Below, piece after piece: positions 1 to 64,000 of a stretch of DNA of 64,000 nt (the stretch's first letter is position 1; each line of letters starts with the position of its first letter). The notes under the pieces were generated by a model, which was given only the letters and a program-made list of their open reading frames with translations, made no database searches and was not told the origin of the DNA. Origin of the DNA: Treponema sp. (GTDB lineage Bacteria; Spirochaetota; Spirochaetia; Treponematales; Treponemataceae); assembly GCA_016286365.1 (NCBI GenBank), contig JAEESN010000009.1, forward strand, positions 1 through 64,000, in the 5' to 3' direction. The position numbers and the translations under genes were made by a program.

Positions 1-2
1 AG

Positions 3-848
3 GAACAGGAAGTCGAAGAAGTTGTAGAAGAATATAAAGGACCTACAGCCGACGACCTTAGACGCGAGGCAGAAAATTTTAAGACCCAGTGGGAATCTGA
101 AAAACAGCAGATGATTAATCAGGCTCAAGCCTCTGCCGACGATATCGTAAAAAAAGCCGAAGAAGCGGCCTTCGCCGAAGTGAAGAGACAGACAGACCAG
201 GCCCAGATCATAAAGACAGATGCAGAAGCAGAAGCTAATCAGATAATAGAAAACGCAAAAGCAGAAGCAGCACAGATTATTGCAAATGCACAGGCAGAAC
301 GCGACAGACTCCAGCGCGACGCACATAAAGAAGGATTTGATCAGGGACACGAAGAAGGATATGCAAGAGGTGTTGGCGAAGTAGACCGCCTTATTGAACG
401 AATGCATAAAATGCTCGAAGCCGTAATGCTCCGCCGCGAAGAAATCCTTTCCGACACAGAAAGCCAGATTGTAGAACTTGTAATTTTAATGGCACGCAAG
501 GTAATCAAGATTCTTTCCGAAAACCAAAAAAATGTTGTTATGGCAAATACACTTGCTGCCCTCAAAAAAGTTAAAACCCGCGGAAATGTTACCCTCCGTG
601 TTAATCTTGAAGATGTAAAACTTACAACAGAAAACGTTTCTGAATTCATCAAGCACGTAGAAAACGTAAAGGGAATTACAGTACTCGAAGACTCTTCTGT
701 AGAAAAGGGTGGATGTATTGTAGAAACAGACTTTGGTGCAATCGATGCACGTATTTCAAGTCAGCTCCAAGAACTCGAAAATAAGATTCTTGAAGTTTCT
801 CCTGTTAAAAATATTAAACGCTCAGATTCACTTGCAGCATCAGAATAA
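3..848 (+). CDS. fliH: Flagellar assembly protein FliH, 5'-truncated by the window edge
   Basis: Reading frame is open from base 3 through the listed ATG at 111 to TAA 846-848; coiled-coil Glu/Ala-rich N-terminus, FliH-like C-terminus, directly upstream of fliI and fliJ. Confidence 0.88.
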   Translation, partial: EQEVEEVVEEYKGPTADDLRREAENFKTQWESEKQQMINQAQASADDIVKKAEEAAFAEVKRQTDQAQIIKTDAEAEANQIIENAKAEAAQIIANAQAERDRLQRDAHKEGFDQGHEEGYARGVGEVDRLIERMHKMLEAVMLRREEILSDTESQIVELVILMARKVIKILSENQKNVVMANTLAALKKVKTRGNVTLRVNLEDVKLTTENVSEFIKHVENVKGITVLEDSSVEKGGCIVETDFGAIDARISSQLQELENKILEVSPVKNIKRSDSLAASE

Positions 849-865
849 ATTTATTAGAGGTTTTG

Positions 866-2320
866 ATGAGATCTTCTTATACAGGTGAATTTAATTTTTC
901 TAAATATCTCGAACAGGTTTGCGACGCAGAGACAATCCATTATATTGGTCAGGTTACAGGTGTAAAAGGGCTCGAAGTTCAGAGTGAAGGGCCTCGTTCT
1001 GTAATCGGTGAAATATGTACAATTAAACTTGGGGATGGTTCTTCCATTCTTGCAGAAGTTGTAGGCTTGAACGGAAAGGTTGTAAAGCTTTCTCCATTTG
1101 GCGACACAAAGGGTATAGAAGTAGGATGCGAAGTAATTGCAACAGGTTCAGTTCTTCAGGTTCCGGTTGGAAAATCGCTTTTAGGACGTGTTCTTGATGC
1201 AACAGGACATCCTTACGACGACCTTGGAGAAATTGTTCCGGAAAAATATTATCCTGCAGTTGCAAGCGCTCCTAACGCAATGACCCGTCTTCCAATTACA
1301 AAAAGACTTCAGACAGGAATCCGCGCAATCGATTCTCTTTTGACTGTTGGTAAAGGACAGCGTGTCGGTATTTTTGCAGGTTCAGGAATCGGTAAATCAA
1401 CTCTTTTAAGCATGGTAGCAAGAAATACCAATGCAGATGTAAATGTTATAGGTCTTATAGGAGAGCGTGGAAGAGAGCTTTTGGACTTTATTAACCGCGA
1501 CCTTGGAGAAGAAGGATTAAAGAGATCTGTTTTAGTTGTTGCAACAAGCGACCAGCCGGCAATCTGCAGGGTTAGGGCAGCTTATGTATGTACAGCAATT
1601 GCAGAATATTTCCGAGACCAGGGAAAGGACGTAATGCTCATGTTTGATAACCTCACAAGATTCAGTCTTGCACAGAGGGAAATCGGTATTTCGAATGGAG
1701 AGCCTCCAACAGAAAAAGGCTTTACACCAAGTGTTTTTAATATGCTTCCAAAGCTTCTTGAACGAACAGGAACCAACGACAAAGGCTCAATCACTGCTTT
1801 ATATGCTGTTTTAGTAGAAGGCGATGATATGAATAACCCTATTGCCGATGCAGTTCGTGGTATTCTTGACGGTCACGTTGTTTTAGACAGAAAACTTGCA
1901 CAGGCAAATCACTATCCTGCAATAGATGTCCTTCAGTCAATAAGCCGTCTTTCAAAGAGAGTTTCCGGTCCAAATACTAAACAGGCTGTTACAAGAATCA
2001 GAAGGCTCATGTCTACTTACGAAGAAAACGAAACTATGATTACAGCCGGTATCTATCAGAAAGGAACTTCTGCGGAAATAGACGAAGCTATAGAAATGCA
2101 CCCTGCAATCGAAGAATTTTTGATGCAGGAAGAAGAAGAAATGTGCACTATGGAAGATACACTTAAAAAACTATCTGACCTTTCTGGCATAGAAATCCCC
2201 GAAAGCGAATATGATGAAAATGCCGGTAATGTAAAAGAAACTCAGCCACAGGATGATGAAAATTCTGAAACTCCCGAACAGCCCGACAGTAAACCTTCTT
2301 TTACAGACACATTAATTTAA
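866..2320 (+). CDS. fliI: Flagellum-specific ATP synthase FliI
   Basis: Walker A GIFAGSGIGKSTLL, F1/rotary ATPase homology throughout; ATG at 866 preferred over the TTG at 863. Confidence 0.95.
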   Translation: MRSSYTGEFNFSKYLEQVCDAETIHYIGQVTGVKGLEVQSEGPRSVIGEICTIKLGDGSSILAEVVGLNGKVVKLSPFGDTKGIEVGCEVIATGSVLQVPVGKSLLGRVLDATGHPYDDLGEIVPEKYYPAVASAPNAMTRLPITKRLQTGIRAIDSLLTVGKGQRVGIFAGSGIGKSTLLSMVARNTNADVNVIGLIGERGRELLDFINRDLGEEGLKRSVLVVATSDQPAICRVRAAYVCTAIAEYFRDQGKDVMLMFDNLTRFSLAQREIGISNGEPPTEKGFTPSVFNMLPKLLERTGTNDKGSITALYAVLVEGDDMNNPIADAVRGILDGHVVLDRKLAQANHYPAIDVLQSISRLSKRVSGPNTKQAVTRIRRLMSTYEENETMITAGIYQKGTSAEIDEAIEMHPAIEEFLMQEEEEMCTMEDTLKKLSDLSGIEIPESEYDENAGNVKETQPQDDENSETPEQPDSKPSFTDTLI

Positions 2321-2332
2321 TAAATCACGCCT

Positions 2333-2770
2333 ATGAAAAAGTTTTCGTTTGATTTACAAAAAGTCCTCGATTACAGAAAATTTGAGCAGGAACAGGCGGA
2401 AACAGAACTTGCAAAGGCATTAGCCGTAGAAAACGAAATCAATCAGAATCTTAAAACCATTGCCGCCCAGCACGTTGCTTCGAATAAGCAGATAGACGGA
2501 CACGTTGAGTTCGAAGATATGATGGCACACAGTCAGTATTCAAATCTGCTTGAGTATCAGAAAGAAGAGCTTTTAAAACAGCTTGCACAGGCACAGATTG
2601 TAATAGAAGAAAAAAGAAAAGTCTTAACTGAATGCATGAAAAAAACACTTGCCCTTGAAAAGTTAAAAGAAAAAGAGCTTAATGATTACAAAAAAGCTCT
2701 TTCCCGTGAAGAAAATAATTTTATTGATGAGCTTGGCGCCCAGGGTTATTTCCGTAAGACATTTAATTAA
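2333..2770 (+). CDS. fliJ: Flagellar export chaperone FliJ
   Basis: Coiled-coil protein starting MKKFSFDLQKVLDYRKFEQEQAE, typical FliJ, directly after fliI. Confidence 0.85.
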   Translation: MKKFSFDLQKVLDYRKFEQEQAETELAKALAVENEINQNLKTIAAQHVASNKQIDGHVEFEDMMAHSQYSNLLEYQKEELLKQLAQAQIVIEEKRKVLTECMKKTLALEKLKEKELNDYKKALSREENNFIDELGAQGYFRKTFN

Positions 2771-2824
2771 TCATAATTATTTCCGATTAATCCCACAGAC
2801 TAAACCCCGGCAGTCAATTTTCAA

Positions 2825-4480
2825 TTAATACTTAAATGCACTTCCACCAATGAACTCGCGGATGATTGAACGAGGAGGTACTGCTGTTGGTGCAATTGTT
2901 GCAAAGTTTTCGAGGAAGTTTAAAAGGCGCTGTGCTTCTGAATACTGAGGCATTGTAGGCATTACGCGGCGTAAGAGCGGAGCTGCATAAACACGAAGAA
3001 CAGAAAGTTCATAATCAAGCGCTGTATTTAAAATTGCATCTGCGTTATCGTGGAACGGGAAGATGTGAAGTTCTTCTCCTTTCTGAACGCTCGGCCACAT
3101 TTCTATTGTTCCTTCTGCAGGCTTTCCGCGGAAATTGTTGTCTCTTACAATTCGTCTGATTAAGCGGTTATCGCTTGTAGAAACACGGTTATGGTCATCA
3201 AGGTTCAGCTGGGTGAGTGCCGAAAGATAAATCTTGAATTTCAACTCATCAGGAATTTTTGGAGTGAGCTTTGGATTAAGTCCGTGAATTCCTTCCATAA
3301 TAAGGATTTCGTTTTCTTTTAAAGTCATCTTATTTTTTTCGTCAAAATAACTTGTGCCAGTGTGGAAGTCGTAACTTGGGATGTTTACTTCTTTTCCTGC
3401 AAATAAATCCACAAGGTTCTGATTCAATAAATCGATGTTCAGAGCTTCAAGACATTCAAAATCAGGCTGTCCGTTTTCATCTAAAGGAGTTTTATCTTTT
3501 CCGGCATAATAACAGTCAAGGCTGATTACTTTTGGTACGAATCCCATTGCCTGTAATTCAAGTCCGAGTTTTTTTGCAGAAGTTGTTTTTCCCGATGATG
3601 AAGGACCTGCGATTAAAACAACGCGTACTTTTTTGCTTTTTACAATCTGAGAGGCAATATCTGCAATGCATTTTTCCTGATGAGTTTCTGCAATATCAAT
3701 AAAGTCATTGATTTTTCTGTTAGCAATCATGTCGTTTAACGAAGCAGCAGTTGTTACGTTTACTCTTTTTCCCCAGTCCTTATACTGTTTGTAAATGCTG
3801 AAGAGTTTTGATTCATCCTTGAATTTTGGAAGGAGAGAAGGTGCCTTTGTTTTTGGGAAGCGGAGGAGTAATCCATCCTGATATTTAATCAGATCAAAAA
3901 CCTGAAGTGAACCGGTTGAAAGAACAAGAGGACCAAAATATAAATCAGAGAAGTTATCGATTGTATTGATGTGAACTGTTGATTTACATGTGTGGAAAAG
4001 CTGTTTTCTTGTTTCAACAAGGTTTAATTTTTCAAAAAGATTTACAGCCTGCTCCCAGGAAATATATTCAGATTTGATTTTGATATCCTTATTAATCATT
4101 TCCTGCATTTCTTTCTTTAATTTTTCTGCATCAATAGGTTTTGAATCAAAGGTGTAGTAATATCCATAAGAGATGCTGTTTCCTACAGTGATTCGGCTTT
4201 TAGGGTCGATTTTGTGTGCTGCAGCTGCAAGTAAAAGACAGAGTGAGCGGCGGTAAACAGCCATTCCTTCGCGTGTATTGTTATAAACAGGTTCAACCTT
4301 GCAGTCAAATTCGAGCGGTGTATTTAAAGAAGTAAGTTCATTATTTATTTTTGCTGCTACAAGCTGTGCTCCGTTGATTGAAGATCCAGGCATAAAACTG
4401 AAAACCTGTGTTCCTTTTTCTGCATCAGCTGTAACTTCTTTTCCGTCACGTAAATAGGTGATTTTGATAGTATTTGTCAT
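2825..4480 (-). CDS. Uridine kinase-like nucleoside kinase with N-terminal TGS/ThrRS-like domains
   Basis: N-terminal TGS-like and HxxxH-type ThrRS accessory-like region, C-terminal P-loop AGPSSSGKTTSAKKL plus EGIHGLNP of the uridine kinase/PRK family; GGAG precedes the second ATG (4480) of the listed ORF. Confidence 0.8.
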   Translation of the reverse strand: MTNTIKITYLRDGKEVTADAEKGTQVFSFMPGSSINGAQLVAAKINNELTSLNTPLEFDCKVEPVYNNTREGMAVYRRSLCLLLAAAAHKIDPKSRITVGNSISYGYYYTFDSKPIDAEKLKKEMQEMINKDIKIKSEYISWEQAVNLFEKLNLVETRKQLFHTCKSTVHINTIDNFSDLYFGPLVLSTGSLQVFDLIKYQDGLLLRFPKTKAPSLLPKFKDESKLFSIYKQYKDWGKRVNVTTAASLNDMIANRKINDFIDIAETHQEKCIADIASQIVKSKKVRVVLIAGPSSSGKTTSAKKLGLELQAMGFVPKVISLDCYYAGKDKTPLDENGQPDFECLEALNIDLLNQNLVDLFAGKEVNIPSYDFHTGTSYFDEKNKMTLKENEILIMEGIHGLNPKLTPKIPDELKFKIYLSALTQLNLDDHNRVSTSDNRLIRRIVRDNNFRGKPAEGTIEMWPSVQKGEELHIFPFHDNADAILNTALDYELSVLRVYAAPLLRRVMPTMPQYSEAQRLLNFLENFATIAPTAVPPRSIIREFIGGSAFKY

Positions 4481-4590
4481 AGATGTCTCCATAAAGTAAA
4501 TTCTATAAGTATAATTCAGTATAATGGATGATTTGCTAAAAGTAAAATCATTAAAAATCCGATATTTATAAGATTTCGTTATCTTTAATA

Positions 4591-4606
4591 TTAAGACTTT
4601 TCTTAA
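4591..4606. promoter_or_regulatory. Inverted repeat TTAAGA-CTTT-TCTTAA just upstream of a candidate -35 box
   Basis: Perfect 6-bp arms, 4-nt spacer, in the divergent intergenic region. Confidence 0.4.
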
Positions 4607-4636
4607 TTGTCATTTTATATATAGTAATGCTATAAT
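4607..4636 (+). promoter_or_regulatory. Candidate sigma70 promoter TTGTCA-N18-TATAAT
   Basis: -35 at 4607-4612, -10 at 4631-4636, start codon only 8 nt downstream. Confidence 0.55.
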
Positions 4637-4644
4637 TAATCATT

Positions 4645-6309
4645 ATGAAAAATTACAAGTTTATTTTATTAAAGTTATTTTTAATAACAGTATGTTTATG
4701 GTCGGCTAGTGCTTCAGGAATGAGGGACTATGTATGTATTGTAAATGCCAATTATTCGGAAGAGAATAAAGCCTTTCTTAATAACTACAAGAACACCATG
4801 GTATCAAGCGGCTACAGCGATTTTGGTAAGTACATTGATGACTACCTTAAAGGTTCGTTTGGTTCCGGTTTTGTTTATACAGCATCGAATGGAAAGAGTT
4901 ATATCATTACCAACAGACACGTTATTTCTTCTGGTAAAACAGCAACAGTAAAATTCGAAAAAGATGATGGTACTTACGACGAGTATAAGGATCTTGTAAT
5001 TCTCGGTGTAGATGAAGATCTTGACCTTGCCGTAATTGAATTACCTTCTTCTTTCAAGCGAAGCGGATTGTCTTTCAGCACTGCTAAAGTTGAAGATGGA
5101 CAGGATGTATATACAGCAGGTTTCCCTGGTCTTGGAGATGAACCTGTATGGCAGCTTGGAAAAGGTATTGTATCTAACTCATCAGCAAGAATTAAAGAAC
5201 TCATTGATCCAGAGATTTCTGTTTTGATTCAGCATTCTGCCCAGGTAGATGGAGGTAATTCGGGTGGTCCATTGTTGATTCAGAGCTCTAAATCAAGAGG
5301 TGGATATGCTGTTATCGGTATTAACACATGGAAAGCTATTAAGCGTGAAAACACTAACTTTGCAGTTCCTGCAACAGTTGTAAAAAAATCTGTTGATACA
5401 ATCATTGCTTCTAAAGGAAAGAACAATAAGATTTCGGACAGACTTACAAAGTTCAACGCATCGATTGCAAACGAAGAAGAAACTTTCTATAACTTTTCAA
5501 GATATATTTCTAACGAAATGGTATCTAAGACAAAGGGAAAAGTTTTTACAAATATTCTTAATGCTGCATCAAGCTCAGCTTACAAAATCATCCTGAGCAC
5601 TTTTGCAAACGATCCTATTGAGGGTGTAAAATACGCTTTATCTTATTACATCTGGACATCGTTCAAAAAGAGCGGAAAAACTATTGAATATACAACAGGG
5701 GATCCGGTTTCTACAGAAAGAGGTTATGATGTAGCTTTCGCAATCAATGGAAAAAAATCACTCTCTTCTTCATGGATTAATGAACAGGGAATCTGGAGAC
5801 TCGTTGATTTTAATGGAATCATTTCCGGCGAAAACGTAGAAATGGAAAAAACATTCAGCATGACAAATCCATATGTCTTCAAAGTCTACGGAGGATATTC
5901 TTCTCTTGATGTTAATGGTCTTGAAGGAAGCGGCTTTGCATTTGAAGGTGGTATTCAGTTCTCTACTGTAGAGATTTTTGGTGGAATTAAAAAAGGTTTT
6001 CCTTCGGATGATGGTAAGGGATACATGTTCGGTTCAAAAGGATTTTTGCCTCTGAACTTCGGAAACTTTATCATTCAGCCGGGATTTGGTTTTGAAGGTG
6101 ATTTCTACGATAGTTATTATTTTGGACACGGTTTCCTTCTGTGTTTATTTGCAGAACTTGACTTTACTTACTGTATTTCAGATAAAATCGGTATAGGTGT
6201 CTGTGGAAAATATCTAAAATCATTCTTTGGTGACGACAAGGCATCAGGCTTTACAGTAACTGCAGGTTTAAGATTCGGCTTTGGCGGTGGTGGTTCTACA
6301 CTCTGGTAA
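4645..6309 (+). CDS. Secreted trypsin-like serine protease with probable C-terminal outer-membrane beta-barrel-like domain
   Basis: Signal peptide; catalytic contexts TNRHVIS, DLDLAVIEL and GGNSGGPLL; C-terminal third is rich in alternating aromatic/Gly strands. Confidence 0.8.
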   Translation: MKNYKFILLKLFLITVCLWSASASGMRDYVCIVNANYSEENKAFLNNYKNTMVSSGYSDFGKYIDDYLKGSFGSGFVYTASNGKSYIITNRHVISSGKTATVKFEKDDGTYDEYKDLVILGVDEDLDLAVIELPSSFKRSGLSFSTAKVEDGQDVYTAGFPGLGDEPVWQLGKGIVSNSSARIKELIDPEISVLIQHSAQVDGGNSGGPLLIQSSKSRGGYAVIGINTWKAIKRENTNFAVPATVVKKSVDTIIASKGKNNKISDRLTKFNASIANEEETFYNFSRYISNEMVSKTKGKVFTNILNAASSSAYKIILSTFANDPIEGVKYALSYYIWTSFKKSGKTIEYTTGDPVSTERGYDVAFAINGKKSLSSSWINEQGIWRLVDFNGIISGENVEMEKTFSMTNPYVFKVYGGYSSLDVNGLEGSGFAFEGGIQFSTVEIFGGIKKGFPSDDGKGYMFGSKGFLPLNFGNFIIQPGFGFEGDFYDSYYFGHGFLLCLFAELDFTYCISDKIGIGVCGKYLKSFFGDDKASGFTVTAGLRFGFGGGGSTLW

Positions 6310-6346
6310 CAGTCTGGAATATTGATAATTTTTTACGTTTGTGTTA

Positions 6347-6373
6347 AATTAAATTATTATTCGTAATTTAATT
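6347..6373. promoter_or_regulatory. AT-rich inverted repeat immediately upstream of the yebC ribosome-binding site
   Basis: AATTAAATTA-TTATTCG-TAATTTAATT, perfect 10-bp arms. Confidence 0.35.
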
Positions 6374-6389
6374 AAATAAGGAGTTCCTA

Positions 6390-7133
6390 ATGTCAGGACA
6401 TAGTAAATGGGCCACCATTAAACATGCAAAGGGTTTGGCCGATGCAAAACGTGGTAAGATTTTTACCAAATTTATTAAGGAAATTTCTATTGCTGCACGT
6501 ATGGGTGGTGGAGATCCTAACTCTAACCCTCGTCTTAGAACTGTAATCATCAAAGCTCGTGCTGCTAATATGCCTAAAGATAACATTGAACGTGCTATCA
6601 AAAAAGGTACCGGTGAAGACGGTGGAGCAGCGTACGAAGAATACTTATACGAAGGTTATGCTCCTGGTGGTGTAGCTGTAATGGTAGAAGTTCTTTCAGA
6701 TAACAAAAACCGTGCAGCCGCAGACGTAAAAAATATTTTTGCAAAGAACGGTGGAAACCTTGGTACTTCTGGATCTGTATCACGTATGTTCCAGAGAAAA
6801 GGTACAATCGAAATCGATGCAGAAAAAGCTTCTGAAGATGAAGTAATGGAAATTGCTCTTGAAGCTGGTGCAGACGATATCGTAAACGAAGACGGAATTA
6901 TCACAGTAACAACTGCTCCTGATGCATTCACTGCTGTTGCAGAAGCATTACAGGATAAAGGAATCGAAACACTTTCTGCTGATGTAGGAATGGTTCCTGA
7001 TGCATATACTCCAGTAGATAAAGATACAGCTGCAAAAGTTCAGCGCCTTATCGACCGCCTCGAAGACAACGACGATGTTCAGAACGTATATCACACCGCT
7101 GAATATCCAGACGACTTCGTGCCAGAGGAGTAA
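6390..7133 (+). CDS. yebC: YebC/PmpR family protein
   Basis: MSGHSKWATIKHAKGLADAKRGKIFTKFIKEI signature; SD aaggag. Confidence 0.97.
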   Translation: MSGHSKWATIKHAKGLADAKRGKIFTKFIKEISIAARMGGGDPNSNPRLRTVIIKARAANMPKDNIERAIKKGTGEDGGAAYEEYLYEGYAPGGVAVMVEVLSDNKNRAAADVKNIFAKNGGNLGTSGSVSRMFQRKGTIEIDAEKASEDEVMEIALEAGADDIVNEDGIITVTTAPDAFTAVAEALQDKGIETLSADVGMVPDAYTPVDKDTAAKVQRLIDRLEDNDDVQNVYHTAEYPDDFVPEE

Positions 7134-7320
7134 TAATAGCAAAAGCGTTAAAAAAAATCACGAAGACTTGGAGCGATTTTTTAGCTTTTACCTTTATAAC
7201 AATAGCAACTGCGTTAAAAAAAATTGCGAAGACTTGGAGCATTTTTCTAGCAGTTACCTAATTTAATAGCAGAATCGTTAAAAAAAATAGCGAAAACATG
7301 GAGCAATTTTTTAGATTCTA
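7134..7320. repeat. Three tandem ~65-bp imperfect hairpin units
   Basis: Units share core GTTAAAAAAAAtNNCGAAgACtTGGAGCnaTTTTTtAG, flanked by different but complementary hexamers: AAAAGC/GCTTTT, AACTGC/GCAGTT, AGAATC/GATTCT. Confidence 0.85.
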
Positions 7321-7351
7321 CTTCTTACTAAAGAAAACACTTTTCTTTATT

Positions 7352-7390
7352 GAAAAACTCGTTCATAATATATGTGGACGGGTTTTTTCA
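7352..7390 (+). terminator. Probable rho-independent terminator
   Basis: GAAAAACTCGTTCATA ... TGTGGACGGGTTTTTTC hairpin (with G-U pairs) plus T-tract. Confidence 0.5.
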
Positions 7391-7413
7391 TTTTAAAAAC
7401 AAGGAGTAAAAAA

Positions 7414-8010
7414 ATGTTTGGAAAAAATGATAAGGAAAATGAATTAAGAAAAATAACTGAAGAAAAAAAGAATTCGTTATTTACAGAATCAGACGATGAC
7501 ATTAGCGGAGAGAATAATTACATCCAGGGAGCTGTTGGAAGCCTTGTTGGTGCTCTGTTAGGCTCTGTTATCTGGTTTTTAATCGGTATGGTTGGCTTTT
7601 ATGCTTCTATTGCAGGTTATGCAATTGCATTCTGTGCATTTAAAGGCTATCAGCTTATGAAGGGAAAGCTTACCCGAGTTGCCGTTGTAATCAATATTGT
7701 GGCAATGCTCGTCGCTTTTCTTGCCGTAAATTATCTTTCATATTTTTATGCAATCCACAAAGAAGTTCCAGATCTTACTTTAAAAGCTTTCGGACAGGTG
7801 TTACCAATAATCATCCGCGAACCAGAAGTTTTAAGAGAAATCTGTTTGAATCTTGGACTTGGTTTACTCTTTATGCTTTTAGGTTCTTACAGGACAATCA
7901 AAGAATGCTTTGACTTTATTAAAAAGAAGGAAGAAAAGAATAACGTTCAGGATAATCCTGTTATAGAAGATAATTCATTAGACAAGACTGATTCAAAAGA
8001 AAGCGAATAA
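7414..8010 (+). CDS. Membrane protein of unknown function
   Basis: ATG at 7414 has SD aaggag; several hydrophobic segments; charged C-terminus. Confidence 0.6.
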   Translation: MFGKNDKENELRKITEEKKNSLFTESDDDISGENNYIQGAVGSLVGALLGSVIWFLIGMVGFYASIAGYAIAFCAFKGYQLMKGKLTRVAVVINIVAMLVAFLAVNYLSYFYAIHKEVPDLTLKAFGQVLPIIIREPEVLREICLNLGLGLLFMLLGSYRTIKECFDFIKKKEEKNNVQDNPVIEDNSLDKTDSKESE

Positions 8011-8031
8011 TTTTGTACAAAGAATAATCTT

Positions 8032-8592
8032 ATGATAAATCAGAGCAAGTCTTTTAATTCTTTACCGGGTTCTCAGAGCATAAAAAATACAAACGAAAAA
8101 AAAATAATCCGTGTGCTTGGAATTGACCCGGGACTTGCAAATACAGGCTTTGGTGTTATAGATTTTTCGGGTGGCAGATACAGAATGGTAAGCTACGGCT
8201 GCATCACAACAAAGCCGGAAGATTCACATTCGCAAAGGTTATTAACAATTTATAACAGGCTCTGTGCCGTAATAGATGAGTTTAAACCGACTCAGGCAGG
8301 AATGGAAACACTTTATTTTGCCAAAAACGCTGCTTCTGCAATGGGTGTAAGTGAGGCTCGCGGGGTTGTAACGCTCTGTCTTGCCCAGCACTGCATTGAA
8401 CTTGGAGAATACACTCCGAATCAGATAAAAAAAGCTGTAAGCGGAAGTACGAATGCTCAAAAAGAAATAGTTCAGGAATATGTTAAATTGCTTTTAGGGT
8501 TAAAGGATGTCCCAAAGCCTGATCACGCCGCCGACGCCCTTGCCGGAGCTATCACTCATATTCACTATTCGCAAACCACTATTAAAGTTTAA
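8032..8592 (+). CDS. ruvC: Crossover junction endodeoxyribonuclease RuvC
   Basis: RVLGIDPGLANTGFGVID, METLYFAKN, DHAADALAGAITH motifs. Confidence 0.95.
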   Translation: MINQSKSFNSLPGSQSIKNTNEKKIIRVLGIDPGLANTGFGVIDFSGGRYRMVSYGCITTKPEDSHSQRLLTIYNRLCAVIDEFKPTQAGMETLYFAKNAASAMGVSEARGVVTLCLAQHCIELGEYTPNQIKKAVSGSTNAQKEIVQEYVKLLLGLKDVPKPDHAADALAGAITHIHYSQTTIKV

Positions 8593-8650
8593 GTTGATTA
8601 TGGTTTAAGCCTGGCTTATTCATATGATATAATGTTAGAGAGGTATAAAA

Positions 8651-9418
8651 ATGAATTTTTTATCAAGATATGATTTAATCAAAGATTATGTAACACTCGC
8701 TTTGATTTTGATTCCTGTTGGATTTATCCTTCAGGCTGCTTTTATTACAGTTGAACACAAGGGTAAGATGGTTTTGGCTGATGTTTTAAAAGGTCTTGCA
8801 TCTGTTGTTTTCTGTGTAATCGGTTTTACTGCCTATGCGGCTCTTTCGTACAGAAAGTCTGTGCGAGTGGACGGAAGCGAAGTTAAAGCTGCAAAACTGA
8901 TTATTGCAGGTCTTCTTTCCGGCGCTCTTGGTGATATTCTTTTAAACCTCCGTTTTGTCCTTAAAAATGCAGGTAAAAAAATCTTTCTTGCAGGTATTGC
9001 AGTTTTTTTAGCAGGACATATTTTATATCTTATTGCAATCATTCCGGAATCAAGCTCCCTTCTTTTATGTACCATAATCGGAATTATTGTTGCTGCAATC
9101 ATCCTGGTAATCGTTCTTAAAAAGTTTAAGGTTTCTCTTGCTTTTAAAATCTTTGGAATCATATATGTGGGAAGCGTTGTGATTATGACTTCTATTGCGG
9201 TTGGAAATGCTGTTACAGGCTTACTTGCATACGGGAACTTTTTAATCAATCCATATGTGATTTTTGCTTTTGGTGCACTCTTTTTTATGGTGAGCGATGT
9301 AATCCTTATTTTTAATACTTTTGGAACAAAGACGATTTTCCCTCTCCGTGTATTAAATCTTTCGCTTTATTATCTTGGTCAGATTTTAATTGCAATGAGC
9401 ATCTTTTTTTTCTGGTAA
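8651..9418 (+). CDS. YhhN/TMEM86-like (lysoplasmalogenase family) membrane protein
   Basis: Multi-TM protein with GALGDILLNL, FLAGHILYLIA and SDVILIFNTF motifs. Confidence 0.65.
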   Translation: MNFLSRYDLIKDYVTLALILIPVGFILQAAFITVEHKGKMVLADVLKGLASVVFCVIGFTAYAALSYRKSVRVDGSEVKAAKLIIAGLLSGALGDILLNLRFVLKNAGKKIFLAGIAVFLAGHILYLIAIIPESSSLLLCTIIGIIVAAIILVIVLKKFKVSLAFKIFGIIYVGSVVIMTSIAVGNAVTGLLAYGNFLINPYVIFAFGALFFMVSDVILIFNTFGTKTIFPLRVLNLSLYYLGQILIAMSIFFFW

Positions 9419-9424
9419 GATAGT

Positions 9425-10519
9425 ATGAAAAAAATTTTAGTTGTCCCGGATTCTTTTAAGGGAAGTCTTTCTGCTTCTGATTTTTGTAAAGTTTTTTCTG
9501 ATGTTTTAAAAAATAATCAGCATTATGAACTTGATTTACTTCCTGTGGCAGACGGTGGGGAAGGTACTTTGGAATGTCTGAAAAATGCCGCTCCATGTAA
9601 AATCAGTAATTGTGTTGTTCAGAATTCTCTTTACGAAGAAGTTGAAGTTCCCGTTGCTTTTTTTGATGACGGTCGGACTGCGCTTATAGAATCTGCTCTT
9701 TCGAATGGATTACCGCTTATTAAAGGAAGGGAAAATCCGGAGCTTACTTCTTCTTATGGAGTAGGTCAGATGATTGCCTATGCCTTTGATATGGGTGCTA
9801 AAAAAATCATCATCACTTTGGGTGGAAGTTCAACAAACGACTGCGGGATGGGAATGCTCGCCGCTTTGGGTGCATCTTTTTATGACGAAAAGGGAGTTGC
9901 ATTTGTACCCACAGGTGGAACGCTTTGTAACATAAAAGATTTTGATTTATCTATGATGTATCCGCGCCTTGCAGGTGCAAAGTTTGAAGCGATGTGCGAT
10001 GTAAAAAATCCTCTTTTGGGAGAAAAAGGTGCATCAAGAATATACGGACCTCAGAAGGGTGCAGATAAAGAAATGGTAGAACGCCTTGAAAAAGGATGTG
10101 AGCATGTATCCAAGCTTTTCCGTGGCATGCGCGATACTGATTATTCTATGTGCGAAGGAGCCGGTGCTGCGGGTGGAATTGGTTTTGCTGTTTTAGCGGG
10201 TCTTTTTGGAAAACTTAAAAGCGGTATAGATTCTGTTCTTGATTTTTGTAATTTTGACAAGCGTATGAAGGAAGCCGACATCATCGTTACAGGTGAAGGT
10301 TCTTTTGACAGTCAGAGTCTTATGGGAAAAGCCCTTGGCGGTATAATCAAAAGGTGTGGAAATAAGCCTGTTTATGTTTTTACGGGAAGGGCAGAAAAGG
10401 GAATGAAAGTTCCTGAAAACGTAAAGGTTATAGAAATAAGTCAAGGCCAGGATCTGGAGTATGCAATAACGCACGCAAAGGAAAACCTTTTTCAATCTGT
10501 AAAAAAGATTTTTGAATAG
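9425..10519 (+). CDS. Glycerate kinase
   Basis: VVPDSFKGSLSA, PVADGGEGTLE, LGGSSTNDCGMGML, TGEGSFDSQSLMGKA. Confidence 0.93.
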   Translation: MKKILVVPDSFKGSLSASDFCKVFSDVLKNNQHYELDLLPVADGGEGTLECLKNAAPCKISNCVVQNSLYEEVEVPVAFFDDGRTALIESALSNGLPLIKGRENPELTSSYGVGQMIAYAFDMGAKKIIITLGGSSTNDCGMGMLAALGASFYDEKGVAFVPTGGTLCNIKDFDLSMMYPRLAGAKFEAMCDVKNPLLGEKGASRIYGPQKGADKEMVERLEKGCEHVSKLFRGMRDTDYSMCEGAGAAGGIGFAVLAGLFGKLKSGIDSVLDFCNFDKRMKEADIIVTGEGSFDSQSLMGKALGGIIKRCGNKPVYVFTGRAEKGMKVPENVKVIEISQGQDLEYAITHAKENLFQSVKKIFE

Positions 10520-10578
10520 TTTTTTTATTGCACGGTTTTTTACTTTTCATACGGGTGTTTTATCTTTATAATTAAATT

Positions 10579-11193
10579 ATGTTTAATTCGATTACCGGAA
10601 TAATTACAGCTAAATTTCCAAAACAGGTTTTATTGGACAATAATGGTGTTGAATGGGATTTATGTGTTCCCGACAGCAATCTTGATTTACTTCCTCCTGT
10701 AGGAAACGAAGCAAAAATATATACATGGCTTTGCCATACAGATATGATTATGTGTCTTTATGGTTTTGCAAATGCTGATGAGCGCTCTCTCTTTTTAGAT
10801 CTTCTTAAGGTAGAAGGAGTAGGGCCTAAGGGTGCTGTAAAAATCATGTCGTCTGTAAGTTCTAGTCGTCTTACAGAAGTGCTTGAAAACGGCGACCTTG
10901 AAATGCTCGAAGCAATCCCTGGAATCGGTAAAAAGACAGCCGGAAAGATGATGCTCACACTCAAGGGAAAATTAAAGATTTCTGAAACATCTACAACCGT
11001 AAGAATAAATGTTCCATCAGCTTATACCGATGTAATCAACTCGCTTGTGAGCATGGGTTACGACAAAAAGATGGTCGAACAGAAAATTTCATCACTTTCT
11101 GAAAGCTTGAAATCAGATAAGGATTTTACGGAAAAATCACAGAAAGAAAAAGAAGATATTATATTCCGTCGTGCGATTGTGGAATTAGTTTAG
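10579..11193 (+). CDS. ruvA: Holliday junction branch migration protein RuvA
   Basis: MFNSITGIITAK, LLKVEGVGPKGAVKIMS, IPGIGKKTAGKMMLTLK. Confidence 0.95.
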   Translation: MFNSITGIITAKFPKQVLLDNNGVEWDLCVPDSNLDLLPPVGNEAKIYTWLCHTDMIMCLYGFANADERSLFLDLLKVEGVGPKGAVKIMSSVSSSRLTEVLENGDLEMLEAIPGIGKKTAGKMMLTLKGKLKISETSTTVRINVPSAYTDVINSLVSMGYDKKMVEQKISSLSESLKSDKDFTEKSQKEKEDIIFRRAIVELV

Positions 11194-11217
11194 TTTTTGG
11201 GCAGGGTTATAAGCAAT

Positions 11218-12270
11218 ATGGAAAATATGGAAGAACAGGATTTTAGTACTATTGTTAGAGCCGACTTAAAAAGCTCTTTTGATGACCAGGATAATAAACT
11301 TCGCCCTCAGCTTTTAAAGGATTTTTTAGGACAGGAATCGATTAAAAAAAATCTTAAGACTTTTATAGAAGCCGCAAAGCAAAGGCAGGAACCCCTTGAT
11401 CATCTTCTTTTAATAGGACCTCCCGGACTTGGAAAAACAACCCTGGCTCAGATTACAGCGCACGAACTGGGTGTTGATTTTAAAGTGACTTCTGCTCCGG
11501 CTCTTGATAAGCCAAAAGATTTAGCCGGAATCCTTTCTACAATCACAGAACGTACCGTATTTTTTATAGACGAAATCCACCGTTTAAAACCTGCCATCGA
11601 AGAAATGCTTTATATAGCTATGGAAGATTTTGAACTCGACTGGATAATCGGACAGGGAGCGGCTGCAAGAACGGTTCGAATTCCGATCCCGCCTTTTACG
11701 CTCATAGGTGCAACAACAAAGGCCGGTAGCGTTAGTTCTCCGCTTAGAAGCCGTTTTGGTTTTATACCACGCTTTGAATTTTATACAAATGAAGAACTTG
11801 CTTCTATTATCAAGCGTTCTGCTGCAATCTTAGAAACACTGATTGATGAAGATGCAGCCCTTCTTTTAGCTCAGTGCTGCCGTGGAACTCCTCGTGTTGC
11901 AAACAGGGTTTTACGAAGAATGAGGGATTTTGCTCAGGTTTCGGGTCAGAATAAAATTACTTCACAGATTGTAAAGGAAGGCTTAAAGAGACTCGAAATT
12001 GACGAAATGGGTCTTGAAAAATACGACAGGGAAATCCTTAAATCTATTATCGAAAATTTTGGCGGAGGTCCTGTGGGTGCAGAAACTCTTGCAATCTCGA
12101 TTGGAGAAAGCATGGATACACTCGAAGATTATTATGAGCCATATTTAATCCAGTGCGGACTTTTACAGAGAACCCCAAGAGGAAGAATGGTAACTTCTAA
12201 AGCTTATGAACATCTTGGACTTTCAGCTATGGCTCCTTCGAATAATAATTCACAGGGGTCACTTTTTTAA
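11218..12270 (+). CDS. ruvB: Holliday junction DNA helicase RuvB
   Basis: LRPQLLKDFLGQ, GPPGLGKTTLA, FIDEIHRL, GATTKAGSVSSPLRSRFG; ATG 11218 preferred over TTG 11197. Confidence 0.96.
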   Translation: MENMEEQDFSTIVRADLKSSFDDQDNKLRPQLLKDFLGQESIKKNLKTFIEAAKQRQEPLDHLLLIGPPGLGKTTLAQITAHELGVDFKVTSAPALDKPKDLAGILSTITERTVFFIDEIHRLKPAIEEMLYIAMEDFELDWIIGQGAAARTVRIPIPPFTLIGATTKAGSVSSPLRSRFGFIPRFEFYTNEELASIIKRSAAILETLIDEDAALLLAQCCRGTPRVANRVLRRMRDFAQVSGQNKITSQIVKEGLKRLEIDEMGLEKYDREILKSIIENFGGGPVGAETLAISIGESMDTLEDYYEPYLIQCGLLQRTPRGRMVTSKAYEHLGLSAMAPSNNNSQGSLF

Positions 12271-12273
12271 TCT

Positions 12274-12888
12274 ATGCCATTATCTGATTTTTTAGAAAGC
12301 AATAATCTTCGTTTAGACCAGCAGCTCAAATTCACTGCCGAAGTCGACAAGATGACTTCCATACTCCGCCGCACACTTCTTGTAGACGGTTCAAGGCGCG
12401 AAAACGATGCAGAACATTCCTGGCACATCGCCCTTATGACTCTTCTTTTTAAAGAGTATTGTATCTCACCGGTGAATGTAGAACGCGCTGCAAAGATGTG
12501 TCTTATCCACGATTTAATCGAAATCTATGCCGGAGATACTTTTGCCTATGATCCTATAGGAAACAAAGATAAACAAGAGCGTGAATCAAAAGCAGCCGAT
12601 AAACTTTTTGCCCAGCTCCCAGAAGAACAGGGAAGAGAATTCCGCTCGCTCTGGGAAGAGTTTGATGCAATGCAGACAAATGATGCAAAATATGCTGCCT
12701 GTATGGACCGCCTTCAGCCTTTTTTACATAATACTTTAACCTCCGGTCACACCTGGGTAGAAAGCGGAACATGCCGTTCCAATGTAGAAAAGCGTATGGC
12801 CATAATCAAAGATTTTATGCCCGAAGTATATAAATGGGTCCAAGCCAACATCAACAATGCCATAAAAATGGGCTGGCTTAAAGAGTAG
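12274..12888 (+). CDS. HD-domain hydrolase (YfbR/HDDC2-like 5'-nucleotidase family)
   Basis: RRENDAEHSWHIALM, CLIHDLIEIYAGDTFAYD. Confidence 0.85.
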   Translation: MPLSDFLESNNLRLDQQLKFTAEVDKMTSILRRTLLVDGSRRENDAEHSWHIALMTLLFKEYCISPVNVERAAKMCLIHDLIEIYAGDTFAYDPIGNKDKQERESKAADKLFAQLPEEQGREFRSLWEEFDAMQTNDAKYAACMDRLQPFLHNTLTSGHTWVESGTCRSNVEKRMAIIKDFMPEVYKWVQANINNAIKMGWLKE

Positions 12889-12910
12889 TTTAAACTGGTT
12901 TAAAAACTGG

Positions 12911-12939
12911 TTGACTTTTTTAAATATAAACATTATATT
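12911..12939 (+). promoter_or_regulatory. Sigma70-type promoter TTGACT-N17-TATATT for the toxin-antitoxin operon
   Basis: -35 12911-12916, 17-bp spacer, -10 12934-12939; overlapping direct repeats AAACTGGTT at 12892 and 12904. Confidence 0.65.
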
Positions 12940-12963
12940 TTAAGTAAGAAAGGAGGTGTCTAT

Positions 12964-13239
12964 ATGTTTGATTTTACTCCAAATTTCTCAAATGAATATA
13001 ATGTTGGTGCTTTTGATGCAAAGACTTTTTTCTCTGAGTTTCTACGCAAAGTTCAGGAAGGAGCAGTAATCAATATTTCTAAAAACGGAAAGAAAGTTGC
13101 AGTTCTTAAAGGGGTAAATAAAGTTTTAAATGAAGATGCACTCGATGCACACAAGCGTATTATAAATCGAAGAAAATCATATTCATCTCTTTCAATTTCG
13201 GAAATAAGGGAGCTTAAAAATGAAGGAAGAAAGTATTGA
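12964..13239 (+). CDS. Type II antitoxin, Phd/prevent-host-death-like
   Basis: SD aaaggaggtg; 'NVGAFDAKTFFSEFLRKVQEGAVINISKNGKKVAVL' matches Phd-type N-terminus; overlaps downstream toxin by 20 bp. Confidence 0.75.
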   Translation: MFDFTPNFSNEYNVGAFDAKTFFSEFLRKVQEGAVINISKNGKKVAVLKGVNKVLNEDALDAHKRIINRRKSYSSLSISEIRELKNEGRKY

Positions 13240-13684
13240 TTCTTTTCCTTGTATTGTAACCGACACTTCTTTTATAGCCTCTTATGTTCTAAACGGATTC
13301 ACTGATGATGAGTTTCCGGATTGTGTAAAAGATATTGAATACGTATTAAATAACAATGGACAGTTTTATGTTCCCCCTTTATTCTGGTACGAGATAGAAA
13401 ATGTTTTACTTTATAAAACCAGAGCTTTTAAATCAAATGTTTCGGGAAAAAAGAAAACTATTCTATCTGTATCTGATGCAATGGATATTATGTATGATTT
13501 AAGCCAGCTTCCTTTTTATACAGACTGTCAGCCTGATACTCAGATTCGTCAACGTATTTTTTCTATTGCAAAAGAATTCAATCTTTCTTATTACGATGCT
13601 TCCTACCTTGAACTTTCAAGACGTTATAACATTCCTCTTAAAACTTATGATGAAGATCTTCTTAGGGCAGTAAAAAAGTCATAA
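13220..13684 (+). CDS. PIN-domain toxin, VapC family
   Basis: VTDTSFIASYV, WYEIENVL, LSYYDASYLELSRRYNIPLKTYDEDL acidic PIN motifs. Confidence 0.82.
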   Translation: MKEESIDSFPCIVTDTSFIASYVLNGFTDDEFPDCVKDIEYVLNNNGQFYVPPLFWYEIENVLLYKTRAFKSNVSGKKKTILSVSDAMDIMYDLSQLPFYTDCQPDTQIRQRIFSIAKEFNLSYYDASYLELSRRYNIPLKTYDEDLLRAVKKS

Positions 13685-13784
13685 AACATCTTTGATGATT
13701 ATTTTAATAATCCAATAATTTTTCTATAAAATTAAAATTCCCACCATTATAGTTAATTTTTCTTTTTTGTGATAAAGTACCTTT

Positions 13785-14867
13785 ATGCTTACTTCCGATT
13801 TTAATTTTGATTTACCAGAAGAACTGATTGCGCAGCATCCAAGCGGAGTGCGTGGTCAGGATAAACTCATGCTTTTAGACCGTGCTACAGGTAAAGTGGA
13901 ACACCATATGATGGATGATTTACCTTCTTTAATTCAGCCGGGCACACTCATGATTTTTAATAACAGCCGCGTTCGCCGTGCACGTGTTTACGGTATAAAA
14001 GAGTCTACAGGCCGCGAAACTGAATTCATGTTTTTAAATACAATCGATAAAGAATGCTGCATCTGGAATACAATGGTAAAATCGGCAAAAAAGCAGAAGC
14101 CTGGAATGCGCTATACTTTTCCTGACGGCACTATTGCAACCATCATTGAACACGAAGGAAACGCAGGTACAGAATTTAGAGCCCTTAAATTTGATTTTGC
14201 AATCAACGAAGAATGGTTTGAAAAAAACGGACACATTCCTCTTCCTCCATATATCCGCCGTGAAGATACAGATGAAGATTCAGAGCGCTATCAAAATGTT
14301 TATGCTACAGATACAGGTAGTGCAGCCTGTCCTACTGCAGGCCTTCATTTTACAAAAGATATGCTCGCAAGGCTCGACAAGGCCGGAATTGAACGGCGCT
14401 TTGTAACCCTTCACGTTGGACTTGGAACCTTCCTTCCTGTACGTGAAGAAAATATCGAAAACCATAAGATGCACGAAGAATGGTACACAATCCCAAAGGA
14501 AACTGCAGATGCCATAAACAAGGCAAAAAGGGAAGGTCGTCCTATTCTTGCAGTTGGAACTACAAGTGTACGTACTCTGGAAAGTGCCGCACAAAAGCTT
14601 TCAGATGAAGAGGGTGGTTTCGACCAGCTCAACCCCCAGAAAGAATGGCTTAATCCTGGAACTTCATCTACAAGTATTTTTATGTATCCGGGCTATAAGT
14701 TCAAAGTAGTAGATCAGATGTTTACGAATTTCCATACACCCGAAAGTACTCTTATCATGCTTGTTTCTGCCTTTGCCGGAAGAGAAAATATACTTTCTGC
14801 CTATAAAACAGCGGTAGAAAATAAGTATAGATTCTTTTCTTACGGAGATTGTATGTTCATACGCTAG
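13785..14867 (+). CDS. queA: S-adenosylmethionine:tRNA ribosyltransferase-isomerase QueA
   Basis: FNFDLPEELIAQHP, AGLHFT, HVGLGTF, TNFHTPESTLIMLVSAFAG. Confidence 0.96.
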   Translation: MLTSDFNFDLPEELIAQHPSGVRGQDKLMLLDRATGKVEHHMMDDLPSLIQPGTLMIFNNSRVRRARVYGIKESTGRETEFMFLNTIDKECCIWNTMVKSAKKQKPGMRYTFPDGTIATIIEHEGNAGTEFRALKFDFAINEEWFEKNGHIPLPPYIRREDTDEDSERYQNVYATDTGSAACPTAGLHFTKDMLARLDKAGIERRFVTLHVGLGTFLPVREENIENHKMHEEWYTIPKETADAINKAKREGRPILAVGTTSVRTLESAAQKLSDEEGGFDQLNPQKEWLNPGTSSTSIFMYPGYKFKVVDQMFTNFHTPESTLIMLVSAFAGRENILSAYKTAVENKYRFFSYGDCMFIR

Positions 14868-15000
14868 TTTTGCGAAGCAAAACTAGTTAGTGAGCGAAGC
14901 GAACGTACGATTGTATGTTTATAAGATAGGGGGCGTTACGGGGGATGTGCCCCCGTTGGGTTGGGTAGCGAGCAACAGCGTGCGAGCGTAGGGAGGGGCT
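14864..15000. repeat. Palindrome-rich, locally GC-rich intergenic element overlapping the queA stop codon
   Basis: CTAGTTTTGC-GAA-GCAAAACTAG at 14864-14886; ACGGGGG-ATGTG-CCCCCGT further on; GGGGCTCCGCCC near the end. Confidence 0.7.
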
Positions 15001-15009
15001 CCGCCCTCT

Positions 15010-15804
15010 TTATGTCAACTGTTCAAAACTGTAACGTGTCAGATTAAAAAACTGCTGTTTAACAACATCGCTTATCATCTGGTCGGTTGCCGCATTTTGG
15101 AATTCTTCTGCAACCTGCTCCTGAATTGTTTCGATATCTTTTTTTGTAAGAGGTAGCTTATGACCGATGAGCGCATTTTCAAGACTCTTGCTTTTAAATA
15201 CAAAAGGACCTGCAAACGCAAGGCTTACATCGATAATCGCATTTTTTTCTGTGCTTACAAGGAAGGCAAAAGAGGCAGACTGTTCTGTGATTGTATGCTC
15301 GGGCCCGATTCTTCGGAAGATGCTTAAATCATAATTTGAAATTGGAACTCTTATATTCGAAAGGATAAATCCGTCGGGAACTTTTTTAAAATTCTGGAGT
15401 GTTTCGAGTTTTGTTTCTGACTGGCTTTTAAATTCGAGTCTTGCTTCTAGAGCCAGAAGTGGAGCGTAAAGTGTGAGCTTTTGTCCGGGAGAGCATAAGT
15501 TTCCGCCGATTGTTGCAATATTTCTTATCATCGGGTTTGCAATACAGTTTAAGGCGTCGAAGAGAATCTGCGGAAGATGGTTTTGTCCTACTGCTAAAAG
15601 TGATGAAAGTGTGGCCCCAGGTCCTACATCTAAAAAGCGTTCGTGTCTTGCAATCTGTGAAAGTTCTTTTATTCCAAAGGTAGAAATTGCTTTATCGGGG
15701 AGCTCTTCTATTCTTGTACAGCCGCCTACAACTTTTAAGCCCTTGTTGATTTTAAGCTGATATAAGAGTTCAGAAATATTTTTCGCGATTAAAACCGACT
15801 TCAT
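15010..15804 (-). CDS. FAD-binding subunit of molybdopterin dehydrogenase (xanthine dehydrogenase family)
   Basis: VVGGCTRIEEL, ATLSSLL, MIRNIATIGGNLCSP. Confidence 0.82.
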   Translation of the reverse strand: MKSVLIAKNISELLYQLKINKGLKVVGGCTRIEELPDKAISTFGIKELSQIARHERFLDVGPGATLSSLLAVGQNHLPQILFDALNCIANPMIRNIATIGGNLCSPGQKLTLYAPLLALEARLEFKSQSETKLETLQNFKKVPDGFILSNIRVPISNYDLSIFRRIGPEHTITEQSASFAFLVSTEKNAIIDVSLAFAGPFVFKSKSLENALIGHKLPLTKKDIETIQEQVAEEFQNAATDQMISDVVKQQFFNLTRYSFEQLT

Positions 15805-16325
15805 CTTTCATCCCCCTTAGTTTTTGTAATATTTTTTTTGTATTTTTTTGCTACAAATTCGTAGCCCTTGTTCGAAATCTCTATTGCTAAAAGAATTCCG
15901 TTTGTGAGTGTTGCAAGGTCGGTACAGCACGGAGAAAGATGTTTTACATGATCTGATATTTCCTGGCGCGTAAGATTTTTATTCGATTTTAAAAGCTGAT
16001 AAGCAGAAAAGATTTTTCCTGAATCGCAGTAACCGCAGAGTTTAATCTGTGCAAGTTCGAATCCCTGCATGATTGTAGTGTATTCTTTTGTACGCTTAAA
16101 ATAATCAAGGGTAACTATGTCTGTGTCTCTTATTATTCCTACAGGGATTTTGCACGAGGCAACCGGGCTGTCGTTTAATAAAACAGAGCAGGCTCCACAG
16201 TATCCGCTTGTGCATCCGCATTTTACAGAAGGGCAGGAAAGGCGTCTTAAAACAGCCATGAGCGAATCTTCGGGACGTGAGTCAAGGATAATTTTATCTC
16301 CGTTTAAGGTTATTGGGATGTTCAT
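15801..16325 (-). CDS. [2Fe-2S]-binding subunit of xanthine dehydrogenase-like enzyme
   Basis: VKCGCTSGYCGACSVLLNDSPVASC and LCGYCDSGKIFSAYQLL. Confidence 0.85.
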   Translation of the reverse strand: MNIPITLNGDKIILDSRPEDSLMAVLRRLSCPSVKCGCTSGYCGACSVLLNDSPVASCKIPVGIIRDTDIVTLDYFKRTKEYTTIMQGFELAQIKLCGYCDSGKIFSAYQLLKSNKNLTRQEISDHVKHLSPCCTDLATLTNGILLAIEISNKGYEFVAKKYKKNITKTKGDER

Positions 16326-18562
16326 TTTTCTGCCTCACTCTTTTCTTCTTTGTTTGTTTTTATTGTATTTGTTTCGCGTTCCTTCATCAGTTCATAAAGC
16401 TGATTTTCTGTACATGGAATTTTATTAAGCTGTGTAGCAAGGGCCAGTGAAAGGGCTGATGAAAAAGCTGCCGGAAGTGTGTTCCTTATAAGCTCATTTA
16501 TCTGTCCTGATTTATTTTCTGATTCAATAAACTCGATTTCGTAATTGTCGCATGGAATTGTCTTTCCGCTTACAAGCATTGTTAATTCCTGCTGGATTTC
16601 GAGCCTTAGTGCTTTAAGGGCTGCTGCCTTGTCGTATAACTGTCCGCAGTTGATTGTTATCCAGATACCTTTGATTTTTTCGCTGTAAGTATATGAATCA
16701 AGTTCGACTTCTACGACAGTTGTTGCAAATGAAGTTGTTCCAAAAGGGTTTCCGCTGAATTTTTCTTTATTCCATCCCTTTGTAATGGAAGTTCCAAGTG
16801 TTTTCTGAGAGATAATCGGAAGCGGCTGATGGAATCTTTTTTTCTGAATCTCGAGGCAGCACTTACGGATGATTTCGTTTACTGTTGTTATTGAACTTGA
16901 AGCGTCTTCGGGAGAGTCAGGTATTTCGTCAATATGGAAGTTTGAGTTTATTGTTATGTTTTCTTTTTTAATCTGAAGTATTTCGTTTACTGTCTGCTTC
17001 CAGATATCCTGAATTACAGCCGAAGGTTTTATTGTGTGAATTTCTACTTTGTTGTCCGGTAAAAGTTTTACTTCGATTTTAGGGTTGTAAGAAAAAATTG
17101 AATCACCGTAATAGGCAGAAATATTATATGCTGTAGAAACTCCAATTCCCCTTAGTGGAAGACCGAAGAATGGAGTGCTTCCCTTAGAAACGCGGGTTAA
17201 TGCATCCATATTAAAAGAGGCATACTTTCTGTTAAAGTCGCTGATTTTAATTGAGTTTTCAAAGGTCTGGCGGTAATCGTCGATCTTTATGTGGAAAGGA
17301 AAATCAGTTTTTTCTACGTTCGTGTTTATTTTCCTTATTTCTTCTGGGAACAGGTGGGTAAGCTTACTCAATTCCTGCATTTCGTTTTCTATTGCAAAGA
17401 ACGAAGGTGAATCAAGGTTTTTAATACTGATTGATGTCGGTGGCGATTTTGATGTATGACACTTTGCTTCTATGTAAACATTTTCCGGCTTATAGTAGCT
17501 GCATGCAGAAATTGCAAGACGGTCTGTTATCTCCTGTGCAAAAGGATTATAAGAACCAGCATCAATATCTATTCCGATCTTTAATGCCTTGATTTTTCCT
17601 TCTTTTGAAAGTGCTGTTTTATATGTAAACTCTGTCTGAACACCCGGAAGCATATAAGTATCCTGTTCCTTCTGCGAAAGAATGAGTTTTACACTTTTTT
17701 TAGAAAGGACTGCCGCAAGAGAAACCTGTACTGCAATCTGGGTTGTACGCCAGAGCCCTTTTGCAAATACTCCCGAAGGCTTTGTTTTATGAACGTGGAT
17801 ATATTTTTCGGGAAGCTTTAAAACCTGCGAGAGCGACTTCATCACAGAATAAGTCCAGCGGGTAGGCGCGTATACATGAAGATTTTTTCCTTCGCAGTAA
17901 CTGTATGCTCCGTTTGTTTCCTGCCACGATGGTGATTTTAATGCGAGTGTCCACTTCTGTTCAGATATAAAATCCTGATTTGTAAAAAGCTTTTTTTCTG
18001 CGGCTGTAGAATTTCTTTTCCACATTCCGGTTTTTACGATTCTTGTTGCAAGTATTTCCTGAGTATTGTCTTCGGTGTGAGTTTTGTCGATTACGGTGTT
18101 GAGCGAAGGCATGTCGTTTAATTCTGAAACAAAGTTTGTAAGGTTGATGTTCTTCTTTGAATCTTCCTGCCGCTTTTGTCCTTTGATTACGTTGTTTAAT
18201 GCTGATTCAAGAGATTCAATATTAAAGTTTACGACTACGTTCTTCTTTAATTCCTGAACTACGTTTTCATCCGGACCGATTAATATTCCAAGAGGTTCTC
18301 CTGTATAAGAGACATTTCCGTATCCGAATATTTTTATGGAAGTTCCGTTTACTTCCATTGTTTTACTTCCGGGAATATCATCAGCTGTAAAAAGATGATA
18401 GCCTTCGGGAAGATCGTTTATATAAATGCTTTTGATTTTTCCTGTAGGGGCAGGGCTTCTGATTAAAACCGCAGAAAGACAGTTTTCATCGCCTGCATCG
18501 CTGTAAAAGCCCTTTGCTTCGAGAGACCTTAATGTATTTTTCTGTTCTTTTACACTAGGCAT
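16322..18562 (-). CDS. Divergent molybdopterin-binding subunit of xanthine dehydrogenase/aldehyde oxidase family
   Basis: Position in the trio with ATGA overlap; overall layout of the family, but canonical GGGFGGK and RGFG motifs not seen. Confidence 0.68.
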   Translation of the reverse strand: MPSVKEQKNTLRSLEAKGFYSDAGDENCLSAVLIRSPAPTGKIKSIYINDLPEGYHLFTADDIPGSKTMEVNGTSIKIFGYGNVSYTGEPLGILIGPDENVVQELKKNVVVNFNIESLESALNNVIKGQKRQEDSKKNINLTNFVSELNDMPSLNTVIDKTHTEDNTQEILATRIVKTGMWKRNSTAAEKKLFTNQDFISEQKWTLALKSPSWQETNGAYSYCEGKNLHVYAPTRWTYSVMKSLSQVLKLPEKYIHVHKTKPSGVFAKGLWRTTQIAVQVSLAAVLSKKSVKLILSQKEQDTYMLPGVQTEFTYKTALSKEGKIKALKIGIDIDAGSYNPFAQEITDRLAISACSYYKPENVYIEAKCHTSKSPPTSISIKNLDSPSFFAIENEMQELSKLTHLFPEEIRKINTNVEKTDFPFHIKIDDYRQTFENSIKISDFNRKYASFNMDALTRVSKGSTPFFGLPLRGIGVSTAYNISAYYGDSIFSYNPKIEVKLLPDNKVEIHTIKPSAVIQDIWKQTVNEILQIKKENITINSNFHIDEIPDSPEDASSSITTVNEIIRKCCLEIQKKRFHQPLPIISQKTLGTSITKGWNKEKFSGNPFGTTSFATTVVEVELDSYTYSEKIKGIWITINCGQLYDKAAALKALRLEIQQELTMLVSGKTIPCDNYEIEFIESENKSGQINELIRNTLPAAFSSALSLALATQLNKIPCTENQLYELMKERETNTIKTNKEEKSEAEK

Positions 18563-19784
18563 GGTTTTCTTTTCCTATCTTTTTTACAGTTTCGATTACA
18601 AGCTCTACCTGTTCTTCTGTCATATCCGGGAAGAGAGGAATGGAAATTGTTCTTGAATACTGGCGTTCTGCATTAGGATAATTTTGTGCATTAAAATCCG
18701 GATAAAGTTTTTTCCAGTAAGTAAAGTGGAAAATCGGAATAAAATGAACCGATATTCCAAGACCTGATTTCTGCATCTTTTTTGCAAATTCTTCCCTTGT
18801 GATTTTTAATTTTTCGGGAACTATGCGCATGAGGTATAAGTGCCAGGCATTTCCGTCTCCATCGGGGGGAAGTTCAATAAAATCTAAATCCTTAAAAGCC
18901 TGATTATATTTTTCTACAACGGCTTTTCTCTGCTCGTAAAATAATTCTGATCTTTCTACCTGGCAGCATCCTATTGCGGCTAAAACATCCGGAAGATTGA
19001 ATTTGTACCCCGGTGCAACTATGTCGTATTCCCACGAAGCGCGTGGAGAAGTGTAGCGGTCCCAGGTTGTTCTGTCCATTCCGTGAAGGCGCATCACTGT
19101 CATTCTTTTTGCAAGCTCAGGATCTCTTGTGCAGACCATTCCGCCTTCTGCCGTTGTGATTGTCTTTGTTACATAAAAAGAAAAAACGCCTGCATCCCCG
19201 ATTGTTCCGGCATAGCCGAGCTCTGTTGGAGAAGGGAAGGAGTGTGCGGCATCCTCGATCACGCGGATTTTGTGGTCTTTGGTGGAATATTTTTTTGCAA
19301 GTTCTAAGATACGTTTCATGTTACAGACGTTTCCTGCAATGTGGACGGGGACTATGGCGCGCACTTTGTTGCCATTTTTCTGGTCGCGGAGAAGTATTTC
19401 TTCTATTTTGTCCGGGTCAATGCTGTAAGAATCTTTTTCTACATCTGCAAAATAAACATCTGCATTAAGGTGTCTTGCACAGGCAGCGGTAGAAACGAAG
19501 GTATATGGAGTTGTGATTACGGCTGTTCCTTCTTTTACACCGCACGCTTCCATTGCAAGAATCATCCCGGAAGTATTTGAGTTTACACAGAGGCTTATCA
19601 CGGGACGCTTATCAGGAAGGTTTCTTTTTTCGTCCCCTTTGGAAACAGCCTGAGTAAACTTTTTTTCGAATTCCAGGGCATATTTTCCTGTTGTTAGCCA
19701 GCCTGAATCTAGTACATCAAGGACGGCTTTTTTTTCTGCGTCTGTTATTGCGGCTTTATGAAAAGGAACTTTTAATTCACTCAT
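18555..19784 (-). CDS. DegT/DnrJ/EryC1/StrS-family sugar aminotransferase
   Basis: VPFHKAAITDAEKKAVLDVLDSGWLTTG, EDAAHSFPS, FSFYVTKTITTAEGGMV. Confidence 0.92.
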   Translation of the reverse strand: MSELKVPFHKAAITDAEKKAVLDVLDSGWLTTGKYALEFEKKFTQAVSKGDEKRNLPDKRPVISLCVNSNTSGMILAMEACGVKEGTAVITTPYTFVSTAACARHLNADVYFADVEKDSYSIDPDKIEEILLRDQKNGNKVRAIVPVHIAGNVCNMKRILELAKKYSTKDHKIRVIEDAAHSFPSPTELGYAGTIGDAGVFSFYVTKTITTAEGGMVCTRDPELAKRMTVMRLHGMDRTTWDRYTSPRASWEYDIVAPGYKFNLPDVLAAIGCCQVERSELFYEQRKAVVEKYNQAFKDLDFIELPPDGDGNAWHLYLMRIVPEKLKITREEFAKKMQKSGLGISVHFIPIFHFTYWKKLYPDFNAQNYPNAERQYSRTISIPLFPDMTEEQVELVIETVKKIGKENHA

Positions 19785-19821
19785 ATTTTCCTTCTGTGTT
19801 TTCCTTATCTGTAAGTTTACC

Positions 19822-21327
19822 TTACAGTATATCCGTGCGGTTTATTCCGTCGTGTTCAATTTCTTTGTAAAAATCATTAAGGCTCTTACAGTCTTCGCAG
19901 AGAATCTCTACAAGCTTTTCTTTATTGCGGAAGAGATTTTCCTTTTCTTCTGTATAAAAACAGATAGGGTAGAGCTTTTCTAAAAGATCTTCCAGGCGTT
20001 TTGTTTCGTATTCCTTGTTGTCCAGCTGGAGGATTTTTTTGTATTTTGTCTTTGTAGGATGTTCGTCTTCGAGCCATAAAGGTTCAATAAGGCGTTCTCC
20101 CTTTCTTGCACCAAGAATTTTTATATCGATATCTTTGTATGGTTCAAGGCCCGAAACTTTGATTATCTGTTTTGCAAGGTCAATGATTTTAATCGGCTCT
20201 CCCATATCCAGAAGGTATGATTTACCGTTTATGCCAACCCCACCTGTCTGTAAAACAAGGGAACAGGCTTCCGGAATGGTCATAAAAAATCTTTCCATTT
20301 TTTCGTCTGTTACGGTTACAGGACCACCCGTTTTAATCTGATTCTGGAAAAGCGGAAGAATTGAACCTCTTGAACCAAGTACGTTTCCAAAGCGCACAAA
20401 CATTATATCCTGTTTTGAATCTTTTACTTTTTTGGCCGCATCAAGGACGAGTTTTTCGCAGAGCATTTTTGAAACACCATAAATACATACGGGTGCAACA
20501 GCCTTATCTGTAGAAATCAGAACAAATTTGTTTACGTGGTGTTTTAAGGCCGCATCAAGGAGGTTTTTAGTTCCGAATACGTTATTTTCTATAGCCGCAA
20601 CCTGATTTTCCTCCATCATCGGAACATGCTTGTACGCCGCACAGTGGAAAATCACGTTACACTTGGTATTTTTAATAATGTAGTCGGTATATTCGCGGTC
20701 TCTCATGTCCCCGATAATCGGTACAATAGTTGCTTTTTCTCCGACTCCTTCCTGCTGTAACATCTTTAATTCGCGGAAAATATTGCATATTGAGTTTTCA
20801 CCGTGACCAAAAAGGTAAAGACGTTCTGCACCACCCGAAAGAAGCTGTCGTGCAAGTTCTGAACCGATTGAACCACCTGCCCCTGTTATTAAAACACGCT
20901 TCCCACGAAGGTAAGAAAGGCTTTCTTTTAAAGAGATTGTGACCGGAGTGCGGCCAAGAATATCTAAAGGATCTATGTCCCTTGTCTGGATAAGGTGACC
21001 GCTTCCTTCTATTACCTGGCTGATTCCCGGAAGAATTTTTATATTAGAAAAACCGTTTGATTTTAATGTTTCGTAGATTTCGCGGATTTTTTCGTTTGGA
21101 GCGGATGGGATTGCGATGATTGCTTCGTCGTTTCCGGAATTTCCAAGAATTGATGCAACAGAACTGATTGGACCTAAGACAGGAATACCGTCAATAGTCG
21201 TTCCAATAAGGTTTTTATCATCATCTAAAAAAGTATTTACTTTTCCGAATACCTTTTTTCGTTTGATGTCATTTGCAATTGTCTGTCCGGCAAACCCGGC
21301 ACCGATAATATAGATACGTTTTTCCAT
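19822..21327 (-). CDS. Nucleoside-diphosphate-sugar dehydratase/epimerase, CapD/PglF-like, without N-terminal TM region
   Basis: ITGAGGSIGSELARQL, FHCAAYKHVPMMEENQ, FGNVLGSRGSILPLF. Confidence 0.88.
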   Translation of the reverse strand: MEKRIYIIGAGFAGQTIANDIKRKKVFGKVNTFLDDDKNLIGTTIDGIPVLGPISSVASILGNSGNDEAIIAIPSAPNEKIREIYETLKSNGFSNIKILPGISQVIEGSGHLIQTRDIDPLDILGRTPVTISLKESLSYLRGKRVLITGAGGSIGSELARQLLSGGAERLYLFGHGENSICNIFRELKMLQQEGVGEKATIVPIIGDMRDREYTDYIIKNTKCNVIFHCAAYKHVPMMEENQVAAIENNVFGTKNLLDAALKHHVNKFVLISTDKAVAPVCIYGVSKMLCEKLVLDAAKKVKDSKQDIMFVRFGNVLGSRGSILPLFQNQIKTGGPVTVTDEKMERFFMTIPEACSLVLQTGGVGINGKSYLLDMGEPIKIIDLAKQIIKVSGLEPYKDIDIKILGARKGERLIEPLWLEDEHPTKTKYKKILQLDNKEYETKRLEDLLEKLYPICFYTEEKENLFRNKEKLVEILCEDCKSLNDFYKEIEHDGINRTDIL

Positions 21328-21468
21328 TTTCCGGTCCCACTTACTCTATTTTATCATAAGAAGACTAATTACGCAAAGTGTGAATATTTAATAAAAAACA
21401 CTAAACCCGAGTATTTTTTTCTCCGATGTACATAATGATAGCCTTATAAGAAAAATTGGGGTGAAACT

Positions 21469-21957
21469 ATGGGGAATAAAAAAACATTACTCTTAATTGC
21501 ATGTCTTTTTATGTTTTCTTTTTCATGCTTTGCAAAGCAGCTTTCTTTTCAGATTGTGCAGCATGATGGAAGTAATCCTGATGTAACAGAACAGTCTCTG
21601 GTGTTTGAAGATGAAATCTTTGATGAATTCTTTAACTGGGGATACATTGTTACCAATTCCGAAGCTTCAATTTCTACTTCAGACGAAGATGATAAGATTT
21701 TATGGAGCATTGGAGTAAAAGAGGCTATTGAAGGAAGTTCAGATTATTTTATCCAGGTAAAGCTTTATTATGAGCTTTCTGATGATGGAAGGGTATCTAA
21801 ACTTACAAAAATAGAGTGGTCACTTACAGCTGTTAAAACCGGTGATATTCTGACTACAAGATCGATGAAGATTTCTTCAAAAAATACAAGTATCAATGAA
21901 TTAATAGATATTTCAGTTTTACTTGTTGATGACATAAAAAAGTCTCTTATAGCATAG
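21469..21957 (+). CDS. Secreted protein of unknown function
   Basis: Signal peptide MGNKKTLLLIACLFMFSFSCFAKQ, followed within bases by the SPOR-protein gene. Confidence 0.6.
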   Translation: MGNKKTLLLIACLFMFSFSCFAKQLSFQIVQHDGSNPDVTEQSLVFEDEIFDEFFNWGYIVTNSEASISTSDEDDKILWSIGVKEAIEGSSDYFIQVKLYYELSDDGRVSKLTKIEWSLTAVKTGDILTTRSMKISSKNTSINELIDISVLLVDDIKKSLIA

Positions 21958-21970
21958 GATGGGTAGGGAT

Positions 21971-23800
21971 ATGAAAAGAAAACTTTTGAAAAATTTTGCT
22001 TTAATTGTCACAGTACTTCTGGGAGGATTGCTTTTTGCTTCTTATAGTCCTTCTTTGGATGGAAGAGCAGTTGTTGTAGACGAAGGGGTATTTCCTCAGG
22101 GATTGTTTGCAAAAACTGTAGGATATCTTCCGGGAGATGTCATCACGGTAACAAATATAAACGGGGACACAACAATCGATATCCTTGTAATAGGTGCGCT
22201 TGATCCTTCTGAAGGAGTTGCAATCATGCTTTCTCCAGAAGCCGCAGACGCCATTGGAATTGATAAGGATGCAAATAATATCGTAAAAATTACTAAACGT
22301 TCTAATCAGGACGAAAGGGTATACGGAACTGCTGTTATTGCAAAACAGATGACAGGTGATAAAAAGCCTGATTACGAAGAAGAAGATGTTGTCGCAGATG
22401 ATTCTTATACCGAAACAAAACCTCCTGTATACGATGAACCAGAAGATAATCTGGGTATGACTCCTCCTGTATATAAAGATGAAGATGAGGAAGAAGAAAC
22501 TTTTGTACCTGAAGATGATAATTCATCATTTACAGAAGAAACTCCTTCTGAAGAACCACAGGAAGAAACTCCACCTCAGGTAGAAGAAACTCCTGCAGAA
22601 ACTGAACCTGAAGAAGAAGCTTTTGTAGAAGAAGAAGTTCCTGCAGAAGAATTTACAGACGACGGTATTCCAGAAGATTTTGATGATGAAGAACCTGCCC
22701 AGGAAACTTCTGAAGAAGATACACCTGCAAAAGAAGCTCCTGTAGAAGAAAATATCGAAGAAACACCGGCGGAAGAAACTCCTGAAGAAGAGGTTCCTGC
22801 AGAAGAAGAAGTTCCATCAGAAGAATTTACAGATGATGGTATTCCAGAAGATGATGAGTTTGAAGATCAGAATCCGGAAGAATTTACTGATGATAATTCT
22901 TTAGAGGATGAAGAAGATTCCCCTGCAGAAGAAGAGTTTGCAGAAGAAAATGCAGATGAGTTTGCAAGTGAAGATTCCCCTGCAGAAGAAGAGTTTACAG
23001 AAGACGAAGTTCCTGCAGATGATGAATTTGGCGAAGAAGAAACTGCAGAAGATGAATTTGCAAGTGAAGAAACTCCGGCAGAGGATGAGTTTACAGAAGA
23101 AGCTCCGGCAGAAGAAGAATTTGCAGAAGATGAAGTTCCTGCAGAAGACGAATTCGCAGAAGAAACACCGGAAGAAGAAACACCTGCAGAAGACGAGTTT
23201 ACAGAAGAAGAAACTCCTGCAGAGGATGAGTTTACAGAAGAAACTCCGGCAGAAGATGAGTTTGCAGAAGAAACTTCGGAAGAAATTCCAGAAGAAACTG
23301 TTGAAGATACTCCAGAAGAAGAAGGTGTTATTTACGAAGGTAATCAGAATACAGAAGAATATCAGGGTATTGTTTTAGATACACCAGAAGAAGAAGTTTT
23401 GATTCCTGAAGAAACAATCGAAGAAAATATCGAAGAAACTGTTACAGAAATTGAAGAACCTGTTACAAAACCTGCAGAACCAGAAGTACCACTCTTACAG
23501 GGAACTTCATACGACAATTACATTGTTCAGGGTCTTGATAAGCTTGATTCATCAGGTTATTACATCCAGATTTCCGTATTAAAGGATGATGCAAAAGTTG
23601 TAGAAATCATCAATAAGTATGGAAGAAATTACCCTGTAGTAATTGTTCCTGCTGCAAACGGAAATAAACAGGTATTAATCGGACCACTTTCTGTAGATGA
23701 ATACGGAGTTGTTCTTGAACGCTTTAAGGCTTACGGCTATAAAGATGCATTCATCAAAAGAAGAGCAGCAGCCAAGCCTGATGTCGGCGACGCAAAATAA
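21971..23800 (+). CDS. Exported SPOR-like domain protein with long acidic Glu/Pro repeat region
   Basis: Signal/TM N-terminus, PAEDEFTEE-type repeats, C-terminal 'GYYIQISVLKDDAKVVEIINKYGRNYPVVIVPAANGNKQVLIGPLSVDEYGVVLERFKAYGYKDAFI' SPOR-like; GGATGGGTAGGG precedes ATG 21971. Confidence 0.75.
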   Translation: MKRKLLKNFALIVTVLLGGLLFASYSPSLDGRAVVVDEGVFPQGLFAKTVGYLPGDVITVTNINGDTTIDILVIGALDPSEGVAIMLSPEAADAIGIDKDANNIVKITKRSNQDERVYGTAVIAKQMTGDKKPDYEEEDVVADDSYTETKPPVYDEPEDNLGMTPPVYKDEDEEEETFVPEDDNSSFTEETPSEEPQEETPPQVEETPAETEPEEEAFVEEEVPAEEFTDDGIPEDFDDEEPAQETSEEDTPAKEAPVEENIEETPAEETPEEEVPAEEEVPSEEFTDDGIPEDDEFEDQNPEEFTDDNSLEDEEDSPAEEEFAEENADEFASEDSPAEEEFTEDEVPADDEFGEEETAEDEFASEETPAEDEFTEEAPAEEEFAEDEVPAEDEFAEETPEEETPAEDEFTEEETPAEDEFTEETPAEDEFAEETSEEIPEETVEDTPEEEGVIYEGNQNTEEYQGIVLDTPEEEVLIPEETIEENIEETVTEIEEPVTKPAEPEVPLLQGTSYDNYIVQGLDKLDSSGYYIQISVLKDDAKVVEIINKYGRNYPVVIVPAANGNKQVLIGPLSVDEYGVVLERFKAYGYKDAFIKRRAAAKPDVGDAK

Positions 23801-23839
23801 GCTATATAATCAGCGTAAAATTAAATCAGATAAAAAAAA

Positions 23840-23866
23840 GAGCTTACCCTTTTTAAGAGTAAGCTC
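23840..23866. terminator. Bidirectional rho-independent terminator between convergent genes
   Basis: GAGCTTAC-N11-GTAAGCTC flanked by A-tract and T-rich tract. Confidence 0.85.
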
Positions 23867-23895
23867 ATTTATTTTAAAGAATTAATTTTTAAGAT

Positions 23896-24918
23896 TTAGA
23901 TTGTGTAAATCCAGCCTTCAGGAGCTTCGATTCTTCCCATCTGAATACCAGTGAGAGTATCGTAAATCTTTTTGAGTACTGGACCCATTTCCTGTTTTCC
24001 TTCGTTGTAAACAATTGATTTTCCGTGATCATCAATCTGTCCGATTGGAGAGATAACAGCAGCAGTACCGCAAAGACCGCATTCAACAAAGTCACCAAGT
24101 TCAGATTTATTAATCTTTCTTTCTTCAACATCCATCTTAAGATAATCTTTTGCTACGATGAGTAAAGATCTTCTTGTAATAGAAGGAAGGATGGAATCAG
24201 ATTTTGGAGTAACAAGCTTTCCATCTTTTGTAATAAAGATGATGTTTGCTCCACCTGTTTCTTCGATGTATGTATGTGTAGCAGGATCAAGATACATGTT
24301 TTCTGCATAACCACAGTTGTGAGCATCTACGATGTTGTGCAAAGACATAGCATAGTTTAATCCGGCTTTGATATCACCTGTTCCATGAGGAGCAGCACGG
24401 TCCATGTCGGAAAGTCTTACTTTAATAGGTTTGATTCCGCCTTTGAAGTAAGGTCCTACTGGAGTTACAAGAATACGGAACTGGAATTCAGTTGCAGGTT
24501 TTACACCAATAACAGAATCAATTCCGAACATAAATGGACGGATATAAAGAGTAGCTCCTGAACCATAAGGTGGAACCCAGTCTTTATTTGCTTCGATAGT
24601 TTTAAGAACTGCTTCTACAAAGCGGTCTTTTGGGAAAACAGGCATTTCAAGACGGCGGCATGAATTTTCCATTCGTTCAGCATTTAAGTCCGGACGGAAT
24701 GTAACGATATCACCATGTTCTGTTGTGTAAGCCTTAAGACCTTCAAAACAAGTCTGTGCATACTGTAAAACACAGGCACATTCGTTCATTGTAATGTTGT
24801 GGTCTTTTGTAAGACGGCCTTCATCCCATTCTCCGTTTTTCCAGGTTGCAACAAAACTCTTTGTTGTCTTGATGTAACCAAAAGGTAAGCTTCCCCAGTC
24901 GAGTTTCTTTTTTCCCAT
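23896..24918 (-). CDS. ilvE: Branched-chain amino acid aminotransferase
   Basis: CFEGLKAY, RPDLNAERM, YAENMYLDPATHTYIEETGGANI. Confidence 0.93.
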   Translation of the reverse strand: MGKKKLDWGSLPFGYIKTTKSFVATWKNGEWDEGRLTKDHNITMNECACVLQYAQTCFEGLKAYTTEHGDIVTFRPDLNAERMENSCRRLEMPVFPKDRFVEAVLKTIEANKDWVPPYGSGATLYIRPFMFGIDSVIGVKPATEFQFRILVTPVGPYFKGGIKPIKVRLSDMDRAAPHGTGDIKAGLNYAMSLHNIVDAHNCGYAENMYLDPATHTYIEETGGANIIFITKDGKLVTPKSDSILPSITRRSLLIVAKDYLKMDVEERKINKSELGDFVECGLCGTAAVISPIGQIDDHGKSIVYNEGKQEMGPVLKKIYDTLTGIQMGRIEAPEGWIYTI

Positions 24919-25155
24919 ATTTTATCTCCTCATATATCATATTTCTTACAGGGATGTAAAAAGTACGATAAATAAAAATTTAATAATACTTAATTATTTT
25001 AGTATATATGCAGAAATATTGCAATATTATTAAATAATTTATGAATGTTTTCTTATATTATAATAATAGTTCTCTTAAGTTTAAATACTTTTAAACCTTT
25101 TTCTTTACAATACTGATATAATGGGCTCATGAATAGTTTTGAGAGGAGATTTAAT

Positions 25156-26628
25156 ATGAACTCTAACAACATAAAAAAATTATTATTCATTATTGGCTCT
25201 GCAGTATTCTGCTTCTCTGCATTATCTGCTGCAGATGTATATGACGAAATACTGACTATCGAATCAAAGAAAGAAGAACTCCTTCGCGCAAGAAACGGGG
25301 ACTATGGTCAGGAAGATGAAATCCGCCGTCGTGCAGACGAAGAATATAGAATCGAAAGCGATAAGATTGACGAAGAACTTCTCCGCATTGCAGAAACAGA
25401 CAGCGACGGAAGAATCCTTGCAGATGTAAGAAAACGTCGTCTTGAAGAAAAAGAAAAGATCCGTAAGGAAATCTATGCTAAAGCCGAAGCAGAAATTGCA
25501 GCTTTAAGAAATGGAGACTCGGGAAGAGAAAAAGAACTTCTTAGTCAGATCCGCGAGCTTCAGAATCAGCTTAAGAAAAAGAGAGTAATCTCTTCGGATG
25601 AGGATGCAAGACTTCTTGAAGTAACAACTTATGCCGGCGACAGATTCTACTGGAACGCAAGAACACGTTTTTACATCGGAAGCGAATTCATCTTTGGTCA
25701 GGCAGTAAATGCTGAATATCAGCGTCTTACAGGAAAGAAACCTGCTTCTATTACACAGGCAGATCAGGCTACATATAACGACTATCTTGATACAGTAGAT
25801 TACTACGACGAAATGTTAAAGAGTTCAAAAGGCTCTGTAGTACTCGAAATCGAATATTCTGTAGAAGCTTGTCCTGATGATCAGCCTTCTGTATACAAAA
25901 TCACAATCTATGATATCCGCTATGTAAATGCAGCTAAAAAAGAAGTTCTCCAGCGCTTTACACCTGATAACAGCTCGTTCCTTTATAAGGTTCAGCCTGC
26001 GCTCGATATCAGAAGCATTGAATCAAAATATACAGGAAATAAAACAGTAACTTCTTCTGCACAGCCTGATTCAAGCTATTCTGGAAATAAAACTGTAACA
26101 CCTTCAGAAAACGTTCAGACAAATACAACTGTATTGAATAACGACAAGAGTGGAAGATTCCTCATCGGTATTTTTGGTGGATTCATTCCTGAATACATCG
26201 ACCTTACAAACGATACTTCTATGGAATTGTATCAGGGTTGTGGAAAAGCATACATTTCTATGTCTATGAATAATTATCTTTTCTGGCAGTTTGATATTGG
26301 TGTGCTTCCGGTTCCTTATCAGTTTGGAAAGTTTACCTGCAGCGACGAAGCACTTATCAACATGATGGTTTCTTTTGGTTTCTATAAACAGTGGAAATCA
26401 TTTGACTTCTGGTGTGCATTTGGTGCAGGTCTTGCAGGAAGCGAATCACTCAAGGAAAATGGAGTTTCAAATCATCAGTCTGTACTCTTTACAGGAAAGG
26501 TTGGTGTAGGTGTTGACTGGCATGTAACAAGAATGATTGCAATTGACTATGCATTCGACATGCTTATTACAGATGCACTTGGATTCATTCCTTGTACAAT
26601 GTTTGGTGTATCAATTGATTTGAATTAG
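25156..26628 (+). CDS. Secreted coiled-coil protein of unknown function
   Basis: ATG 25156 with SD gagaggag; signal peptide; charged coiled-coil region; Gly/aromatic-rich C-terminus. Confidence 0.6.
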   Translation: MNSNNIKKLLFIIGSAVFCFSALSAADVYDEILTIESKKEELLRARNGDYGQEDEIRRRADEEYRIESDKIDEELLRIAETDSDGRILADVRKRRLEEKEKIRKEIYAKAEAEIAALRNGDSGREKELLSQIRELQNQLKKKRVISSDEDARLLEVTTYAGDRFYWNARTRFYIGSEFIFGQAVNAEYQRLTGKKPASITQADQATYNDYLDTVDYYDEMLKSSKGSVVLEIEYSVEACPDDQPSVYKITIYDIRYVNAAKKEVLQRFTPDNSSFLYKVQPALDIRSIESKYTGNKTVTSSAQPDSSYSGNKTVTPSENVQTNTTVLNNDKSGRFLIGIFGGFIPEYIDLTNDTSMELYQGCGKAYISMSMNNYLFWQFDIGVLPVPYQFGKFTCSDEALINMMVSFGFYKQWKSFDFWCAFGAGLAGSESLKENGVSNHQSVLFTGKVGVGVDWHVTRMIAIDYAFDMLITDALGFIPCTMFGVSIDLN

Positions 26629-26689
26629 TTTTGATTTAGATTTCGATTAGATTTGAATTAATTGAAATTTGATTTACAATGTATGTTAT

Positions 26690-27475
26690 ATGATAAAGAC
26701 TTTTTATTGGAATGACATACAATCTTTTTTGAATACCGGTAAGATGGATCCGTTCTTCGAAAGGGGAACGGGTATTTCCATAGGCTGTTTTGACGGGCTT
26801 CATCTTGGACATAGAGTTCTCCTTGGTGAACTTACAAAGCAGTGTAAAAAGGAAAATCTTCTTGCCGGTGTTTTTACTTTTAAACGCCCGCTTCCCGCAA
26901 TCAAACATTCAGAAGACTATCAGGGTGATATTACCTCCCTTAATCAGAGAATAAAACTTTTTGAAGAGCTTGGAATTGATTTTGTCATAATTGTTGACTT
27001 TGACGAGACTTTTTCTTCGATTCTTGGTACTGATTTTCTGAATATTCTTTTGAATGCGTGCAATATGGAGCTCATAGCAGAAGGAATTGATTTTCGCTGT
27101 GGCTTTAAGGGTGCAACAGATACTCAGGCTATCAAATACTGGGCAGATAAGAATGATGTAAAATATGTTTTTGTGGACCCGGTTTATCATACAACGGCAG
27201 ATGGAACAGAAGAAAGAGTAAGTTCATCATATATAAGGGGAATGATTCAGAAAGGTTTTTTTACATCTGTAACAGAGCTTTTGAGCCGTCCTTATGAATT
27301 AGATCTTGAGCAGATTAGAAGCGATATGATAAACGGAAAGGAAAGTAATTCTCAGATTCTTCCGCCTGATGGGGTTTATCACACACTGTCGGAAAATGAT
27401 GAACCTGTGAGGCTCGAAATAAAAGACGGTAAAATTTTGAATATTTCATTGTGCAGCTTTGTGCGCTTTGAATGA
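26690..27475 (+). CDS. ribF: RibF-family FAD synthetase with shortened riboflavin kinase region
   Basis: GCFDGLHLGHRVLLGEL, EGIDFRCGFKG, SSSYIRGMIQKG; next to rpsO and pnp. Confidence 0.82.
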   Translation: MIKTFYWNDIQSFLNTGKMDPFFERGTGISIGCFDGLHLGHRVLLGELTKQCKKENLLAGVFTFKRPLPAIKHSEDYQGDITSLNQRIKLFEELGIDFVIIVDFDETFSSILGTDFLNILLNACNMELIAEGIDFRCGFKGATDTQAIKYWADKNDVKYVFVDPVYHTTADGTEERVSSSYIRGMIQKGFFTSVTELLSRPYELDLEQIRSDMINGKESNSQILPPDGVYHTLSENDEPVRLEIKDGKILNISLCSFVRFE

Positions 27476-27725
27476 TGATATCTGCATGTTTTACTGTGTA
27501 TTTTCGTGCAGCTTTATTTGTGCGCTTTGAATAATTTTATCTTTTTACGCCTGCATGATTTATATATTGAATAATTATTTATAATTATATAGAATGAAAT
27601 ATCCGTTTTACGGTTTTTTTGTGATTACTTCCCAGAAACCCGGGATTTAACCTGCAAGAATTTCCGCTTATACGGAGTGATTATTTTTTTAATAATCATT
27701 ATCAGATTTTTTAAGGGGTTCCATA

Positions 27726-27995
27726 ATGGCACTTACAAAAGAAACAACTTCGGCAACTGTAAAAAAATACGGTGCTAAAGAAAACGACACTGGTTCAGTA
27801 AAAGTTCAGATTGCTTTGATGACTCAGCGTGTACAGCAGCTTACAGATCACGTAAAGACATTCCCAAAAGATGCTACTGCAAAACGTGCACTTCTTAAGG
27901 TTGTTGGACAGCGTCGTAAGATGCTTAAATACTTTGAACGCACAGACCTCGAAGGTTACCGTGCATTTATCAAAGAACTCGGATTACGTAAGTAG
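27726..27995 (+). CDS. rpsO: 30S ribosomal protein S15
   Basis: ENDTGSVKVQIALMTQRVQQLTDHVKTFPKD, LLKVVGQRRKMLKYF. Confidence 0.97.
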   Translation: MALTKETTSATVKKYGAKENDTGSVKVQIALMTQRVQQLTDHVKTFPKDATAKRALLKVVGQRRKMLKYFERTDLEGYRAFIKELGLRK

Positions 27996-28008
27996 TTTGA
28001 GTAAAAGA

Positions 28009-28059
28009 AACGCCTGTAGTTGTAAGTATTTTTACGCTATAACTCGGGCGTTTTTTTTT
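28009..28059 (+). terminator. Rho-independent terminator after rpsO
   Basis: AACGCCTGTAGTTGTA ... TATAACTCGGGCGTT followed by T8-9. Confidence 0.8.
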
Positions 28060-28128
28060 AATTTGAAAACAATAATTAATATATATTTGAACAACGGATA
28101 TAGTGTTGTTCATGAGGAGTAAAAATTT

Positions 28129-30228
28129 ATGTCAGTAGAAAGAGTAACCTATAAATTAGGTGATGCTGATTTGATTCTTGAAACAGGAAGAATCGGAAAA
28201 CAGGCTAATGGTTGTGTTTACGCTCAGTGGGGTGGAGCTGCCATTATTGCAACAATTTGTGCTTCATCAAGCGTTACAGAAGGACAGGACTTTGTACCTG
28301 TTACAGTTGAATACAACGAAAAAGCATATGCTGCCGGAAAGATTCCTGGTGGATTTGTAAAACGTGAAGGACGCCCTAAGGATAAAGAAATCTTAGTTAG
28401 CCGTCTTATTGACCGTCCAATGCGTCCTCTTTTTGAACCTTCATTTGGTCACGAACTTCAGATTGTTCCAACATGTGTTTCATGCGACGGTGTTCACACT
28501 CAGGATATTCTTGCTGTTATTGCCGCTTCTGCTGCAACTTGTATTTCTGATATTCCATTCCACGGTCCTGTTGCTGCATGTCGTATCGGATACTTAAACG
28601 GTGAATATATCATCAACCCAACATTCGAAGAAATTGAAAAAGGTGACCTCGAAATTGTTGTAGCCGGAACTAAAGACGGATTTACAATGGTTGAAGGTGG
28701 AGCTCAGGAAGTTTCAGAAGAAGTAATGCTCGGTGCTTTGGAAAAGGCTCAGGGCTTTATTACAGATATGTGTCTCTTACAGGAAGAACTTGTTAAAAAA
28801 GCAGGTAAAGAAAAGCTTCCTTTGAATCCTTTAGACGTAACTTTGGAAAATGCAGAAGCTATCGAGGCAGAAGCAACACCACTTTTAAAAGAAGCTTGTT
28901 TCCAGGATGGAAAACAGAACCGTGGTATTGCAGTTGCAAAAGTTATCAAACAGGTTTCAGAAAAATATACAGAACAGCTTACAGATCCAATCCAGGCTAA
29001 ACTGTTTATGACTCTTATGGATGATATTCAGTATAAGCTTTTACGTAAGTCTATTCTTGATGACGGAGTTCGTATTGACGGTCGTAAGACTGATGAAATC
29101 CGCCCGATCACCTGTGAAGTAAATGTATTGCCAACTCCACACGGAAGCGCACTTTTTACTCGTGGTGAAACTCAGTCGCTCGCTGTATGTACACTCGGTA
29201 CTGCAATGGACGAACAGGCATATGATGATATCGACGGAGAAAGATCTGATCACTTCATCCTTCACTATAACTTCCCACCATACTCAGTTGGTGAAACAGG
29301 TAAACTTACAACAGGCCGCCGCGAAATCGGTCACGGAAACCTCGCTCGCCGTTCCCTCGCTGCAATGGTTCCAAGCCGCGAAGAATTCCCATACACAATC
29401 CGTGTAGTTTCAGAAATCATGGAATCTAACGGTTCTTCATCTCAGGCTTCTACCTGTGGTGGAACCCTCTGTATGCTCGCTGCCGGTGTCCCAATGAAGA
29501 AGATGGTAGCTGGTATTGCTATGGGTCTTATCACAGAACCTGAAGGAGACAATCCATACGGACGTTATAAGATTCTTTCAGATATCCTTGGTGAAGAAGA
29601 CCACCTTGGTGACATGGACTTTAAGGTAGCCGGAACAAAAGACGGTATTACAGGCTTCCAGATGGATATCAAGATTGCCGGTGTAACAACAGAAATCATG
29701 AAGAAGGCTATGGAACAGGCTCGTCAGGGTCGTCTCCACATCCTTTCTATTATGGAAAAATGTATTGATAAGCCGGCTCCACTTGCTAAGAACGCTCCAC
29801 AGATCCTCACAATGAAGATTCCTGTAGACAAGATTGGCGCACTCATCGGACCTGGTGGAAAGAATGTTAAAGCTTTGTGCTCACAGTATGATGTAACAAT
29901 CAATACAGATGATGACGGAACTGTAACAATCTACGCTAAGAACGGAATGAACGGAGAAGCTGCAAAGAAGGCTGTAAAGGGTATTACAGAAGATCCAGAA
30001 GTTGGAACAATCTATCAGGGAACTGTAAAACGCATTATGGACTTTGGTGCATTCGTAGAAATCCTTCCTGGAAAAGAAGGCCTCTGCCACATTTCTAAAC
30101 TCAGCCGTGAACGCGTAAACAAGGTAACAGACGTCCTCAAAGAAGGTCAGGTAATCCCTGTAAAACTTCTCGAAGTAGACAAACAGGGTCGTCTTAACCT
30201 CAGTTATATCGATGCATTAGAAAAATAA
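28129..30228 (+). CDS. pnp: Polyribonucleotide nucleotidyltransferase
   Basis: [33 protein letters not shown]-type core, KH and S1 domains at C-terminus; SD gaggag. Confidence 0.97.
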
Positions 30229-30267
30229 TTTGAAATAGTTTTACGTAAACTATAGTCAAAGATAATT

Positions 30268-30304
30268 AAAAGGTGGTGATGCTTTTGCAAAACCACCTTT
30301 TTTT
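30268..30304 (+). terminator. Rho-independent terminator after pnp
   Basis: AAAAGGTGGT-N14-ACCACCTTTTTTT. Confidence 0.88.
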
Positions 30305-30338
30305 AGTAACAAAATGTAATGGAGGTGTTTTATCTAAT

Positions 30339-31280
30339 ATGAAGAAAATCAAATTATTAGCATTATCACTATTTACACTTTTTGTTGTTTCTGTTGTTTC
30401 CTGCGGGGCAAAAAGAAAATCCTCAGATGAATATGCTCCACAGATAGCAGAATCCAAAGTAACTTCGGCTGATGCAAGAGGTTTGAATGCATTTTCGGAT
30501 GTAGAGATGGCAACCGATATGGCTTATGAACAGCCAGCTGCTCTTGAATCAAATGTTCCTCTTGAATCATATGTAGAACGAAAACTCATTAAAAACGGGC
30601 TTGTAGAATTAAGCGTTGAATCGATGGAAGATATCAGCGTAAAAGTTGAACGCTGGATTAAAACTTTCGGTGGTTATGTTTTCTCTTCTGAGGTTTATGA
30701 AACCCGCGGCTATTTTACTTTAAAAGTTCCTGTAGAAAGATTTGATTCTGCAATCAATTCTGCCGGAGGCTTTGGAAAGATAACTAATCAGAATGTTAAC
30801 ACAGATGACGTTACTGATCAGTATTACGATTTACAGTCAAGAATCGAAACAAAGAAAATCCTTGTCAATAAGTATTCTGAATATCTTTCAAGAGCAAAGG
30901 ATGTAAAAGAACTTTTGGAAATTGAACGTCAGATTAATAACATTACAAGTGAACTTGAATCAATGCAGGGTCAGCTTAAAAGATTGAGCAGCCTTACAAA
31001 TTATTCTACAATCAATCTTAATTTTACAACTCCTGCACAGGCAAAAGAAGAAGATCTTGTGTGGCCTGATTTCCATAATTTTGGAAAAAGATTCGGTTCT
31101 CATGTTGCAATGTTCTTCTCTTATATGTTTAAAATCCTTCTTTATCTTTTAGTTTTCGGAGTTCCTCTTGCAGGTGTCTGTATCCTTCTTTACTGGCTTT
31201 TATTCGGAAAAATCGGTATTTTAAGAAAGCTTTACGAAAAATCTCTGCAGGATTCAGATAAAAAAGATGACAAAAAATAA
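30339..31280 (+). CDS. DUF4349-like lipoprotein
   Basis: Lipobox-like VVSVVSCGAK, coiled-coil central part and C-terminal TM as in DUF4349 proteins; ATG at 30339 with SD ggaggt. Confidence 0.75.
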   Translation: MKKIKLLALSLFTLFVVSVVSCGAKRKSSDEYAPQIAESKVTSADARGLNAFSDVEMATDMAYEQPAALESNVPLESYVERKLIKNGLVELSVESMEDISVKVERWIKTFGGYVFSSEVYETRGYFTLKVPVERFDSAINSAGGFGKITNQNVNTDDVTDQYYDLQSRIETKKILVNKYSEYLSRAKDVKELLEIERQINNITSELESMQGQLKRLSSLTNYSTINLNFTTPAQAKEEDLVWPDFHNFGKRFGSHVAMFFSYMFKILLYLLVFGVPLAGVCILLYWLLFGKIGILRKLYEKSLQDSDKKDDKK

Positions 31281-31836
31281 AGAAATCGAATTAAAAATTC
31301 CTCTTTCCGATGGTGAATATGACGAGCTTAAAAAAAGGTATTTTAGTGGTGCAGAAAAGGTCCTCAAAAAGGATGAATATTTTTCGCGTTATGATACACT
31401 CGAAGAACGAATTAAGAATAATGAGCCTAAGGTCATAAGAATCAGGACGGAAGGGGAAGAAGCTTATTTTACGATTAAAAGAAAATCAATTAAAGACGGG
31501 ATAGAAGTAAATGAAGAAAAAGAAACTTTAATTACTAATCCCGAAGTTTTATATGATTTTTTAGGGCTTTCGGGCTATCACAGATGGTTTAATAAGGAAA
31601 AGAAAGCCTACAGATATTTTTATAAAAGTGAATCTTACCCAAAGCTTTCTTTTCATATGGAGCTTGTGACTGTAAACGGCATGAAATATCTTGAAGTTGA
31701 AGTTACAGACACAGCGTCTTATACGGAAGCAGAAGTGACAAAAGCGCTTGAAGATGTGATTAAAGAGGTGGGTCTTGACCCTTCTAAAAAGGATGAAAGG
31801 TCCTGGTATGAATTAATTTGTCTTAATTCAGATTAA
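31267..31836 (+). CDS. CYTH-domain protein (class IV adenylate cyclase/ThTPase-like)
   Basis: KNKEIELKIPL (ExExK), RIRTEGEEAYFTIKRK, LEVEV. Confidence 0.83.
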   Translation: MTKNKEIELKIPLSDGEYDELKKRYFSGAEKVLKKDEYFSRYDTLEERIKNNEPKVIRIRTEGEEAYFTIKRKSIKDGIEVNEEKETLITNPEVLYDFLGLSGYHRWFNKEKKAYRYFYKSESYPKLSFHMELVTVNGMKYLEVEVTDTASYTEAEVTKALEDVIKEVGLDPSKKDERSWYELICLNSD

Positions 31837-32647
31837 GCCTGTTTTTTACGTATTCAACACTCGAGATATATTCTTCGTCTGTTGTAAGGTGTTCAATAAT
31901 CATAGGCATGGTTGGATCTTCTTTTGTTGCAAGCTTTTGGTAAAGTTCAAGGTCAAGGCTTCCTTTTCCGCATGCACATTCTTCAAGCTGGAAGGTGTAT
32001 TCTTCTTTTAGCCTTATATCTTTTAAGTGGCAGCTACAGATTCTTCCTTCGAGTTTTGTAAAGCATTCACGTAAAAAATCATCGTTATAAAAATAGCGCT
32101 CAGGGCTTGTAATCATGTTTACAACATCAAGATGTGCACCGAATTCCTTTCTGTTTACCTTTTTGATAAGTTTTAGATATTCATCAGGCCCAGAGGGAAT
32201 CATCCACGGCATTGATTCAATCGAATATTTTGTGTTTACAGGTTTTACGGTATCTATAATTTGTTGAATCATTTTTACTGCCATGTCCCAGCATTCTTCT
32301 GAATAATTATCGCGGTATCCTCCGTCCCAGCGAGGTCCGTATGGAGTTCCGATTACGTTTACACAGCATCTGGCTCCGATTTTTTCTGCCATCTTAAGCT
32401 GTCCTATGGCGTAATCAATATTTTTCTGTCTTTCGGAAGGATCTTTTGCAAGAGTGTTTTTCCATACTCCGACTTCTGCAATAAGAAGGCCTGCTTTATC
32501 TGCTGCTTTTTTATAAGCCATATAAGTTTCTTCGCCAGAAAGGTAATCAACAGGAAATACAACAGATTTTAATCCAAGTGATACGTGCTTTTCTGCCCAG
32601 TCTTCCGGCCCATTATGTTTTAATGATGATGAAACTCCTAAATACAT
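31823..32647 (-). CDS. Sugar phosphate isomerase/epimerase (AP endonuclease 2/xylose isomerase-like TIM barrel)
   Basis: IESMPWMIPSGPDEYLKLI, FGAHLDVVNM, CSCHLKDIRL. Confidence 0.8.
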   Translation of the reverse strand: MYLGVSSSLKHNGPEDWAEKHVSLGLKSVVFPVDYLSGEETYMAYKKAADKAGLLIAEVGVWKNTLAKDPSERQKNIDYAIGQLKMAEKIGARCCVNVIGTPYGPRWDGGYRDNYSEECWDMAVKMIQQIIDTVKPVNTKYSIESMPWMIPSGPDEYLKLIKKVNRKEFGAHLDVVNMITSPERYFYNDDFLRECFTKLEGRICSCHLKDIRLKEEYTFQLEECACGKGSLDLELYQKLATKEDPTMPMIIEHLTTDEEYISSVEYVKNRLNLN

Positions 32648-32679
32648 TTTTTCTCCTTTTTTGTTTGTCTGGTCTTTGT

Positions 32680-33567
32680 TTAAAAAAGAATCATCGGGTG
32701 TATGACAGTCGGATCCATAGATTTAAGGTCTTTGATTCCGGTTTTTGCCATTATTCCTTTAAGCTCTGCATTCATCTGGTTTATACGCTCAGAAACTGCA
32801 TCGCTTCCTTTTTTAAGTAAAGGCATAAGGTGGCGTCCTACAGAAACTGCTGTTGCTCCCATTGCAAGGCATTTATATACATCAAGTCCGCTTTCTATTC
32901 CGCAGTCAATGAATACCGGGATTTTATTTCCGACTGCTTTTAAGATTTCCGGTACCATCTTTAATGGAGGAACAGAAGAAGGAAGAATTCCGTGATGATG
33001 AGAAACTATAATCGCTGCAGCTCCCGCCTTAAGACATTTTTTTGCGTCTATAGGGCTTAAAACTCCCTTTACGATGAACGGTACTTTTGCAGCTTCTACA
33101 AAGCCTTTGAGTTCTTCTGTGGTTTTAGACTTCATTGGAAGACCAAGTACATTATCGTATTCACCGCTGCCTGAAAAGCTGTGGTCTATATCCATTCCAA
33201 CTGCAAAGCATCCTTTAGAAACAGCGTGTTCAATCTTTTTTAAAACTTCGTTGTTGTCTGCATGAGGTTTTATGATTTTTACTGTTTTTGCACCGGTCGC
33301 GATTATCCTTTCAAGTTCTTCGTCGCTTCCCATTCCCACAAAATGAAGGGCATTGCTTTTTTTTGCTCCTTCTGCGTAAATTACCATTCCGTTTTTTGCT
33401 GTGTTATCAAGGTGGGAGAGGGCTGCTGTCATAACGGGAGTATCGAAGGTGTGTCCGAAAAGTTCCATCTTTGTGTCTGGAAGGACTGAATCTAAATATC
33501 TTGATTCGAGTAAAAGTGAATCAAAATACTGCCTTGTTATGATATCTGAATTAGAAGTTAATTCCAT
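32680..33567 (-). CDS. FMN-dependent alpha-hydroxy-acid dehydrogenase/oxidase-like protein
   Basis: PFIVKGVLSPIDAKKCLKAGAAAIIVSHHHG, PVFIDCGIESGLDVYKCLAMGATAVSVGR; SD ggagg upstream of ATG 33567. Confidence 0.82.
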   Translation of the reverse strand: MELTSNSDIITRQYFDSLLLESRYLDSVLPDTKMELFGHTFDTPVMTAALSHLDNTAKNGMVIYAEGAKKSNALHFVGMGSDEELERIIATGAKTVKIIKPHADNNEVLKKIEHAVSKGCFAVGMDIDHSFSGSGEYDNVLGLPMKSKTTEELKGFVEAAKVPFIVKGVLSPIDAKKCLKAGAAAIIVSHHHGILPSSVPPLKMVPEILKAVGNKIPVFIDCGIESGLDVYKCLAMGATAVSVGRHLMPLLKKGSDAVSERINQMNAELKGIMAKTGIKDLKSMDPTVIHPMILF

Positions 33568-33578
33568 TTTATCCTCCG

Positions 33579-34601
33579 TTATTTTTCCCATGGGTATTTC
33601 ATATTCCAGTCTGCACGTAAATCATCCATAACCTTACAAAGATTCATTGATTTTTCAAAGGTGTGTACATTCGATTCTGTCTGATTGTTTAATATGCATT
33701 CTGTTGCGTGAATAAGTTCGTATTCATATCCGTTTACGCGGAAGGGTACTTCTATCATTTTTACTTCGCTTTCGTTACCGCTTTCTTTTGTGTAAAGATG
33801 AACTTCTGCTTTTTGTGTAAGAAAGAAGTTATATACTTTTATAAAGCCCTTTTCGCCGAATATTACCGCTTCATGTGTGTCTGTAGCGTTAGGCATATCT
33901 GCGGCACTCTGAAAATTTGTCGTTACTCCGTTTTCGAAAGTTAGGTTTACAGAGTTCCATACATCAACTCCATTTAATAGCCTTACGTTTGAACTTCTTT
34001 CTTTTACGGGAGAAAAATCATTAATCATCATGGAAAAATAGATATTGTAAATACCTAAATCGAGTAAGGCCCCTCCTGCAAGTTCCGGAGCATAAAGACG
34101 GTTTTTTGGATCGTAGGCAACTCTGTTACAAAAGTGCGATTCTATGTGTTTTATTTTTCCGATTGTTTCTTCCGATATGCATTTTTTTATGGCTGCAATA
34201 CAGGGATTAAAGGCAGTCCACATTGCTTCCATAAAAAAAAGCTTTTTTTCTTTTGCAAGAGTAATCATATCCTTTAGCTGGGAGAGGCTGCATCCTGCGG
34301 GTTTTTCGCAAAGGACATGTTTTCCGGCCTTAAGGCATGCAAGGGCAGATTCATAATGGAAGGCGTGCGGGTTAGCAATGTAAACGGCATCAACTTCGCT
34401 GTCGGAAAGTAATTCTTCGTATGAGCCGTATGCCTTGGTAAAATTCCATTTTTTTGAAAACTCTTTTGCCCGTTCAAGGTTTCTTGAGGCTGTAGCATAA
34501 AGACGGATTTTCCCGTCATCTTTTACGCCGTTCATGGCAGTTGCCATTTTTTCTGCAATGTGTCCGGGAGCTAAAATTGCCCAGTTAATATAATCTTTCA
34601 T
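33579..34601 (-). CDS. Gfo/Idh/MocA family oxidoreductase
   Basis: WAILAPGHIAEKMA, DAVYIANPHAFHYESALACLKAGKHVLCEKPAG. Confidence 0.92.
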   Translation of the reverse strand: MKDYINWAILAPGHIAEKMATAMNGVKDDGKIRLYATASRNLERAKEFSKKWNFTKAYGSYEELLSDSEVDAVYIANPHAFHYESALACLKAGKHVLCEKPAGCSLSQLKDMITLAKEKKLFFMEAMWTAFNPCIAAIKKCISEETIGKIKHIESHFCNRVAYDPKNRLYAPELAGGALLDLGIYNIYFSMMINDFSPVKERSSNVRLLNGVDVWNSVNLTFENGVTTNFQSAADMPNATDTHEAVIFGEKGFIKVYNFFLTQKAEVHLYTKESGNESEVKMIEVPFRVNGYEYELIHATECILNNQTESNVHTFEKSMNLCKVMDDLRADWNMKYPWEK

Positions 34602-34757
34602 AGGTAAAATTATACAGGGCATGGATTCAAAAGAATGAATAAATCTCTATTGTTATAGGACTTTTTTTATGAAAGATTTTGAGGAGAGTTTTTCGGAAGA
34701 ATTATTGTTTCCCCGAATAGACTTTTTGTAGATAATTATTGTTCTGAGTTTGTTCGC

Positions 34758-35642
34758 CTAATCAATAAGCTTTCTTAGGTTATTGTCTACAAGCTCGCAG
34801 AGTTTATGCATCGGGATGTTTCTTTTTGCTGCAACGTATTCATAGACATATTTTATGTTTTCAGGTGTATTCAGTGTATTTTTAAGGGGAACCGGTGCAT
34901 AATATGGGGAATCGCTTTCTATTAAGATTCTGTCTTTTGGAACATAAGCGACTAAATCAGACATATCAAAAAAGTTTTTCTTTCCGCCGTAAGTTACTGT
35001 TCCGCTAAAACTGATATACCATCCAAGGTCCAGGAAAAAATCAATTTCTGATTTTGTGTATGCAAAACCGTGGATTATTCCCTTATTCCATTTGATGGTC
35101 TGTAAAACATCCTGGGTATCTTTAAAACCTTTTCTTGAATGAACAATTACCGGCATGTTTAGTTTTTTACCGAGTGTTAATTCAAGTGCAAAAAGGTCTT
35201 TTTCGTCACCGATTGTTGAATTATCAAAATACTCGTGATCGCGACCTTCGTATTCTACAGAATCCCAGTCGTGGTCAATTCCACATGGTCCTATGGCAAA
35301 AAGATGATTTGCAAATTCACTGTCAGATTCCTTAAAATCGCGGATTGTATTTTCCAGGTTTTCTACGGCATCAAATCTGTTTTCTATGCTGTCTGAATCA
35401 GGCATGATTCCTGCAGTAAAATAAAGGGACTTTTTTAATGAAGCTTTGATGTTTTCGTCGTCGAGAGTATCAAGAAGTGAAGAAAGCTTTTCTGTTCTTG
35501 CCCATATATCATTTTCGCGGATTCCTGAATCGATTAAAAACGCAGGCTTATATTCTGCGATTCTTGATAAAACCTCTAAGGTTTCTTCTTCGCTTGAGTT
35601 CTGGATAATACTGTCAAAATTTATAAGTGAATCTGAGTACAT
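34758..35642 (-). CDS. TatD-family metal-dependent hydrolase
   Basis: AIGPCGIDHDW, PVIVHSRKGFKDT, GIIHGFAYTKSE, ILIESDSPYYAP. Confidence 0.82.
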   Translation of the reverse strand: MYSDSLINFDSIIQNSSEEETLEVLSRIAEYKPAFLIDSGIRENDIWARTEKLSSLLDTLDDENIKASLKKSLYFTAGIMPDSDSIENRFDAVENLENTIRDFKESDSEFANHLFAIGPCGIDHDWDSVEYEGRDHEYFDNSTIGDEKDLFALELTLGKKLNMPVIVHSRKGFKDTQDVLQTIKWNKGIIHGFAYTKSEIDFFLDLGWYISFSGTVTYGGKKNFFDMSDLVAYVPKDRILIESDSPYYAPVPLKNTLNTPENIKYVYEYVAAKRNIPMHKLCELVDNNLRKLID

Positions 35643-35717
35643 ATTTTAATTTTCGGAAGAGGGGGCATTTTTTGTTACTCTTTATTCCTTTAAAAAAATT
35701 CATTATAATTTAATGAT

Positions 35718-38543
35718 ATGGCAGAAGATAAGATCGTAATCCGCGGGGCAAGAGAGCATAATCTTAAAAATGTTGATGTAACTCTTCCACGCAATAAACT
35801 TGTTGTAATTTCAGGACTTTCGGGTTCGGGTAAGTCATCATTAGCTTTTGATACTCTTTTTGCAGAAGGCCAGCGGCGTTATATGGAAAGTCTTTCTTCT
35901 TATGCCAGACAGTTTTTGGGCCGTATGGATAAGCCTGATGTTGATTTTATAGAAGGTTTGTCTCCTGCAATTTCTATTGAACAAAAATCAACTAATAAAA
36001 ATCCGCGTTCTACTGTTGGAACAATCACAGAAATTTATGATTATTACCGTCTTTTATTTGCAAGAGCCGGTCATCCTCACTGTCCTTCATGCGGAAGGGA
36101 AATCCGTGAGCAGAGTATAGACCAGATTATAGATACAATCATGAGCTGGCCCGAAGATACAAAGATGCAGATTTTAGCCCCTGTTATCCGCGGTAAAAAG
36201 GGCGAACACACAAAGATTATTGAAGATGCAAAAAAATCAGGATTTATAAGAGCCAGAATCGATGGTGTAATGGCTGAGCTTGAAGATTCAATCAAACTCG
36301 ATAAGCAGAAAAAACATACTATAGAAATTGTCGTAGACAGAATAAAAAAATCAGATGATATAAGGTCTCGCCTGGCTGATTCAATCGAAATCGCTTTAAA
36401 AAATGCAAACGGAATTGTAATTGTAACAAAACAGGAGCCCGACACAGACAAGGTGCAGGAAGTATTCTTCAGCCAAAAAAATGCATGTCCTGACTGTGGT
36501 ATTTCCATCCCTGATTTACAGCCGAGACTTTTTTCTTTTAATAATCCATTTGGTGCCTGCCCGGAATGCACGGGGCTTGGTGAAAAGATGGAATGGGATT
36601 TTAATAAGATTTTACCCGATAAGAACTTAAGCTTTAACAAAGGCGCATTCCCGTTTTTTAATCCGTCTAGCGAATGGAACAAGAGTATTTTTAATTCAGT
36701 AGCAGAAGCTTCGGGCTTTACTCTCGACACCCCGGTAAAAGATCTTACAGAAAAGCAGTTTGATTTTTTATGGAACGGAGACGAAAACAAAAAACTTCAC
36801 TGGATTTATAAAAAACAGAGCGGGGAAGGATATTCTGAATATAACAGACCGTGGCCCGGAGTCCTTAAAGAAATGACAAGACGTTACCGCGAAGCCTGGG
36901 GCGAAAGTATGAGGGTGAACATCGAAGAAAAGTTTATGTCGGTGCACGAATGTTCAACCTGTCACGGAATGAGGCTAAGACCCGAAGCACTTGGTGTAAC
37001 GATCGGTGATAAAAATATCTACGAGCTTTGTAAGTTAAGCGTTGGTGAATCGATTGCGTTTTTTGAAAACTTAAAGCTTTCGGAAAGCGAAGCTCAGATT
37101 GCTGTTCAGGTATTAAAGGAAATTAAATCACGACTTGGATTTTTGCGCGATGTAGGACTTGATTATCTTACGATGGAGCGTTCTGCAGAATCACTTTCTG
37201 GTGGAGAAGCACAGAGAATCCGTCTTGCAACACAGATTGGTTCTGCCCTCTGCGGTGTCATGTACATTCTTGATGAGCCAAGTATCGGTCTTCATCAGCG
37301 TGATAACCAGAAGCTCATAGACACATTATTAAACCTCCGAGATAACGGAAACACTGTAATTGTAGTAGAACACGACGAACAGACTTTAAGAACAGCTGAT
37401 TATTTAATAGACATGGGACCGGGTGCTGGTGTAAACGGCGGTAAGGTTGTTGCATGTGGAACTCCGGATGAAGTTTCTAAAGTAAAGGAAAGTCTTACAG
37501 GACAGTATCTCGCCGGAACCCTCAAGATGGATATCCCGTCCGAACGAAGAAAAGGTAACGGAAAGTTTATAAAGATAAACGGCGCCCGCGAGCATAATCT
37601 TAAAAATATAAATGTAGAAATTCCTCTTGGAACTTTTACCTGTATTACGGGTGTAAGCGGATCTGGAAAATCAACTTTGATGAGCGACATTCTTTATCCT
37701 GCCGTAAGCAATAAAATCATGAGGACTGATTACCCTGTTGGTGAATGCGACGGTGTAGAAGGAATTGAAGGTGTAGACAAGGTAATCAATATTGACCAGT
37801 CCCCGATCGGGCGTTCTCCAAGAAGTAATCCTGCAACTTATGTCGGGGTTTTTGATGCAATCCGCGATTTATATGCAAGTCTTCCCGAAAGTAAGGCAAG
37901 AGGCTATCAGAAAGGAAGATTCAGTTTTAACGTAAAGGGCGGCCGATGCGAAAACTGTCAGGGGGCTGGCGAAATTGTAATCGAAATGAATTTTTTACCT
38001 GATGTATTTATTCAGTGCGAAGTCTGTAACGGAAAGCGCTTTAATCACGAAACCCTCGAAGTAGAATATAAGGGAAAAAATATCAACGATGTATTGAATA
38101 TGTCCATAGACGAAGCGTGCGACTTTTTCCAGAGCATTCCTCACATTTATAGAAAGATTGCAACATTGCAGTCAGTTGGACTTGGATATATCCAGCTTGG
38201 ACAGAATGCGCTTACCTTGTCTGGCGGAGAAGCACAGCGTGTAAAACTTGCAAACGAACTTGCACGTCCTGCAACAAGTAAAACACTCTATATCCTTGAT
38301 GAACCTACTACAGGACTTCATTTTGCAGATGTAAAACTTTTGATGAAGGTTATCCAGCGGCTTGTAGATAACGGAAACACAGTTGTAATGATTGAACACA
38401 ACCTTGATGTTATTAAACAGGCGGATTATATAATAGACTTAGGACCAGAAGGTGGAACAAGGGGTGGAACTCTTGTAGCAAGCGGAACTCCGGAACAGAT
38501 TGCAGAATGTAAGAAAAGCTATACCGGACAGTTTTTAAAATAA
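35718..38543 (+). CDS. uvrA: Excinuclease ABC subunit A
   Basis: [40 protein letters not shown], two ABC modules, zinc-finger Cys pairs. Confidence 0.98.
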
Positions 38544-38548
38544 AGGTG

Positions 38549-41500
38549 ATGATGGATAGTCGGAAAAAAAGAATACATTTTTCTTTCTCATTAAAAAAAC
38601 TCATCACGCTCATTGTGTCTTTAAGTTTTTGTCTTGTGCCTCTTACAGCCCAGGAAAGCGATGCTCAAAATCAGAGCGGGCAGGATCAGAAAAATACACA
38701 AAGCTCATCTTCGGGATCAGAAGAAGTTACAACCATAACAATCCGTAATGCAAGGCAGACAGATTACCAGAAAGATGAAGAAAGCGGGAACGATACGATT
38801 ATCCTAGAAGGAGCAGTAGAACTTACGGTAACAAAGGGAACTACTGTTTCGGAAATTAAGGCAGAGAGGGTAACTTACGACAGAAAAACCCAGATGCTTT
38901 ATGCAAGCGGAAACGTAGAAATTACAACAAAGAATGATTCAGCGGGAGGTGGAGAGGTAACAAAAGCTTCTTCACTCATAATGAATACTTCTACACTAGA
39001 AGGTGTTTTCGACGACGGACACGTAATTCAGACTCAGAGCGATGCAATCAATCTTCCTTCGGGCTCTACGCTTGTAGTTTTTTCAGATGTATTCAGTAAA
39101 AGCGAAAACAATACAATCGTATTTAAAGATTCAAGCCTTACCTTCTGTGATGATCCTAATCCCCACTGGCACATAGATGCTTCAAGAACCTGGCTTTTAC
39201 CAGGCGGTGAGTTTGCTTTTTTTAATGCGCTTTTGTATGTTGGTCCAATTCCCGTAATGTATTTCCCGGCCTTTTATTACCCTAAAGATGAACTTGTATT
39301 TAATCCGGTGTTCGGATACAGACAGAGGGAAGGATATTTTTTCCAGACTACGACATATCTTTTTGGAAGAAAACCTTTGGATAATTCATCATCATCTTCT
39401 TCTGATTCTTCCAACTCTGTAACGGAATCTGCAAAAGGTCTTTACAATTTTATGAAGCCTTCGAGCCTTAAAGAACAGGAATTACAGGGGCTTGTCCTTC
39501 ACAACCTGGATAAGGATTTTAAAGGCGATACATCAAAATATGTTAAATTTGAAGCTGATGCATATTCAAACCTCGGATTTTTCATTGGATTTGAAGGAAA
39601 CGTAATTCCACAGAAATTGAATGTTTTTTCGAGCATGTCCTATAATCTTTCTCTTGCCTTCAGTAATACAATTTTTAATCAGTCGGGTGTTTATAATTCA
39701 ATTTCTTCGGCCGGTGAAAAATACTGGGACAAATCTAATTTTATGGGACTTTCTCTTCCGTTCCGCTATAAGGCAAAAATCGATTTTACAATAACAAAGC
39801 CTTTTACAATTTCTGTTTCGCTTCCACTATATTCAGATCCATACTATGCGTACGATTTTGAAAACCGTGGGGAAACAATGGACTGGCTTTCTTATCTTAT
39901 GAGCGGACAGGATACCTCAGAAATAAATATCACAGAAATCTCATCCCTTGTGTGGAAATTAAATTTAGCTCATAACTTTACAATTCCTCTTTTATTAAAT
40001 CCATATATTTCGAGTGCGTCTTTTAATTTTAATTCTTCGATAAATATTTCATCAACTTCGAATACATCTCTTTCTTCTGATTCTCGTTCTTCTAATGGAG
40101 ATGGATGGCAGTATTCTTCTCCGGAAAGAAAGATTTATTATCCTTCTGTTGTTACTCCCGTAAATCTTACGATGAATATGGGTGGAACACTTTTTGAGTG
40201 GCCCCGTCCTGTAAAAAGGGTAGAAACAGAAAATTATGAAATACCTCTTGTAAAGCCGGAAGATATTTTTGGTAAAGAAGAAGTTAAGACAGAAGATAGT
40301 ACAGCCACAGAACAAACTGAACACAAAGATGAAAAAAAGGATGATAAAAGCGAAGTAAAAAAGGATGAACTTGAATTAACATTTACAGAGCTTCCATCAA
40401 ATCCTCTTACAACATATATTCCTGATTCATTTAATTATAAACTTTCATATACATTTAATCCGACAGTTGTATTCCAGATTAATTATGATGAATCGAGTAT
40501 TTCGGCTCTGGATGGATTTAAGTGGAGCAGCATGAAATCTGATATGTATACTGTAAAAGCTCCTCTTGAGTTTACAAGCTATATGAATTATGCGGGAAGC
40601 TTTTTTACGATGAGCAATTATGTTCAGTATAATTCAATCTGGCAGGGACACCCCGAAACTAAGGGTTATACTTCCGAGGCGGATATCAACAATTTAAAAA
40701 ATGCCGATTACAATGCAGAAGCTCAGACTATAACAAACAGAAACGTAATCTCTTTAAAACCACTTGTTTATCTTAAAGATTTCCGTGACAGTGGAATTTC
40801 CTGGAATACGACATTCAAGCTGTTAAGGAAAAAATATAACGGCGATGTTGATAATCCCCAGTGGGAATACTATGGCCTTGATTTTACCGATGAAGAGTCT
40901 GTAACAGAAAACCTTTTAAATCTTACCTTTGCTTCATCCCAGGACGACAACAGATTCTCCCAGAGATTTGTTTTAAGTTCAACAATTTCTCCACAGCTTC
41001 CTAAAATCACAGGAAGTCTTAACCTTGTTTTCCCTTATGTAAACTTTAATATGAGCATGGGCTTTCAGCAGAAGAGTAAGCAGGATTCACAGTGGGTAAA
41101 AAATCCTTTAGAACAGTCTATGGAAGTTTCTCTTTTTGATTCAAAACTGCGTCTTACACAGAGCTTCAGCTATAATCTTGAAGAAACCCATGTGGAAAGC
41201 CTTAAATTCGGCGCTTCGTATAATAATTTATCTTTGTCTTACATGATGCTTCACACTTATGCATACGAATTCGACGATGTAAATCACACAGGATGGATTG
41301 CAGATACTTCAAAGAGCTTTATCCCGTACAGCCTGTCTCTTTCTTATAATTATTCACCAAAGACTTTTTATAAGTGGTTCAACAGGATTTCGGTAGCTCC
41401 GGTTTTAAGCACATCGGTTGTTGCAGATCTGGTACGACCTACAAACAGTTATTTCCTTTTTACTCCTGGAATCACATTTAAAATCAATAACTTTTTGAAT

Positions 41501-41869
41501 ATCACATTCTCGGCAACTTCAAAGAACACGGTTTTATACAGATACTTCCAGACAATGCTCGGACACGAAGGAAGAATTCCAGGAGAAGATAATATTTTCT
41601 TAGATCTTTTTGATTCATTCAGATTCGACAATGAAGAATTAAGAAAGGCTTCGGGCTTTAAATTAAAATCATTAAATCTTACTTTAACACATGAGCTTCA
41701 CGACTGGGATTTTAGCATGGCATTGAAGTTTGAACCACGCCTTGTAACAGAAAACGGCAGAAAGTATTATGATTATAATCCGTATTTTACACTTGGAATT
41801 ACATGGCGACCAATGGAAAGCATGAAAACAAAGATTACCGACGAATATGGTACAATTAAACTTGAATAG
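38549..41869 (+). CDS. LptD/OstA-like outer-membrane protein
   Basis: OstA-like N-terminus (ILEGAVELTVTKGTTVSEIKAERVTYDRKTQMLYASGNVEI) then long beta-strand-rich region; follows uvrA. Confidence 0.78.
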   Translation: MMDSRKKRIHFSFSLKKLITLIVSLSFCLVPLTAQESDAQNQSGQDQKNTQSSSSGSEEVTTITIRNARQTDYQKDEESGNDTIILEGAVELTVTKGTTVSEIKAERVTYDRKTQMLYASGNVEITTKNDSAGGGEVTKASSLIMNTSTLEGVFDDGHVIQTQSDAINLPSGSTLVVFSDVFSKSENNTIVFKDSSLTFCDDPNPHWHIDASRTWLLPGGEFAFFNALLYVGPIPVMYFPAFYYPKDELVFNPVFGYRQREGYFFQTTTYLFGRKPLDNSSSSSSDSSNSVTESAKGLYNFMKPSSLKEQELQGLVLHNLDKDFKGDTSKYVKFEADAYSNLGFFIGFEGNVIPQKLNVFSSMSYNLSLAFSNTIFNQSGVYNSISSAGEKYWDKSNFMGLSLPFRYKAKIDFTITKPFTISVSLPLYSDPYYAYDFENRGETMDWLSYLMSGQDTSEINITEISSLVWKLNLAHNFTIPLLLNPYISSASFNFNSSINISSTSNTSLSSDSRSSNGDGWQYSSPERKIYYPSVVTPVNLTMNMGGTLFEWPRPVKRVETENYEIPLVKPEDIFGKEEVKTEDSTATEQTEHKDEKKDDKSEVKKDELELTFTELPSNPLTTYIPDSFNYKLSYTFNPTVVFQINYDESSISALDGFKWSSMKSDMYTVKAPLEFTSYMNYAGSFFTMSNYVQYNSIWQGHPETKGYTSEADINNLKNADYNAEAQTITNRNVISLKPLVYLKDFRDSGISWNTTFKLLRKKYNGDVDNPQWEYYGLDFTDEESVTENLLNLTFASSQDDNRFSQRFVLSSTISPQLPKITGSLNLVFPYVNFNMSMGFQQKSKQDSQWVKNPLEQSMEVSLFDSKLRLTQSFSYNLEETHVESLKFGASYNNLSLSYMMLHTYAYEFDDVNHTGWIADTSKSFIPYSLSLSYNYSPKTFYKWFNRISVAPVLSTSVVADLVRPTNSYFLFTPGITFKINNFLNITFSATSKNTVLYRYFQTMLGHEGRIPGEDNIFLDLFDSFRFDNEELRKASGFKLKSLNLTLTHELHDWDFSMALKFEPRLVTENGRKYYDYNPYFTLGITWRPMESMKTKITDEYGTIKLE

Positions 41870-41926
41870 CTTTTTGGTCTTTCAAAATACGTATAAATAG
41901 GATATCATAGAATAAAAGGGGATTAA

Positions 41927-42862
41927 TTGAGCGAATATACAATAGTTGTTCCGGATAACAGTATTCTTGCATGTGTATGCGGAACGAATGACAGTAACTT
42001 AAAACTTATAGAAGATAATCTTGGCCTTAATGTTTATACTAAAGGAAACGAGCTTTCAATCGAAACCGAAGACCCTTATCTGTGCCAGAAATTTCAGTTC
42101 ATTATTGACCGCATTGTAGACGAAGTAAACGACGGCGGAAAAAACACAGAAGATATAGTCATTTCGGTATTAAACACTCAGCGTAAAGTAAATTCTCAGG
42201 AAGTAGCTATCAATGTCCCTGGCGGATATAAAAAGATTTATCCTCGCACACAGAATCAGGCGGAATATATAAATCTTTTGCAGACTAAGGATATGGTTTT
42301 CTGTACGGGAAGTGCCGGAAGTGGAAAAACTTATCTTGCAGTGGCAGAAGCTTTGAGCGAAGTTCTTTCTCATAAAAAAAATAAAATCATAATTTCGCGG
42401 CCTGTTGTAGAAGCGGGAGAAAGTCTTGGATTTTTGCCCGGAGACCTTGAGCAGAAAATAGATCCTTATTTAAGACCGTTGCGTGATGCTATGGAATCCA
42501 TTATCCCGATGGAAACTATACGTAAACTCACAGAATCTGGTATAATAGAAGTAGCACCTCTTGCTTATATGAGGGGACGAACTCTTAATAATGCCGTGAT
42601 AATTCTGGATGAAGCCCAGAATACAACCTGTTCGCAGATGAAGATGTTTTTAACAAGAATGGGTGATAATTCAAAGGTGTTTATTACAGGAGATCCGACC
42701 CAGGTGGATTTACCGGCTAAAAAGAGTTCGGGATTAATTCATTCAGTAAGAATATTGAATAGAATAGAAGATATAGGTTTTATGGAACTTACGGCAGAGG
42801 ATGTTGTAAGAAACAGACTTGTGAAAAAAATTGTAAAGGCATATGAAAATGAAGAAGACTGA
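41927..42862 (+). CDS. PhoH family ATPase
   Basis: CTGSAGSGKTYLAVAEAL, YMRGRTLNNAVIILDEAQNTT, ITGDPTQVDLP; TTG start after aaaagggg. Confidence 0.95.
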   Translation: MSEYTIVVPDNSILACVCGTNDSNLKLIEDNLGLNVYTKGNELSIETEDPYLCQKFQFIIDRIVDEVNDGGKNTEDIVISVLNTQRKVNSQEVAINVPGGYKKIYPRTQNQAEYINLLQTKDMVFCTGSAGSGKTYLAVAEALSEVLSHKKNKIIISRPVVEAGESLGFLPGDLEQKIDPYLRPLRDAMESIIPMETIRKLTESGIIEVAPLAYMRGRTLNNAVIILDEAQNTTCSQMKMFLTRMGDNSKVFITGDPTQVDLPAKKSSGLIHSVRILNRIEDIGFMELTAEDVVRNRLVKKIVKAYENEED

Positions 42863-44564
42863 ATTTAAATCGGGTGTTTTATCGACTTTTTTCGAAAACA
42901 CAGGAAACTACATCAAATTAAAATATCCTTTTTTAATCCTCTTTGTACTGGGCTTTCTTTCTGTCTGCGCAGTAACTTTAGTAAAGGTAAGCACATCTGA
43001 ATCTGTTGCGAGTTTTGCCTTAAATGATTTTGAAATAGGGCAGGTAGCAGACAGAGATATCATTGCTAATAAATCTCTTCCACCGGACGGAATGGATCCT
43101 GTTGCAATACAGAAGGGAGAAAGAATCATCCACAAGGGCTTTGTGATTACAGAAGAAGCGTATGCAAAGCTTAAAAAGATGTCTGTGTCTCCTATTTATA
43201 TTGATTACAGGTCTTTTGCAAACATCATTCTTTTCCTCTTCCTTGTTGCTGTTGCGTGGTATTTATTGTATTCATTCCTTCCGTTCAACAGAAAGATTAA
43301 GATGCGGGAAGTAATCCTTCAGACTGTTTTCTTTTTAATCGTGTATTCTGCTACGGCATTCGGAAGTAAGGTACAGCTTTTTTCTACCCAGTATTCGCTT
43401 TGTATCATAATTCCTGCAAGCCTCTGTGTAATGCTGGTAACAATCCTTTATGATGACCTTGCTGCAGTTTTATTTTCTGTAATCATGTCGATTGGAGTTC
43501 TTGTAGCTTCGGGCTGGCAGTTACCACCATTCTTATATACACTTGCAACTTCCTTGAGCTCGGTAGCAATCGTAAGAAAAATTGAACGCCGTATAGACTT
43601 GGTTCTTTCATCCATAATGCTTTCCATCTTTAATGCGGTCTACATGTTTGTTCTATTAGTAATCTTTAATGAATCATTAACAGACTGCGGATCTTTATTA
43701 ATCGGTGTTATGTGTAATGCCTTCTTCTCGGGAATCATGACACTCGGTTTCCTTACTCCGCTTGAATATATTTTGAATTCATCATCTGTTTTCCGCCTTA
43801 TGGATTTGAGCGATTTAAATAATAATCCTCTTATGCAGAAGATGCTCGTTACTGCCAGTGGAACTTATAATCATTCGCTTATGGTAGCCCAGCTTTCCGA
43901 AACTGCATGCCGCGAAATAAATGCAAACGCGCTCATTGCACGAGTCGGAGCATACTATCACGACATCGGAAAAATAGACCAGAGCGAATACTTTGTTGAA
44001 AATCAGAAGGGAGAAAACAAACATGACGATATTAACCCGTCTCTTTCGGCTTCGGTAATCAAGAGTCATGTTAAAAAAGGTGTAGAGAAAGCACATCAGA
44101 TGCATCTTCCTCAGGCAATTATAGACATCATCTCTGAACACCACGGAAACAGTGTAATTTCATATTTTTATAACGAAGCAAAGGAAAAAGATCCTACTGT
44201 TTCTCCGGAAGATTTTTCATACCCTGGAAATCCTCCTTCTACAAGGGAATCTGCTGTTGTAATGCTTGCCGATACTGTTGAAGCTGCGTGCAGAACACTC
44301 GAAAATCCTTCTGTTACAAGACTCGAAAAATTCATCACTACACTCATAAATGCTAAGGTTGAACACGGTCAGCTTGATAACTGTGATTTGACCTTCCGCG
44401 ATATTTCTAAGATTAAAGAAGCTTTTGTTCAGATTCTTGCAGGATACTATCATTCAAGAATTGAATATCCGGATCAGAAAAACGAAGAGACAAAAGAAAA
44501 GAGCGAAAAAACGGAAAAAGGCTCTAAACAGGATAAAAAAGAATCATCAGATAAAAATGAATAA
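42843..44564 (+). CDS. 7TM-HD (PgpH-like) membrane phosphohydrolase
   Basis: Multi-TM region then HD domain: TASGTYNHSLMVAQL, VGAYYHDIGKI, ISEHHG. Confidence 0.9.
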   Translation: MKMKKTEFKSGVLSTFFENTGNYIKLKYPFLILFVLGFLSVCAVTLVKVSTSESVASFALNDFEIGQVADRDIIANKSLPPDGMDPVAIQKGERIIHKGFVITEEAYAKLKKMSVSPIYIDYRSFANIILFLFLVAVAWYLLYSFLPFNRKIKMREVILQTVFFLIVYSATAFGSKVQLFSTQYSLCIIIPASLCVMLVTILYDDLAAVLFSVIMSIGVLVASGWQLPPFLYTLATSLSSVAIVRKIERRIDLVLSSIMLSIFNAVYMFVLLVIFNESLTDCGSLLIGVMCNAFFSGIMTLGFLTPLEYILNSSSVFRLMDLSDLNNNPLMQKMLVTASGTYNHSLMVAQLSETACREINANALIARVGAYYHDIGKIDQSEYFVENQKGENKHDDINPSLSASVIKSHVKKGVEKAHQMHLPQAIIDIISEHHGNSVISYFYNEAKEKDPTVSPEDFSYPGNPPSTRESAVVMLADTVEAACRTLENPSVTRLEKFITTLINAKVEHGQLDNCDLTFRDISKIKEAFVQILAGYYHSRIEYPDQKNEETKEKSEKTEKGSKQDKKESSDKNE

Positions 44565-45039
44565 AAAAAACAGGATATTTATAAGCGTACAGGAAGAAAT
44601 AAAAGAACCCCTCTGGTTAGATAAGGTTGAGCCCTTTTTAGTAAAGGTTTTACAGATTCTTAAAATCAGGGGACAGGAGATTTCGCTTCTTTTCTGCAAC
44701 GATAAATATATTCAGGATTTGAATAAAACATATCGTAACATTGACAGCCCTACCGATGTTTTATCTTTTGAAGGCGATGAAGTTTACAAAGATGAAGAAG
44801 GTAAGTGGAAATGTGCCGGCGATATTGTAATCAGTCTTGATACGCTTCCGGTAAACTCAGAGTATTTTGAGGTTGATACGGATGCGGAATTAAAAAGACT
44901 TCTGGTTCACGGTGTTTTACATTTAAATGGATATGATCACGGGGAAGAACATATTCAAAAGGGAGTAAAACCGGAATGTAAGATGCTTAAAATTCAGGAA
45001 AAAATACTTGAAAAACTAAAGGATGAAAAAATAATATAA
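44557..45039 (+). CDS. ybeY: Endoribonuclease YbeY
   Basis: YRNIDSPTDVLSFEGDE and HGVLHLNGYDHGEEH; true ATG at 44557 inside the listed ORF. Confidence 0.92.
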   Translation: MNKKNRIFISVQEEIKEPLWLDKVEPFLVKVLQILKIRGQEISLLFCNDKYIQDLNKTYRNIDSPTDVLSFEGDEVYKDEEGKWKCAGDIVISLDTLPVNSEYFEVDTDAELKRLLVHGVLHLNGYDHGEEHIQKGVKPECKMLKIQEKILEKLKDEKII

Positions 45040-45833
45040 TGAGCATATTCAATCACAAAAAGAAAGAAAAACCTTCCTCCGATGAAGCGGATATAATACA
45101 ACAGGAAATTTTAAACGAAGAAAAACAGGACATGATTCAGGGGGTAGAAGCCCTTTCGGAAACCTCGGTAAAAGAAGTAATGGTTCCTCGAATCGATGTT
45201 GATTTTATTTCGAGCGACACCCCTAAAGATGAACTTTTTGCAAAAATCATAGCAAGCGGACATTCAAGATTCCCCGTTTATACAGATTCAATCGACAACG
45301 TTCAGGGAATTTTATATGTAAAAGACTTATTAAAAGTAATTTCTGAAAATGCAGAACCGGATCTTACAAAGATAATCCGTAAGCCTTATTTTGTTCCGGA
45401 AAGCAAAAGAATTGACTCTCTGCTCAGGGAATTCAAAAGACATCACCTTCACATTGCAATTGCAATCGATGAATACGGTGGAATTTCGGGCATTGTAACA
45501 ATGGAAGATATTATCGAAGAGATTGTCGGAGATATTCAGGACGAATTCGATAAGGAAAGAGAAGATATCATCACGGTAAACGATAACCTCTGGCTTTGTG
45601 ATGCGCGTGTAAACCTTGATGATTTGAACGAAATAATCGGATCTGACTTCCCTACAGAAGATTTTGACTCTTTAGGTGGTTTTGTATTTGATTTATTTGG
45701 CAAAGTACCTGTAAAATATGAGAAGGCAACATGGAATTCATATGACTTTATTGTGCAGGATATGGAAGGTCACAGAATTAATGTAATTAAAGTTATTCGG
45801 AATATAGAAGGTGGGAAAACTAATGAAGAATAA
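45039..45833 (+). CDS. CBS-domain transporter-associated protein (CorC/hemolysin C family)
   Basis: VKEVMVPRIDVDFI, SRFPVYTDSIDNVQGILYVKDLL, DEYGGISGIVTMEDIIEEIVGDIQDEFD. Confidence 0.93.
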   Translation: MSIFNHKKKEKPSSDEADIIQQEILNEEKQDMIQGVEALSETSVKEVMVPRIDVDFISSDTPKDELFAKIIASGHSRFPVYTDSIDNVQGILYVKDLLKVISENAEPDLTKIIRKPYFVPESKRIDSLLREFKRHHLHIAIAIDEYGGISGIVTMEDIIEEIVGDIQDEFDKEREDIITVNDNLWLCDARVNLDDLNEIIGSDFPTEDFDSLGGFVFDLFGKVPVKYEKATWNSYDFIVQDMEGHRINVIKVIRNIEGGKTNEE

Positions 45834-47931
45834 TAAAAGAATTATTTTAACTTTGGGTTTGGCTGTATTTTGTTTTTTTACAACTGCTCTTTATGGAGCT
45901 GGAACAAAAACAGTTCTGGAAAACTATAACGAAGGCTTAAGATATCAGCAGGATGAAAATTTTTATCTTGCCCAGCAGTATTATCTTGAGGTAGTAGGGC
46001 AGAATCCTGCATATTCGAATGCATGGTTTAAGCTTGCAGAATGTTCCTATAAGCTTGGAGAATTTGATCTTGCCTTAAACTATCTTTCCAACGCAGAAAA
46101 ATATGAGCCTTCAAATTCAAAATACTTAAACCTTAAGGGAATGATTCTTTTAGCGCTTGGTCGCCTGGACGAAGGGCGAAACATCTTTAATTCAATCCTT
46201 AAAAAATTTCCAAACGATATAGATGCCCACTTTGGTCTTGCAGAAATCGAACTTTACGAAGGTCGCTACACCGGGGCCGAAAAGCAGTACAACGAAGCAT
46301 TAAAAAGACAGTCAGATAACCGTAACGCACTTCTGGCTCTTTCTTTAATCAATGCAGAAAAATCAAAATATCCCGAAGCAGAAAAATATCTTCGCCAGGC
46401 TTTAACCTATTATTCAGGAGATCCCGAAGTTCACTATCTTGCAAGCGTTGTTTATTCAATGAAAGGTGATTATAAGCAGGCGGAAAATCATGCACGTATA
46501 TCTGTAGAAATAAACGGCAACCTCGAAAAATCTTATGAACTTTTGACAACTATTTTATATAAGCAGGGGCGTTATGCAGAAGTTCTTGATTTAAGTGATT
46601 TTTTAATCGGCAGAAACAGAAAGAATTCTACTGCATGGTATTTAAAGGGAATTGCTTATATTAAAATCGGAAGAACTAAAGAAGCAATCGATGCATGGAC
46701 AACAGGATTGAATGCTCAACCTCAGGATGAACTCATGCGCTTTGCAATGGAACTCGAAGTTCGTGAGCTTTTAAACCTTGAAAATTCTAAAAGAAAAGCT
46801 TTTGCCCAGTATCACGTAGACAATGCAAGACAGTATAAGACCCGATACGACGGCTCTGGCGCAATTTATGAATATCAGAGGGCACTTCTTTTAGACCCTG
46901 TAAACTATGAATCCCGTGCCGCTTATGCAGATATCCTTAAATTAAACGGAATGAACGAGCTTTACCTTGAACAGCTCAAATTTATTAAGGATCACAATTC
47001 GCAGAGTCTTTCTGCATCTAAAAAGACAGACTTAAACGATAAAATCGAAGCATATGAATCACTTCTGGAAGATACACTTGCAAAACGCTGGAAAATAGAT
47101 CCTTTTTATCTTGATAAGACAAGATGGAATATCGCTGTTTTCTATGAAGATTCAACTTCGAGCTTTATTCATGCAGATACAAATAAGCTTGCTGCCCGTG
47201 CCTGTGCCGATGTATTTTCCGGTGTTGCAATCACAAGTGTAAAAACTCAGGTAAATCCTATTTCGAGCGTTGGAGAAGCGTTTAAAAATGCAAGATCCAA
47301 TGCCTTTGATTATTTTATCATCGTTTCTTTGAGCGAAGGCCAGAACGACCTAACACTTAAAGCTACAATGTATAATGCAAGAACGGGGCTTTTAATCAAT
47401 TCTAATGATTATTATTCAACAGGAAACAACCGCTTTTCTACCGTTTTAAGAAGATTCAGAAAGCAGGTTTTAGAGCAGCTTACAGTCCGCGGAAAGATAA
47501 TCAAAAGAAACGGTAAGACTGTAGTTGTTGACCTTGGTAAAGCAGAAAACATTGTAAAGGGAACTGAGTTTAAGATTATCAGAAAGGGTGGAATTCAGAC
47601 ATCTGATAACGGAACCGGTGTTTATTATACAGAAAACGATATTTATGGAACTTTAACCATAACGAATGCCGGCGAAGAGATTTCCGAAGGCGAAATAAGT
47701 AATCAGGGATTCTACGACAGAATTAATATAGGTGATGAGGTTGTTCTTGTAGCACTTCCTGATAAGACTAAAAAAGATGTTTCTGAAAACGCAATCGACA
47801 ATGTTCCTCGTGCAGACGAAAAGGGAAAAGCTGTTGTAAAAAGCGAAGTTAAGGCTCAGGACTTTATAAGCGACATCAAGCGCATTGTTGAACGCCCATC
47901 CGTACTCGAGTTATTAAGAAATATTTATTAA
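45823..47931 (+). CDS. Secreted TPR-repeat protein
   Basis: Signal peptide and many TPR motifs (AYSNAWFKLAECSYKLGEFDLALNYL...); C-terminal part without obvious TPRs. Confidence 0.8.
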   Translation: MKNNKRIILTLGLAVFCFFTTALYGAGTKTVLENYNEGLRYQQDENFYLAQQYYLEVVGQNPAYSNAWFKLAECSYKLGEFDLALNYLSNAEKYEPSNSKYLNLKGMILLALGRLDEGRNIFNSILKKFPNDIDAHFGLAEIELYEGRYTGAEKQYNEALKRQSDNRNALLALSLINAEKSKYPEAEKYLRQALTYYSGDPEVHYLASVVYSMKGDYKQAENHARISVEINGNLEKSYELLTTILYKQGRYAEVLDLSDFLIGRNRKNSTAWYLKGIAYIKIGRTKEAIDAWTTGLNAQPQDELMRFAMELEVRELLNLENSKRKAFAQYHVDNARQYKTRYDGSGAIYEYQRALLLDPVNYESRAAYADILKLNGMNELYLEQLKFIKDHNSQSLSASKKTDLNDKIEAYESLLEDTLAKRWKIDPFYLDKTRWNIAVFYEDSTSSFIHADTNKLAARACADVFSGVAITSVKTQVNPISSVGEAFKNARSNAFDYFIIVSLSEGQNDLTLKATMYNARTGLLINSNDYYSTGNNRFSTVLRRFRKQVLEQLTVRGKIIKRNGKTVVVDLGKAENIVKGTEFKIIRKGGIQTSDNGTGVYYTENDIYGTLTITNAGEEISEGEISNQGFYDRINIGDEVVLVALPDKTKKDVSENAIDNVPRADEKGKAVVKSEVKAQDFISDIKRIVERPSVLELLRNIY

Positions 47932-48806
47932 TCTTTGATTTCGATTTTATCCATGCAGGCATTAATCCATCTGTAAGTCTGCATAGGGTAAACATGTGAA
48001 ACCTGAATAAAGGCTTTTACTGCTTCCTCATAATTTCCAAGAAAGTACTCTGTTTCGCCGATGTAAAAATATGCCCTGTTCTGAACAGAAGTAGAGATGT
48101 TTCTTTTTACAAGTTTTTTAAGCTGTGTTTCTGCGTCTGAATATTTTCTCTGTACGAAAGTATTTTTAAGGATATCAAAAAGGATGTAATCATCTCCGCC
48201 GTCTGGTGAAACTAAATCTTCTTCGAAAAAATAGGGAGAAAGAATTTCTGAATCATCTTTTTTAGAGGCTGTAAACTCTTTTGTTGAATCTACAGTTTCG
48301 TCCGAGATGAGGTTTTCTTCGTTGAGTCCTTCGATTATATCAAGATAAGGAAGAGGTGTTTCTCTTTTTGTTCCGCCTGTATAAAGCTTTTCTTCTTCTT
48401 TCTGAGGCTTTGTTTCGGGCTTTTTTGTCTGAAGCTTTAAGTGTACGCCGTTTACAGTTGAGTTCATGGAAGCAAGAATGATTTCGTAAGGCTTGTCTGT
48501 AACAGTAATAATCGCATAAAAATAATCTTTATAATCTTTTACTGAATCTGTATAGTCAGTCCTGTCGCCGGGAAGTTCTGTAATGGGTGTAAGGTTTTTA
48601 AGCTGGCTGTAGCGTGTGATAGGAGTTGTGCTTCTGTAAATAAGCAATTTAGTTATAGGTTCGTCGGGATCATCGGGGAGAACCCAGAAAAGATTGATTT
48701 TTGTCCCTTTGGAAGCTTTTGCCTGAATATCTAAAATTACGGGTTTTTTTGCAAAAAGAGGCAGAGAAATAACTAAAAGTATTAATAAACTGATGATTTT
48801 TTTCAT
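47928..48806 (-). CDS. Secreted protein with FN3-like N-terminus and TPR-like C-terminus
   Basis: Signal peptide; IYRSTTPI fibronectin-like strand pattern; AYFYIGETEYFLGNYEEAVKAFIQV TPR. Confidence 0.6.
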   Translation of the reverse strand: MKKIISLLILLVISLPLFAKKPVILDIQAKASKGTKINLFWVLPDDPDEPITKLLIYRSTTPITRYSQLKNLTPITELPGDRTDYTDSVKDYKDYFYAIITVTDKPYEIILASMNSTVNGVHLKLQTKKPETKPQKEEEKLYTGGTKRETPLPYLDIIEGLNEENLISDETVDSTKEFTASKKDDSEILSPYFFEEDLVSPDGGDDYILFDILKNTFVQRKYSDAETQLKKLVKRNISTSVQNRAYFYIGETEYFLGNYEEAVKAFIQVSHVYPMQTYRWINACMDKIEIKD

Positions 48807-48882
48807 TTTTTAAATAATAAAGCCCAAGTTTTTATTTGTCAATTATGTTGTAAAAATCGGGTTTTATTGTTATTTTAATAGT

Positions 48883-50020
48883 ATGTTAGAAGAATTAAAA
48901 ATACCTGTAGAACAGTTACGCGAAGAAATTATGAATGTCTGGGGGCGTCTTTGACTGGGCCTCAATAGATAAGATGATTGCAGAAAAAGAAGCTTTGACC
49001 GGTCAGGCGGGCTTCTGGGATGATCCTAAAGCTGCAGAAAAAGTGATGTCGCAGATTCGTAAGTTAAAGAACAGGGTTGAGCCCTGGAGACAGCTTATAA
49101 GCGACATGGACGACATCGAAGCAATGTACGAACTTGCCGCAGAAAGCGGGGAGCAGGGCGACGAAGATGAAGTTCGCTCAATGTACGAAAAGGCAAAAGC
49201 ACAATTCGAAAAATTAAATATCTTAAACCTCCTTTCGGGCGAAGTTGACCAGAACGATGCATTCCTCACAATTCATGCGGGAGCGGGCGGTACAGAAGCC
49301 TGTGACTGGTGTTTTATGCTTTCGAGAATGTATTTAAGATGGGCAGAACGTCACGGATATAAAACAGAAGTAATGGATGAACTCGAAGCAGAAGGAGGTT
49401 TAAAATCGATTACAATACAGATTTCGGGAGACTTTGTATACGGCTATCTTAAGGGAGAAGGCGGAATCCATCGTCTTGTAAGAATTTCTCCTTTTGATGC
49501 AAATGCTCGTCGTCACACGTCTTTTGCTTCTGTATATGTATATCCTGTCTTAGACGACACAATCGAAGTTGATATTAAACCGGAAGACCTCCGTGTAGAT
49601 ACTTACCGTGCGGGTGGAAAAGGTGGTCAGCATGTAAATAAAACTGACTCTGCCGTTCGTTTTACTCATATACCAACGGGAATTGTAGTAGCATGTCAGA
49701 GTGAACGAAGTCAGATTATGAACCGTCAATCTTGTATGAACATGCTTAAAGCCCGTCTTTATGAATATTACCGTGCACAGAAAGAAGAAGAGAACTCAAA
49801 GTTTGCTGCCGAAAAGAAAGACATCTCTTTTGGAAGTCAGATTCGTTCTTATGTATTCTGTCCATATACTATGGTAAAAGATCACCGAACAAAATACAGC
49901 GTTGGAAACATTAACGGTGTTATGGACGGAGATTTAGACGACTTTATGAACGCATACCTTGTAGCCAAGTGGAAAGGTCTTCCAATGGATGGGGGAAGCG
50001 ACGATGATGACGAGGAATAA
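48883..50020 (+). CDS. prfB: Peptide chain release factor 2, programmed +1 frameshift
   Basis: ATG 48883 frame runs to GGGGGCGTCTTTGAC; in-frame TGA at 48952-48954; downstream frame is RF2 (GGQHVNKTDSAVR). Confidence 0.95.
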
Positions 50021-50049
50021 TCCGTAAGGACAAAAAGGGGTAGTTTTAA

Positions 50050-51744
50050 TTGAGGAGTAGTTTTACCTATAGAAAAAAAATTATTACTCTTTTACTCATA
50101 TTAATTTCTGCTTCTTTTATTCATGCAAAAGAGGCAGGTAAATGGATTATTGCCGCACAGAAGTTCAGTTTTTCGGGAAAAGAAAAGGAAAGTGTAAAGG
50201 AAGGAATTTCTTCCATGCTTCCACAGAGGATTCTTGAAAATATTTCGAAGGCTTCCTTTAGAACAATTTATGTAAACGAAGTCTTTGAAAGAGAACTTTT
50301 TAAATTAAAAAATGAACGTACCTCACTTTTTCTCCAGCTTTCGGCAGAAATACAAAGGAGGGATTCTCTGGTCCTTCAGAATTTTTCTAAGGATGAACTT
50401 AAAAAACAGATAGAAAACGAAGAGAAAAAGATTGCGGAAATCAAAAAACAGATAGACGAAAACTTATTAAACCAGGCAGAGTACGAAGAAAAAATTGCCC
50501 GGGCAAAAGAGCATGAAGTTTATAAGGATTCCCATAACGAAAATCAGATAGAAAAAATCGAAATCTATAAAAATGATTATTCTGCGCTTTATAATGTTCC
50601 CGATAATCTTTTGTCATATTCATACGACAGCCGCGAAATAGAAAAAGATGTTTTTCAAAATGGAATAAATGCACTTTTAACAGGAAGAATTAAAGCGTAC
50701 GGAGAATATATAAGTGTTACAGTTGAGCTTTATAATTATCCTGGTGGAAAGAGTGTAGCTTGTGTTACTGAATACGGTTCTCTTGACGAAGCCGATATAA
50801 TTGCATCATCAATTGTAAGACAGCTTGCTCCACAGATTACAAATTCACTGCCATGCGAACTCAAATTTGTTTCCGACATTCCTCTTAAAGAAGTTTCAGT
50901 TTATATAGATGATGTCTTACAGAAAAATATAAACAGAAAGTTAAAACTTGATTCGGGTATTCATCACCTTGAGTTTGTATGTAAGGATTATAATACAGCC
51001 AGCTGTGATTATTATTTTGAAGGTAATCAGTCTTACGAAGTTAAATTCAACTTACAGAAAAAAGAGTTTTTAGATATTTCCCTTGTAACAAAAAAAGAAG
51101 GACAGGGTATTTTTTATACTGATGGTAAACCGTTTGAAGGCCAGATCGAAATAAACGGTAAACCTGTTTTGGGTCTTTTATACGGTGGAAAGAAAAATTC
51201 TGACTTTTTTATTCTTGATGATTCAATTTTAGAAGCTGAACAGACTTATGTTGTTGATGCGAACCTCGAAGACAAAAATGATTACATTGAAAATCGGCGC
51301 AGATGGATGTATACTTCCTATAGTATTTTAATCACATCTTTAATACCGTCTTTTTATCTGAATGGTCAGGCTTTGTCTTATTCAATGGCAGGACAGAAAG
51401 GTTATCTTAAAACTTCGGATAAGCTTGAAGAAGCAAACAGATGGATTTTAGCTTCTGATATTTCTACAGGAATTTCAATCGGGCTTGGTGTGTGGTTTGT
51501 GTATGAACTTGTGCGCTATCTTTATGCAGCAAATTCTATCCTTCCAAAAAAAGCAGAACCGGCTCCTTTAGATTTTAATCAGACAAAAGAGGCAGATAAA
51601 GAGAAAGCTGCAGTGCTACCGGCAGAAGATGGGGAAAGCGCACAGGATGCCGGCCTGGAAGATGAAAAAACACAGGATAAAAATACTGATAGTAAAAATA
51701 CAGAAAAGAATATAGAAAAAAATATAGAACATACAACAGAATAA
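50050..51744 (+). CDS. Secreted protein of unknown function, PEGA-like segment and C-terminal TM/acidic tail
   Basis: TTG start; signal peptide IITLLLILISASFIHA; LKFVSDIPLKEVSVYIDDVL resembles PEGA-type repeats. Confidence 0.55.
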   Translation: MRSSFTYRKKIITLLLILISASFIHAKEAGKWIIAAQKFSFSGKEKESVKEGISSMLPQRILENISKASFRTIYVNEVFERELFKLKNERTSLFLQLSAEIQRRDSLVLQNFSKDELKKQIENEEKKIAEIKKQIDENLLNQAEYEEKIARAKEHEVYKDSHNENQIEKIEIYKNDYSALYNVPDNLLSYSYDSREIEKDVFQNGINALLTGRIKAYGEYISVTVELYNYPGGKSVACVTEYGSLDEADIIASSIVRQLAPQITNSLPCELKFVSDIPLKEVSVYIDDVLQKNINRKLKLDSGIHHLEFVCKDYNTASCDYYFEGNQSYEVKFNLQKKEFLDISLVTKKEGQGIFYTDGKPFEGQIEINGKPVLGLLYGGKKNSDFFILDDSILEAEQTYVVDANLEDKNDYIENRRRWMYTSYSILITSLIPSFYLNGQALSYSMAGQKGYLKTSDKLEEANRWILASDISTGISIGLGVWFVYELVRYLYAANSILPKKAEPAPLDFNQTKEADKEKAAVLPAEDGESAQDAGLEDEKTQDKNTDSKNTEKNIEKNIEHTTE

Positions 51745-51765
51745 ATACAGCGGAGTTTTAATTTT

Positions 51766-52635
51766 ATGAAAAAGTCTTTTGGTTCAAAGTTTAAGGCGTT
51801 ATTTTCTAAGGGAAATAAAAACGAAGAATTTTATGATGATTTAACCGACCTCTTAGTCGAAGGTGATATTGGGGCTAAAACTTCGTATCTGATTGTAGAA
51901 GAACTTGAATCAGTCTGCTCAAAAAATAAGATTACCGAGCAGGATGATATAATGCAGGAATTAAAGAAGCTCCTTTTGGAAACCGTAAAATCTGTTGAAC
52001 TTAATTATGAACAGGGAAAACAGAATGTATGGATGGTTTTGGGTGTAAACGGAGTGGGAAAAACAACAAGTGTTGCAAAATTAGCACTCTGGTTTAAAAA
52101 GCGTGGTCTTGAAAATCTTGTTCTTGCAAGTGCCGATACTTTCCGTGCAGCAGCAATTGAACAACTCGAGTTGCACGGTAATAAGGTTGGAGTTCGTGTA
52201 GTAAGCCATCAGCATGGTTCAGATCCTTCAAGCGTTGTTTTTGATGCTGCAGAAGCGGTAAAGGCAAAAGGACCGGGACTTGTTCTTGCAGACACAGCGG
52301 GACGACTTCACAATAAAGAAAACCTTGTGCGCGAATTACAGAAGATAGATAAAATCTGCCGTTCAAAAGCAGACGAAGGATGTTACAAAAAAATCCTTGT
52401 AATTGATGCAACAACAGGACAGAATGCAGTGCGCCAGGCAGAAGTTTTTAATGAGGCTGTCGGAATAGATGCTGTTATTATGACAAAGTATGATTCAACT
52501 GCAAAGGGTGGATGTGCAGTTTCTATCGGAAAGGAATTGAACATTCCTGTTGCCTTTGTCTGCGACGGCGAAAAATACGAAAACATTTCTCCTTTTAATG
52601 CCTCTGACTATATTGATGATTTTCTGGGATTGTAA
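51766..52635 (+). CDS. ftsY: Signal recognition particle receptor FtsY
   Basis: GVNGVGKTTSVAKLA, ADTFRAAAIEQL, LADTAGRLHNKENLV, TKYDSTAKGG. Confidence 0.96.
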   Translation: MKKSFGSKFKALFSKGNKNEEFYDDLTDLLVEGDIGAKTSYLIVEELESVCSKNKITEQDDIMQELKKLLLETVKSVELNYEQGKQNVWMVLGVNGVGKTTSVAKLALWFKKRGLENLVLASADTFRAAAIEQLELHGNKVGVRVVSHQHGSDPSSVVFDAAEAVKAKGPGLVLADTAGRLHNKENLVRELQKIDKICRSKADEGCYKKILVIDATTGQNAVRQAEVFNEAVGIDAVIMTKYDSTAKGGCAVSIGKELNIPVAFVCDGEKYENISPFNASDYIDDFLGL

Positions 52636-52638
52636 AGC

Positions 52639-53616
52639 GTGATAAAAAAAGCATTTGTTGTTTTAATCACTTTTGGCCTTGTCTTTACGGCCTGTTCTCG
52701 AAAAGATAAAAACAAAGAAAGTAATGCTCCTCTTAGTACAGAAGAAAATTCATCAGAATCTTTAGAATTAATAGATAATCTTGATTTTTATGTTCCGGCC
52801 TTAGACGACGGTGAATGGGTTGATTATGTTTTATCTTCCATGGAAGAAGAGCGCATAGCAGATGAACTTGAAAGTATGAGCGAACTTGAATCAGTTTTAA
52901 GAGGCGGCCATACTTACGAAAACGAAAGCGATAAACCTGTGGAAGTAAGGCTTTTGGATTCATTAAATGAATTAAAAATCATGGAATACGGAAACGAGAT
53001 TTTTATACCGGATTTTTCTGGTGGAAAGCTTGTTTTTATAAATAAATGTAAGGAAAAAGTCACAAGATTTTTCTACGATGAGCGCTATCGTCTTGTAAAA
53101 AAAGAACACTGGAATATCCCTGACGAAAAAACGGCTTCGATCACTCTGGAAGAAGAATTAACCTACGCCTATGACAACGTAATCCCTTATTCAAAAACTG
53201 TAACTTCTGGAGATTCAAGATCACGAACTGTTTATAACGACAAGGGACTTCCTCACGTACTCGAAATTTATAAATATTCAGATAAAACCAAAAGATGGAA
53301 TATTTTAAACAGTTCATCCTGGGAATACGATGAGGAAAAAAGAATCACAAAAGAAGAAGTTACGGATTATACGGGTGCAAAAACTTCCGTTAAGACAGAA
53401 TTATATTATTATAAAACCGAAGATATGCCTGATTATGAATACTACGAGGACGGTAATTTAAAAATCAGTATTGTTTATTCTTCTAAAACCGCCTATACAA
53501 AACAGATTTTCTTTGATGAAGATTTTTCTGTAAAAACATATTATGATGAAGATAAAAAGATACGCGATGAATACTATAACGGAGACACTTTTGTAAGGGA
53601 GAAAATCTATGAGTAA
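52639..53616 (+). CDS. Lipoprotein of unknown function
   Basis: Lipobox-like GLVFTACSRK; GTG start; overlaps next gene by 8 bp. Confidence 0.65.
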   Translation: MIKKAFVVLITFGLVFTACSRKDKNKESNAPLSTEENSSESLELIDNLDFYVPALDDGEWVDYVLSSMEEERIADELESMSELESVLRGGHTYENESDKPVEVRLLDSLNELKIMEYGNEIFIPDFSGGKLVFINKCKEKVTRFFYDERYRLVKKEHWNIPDEKTASITLEEELTYAYDNVIPYSKTVTSGDSRSRTVYNDKGLPHVLEIYKYSDKTKRWNILNSSSWEYDEEKRITKEEVTDYTGAKTSVKTELYYYKTEDMPDYEYYEDGNLKISIVYSSKTAYTKQIFFDEDFSVKTYYDEDKKIRDEYYNGDTFVREKIYE

Positions 53617-54910
53617 GACTTTTTTTGGCGACCTTAAATGGATTACAAGAATTTCTTCCCGATTTGCAAGAGTAGACAGAAAATCAAAATCGGCGGCAAC
53701 ATCTAAACTTGCTACACTTGGAATCTGTTTTGGTGTAATGACTTTAATAGTCGTGATGAGCATTATGAACGGATTTCAGCTGAGCTTTATAGATGCGATT
53801 ATTGAACTTTCTTCTTATCACATTCAGGCAGAAGATTTAGATACTTCACAATATGATGCAATAAAAGATTTGTGCCGCGATAATAAGCGTTTTGTTTCTG
53901 TAAGTCCTTTTTACGAAGCACAAACTCTTATGACAAGCGAATATGGAAGGGAAAGTGCTGCTGTAATAAGGGCTGTGGAACCTTCTGTTTATAAAGATGA
54001 TAAGGGTTTTAAATCCCAGATGGTAATGCGCTCTGGTTATTTTGACCTTGAAGATAAAAATTCAATCATACTTGGTTCAAAGCTTGCAAGAAATCTTGGA
54101 GTGCGTGTAGGCGATACAGTAAACTTTTTTGTTTTGAGTGGAAGTTCAGATGTAAGTCTTTTATCAACAGAAAGGAATTTTATTGTTACAGGGGTTTTTA
54201 CAAGCGGATATTCAGAGCTTAATTCATCATACTGTTATATAGGAATTGAAGACGGAAAAGAATACTTTGGAGAAAAAGCAAAACCTGTATACGGAATTAA
54301 AATCAGCGATAAGGATGATGATGCAGCTTCGATTAATTATTTAACAAAGCTTTACCCCGAAGCAAAGTTCAAATCCTGGCGTGAATACAATAAATCGTTC
54401 TTCGGGGCTTTACGAATAGAAAAAAATATCCTTTTAATGCTTGTTGCAATCATCTTTGTGGTTGTCGGAATAAATATCTATAACGGTATGAGACGTCTTG
54501 TGTACGAACGAAGAAGTGAAATTGCAGTTCTTTCGGCTCTTGGAGCCCCTTCTTCGAGGATTAAGGCAATATTTATTACAAGGGGTCTTACAACCGGATT
54601 AATCGGTTCTTTTTTTGGAGTAATATTCGGACTTCTTATAAGCATAAATACTGATTTTTTCTTTAAGGCAGTTTCATTTGTGATGTACTGGATTCAGTAT
54701 GCGTTTACGGCAATTACATCTCCTAAGTCGCTTGTATACCTGAGCGAAAATTCTTCCTATGCATTATACGCTTCCATTCCGGCAAGAGTCATATTCGGCG
54801 AAGTTGTGATGATTGCTTTATTCGGACTTGTTTCTCCATTATTTGCTTCGTGGTTTGCCGGTAAAAATATATTAAAACTTACAGTTGCGGAGGTTCTTCA
54901 CGATGAGTAA
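53609..54910 (+). CDS. LolC/LolE-type ABC transporter permease
   Basis: N-terminal TM, periplasmic domain, FtsX-like C-terminal TMs (RRLVYERRSEIAVLSALGAPSSRIKAIFI). Confidence 0.87.
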   Translation: MSKTFFGDLKWITRISSRFARVDRKSKSAATSKLATLGICFGVMTLIVVMSIMNGFQLSFIDAIIELSSYHIQAEDLDTSQYDAIKDLCRDNKRFVSVSPFYEAQTLMTSEYGRESAAVIRAVEPSVYKDDKGFKSQMVMRSGYFDLEDKNSIILGSKLARNLGVRVGDTVNFFVLSGSSDVSLLSTERNFIVTGVFTSGYSELNSSYCYIGIEDGKEYFGEKAKPVYGIKISDKDDDAASINYLTKLYPEAKFKSWREYNKSFFGALRIEKNILLMLVAIIFVVVGINIYNGMRRLVYERRSEIAVLSALGAPSSRIKAIFITRGLTTGLIGSFFGVIFGLLISINTDFFFKAVSFVMYWIQYAFTAITSPKSLVYLSENSSYALYASIPARVIFGEVVMIALFGLVSPLFASWFAGKNILKLTVAEVLHDE

Positions 54911-55601
54911 CAGCATTATTCAGATTAAGGGACTTGAAAAAACTTATATTACCGACAGTGAAAGATTGACTATCCTTAAAGATCTTGATTTAGAAATTGA
55001 AGAAGGTACAAAGGTAGTTATAGCAGGCGAAAGCGGAAGCGGTAAAAGTACTCTTTTGAATATAATCGGAGGAATAGATACTGTAACAGCCGGCAGCGTA
55101 AAAGCGGGTAAATGGCTTGTAAATGAACTTTCGGAAGAAGAAAGCCCGGAATACCGCTCAAAGTTTTTAGGATTAATCTTTCAGTTTCATTATTTATTAA
55201 AAGATTTTACTGCGCTCGAAAATGTATATATGCCTGCCTTTATGGCCGGAGTTCCAGAAAAAGAAGCAAGGGAAAGGGCAAAAGAACTTTTAGTAGAAGT
55301 TGGAATAGGGGACAGAATGAATCACCTTCCTTCGGAACTTTCGGGAGGAGAAAGACAGAGGGTTTCTGTTGCAAGAAGTCTTATCAATAATCCAAAAGTG
55401 ATTTTAGCCGATGAGCCAACAGGAAACCTCGATCCTGCAAATGCAGCTTTAATAGGCGATATTTTATTCAGCATGGTAGATAAATATAAAACAACCCTGA
55501 TTCTTGTAACGCACGATTATAAGCTTGCGGCAAAAGGCGATATCTGTTACAGGATTGCAGGCGGTAAGCTCGAAGTTTTTAATCCGGGGAGAAGTAAATG
55601 A
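54903..55601 (+). CDS. LolD-type ABC transporter ATPase
   Basis: [42 protein letters not shown]. Confidence 0.92.
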   Translation: MSNSIIQIKGLEKTYITDSERLTILKDLDLEIEEGTKVVIAGESGSGKSTLLNIIGGIDTVTAGSVKAGKWLVNELSEEESPEYRSKFLGLIFQFHYLLKDFTALENVYMPAFMAGVPEKEARERAKELLVEVGIGDRMNHLPSELSGGERQRVSVARSLINNPKVILADEPTGNLDPANAALIGDILFSMVDKYKTTLILVTHDYKLAAKGDICYRIAGGKLEVFNPGRSK

Positions 55602-56920
55602 CGATTAAGTCAATCTTGTTATTTACAAAGAGCCTCATCTTCCCAAAAACAGAAAAGAAATCTCTTGCAAGAAGAAGTATTTCGGGGGCTTTAATCTGTA
55701 TAGGATTGAGCATCATCCCTTTAACCTGTGTTTTATGCATCACAAACGGGATGATAGAAGGAATGACAGAGCGTTTAATAGGGCTTTCAACAGGACATAT
55801 ACAGGCTTTCGTTGCACAGGATATAAAAGAGACAAGAACCTTTCAGAACTTTTTTGCTTTCGCAGAAAAATTAAAAAAGCAGGAAGGAATCATAAGTGCC
55901 TACCCGGAAGTCGATATAAATGCAATCGGTACTGCAAACGATTACAGATCGGGCATTCAGATTCGCGGTGTAAATACAGATATTTTTAAGGATAATCACT
56001 CTTTCAGAAGTCTTTTTGAAGTAATAGAAGGGGATGACCTTGAAATAAGCGGAAGCGAAGCAATTGTCGGAAAAAAAATTGCAGAGCTTTTGAACCTTCA
56101 TGCAGGCGACACATTCAGGATTATTACTACACGCACTGTAAAAGATAAGCTTGTTCCAAAACTCACTCCTTTTAAGGTAAAGGCAATTATTTCATCAGGT
56201 TACCAGGAAATGGATGCCTTGTGGACTTTTATCCCGATTGAAACAGCCTTTGCTTCACTTTCACTTTCAAATGCGAATTTTACTGTTCTTATGGAAACGC
56301 CGGACGCTTTTTCTCCGGAATTAACTTATACAAAAAAATGCCTTCAATCTGATTACGGCGAGATTGCAAATTTTTATTCATGGCAGCAGGTTCATCAGTC
56401 TGAGTTTGAAAATTTTTCTTCCACGAAGGTCATGCTTGTCTTAATCATGGTGTTGATTGTTCTTGTCGCTTCTATAAACATCTGTTCTGCAATAATCATG
56501 CTGGTAATGGAAAGAAAAAAAGAAATTGCAATCTTAAAAAGTATTGGTGCAACTCCCTTTGGAATCACTCTTTCTTTTTTACTAACAGCAGTTGTATGCG
56601 GAAGCGGGGGAGTTATTCTGGGACTTGTTACGGGGCTTTTACTTTCTGTAAATGCAAACCAGATTATCTCTTTTATAGAAAAAACTGTAAATCATGTGGC
56701 CAAAATTAAATATCTTATTCAGGGAGTTCCGCTCGACCAGATGACTCAGATTCATCTTATGGATCCGGCCTATTATATTCAGACAATCCCGCTCGAAATT
56801 CCTTTTGGTCAGATATTTTTAATCTGCGCGCTTACGATTTTTCTTTCTCTCATTGTTTCGATTATTCCTTCTGTAAAAGCCGGAAAAGAAAAACCTATAG
56901 ACACGCTCAGAAAGGCATAG
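55598..56920 (+). CDS. LolC/LolE-type ABC transporter permease
   Basis: ATGA overlap with the ATPase gene; MERKKEIAILKSIGATPFGI. Confidence 0.87.
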   Translation: MTIKSILLFTKSLIFPKTEKKSLARRSISGALICIGLSIIPLTCVLCITNGMIEGMTERLIGLSTGHIQAFVAQDIKETRTFQNFFAFAEKLKKQEGIISAYPEVDINAIGTANDYRSGIQIRGVNTDIFKDNHSFRSLFEVIEGDDLEISGSEAIVGKKIAELLNLHAGDTFRIITTRTVKDKLVPKLTPFKVKAIISSGYQEMDALWTFIPIETAFASLSLSNANFTVLMETPDAFSPELTYTKKCLQSDYGEIANFYSWQQVHQSEFENFSSTKVMLVLIMVLIVLVASINICSAIIMLVMERKKEIAILKSIGATPFGITLSFLLTAVVCGSGGVILGLVTGLLLSVNANQIISFIEKTVNHVAKIKYLIQGVPLDQMTQIHLMDPAYYIQTIPLEIPFGQIFLICALTIFLSLIVSIIPSVKAGKEKPIDTLRKA

Positions 56921-57027
56921 ATCAGGAAAAGCAAAAATCCGGCAGAATTTTTTAAATTCTCATGTGTCTTTTTTAACCGTTTATGTCGATAATATAATGT
57001 AATTATCTCTTTATTTTTGGAGTTATC

Positions 57028-59610
57028 ATGAAGAATTTTTCTCCTCGTGCTAAACAGGTTATTTCTGTTCTTGCACAAGACGAAGCCAGAAAATTAGGCA
57101 GCCGTCAGCTTTTACCCGAACATCTGATTCTTGCTATTTTAAAATTTAAAGAAGGTATTGCATACAGCGTATTTGCAAAACTCATGCTTGAACCAAAAGA
57201 TCTTCTGGCATTTATAGAAAAATATTTTGAAACAGAACCTAAAACTCCAACACTGGAATCTATTCCATTAAGCCGCAGATATAAACAGATGATTGATATT
57301 GCGGACATTGAATCGAATGCACTTCATAATGATTACATCGGTACAGAACATCTCCTTCTTGCTGCAATAAGGGAAGAGGGAAGTATTACCTCAAGATTCT
57401 TTCAGTCTACTGATTACAATATTATGGATGCACGCTTTGTTGTAATGGAGCTCCAGAGTCAGATTAATTCTTCGATTAAACAGGAAAGAGCAGAAAATAT
57501 TGTAGATACAGTATTCAGAAGCATTCTTTCGGACGAAAGCGGTGTTTCCTTATTCAGTGTTTTTGATGAAAAAAAACAGAAAGCAATTCAGGATAAGTCA
57601 AAACAGCAGCCACCAAAAACTCCATTTTTAAATGAATACTGCCGTGATTTAACAAAGCTTGCAAGAGATAATAAACTTGATCCTGTAGTCGGACGCGAAA
57701 AAGAAATCCATAGAGTGATTCAGATCCTTGCTCGAAGAACAAAAAATAATCCTGTATTAACAGGAGAGCCTGGTGTTGGTAAAACTGCAATCGTAGAAGG
57801 ACTTGCCCAGAAGATTTCTATGGGTGATGTTCCTGTAGATTTACTCAAAAAAAGAATTCTTTCGCTTGACCTTGCAGCAGTAGTCGCAGGAACAAAATAC
57901 CGTGGTGAATTCGAAGAGCGTATGAAAAAAATGCTCACAGAACTTCAGGAAAATAAGGATGTAGTTTTATTCATCGATGAAATTCACGCAATCATTGGAG
58001 CAGGCGGAAACGAAGGCACAATGGATGCTTCGAATATCATGAAGCCGGCTTTATCACGTGGAGAAATCCAGATAATCGGTGCTACAACAACAAAAGAATA
58101 TACAAAGCATATCGAAAAGGATCTTGCACTTGAACGAAGATTCCAGGTTGTAAAAGTTGAAGAACCTGATGTAAGCGAAACAGAAAAGATTCTTGAAGGC
58201 ATAAAAGAAAAATACGAAAAATATCACAATGTTTTATATTCAAAAGAAGTTATTCCTTCTGTAATAAAATTGTCTAAAAGATATCTGCCCGAGAAGGTTT
58301 TGCCCGATAAGGCAATTGATATTTTAGACGAGGCGGGTGCTGCCAAAAAGATTTTAGAAGAGGAAAAACCTTCTGAATTTGCAGAACTCGAGCAGAAAAA
58401 GCGCGAACTTGAAATAGAAAAACACAACCTTATACAGAATCAGGATTACGAAAACGCAGCTATAATCCGCGACAAGGTAATCGATTTAAAACGTAAATTA
58501 AATTTTTATTCAGACTTGTGGGATAAAAACGGAGCAAGCCCTGTAAAAGTTGTAACAGAACACGATATCGAAAAAATAATCAGCGAGATGACAGGCATCC
58601 CTCTTGAACAGCTCACCGTTTCCGAAACAGAGAGAATCGTTCACATGGAAGACGAACTTCATAATACTGTAATAGGTCAGGAAAGCGCTGTAAGCATTAT
58701 AAGCGGTGCAATCAGAAGAAGCAGGGCTGGAATTTCTTCTCCAAAACATCCTGTGGGCTCATTCATCTTCTTAGGTCCTACAGGCGTTGGAAAAACACAG
58801 CTTGCAAAAGCACTGGCTAAATATCTTTTTGGAACAGAAGATGCATTAATCAGAATTGATATGTCTGACTTTATGGAAAAACATACTGCAAGCCGCTTAG
58901 TTGGAGCACCACCCGGATACGTAGGTTATGAAGAAGGCGGTATCTTAACAGAAAAAGTCAGAAGACATCCATACTCTGTAGTACTCTTAGACGAAATTGA
59001 AAAAGCACATCCAGATATCTTTAATCTTCTTTTACAGCTTTTAGAGGAAGGAGAATTAAGCGATAATCTTGGACACGTTGTAAACTTCCGTAATACAGTA
59101 ATCATCATGACAAGTAATGCAGGTGCAAGACAGATTACAAGTGAAGGAAGAGTCGGTTTTGGAATTACAGACGGAGTTATGCCTTACGAAGACATTAAAG
59201 CCGGTGCAATGAATGAACTTAAAAAACTCCTTAGCCCTGAACTCATAAACCGAATCGACGATGTAATTGTATTCAACGCGCTCAACAAAAAAGAAATTTC
59301 CAAGATTCTTGATATCCAGCTTTTTGAACTTGCAGAAAGATTAAAAGAAAAGAATCTTACAATAAAAATTAAACCGAAAGCTAAAGAATATTTAATCGAA
59401 AACGGTTATAATCCTTCTATGGGTGCACGCCCAATGAAACGTCTTTTGCGAAAAGAAATTGAAGATCCTCTTTCGATGGAGATTCTTAAGAATCAGGGTA
59501 AAAACTTTGACCTTGTAGAAATTGAATGTTCAAAGAATGCAGGACTCAAAGTAAAGCTTACTAAAAAGGAGCCTGTTCACGTAGCAAAAGAAAAAGTTGT
59601 TGTAAGATAA
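57028..59610 (+). CDS. clpC: ClpC-type AAA+ protease chaperone
   Basis: Clp N domain, [19 protein letters not shown]-like middle segment ([22 protein letters not shown]), [15 protein letters not shown]. Confidence 0.9.
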
Positions 59611-59624
59611 AAGAGGTAAAAAAA

Positions 59625-60572
59625 ATGATTTTAAAAAAGATTTCTGCAGTATTTGCATCATTTTTAATCTGTGCGGCTTTGTCATCACAGGAAATAAGGG
59701 TAGGGCTTTTAAATGGTCCAAGCTGTATTCCTGCCGCTTACATGATGGAAAATACTAAAAGCATAAAAAACGTTAAGATAACTTATACAAAATATGCAGA
59801 CCCGCAAGCCCTTCTTCCAAAGCTTTTAAAAAACGAAGCCGACATTGGATTTTTACCACCAAACGTTGCTGCAAAAGTTTATAATTCAACTAACGGAGCT
59901 ATCCAGGTTTGTGCAATCACGGGAAACGGAAATCTTTCTTTAATCACAAAAGATAAAAATGTTACTTCGCTCCAAGATTTAAAGGGAAAAACAGTTTATG
60001 TTGCAGGACACGGCGCAACTCCTGAATACATTTTAAAATATCTTTTAAAGGAAAAAAACATCCAGACTGATACTCCAGACGGTGTTACTCTTGATTATTC
60101 AATTCCTGCTGCAAATCTTGCCGGTATGCTTGTTTCAGGAAAAATTGAATATGCTGTTGTTCCCGAGCCTTTTTCTACAGTTGCAATCCAGAAAGATTCA
60201 TCTGTAATAGCCTTAGATTTACAGAAAACAGAATACGAAAAAATCAATAAGGAAAATTATCCTTTAACAGTGATGGTTGTAAGAAAGGATTTTGCTGAGA
60301 ACAATCAGGCACAGCTCAATGCATTTTTAAAAGAATACGAAAAAGCATGCAAGTGGACAATTAAAAATCCTGCTAAGGCCGGAGAACTCGTTCAGAAAAA
60401 TGAACTAGGCCTTCCCGCTCCAATCGTAGAAAAATCAATTCCAAAATCAAACTATGTTTACGAACCTGCTAAGAAAAATAAACAGAAAATCGAAAAGCTT
60501 TTAAAGCTCTTTTTTGATGATGAACCTTCTTCAATAGGCGGTAAATTGCCTGATGAAAAATTTTATTATTAA
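59625..60572 (+). CDS. NitT/TauT-type ABC transporter substrate-binding protein
   Basis: Signal peptide; LKGKTVYVAGHGATPEYILKYLL, VVPEPFSTVA. Confidence 0.8.
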   Translation: MILKKISAVFASFLICAALSSQEIRVGLLNGPSCIPAAYMMENTKSIKNVKITYTKYADPQALLPKLLKNEADIGFLPPNVAAKVYNSTNGAIQVCAITGNGNLSLITKDKNVTSLQDLKGKTVYVAGHGATPEYILKYLLKEKNIQTDTPDGVTLDYSIPAANLAGMLVSGKIEYAVVPEPFSTVAIQKDSSVIALDLQKTEYEKINKENYPLTVMVVRKDFAENNQAQLNAFLKEYEKACKWTIKNPAKAGELVQKNELGLPAPIVEKSIPKSNYVYEPAKKNKQKIEKLLKLFFDDEPSSIGGKLPDEKFYY

Positions 60573-61317
60573 AAAGATAGTTCCGGTTTTTCTTTCAGTT
60601 TTCACGATTTTATTAATCTGGTATTTGGTCGCCGGAAAAATAAACGCATCTTTAATTTTACCGTCTCCAAAAGAAGTTTTTTTTAAGATAATAGAACTAA
60701 TCTGCCAGAAAATTTTCTGGATTAATTTTTTATATACTTTTTTACGCTGCGCACTGGCATTTGTTATCTCGCTTTTTGCAGGAATAATAATCGGGACAAT
60801 ATGCGGTCAGAACAGTTTCATTAAAAGCTTTTTTGAATTTCCTCTTTCTCTTTTGCGTTCAACACCTGTAATTGCAGTCATCCTCATAGCGCTTTACTGG
60901 TTTTCGTCTGATATAGTTCCTGTTTTTGTTTCCTGTCTTATGACTCTTCCTATAATCATCTCTGCAATCATAACAGGGCTCGAAAATTCAGATAAAAAGC
61001 TTTTGCAGATGGCAGAAATCTATAAGTATACAAAAGTGCAGAAATTTATTTATGTAAAAGTTCCTTCTGCTCTCCCATTTTTCTTAAACGGAATAATCTC
61101 TGCCTTTGGTCTTACATGGAAGGTTGTCGTTGCAGGAGAAGTTTTAAGCCTTCCAAAAAAAGGAGCTGGAAGCCTTTTACAGACTAATCAGGTGATATTC
61201 GAAACAACTTCTGTTTTAGCCATAACTTTAATTTTAGTGTGCATCTGCTTTTTGCTCGAAAGACTTTTAAAACTGATTTTCAAAAAATATATTAAGGGGG
61301 TAAAAAATGTCAGATAA
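60553..61317 (+). CDS. ABC transporter permease (NitT/TauT type)
   Basis: BPD permease layout and EAA-like region; 20-bp overlap with the binding-protein gene. Confidence 0.82.
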   Translation: MKNFIIKKIVPVFLSVFTILLIWYLVAGKINASLILPSPKEVFFKIIELICQKIFWINFLYTFLRCALAFVISLFAGIIIGTICGQNSFIKSFFEFPLSLLRSTPVIAVILIALYWFSSDIVPVFVSCLMTLPIIISAIITGLENSDKKLLQMAEIYKYTKVQKFIYVKVPSALPFFLNGIISAFGLTWKVVVAGEVLSLPKKGAGSLLQTNQVIFETTSVLAITLILVCICFLLERLLKLIFKKYIKGVKNVR

Positions 61318-61948
61318 TTCATTCACACATATTCCCTTAATTCATATAGAAAATTTTAGTCTTAAAGAAAATTACAACGTCTTATTCAAAGATTTTAACT
61401 TAGATATTTTTTATAACGAAATAATCGGACTTTCGGCTCCTACAGGAAGCGGAAAAACTACACTTTTAAATCTTATTGCAGGTCTTTCCCTTTCTTCAGA
61501 TTTTGAAAAAAGCGGCGTAATCAGCGTTCATGATGATATGAGTGTTTCTTATGTTTTTCAGGAACCACGCCTGCTCGAAAATCAGAGTGTTTTAAAAAAC
61601 GTAATGCTTCCTTTGTTGAATGTTTATGATAAGCAGACTGCAAAAAAGAAGGCTGAATATTTTATCCAGAAGTTTGACCTTGGAACAAAAATTAATCAGC
61701 TTTGTAAAAATTTAAGCGGCGGAGAAAAACAAAGGGTTTCCATTGCAAGAGCGTTTGCTTATCCTTCCAGATTGTTACTTTTGGATGAGCCATTCCATTC
61801 ACAGGATGAAAACAAAAAACAAAAATTTATTACAGAAACGGTTAATCTCATAAAAATAGAGCAGAGAACTTGCATCATCGTAAGTCATGACAAAGAAGAA
61901 TTAAAAGCCATGAATGCAAGGATAATAACCGACAGAGAATTCAAATAA
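61307..61948 (+). CDS. ABC transporter ATPase
   Basis: APTGSGKTTLLNLIAGL, LSGGEKQRVSIARAFA, LLLDEPFHSQD. Confidence 0.9.
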   Translation: MSDNSFTHIPLIHIENFSLKENYNVLFKDFNLDIFYNEIIGLSAPTGSGKTTLLNLIAGLSLSSDFEKSGVISVHDDMSVSYVFQEPRLLENQSVLKNVMLPLLNVYDKQTAKKKAEYFIQKFDLGTKINQLCKNLSGGEKQRVSIARAFAYPSRLLLLDEPFHSQDENKKQKFITETVNLIKIEQRTCIIVSHDKEELKAMNARIITDREFK

Positions 61949-62000
61949 TTTGATTTTCTGGGGATTTTTATTATAATTAAAGGATATATGAGGTTTTAAA

Positions 62001-62618
62001 ATGATAAAGGAATTTCTTCCATACGATAAAGTCAGAAATAACGCATTAAAGCTTGCATCACAGATTTATAAGGATGGATTTATTCCCGATGTAATCTATT
62101 GTTCGCTTCGTGGTGGTGCTTATATGGCAAATATCATAAGTGAATATTTTAAAATACTTTCAAAGGTAAAACACTTTCATCCTGTTTTGTATGCAGGGGT
62201 TGTTGCACGTTCATATTCAGATGTAGCAAAGCACACTAAGGTTTTTATTGACGGATGGACATATCCTCCTGAAAATTTAAGACCTGGAGATAAAATCCTT
62301 TTAGTTGATGATATTTTTGATTCAGGCAGAACAATTAACTGTCTTGTAGAAACATTGATTAATTCAAGAGGGCTTCCTCGCGAAGACATAAAAGTTGTAG
62401 TACACGATTATAAATATTTTACATATCAGAAAGAACAGCTTCCTATTCAGCCTGATTATTTCTGCCGCAAATTTGTGATTAATAATCCGGATGAAAACCG
62501 ATGGATTCATTACATGAGCCACGAACTTGTTGGACTCACAAAAGATGAATTAAAGGAATATTATTATAAGGATGATCCTGAACTCAAAGATGTTCTTGAT
62601 CCGTTCCTGGGATTATAA
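62001..62618 (+). CDS. Phosphoribosyltransferase-family protein
   Basis: PRPP-binding loop KILLVDDIFDSGRTINCLVETL. Confidence 0.85.
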   Translation: MIKEFLPYDKVRNNALKLASQIYKDGFIPDVIYCSLRGGAYMANIISEYFKILSKVKHFHPVLYAGVVARSYSDVAKHTKVFIDGWTYPPENLRPGDKILLVDDIFDSGRTINCLVETLINSRGLPREDIKVVVHDYKYFTYQKEQLPIQPDYFCRKFVINNPDENRWIHYMSHELVGLTKDELKEYYYKDDPELKDVLDPFLGL

Positions 62619-62621
62619 CGA

Positions 62622-64000
62622 ATGAAAAAGATTTTTGCCTTAATAGTTTTGTTCAGTTCTCTTTTTGTTTCAAACGCTTTTGCACAGATTAAAGTTCTTA
62701 GTCCTATCGAAGGAAACTGGGCAAACAGGCAGATGCTTTGTATAGATGATTCTGATGGCGAAGAATATTATTATTCTCTGAATGGAGAAGATCCTGTTTC
62801 TTCAGGTTTTGCTTATGATTCTCCTGTTTTAATCGATTTAACAGGCCCTGTTTCAATCAGAATTAAAAAGTCCGGTAAAAAGAATGAAGAAATAAAGATC
62901 AATTACACAGTTGAACCGGATAACGCTTATGATGCGGATTATTCTCAGTTTATAGACAGCTTTTACGACACAGGCATTCTTAATTATACAGCGGGCTCAG
63001 AAATCTATATTCCTTACAGCCTTTATTACAGTATGGGGCTTCCACCGGATTCTTTTATAGAAGGTCAGCCTGTTTCTATCGCAGAGAACACAGTTATTTC
63101 CATGAATATTCCATGTGTTGTAATGGATAAAAACAACGGTAAAAAGTGGAGATTCATAATCAGAACATTTCCGCAGACACAGGGTGTATTTACACAGAAC
63201 GACGTTCCATTTGAAATTACAAACTGGAATACCATTTCCTTCCTCGACGACAATTATATTTACAGAATAGATTCAGAATATTGGGAATTACCAAAGGACA
63301 GTAAAACTTTAGACAGATCTGTTCCTCATAGGATTCAGTGGCAGAGTATAGCATACGAACAGGGTAATCCTATAGAAACTTTTGAGCTTCCTGCAAAACC
63401 AGAGGTAAGAAAATCAACAAACGATGACGGAAGCATCACTTATACAATCGACGGTGATGAATCCTACCAGATGAGCATTCTTTCTCCGGAAGGTGAATAC
63501 CAGGAATTCTTTACGGAAATCGGTGCAGATACCTTCTACGGAAATTCCGTTAAGGGTAATTTTACAATAGGAATTTTTTCTAACTCTGTTTACCAGGGTG
63601 ACATAAAAGTTGATTACGAAATCAATAAAAAACCTCCTCGTGTACCAGAAATCCTTGTAAAAGATCCCCAAACTTTTTATTCAAGACAGTCAATCTCGGG
63701 AAGTATTACAGGCCAGAGCGATGCAGAACTTTATGTTAGTGTAAGCGATCCGTTTTTAATTGAAGATACTTCCGAAGTTTATTCACCGCACAACGAGCTT
63801 TTACTTTCGCTTCCAACAAAAGATTATACACTTGTAAACGGAACAAATTACCGCTTTAATCTTGAGCCCGAGGTGAATGGAGCCTGTTATTACAGAATCT
63901 GTGCATACTCAAAAAAAGACAGTGTAGTCAGTGCCGTAGCTGAATATTCAGTCATCATCGATAAATATAATTATTATTATGACGAAAGTTATACCGGCGA
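62622..64000 (+). CDS. Secreted protein, 3'-truncated by the window edge; chitobiase-C-terminal-like segment near the start
   Basis: ATG 62622, signal peptide MKKIFALIVLFSSLFVSNAFAQ; segments read at both ends are in frame and open to base 64000; YYYSLNGEDPVSSGFAY resembles CHB_HEX_C-type repeats; absent from ORF track because no stop lies in the window. Confidence 0.75.
   Translation, partial: MKKIFALIVLFSSLFVSNAFAQIKVLSPIEGNWANRQMLCIDDSDGEEYYYSLNGEDPVSSGFAYDSPVLIDLTGPVSIRIKKSGKKNEEIKINYTVEPDNAYDADYSQFIDSFYDTGILNYTAGSEIYIPYSLYYSMGLPPDSFIEGQPVSIAENTVISMNIPCVVMDKNNGKKWRFIIRTFPQTQGVFTQNDVPFEITNWNTISFLDDNYIYRIDSEYWELPKDSKTLDRSVPHRIQWQSIAYEQGNPIETFELPAKPEVRKSTNDDGSITYTIDGDESYQMSILSPEGEYQEFFTEIGADTFYGNSVKGNFTIGIFSNSVYQGDIKVDYEINKKPPRVPEILVKDPQTFYSRQSISGSITGQSDAELYVSVSDPFLIEDTSEVYSPHNELLLSLPTKDYTLVNGTNYRFNLEPEVNGACYYRICAYSKKDSVVSAVAEYSVIIDKYNYYYDESYTG

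Follow-up and report, generated by a model that had tools for sequence, protein, structure and literature searches.

A hairpin array downstream of yebC is part of a high-copy REP-like DNA palindrome family in gut Treponema

In this study, we report that an array of three hairpins located directly after yebC, in the 64,000-nucleotide stretch of Treponema sp. DNA analysed here (the window; contig JAEESN010000009.1), is a local part of a high-copy, REP-like DNA palindrome family in gut Treponema. The repeat was found in high copy number and was nearly restricted to one genus; its stems covary strongly, and its copies at stop codons are oriented one way. The array itself is probably made up of three tandem copies of a short, dispersed, REP-like and non-autonomous palindromic DNA repeat. 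An earlier, sequence-only reading of the array had proposed that a folded RNA or single-stranded DNA was either under selection or served as a copying intermediate, and had considered a REP-like mobile palindrome; both proposals gained support from the many dispersed copies, the strong covariation and the position at gene ends. The literature searched contained no earlier description of this family, which does not prove that none exists.

Architecture of the array and covariation of its stems

The yebC gene (YebC/PmpR family regulator; 6390-7133, plus strand; NCBIfam NF001030, E 1.3e-106) ends with a stop codon at 7131-7133, and the array begins one base further on. Its three units were read from the sequence and are matched on the minus strand, which is the strand modelled, by covariance model R1, built from an alignment of 26 copies. 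Unit 1 (7135-7193; R1 match 80.1 bits) is composed of an outer stem (7141-7146/7184-7189), an internal loop (7147-7151/7183), an inner stem (7152-7161/7173-7182) and a terminal loop (7162-7172). The same parts lie at 7207-7212/7250-7255, 7213-7217/7249, 7218-7227/7239-7248 and 7228-7238 in unit 2 (7201-7259; 76.4 bits), and at 7271-7276/7314-7319, 7277-7281/7313, 7282-7291/7303-7312 and 7292-7302 in unit 3 (7265-7323; 79.9 bits). The six outer hexamers reported from the sequence were confirmed at 7141/7184, 7207/7250 and 7271/7314, each pair being exact reverse complements, and the unit spacing of 66 and 64 was recovered by an independent repeat search, the copies being 79-84% identical.

Each unit of ~59 bp combines an outer stem whose sequence is free, an asymmetric internal loop that is fixed, and an A/T-rich inner hairpin. 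Read along the modelled strand, which is the minus strand in the window, a unit consists in turn of 8 bp of outer stem, T, ~10 bp of inner stem, the loop, the inner stem again, the TTAAC region and the outer stem. What had been described as a GTT bulge is indeed kept, but is really an asymmetric internal loop, with GTTAA on the 5' side and A on the 3' side in gene sense; this GTTAA/A loop is unpaired and was retained in nearly all copies (alignment A1 and the own-genome copies). Both stems covary, and the inner hairpin and terminal loop differ freely between subfamilies, so that the loop CGAAgACtTGGAGC, previously taken as constant, marks one subfamily only, the inner hairpins of other copies being quite different. 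A CsrA-type reading of the GGA in this loop was dropped because the loop is not conserved across the family.

The stem covariation in the repeat family is overwhelming. Among the 26 related copies, two-sided changes were seen in 10 of 18 pairs, giving 55 two-sided cells against 17.3 ± 3.0 in shuffled data, counts in which the cells are not independent and the copies share ancestry; pairing fell from 92.5% to 40-56% when the 3' partner was slid by 1-3 columns. Two-sided changes extended to 14 of 18 pairs both in 39 own-genome matches (138 two-sided cells versus 33.9 shuffled) and in 59 distinct copies from other genomes (131 versus 41.8). When folded singly, units were little better than shuffled sequence on the plus strand (RNA z -0.3 to -1.4) and folded better on the minus strand (RNA z -3.5 to -4.6; DNA z -1.4 to -2.9).

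The earlier statement that the array resembles no terminator or riboswitch held, as no Rfam match at gathering score was found in the whole window and no terminator pattern was detected; Rfam 15 at a relaxed threshold returned only weak matches far below the cut-offs, with nothing near cut-off for the elements. Intrinsic or antisense terminators are a very unlikely explanation, even though A and T runs flank the inner hairpin, with a T run that is longer on the minus strand, and one copy lies 3' of a gene (at L161) whose terminator it could be. The terminator scan called none at the array, the T run falls mostly within the stem with the outer stem coming after it, copies also occur inside operons, and here three units in a row precede a separate hairpin with a T run. 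This imperfect hairpin and T run (7353-7389, plus strand), recognised by eye only and not called by the terminator scan, is probably the yebC terminator, an assignment made with low confidence; a hairpin with a T run was found 3' of yebC in most orthologues. Directly downstream of the array lies a membrane-protein-like ORF without an NCBIfam match (window 7372-8010), and further along the window (12964-13684) two overlapping small ORFs resemble, by eye, a Phd/YefM-type antitoxin and a PIN-domain toxin.

Distribution of the family and placement of its copies

The loop motif of the units was also present elsewhere in the own genome and in sister genomes. A genome-wide covariance-model search, which the sequence-only reading had suggested, gave 42 own-genome matches at E<=10, with E below 0.001 for 35, from at most 150 candidates scored. 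Within the genus, 95 of 196 species genomes had R1 matches; these are gut/rumen Treponema, T. bryantii and T. porcinum among them. At most 28 candidates were scored per genome; most of these passed in many genomes, and copy counts there are therefore to be read as "at least". Outside the genus, matches were found in 4 of 80 genomes, at 1-2 copies each. An exact pattern scan of an 85,462-species collection located 46 loci, all in Treponema or unnamed spirochaetes and again including T. bryantii and T. porcinum. A phage origin was rejected, the exact stem-and-loop pattern having no match in viral contigs in a scan that would miss diverged copies. Tandem arrays with a period of 59-66 bp occur repeatedly, and units within one array can carry identical stems (L123), which suggests that the yebC array, with three different stems, is old or was assembled from different copies.

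With ORFs of at least 120 aa considered, 25 of 162 distinct placements put the gene-sense start of the element between -10 and +5 relative to a stop codon, these 25 representing ~13 genes and including orthologous sites from several species, while the opposite orientation at stop codons was seen in 2 placements (sign test over genes, p=0.007). The stop codon is often the TAG within the element foot. The identities of YebC and SufB were checked among the genes ending in the element; others, judging by their C-termini, presumably include dnaK, an ammonium transporter-PII fusion, glpK, asd and a sugar ABC permease. Other copies sit within broken copies of tRNA-Pro and tRNA-Glu, and further ones within attC-like sites of a chromosomal integron.

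Several of these loci have a complex organisation. Upstream of an intact tRNA-Pro gene, a tandem array of truncated tRNA-Pro copies (L142:3060-3940; G000:C12) has each copy split by palindromes, including a yebC-type hairpin in the anticodon-arm region. A second, larger element (L001:1460-1620, G000:C3; L142:2750-2900, G000:C12) has the same CGAARACNTGGAGC loop in its first hairpin, carries additional hairpins with CAGGA(C/T)G-type loops, and has ends that are inverted copies of the neighbouring tRNA 3' end (tRNA-Gln, tRNA-Pro). At L051:998-1360 (G175:C39), a 5S rRNA gene is followed by three same-loop hairpin copies, each of which has a copied 5S 3' end and a T run at its terminus.

Comparison between genomes showed that the element is absent from the same genes in most species, both at the yebC and at the sufB end. 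Its presence was scattered on the yebC tree, which is weakly resolved (6 changes versus a shuffled mean of 7.1), and genomes G050 and G052 have identical YebC, yet the element follows yebC in one and an unrelated palindrome in the other. This unrelated palindrome (GGTTTCGACAGGCTCAACC type; L165 and L215, in sister genomes) was found 3' of yebC in G050 and 3' of another gene, and occupies the same kind of place as the yebC-array element. The sufB end carries the element in 3 of 30 genomes compared, in one of these as a tandem pair, and most of the other genomes have different or very short spacers; in G052 the outer stem AAACTC is retained and the inner hairpin altered. Several species have an identical outer stem at the same gene, indicating that much of the distribution is vertical inheritance. 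For the copies, no target-site duplication was defined and no movement observed, which counts against a mobile REP-like reading. Copying of the outer stem from the target gene was also considered and rejected: sufB ends lacking the element do not contain the arm sequence.

Nature of the complementarity and comparison with known families

In a helix selected as RNA, one strand should show fairly common G-U pairs and rare A-C pairs. For Treponema RNase P RNA, the values were 10.4% G-U, 0.7% A-C and 3.6 two-sided changes per one-sided change. The element, whose copies share ancestry and whose structure was derived differently from that of RNase P, had 0.6-2.9% G-U and 0.5-3.4% A-C, by strand and set and without consistent strand bias, and showed ~28 two-sided per one-sided change on the modelled strand and 4.4-10.5 on the complement. 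Since G-U is far below the RNase P level and about as rare as A-C, the complementarity looks mostly like that of a DNA palindrome rather than an RNA helix, and the structured ncRNA array entertained by the earlier reading is disfavoured by the scarcity of G-U pairs.

The main competing explanation is a cis-acting mRNA element, an RNA-selected 3'-UTR hairpin that would determine how stable a polycistronic mRNA is, or how it is partitioned, through the binding of a protein or RNase to its internal and terminal loops. It is favoured by the one-way stop-codon orientation, including that inside the sufB-sufD operon, by the conserved internal loop and the terminal loop conserved in one subfamily, and by one G-U pair that recurs, on the gene-sense strand, at the inner-stem base, the sole feature leaning to RNA. 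We consider it unlikely, given the G-U and A-C frequencies above, gene-sense single units that fold no better than shuffled sequence, copies outside mRNA 3' ends (tRNA fragments, attC-like sites), and the same genes without the element in most species.

It is very unlikely that the units are quasipalindromes perfected by replication template switching, in which fold-back copying equalises the arms without selection or a mobilising enzyme. Two-sided changes far exceeding one-sided ones (~28:1 on the modelled strand, 4-10:1 on the complement) and the near lack of G-U intermediates agree with such copying, but it should erase the unpaired GTTAA/A loop, which persists, and it leaves dispersal to many loci and the stop-codon orientation unexplained. 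One intermediate stem, AACTGC/GTAGTT in G131, does exist, the only one seen.

The suggested link with a REP-associated transposase was checked and not found. Y1_Tnp genes, including RAYT-like ones, occurred in 17 of 51 copy-rich genomes versus 46 of ~143 others (p=0.86), Y1/RAYT thus not tracking copy number, and the 5 kb surrounding the own RAYT-like gene (L277:2021-2866, which scores below the NCBIfam cut-off) contained no R1 match. IntI above cut-off was found in 13 of 32 copy-rich genomes versus 25 of 86 others, a difference that was not significant (p=0.27). Across the genus genomes compared, neither distribution points to a mobiliser. A chromosomal integron with a full-length integron integrase was identified (L278:3011-4237, L143, L160; G000:C31, C1), in which small ORFs are separated by attC-like sites of ~130-150 bp with a hairpin copy in the variable part.

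That the repeats are integron attC-like recombination sites, or attC parts spread by the integron integrase, is highly improbable. The own genome encodes a full-length integron integrase, attC-like sites between small ORFs hold several of the copies in their variable part, and hairpin structure is kept over sequence, as is the logic of attC sites, including those of Treponema integrons (PMC3607928). However, attC sites carry RYYYAAC on their 5' arm and GTTRRRY on their 3' arm, an arrangement not found here. The gene-sense strand has GTTAA on its 5' arm and the opposite strand has TTAAC on its 3' arm; the box that bears GTT belongs to the 5' arm, and neither strand offers an AAC in attC order on the complementary side. 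In addition, 19 of 32 copy-rich genomes are without IntI, and copy number has no significant IntI association.

GTAG REPs are short high-copy palindromes 3' of genes that often supply a TAG stop codon (PMC3733652), and GTAG REPs/REPINs have alternative complementary stem residues, a bulged imperfect palindrome in one group, and clusters or tandem groups (PMC3733652, PMC8266576). The Treponema repeat is likewise a high-copy intergenic palindrome 3' of genes, and the TAG of its foot is often used as the stop codon. It differs in its gene-sense feet, which read AATAGC, AATCGA, AATGGA, TGTAGC and CGTAGA, GTAG being confined to a few loci, among them sufB and asd; in its far more variable stems; in the near absence of G-U, G-T pairing being reported as frequent in GTAG REPs; and in that no RAYT adjoins or is associated with its copies, whereas a cognate RAYT flanked by repeats typifies GTAG REPs/REPINs. 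CGTC REPs, including Rickettsia palindromic elements, are without a dedicated transposase and have been reported in Spirochaetes (PMC3733652). The Treponema repeat, also palindromic and without a dedicated transposase, has an internal loop and a two-storey stem and no CGTC tag, in contrast to the CGTC/TGTC tag, single 8-9 bp stem and 4-5 base loop of that group. MITE-like repeats (ERIC, NEMIS, EFAR) are intergenic, lie near genes, and may fold in mRNA and alter its stability (PMC3733652, PMC1590033); MITEs are mobilised via recognisable terminal inverted repeats, whereas the outer arms here are free in sequence. The Treponema repeat family thus lacks the defining marks of GTAG REPs, CGTC REPs and attC sites.

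Proposed history and significance

The most likely history of the repeat is spread as a non-autonomous folded-DNA palindrome, with retention at stop codons and local tandem duplication. Copies would have spread as non-autonomous DNA via a folded single strand, which would explain why complementarity and the internal loop are kept and the sequence is not, and tandem arrays would have come from later local duplication. With less certainty, insertion at a stop codon may be tolerated, and a hairpin placed there may shield mRNA segments or keep them apart, a role reported for REPs, so that copies such as those of yebC and sufB could be retained as 3'-end hairpins. By this analogy, an effect of the element on the mRNA 3' end or its stability is plausible. 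A more far-reaching and rather unlikely possibility is mobile DNA of a class for which folded shape is all that is recognised, with stems of any sequence around GTTAA/A, attC-like and independent of IntI and the known HUH/RAYT transposases, the arms being rewritten at or after insertion by hairpin-directed copying.

The Treponema repeats add a palindromic family to a genus for which our literature search found no description of one, and provide a natural data set of stems that keep complementarity but not sequence. They make testable the long-open question of what maintains REP-like palindromes: RNA function, an enzyme acting on folded single-stranded DNA, or template-switch repair. Their placement at stop codons is also relevant to the tolerance or use of hairpins where ORFs end.
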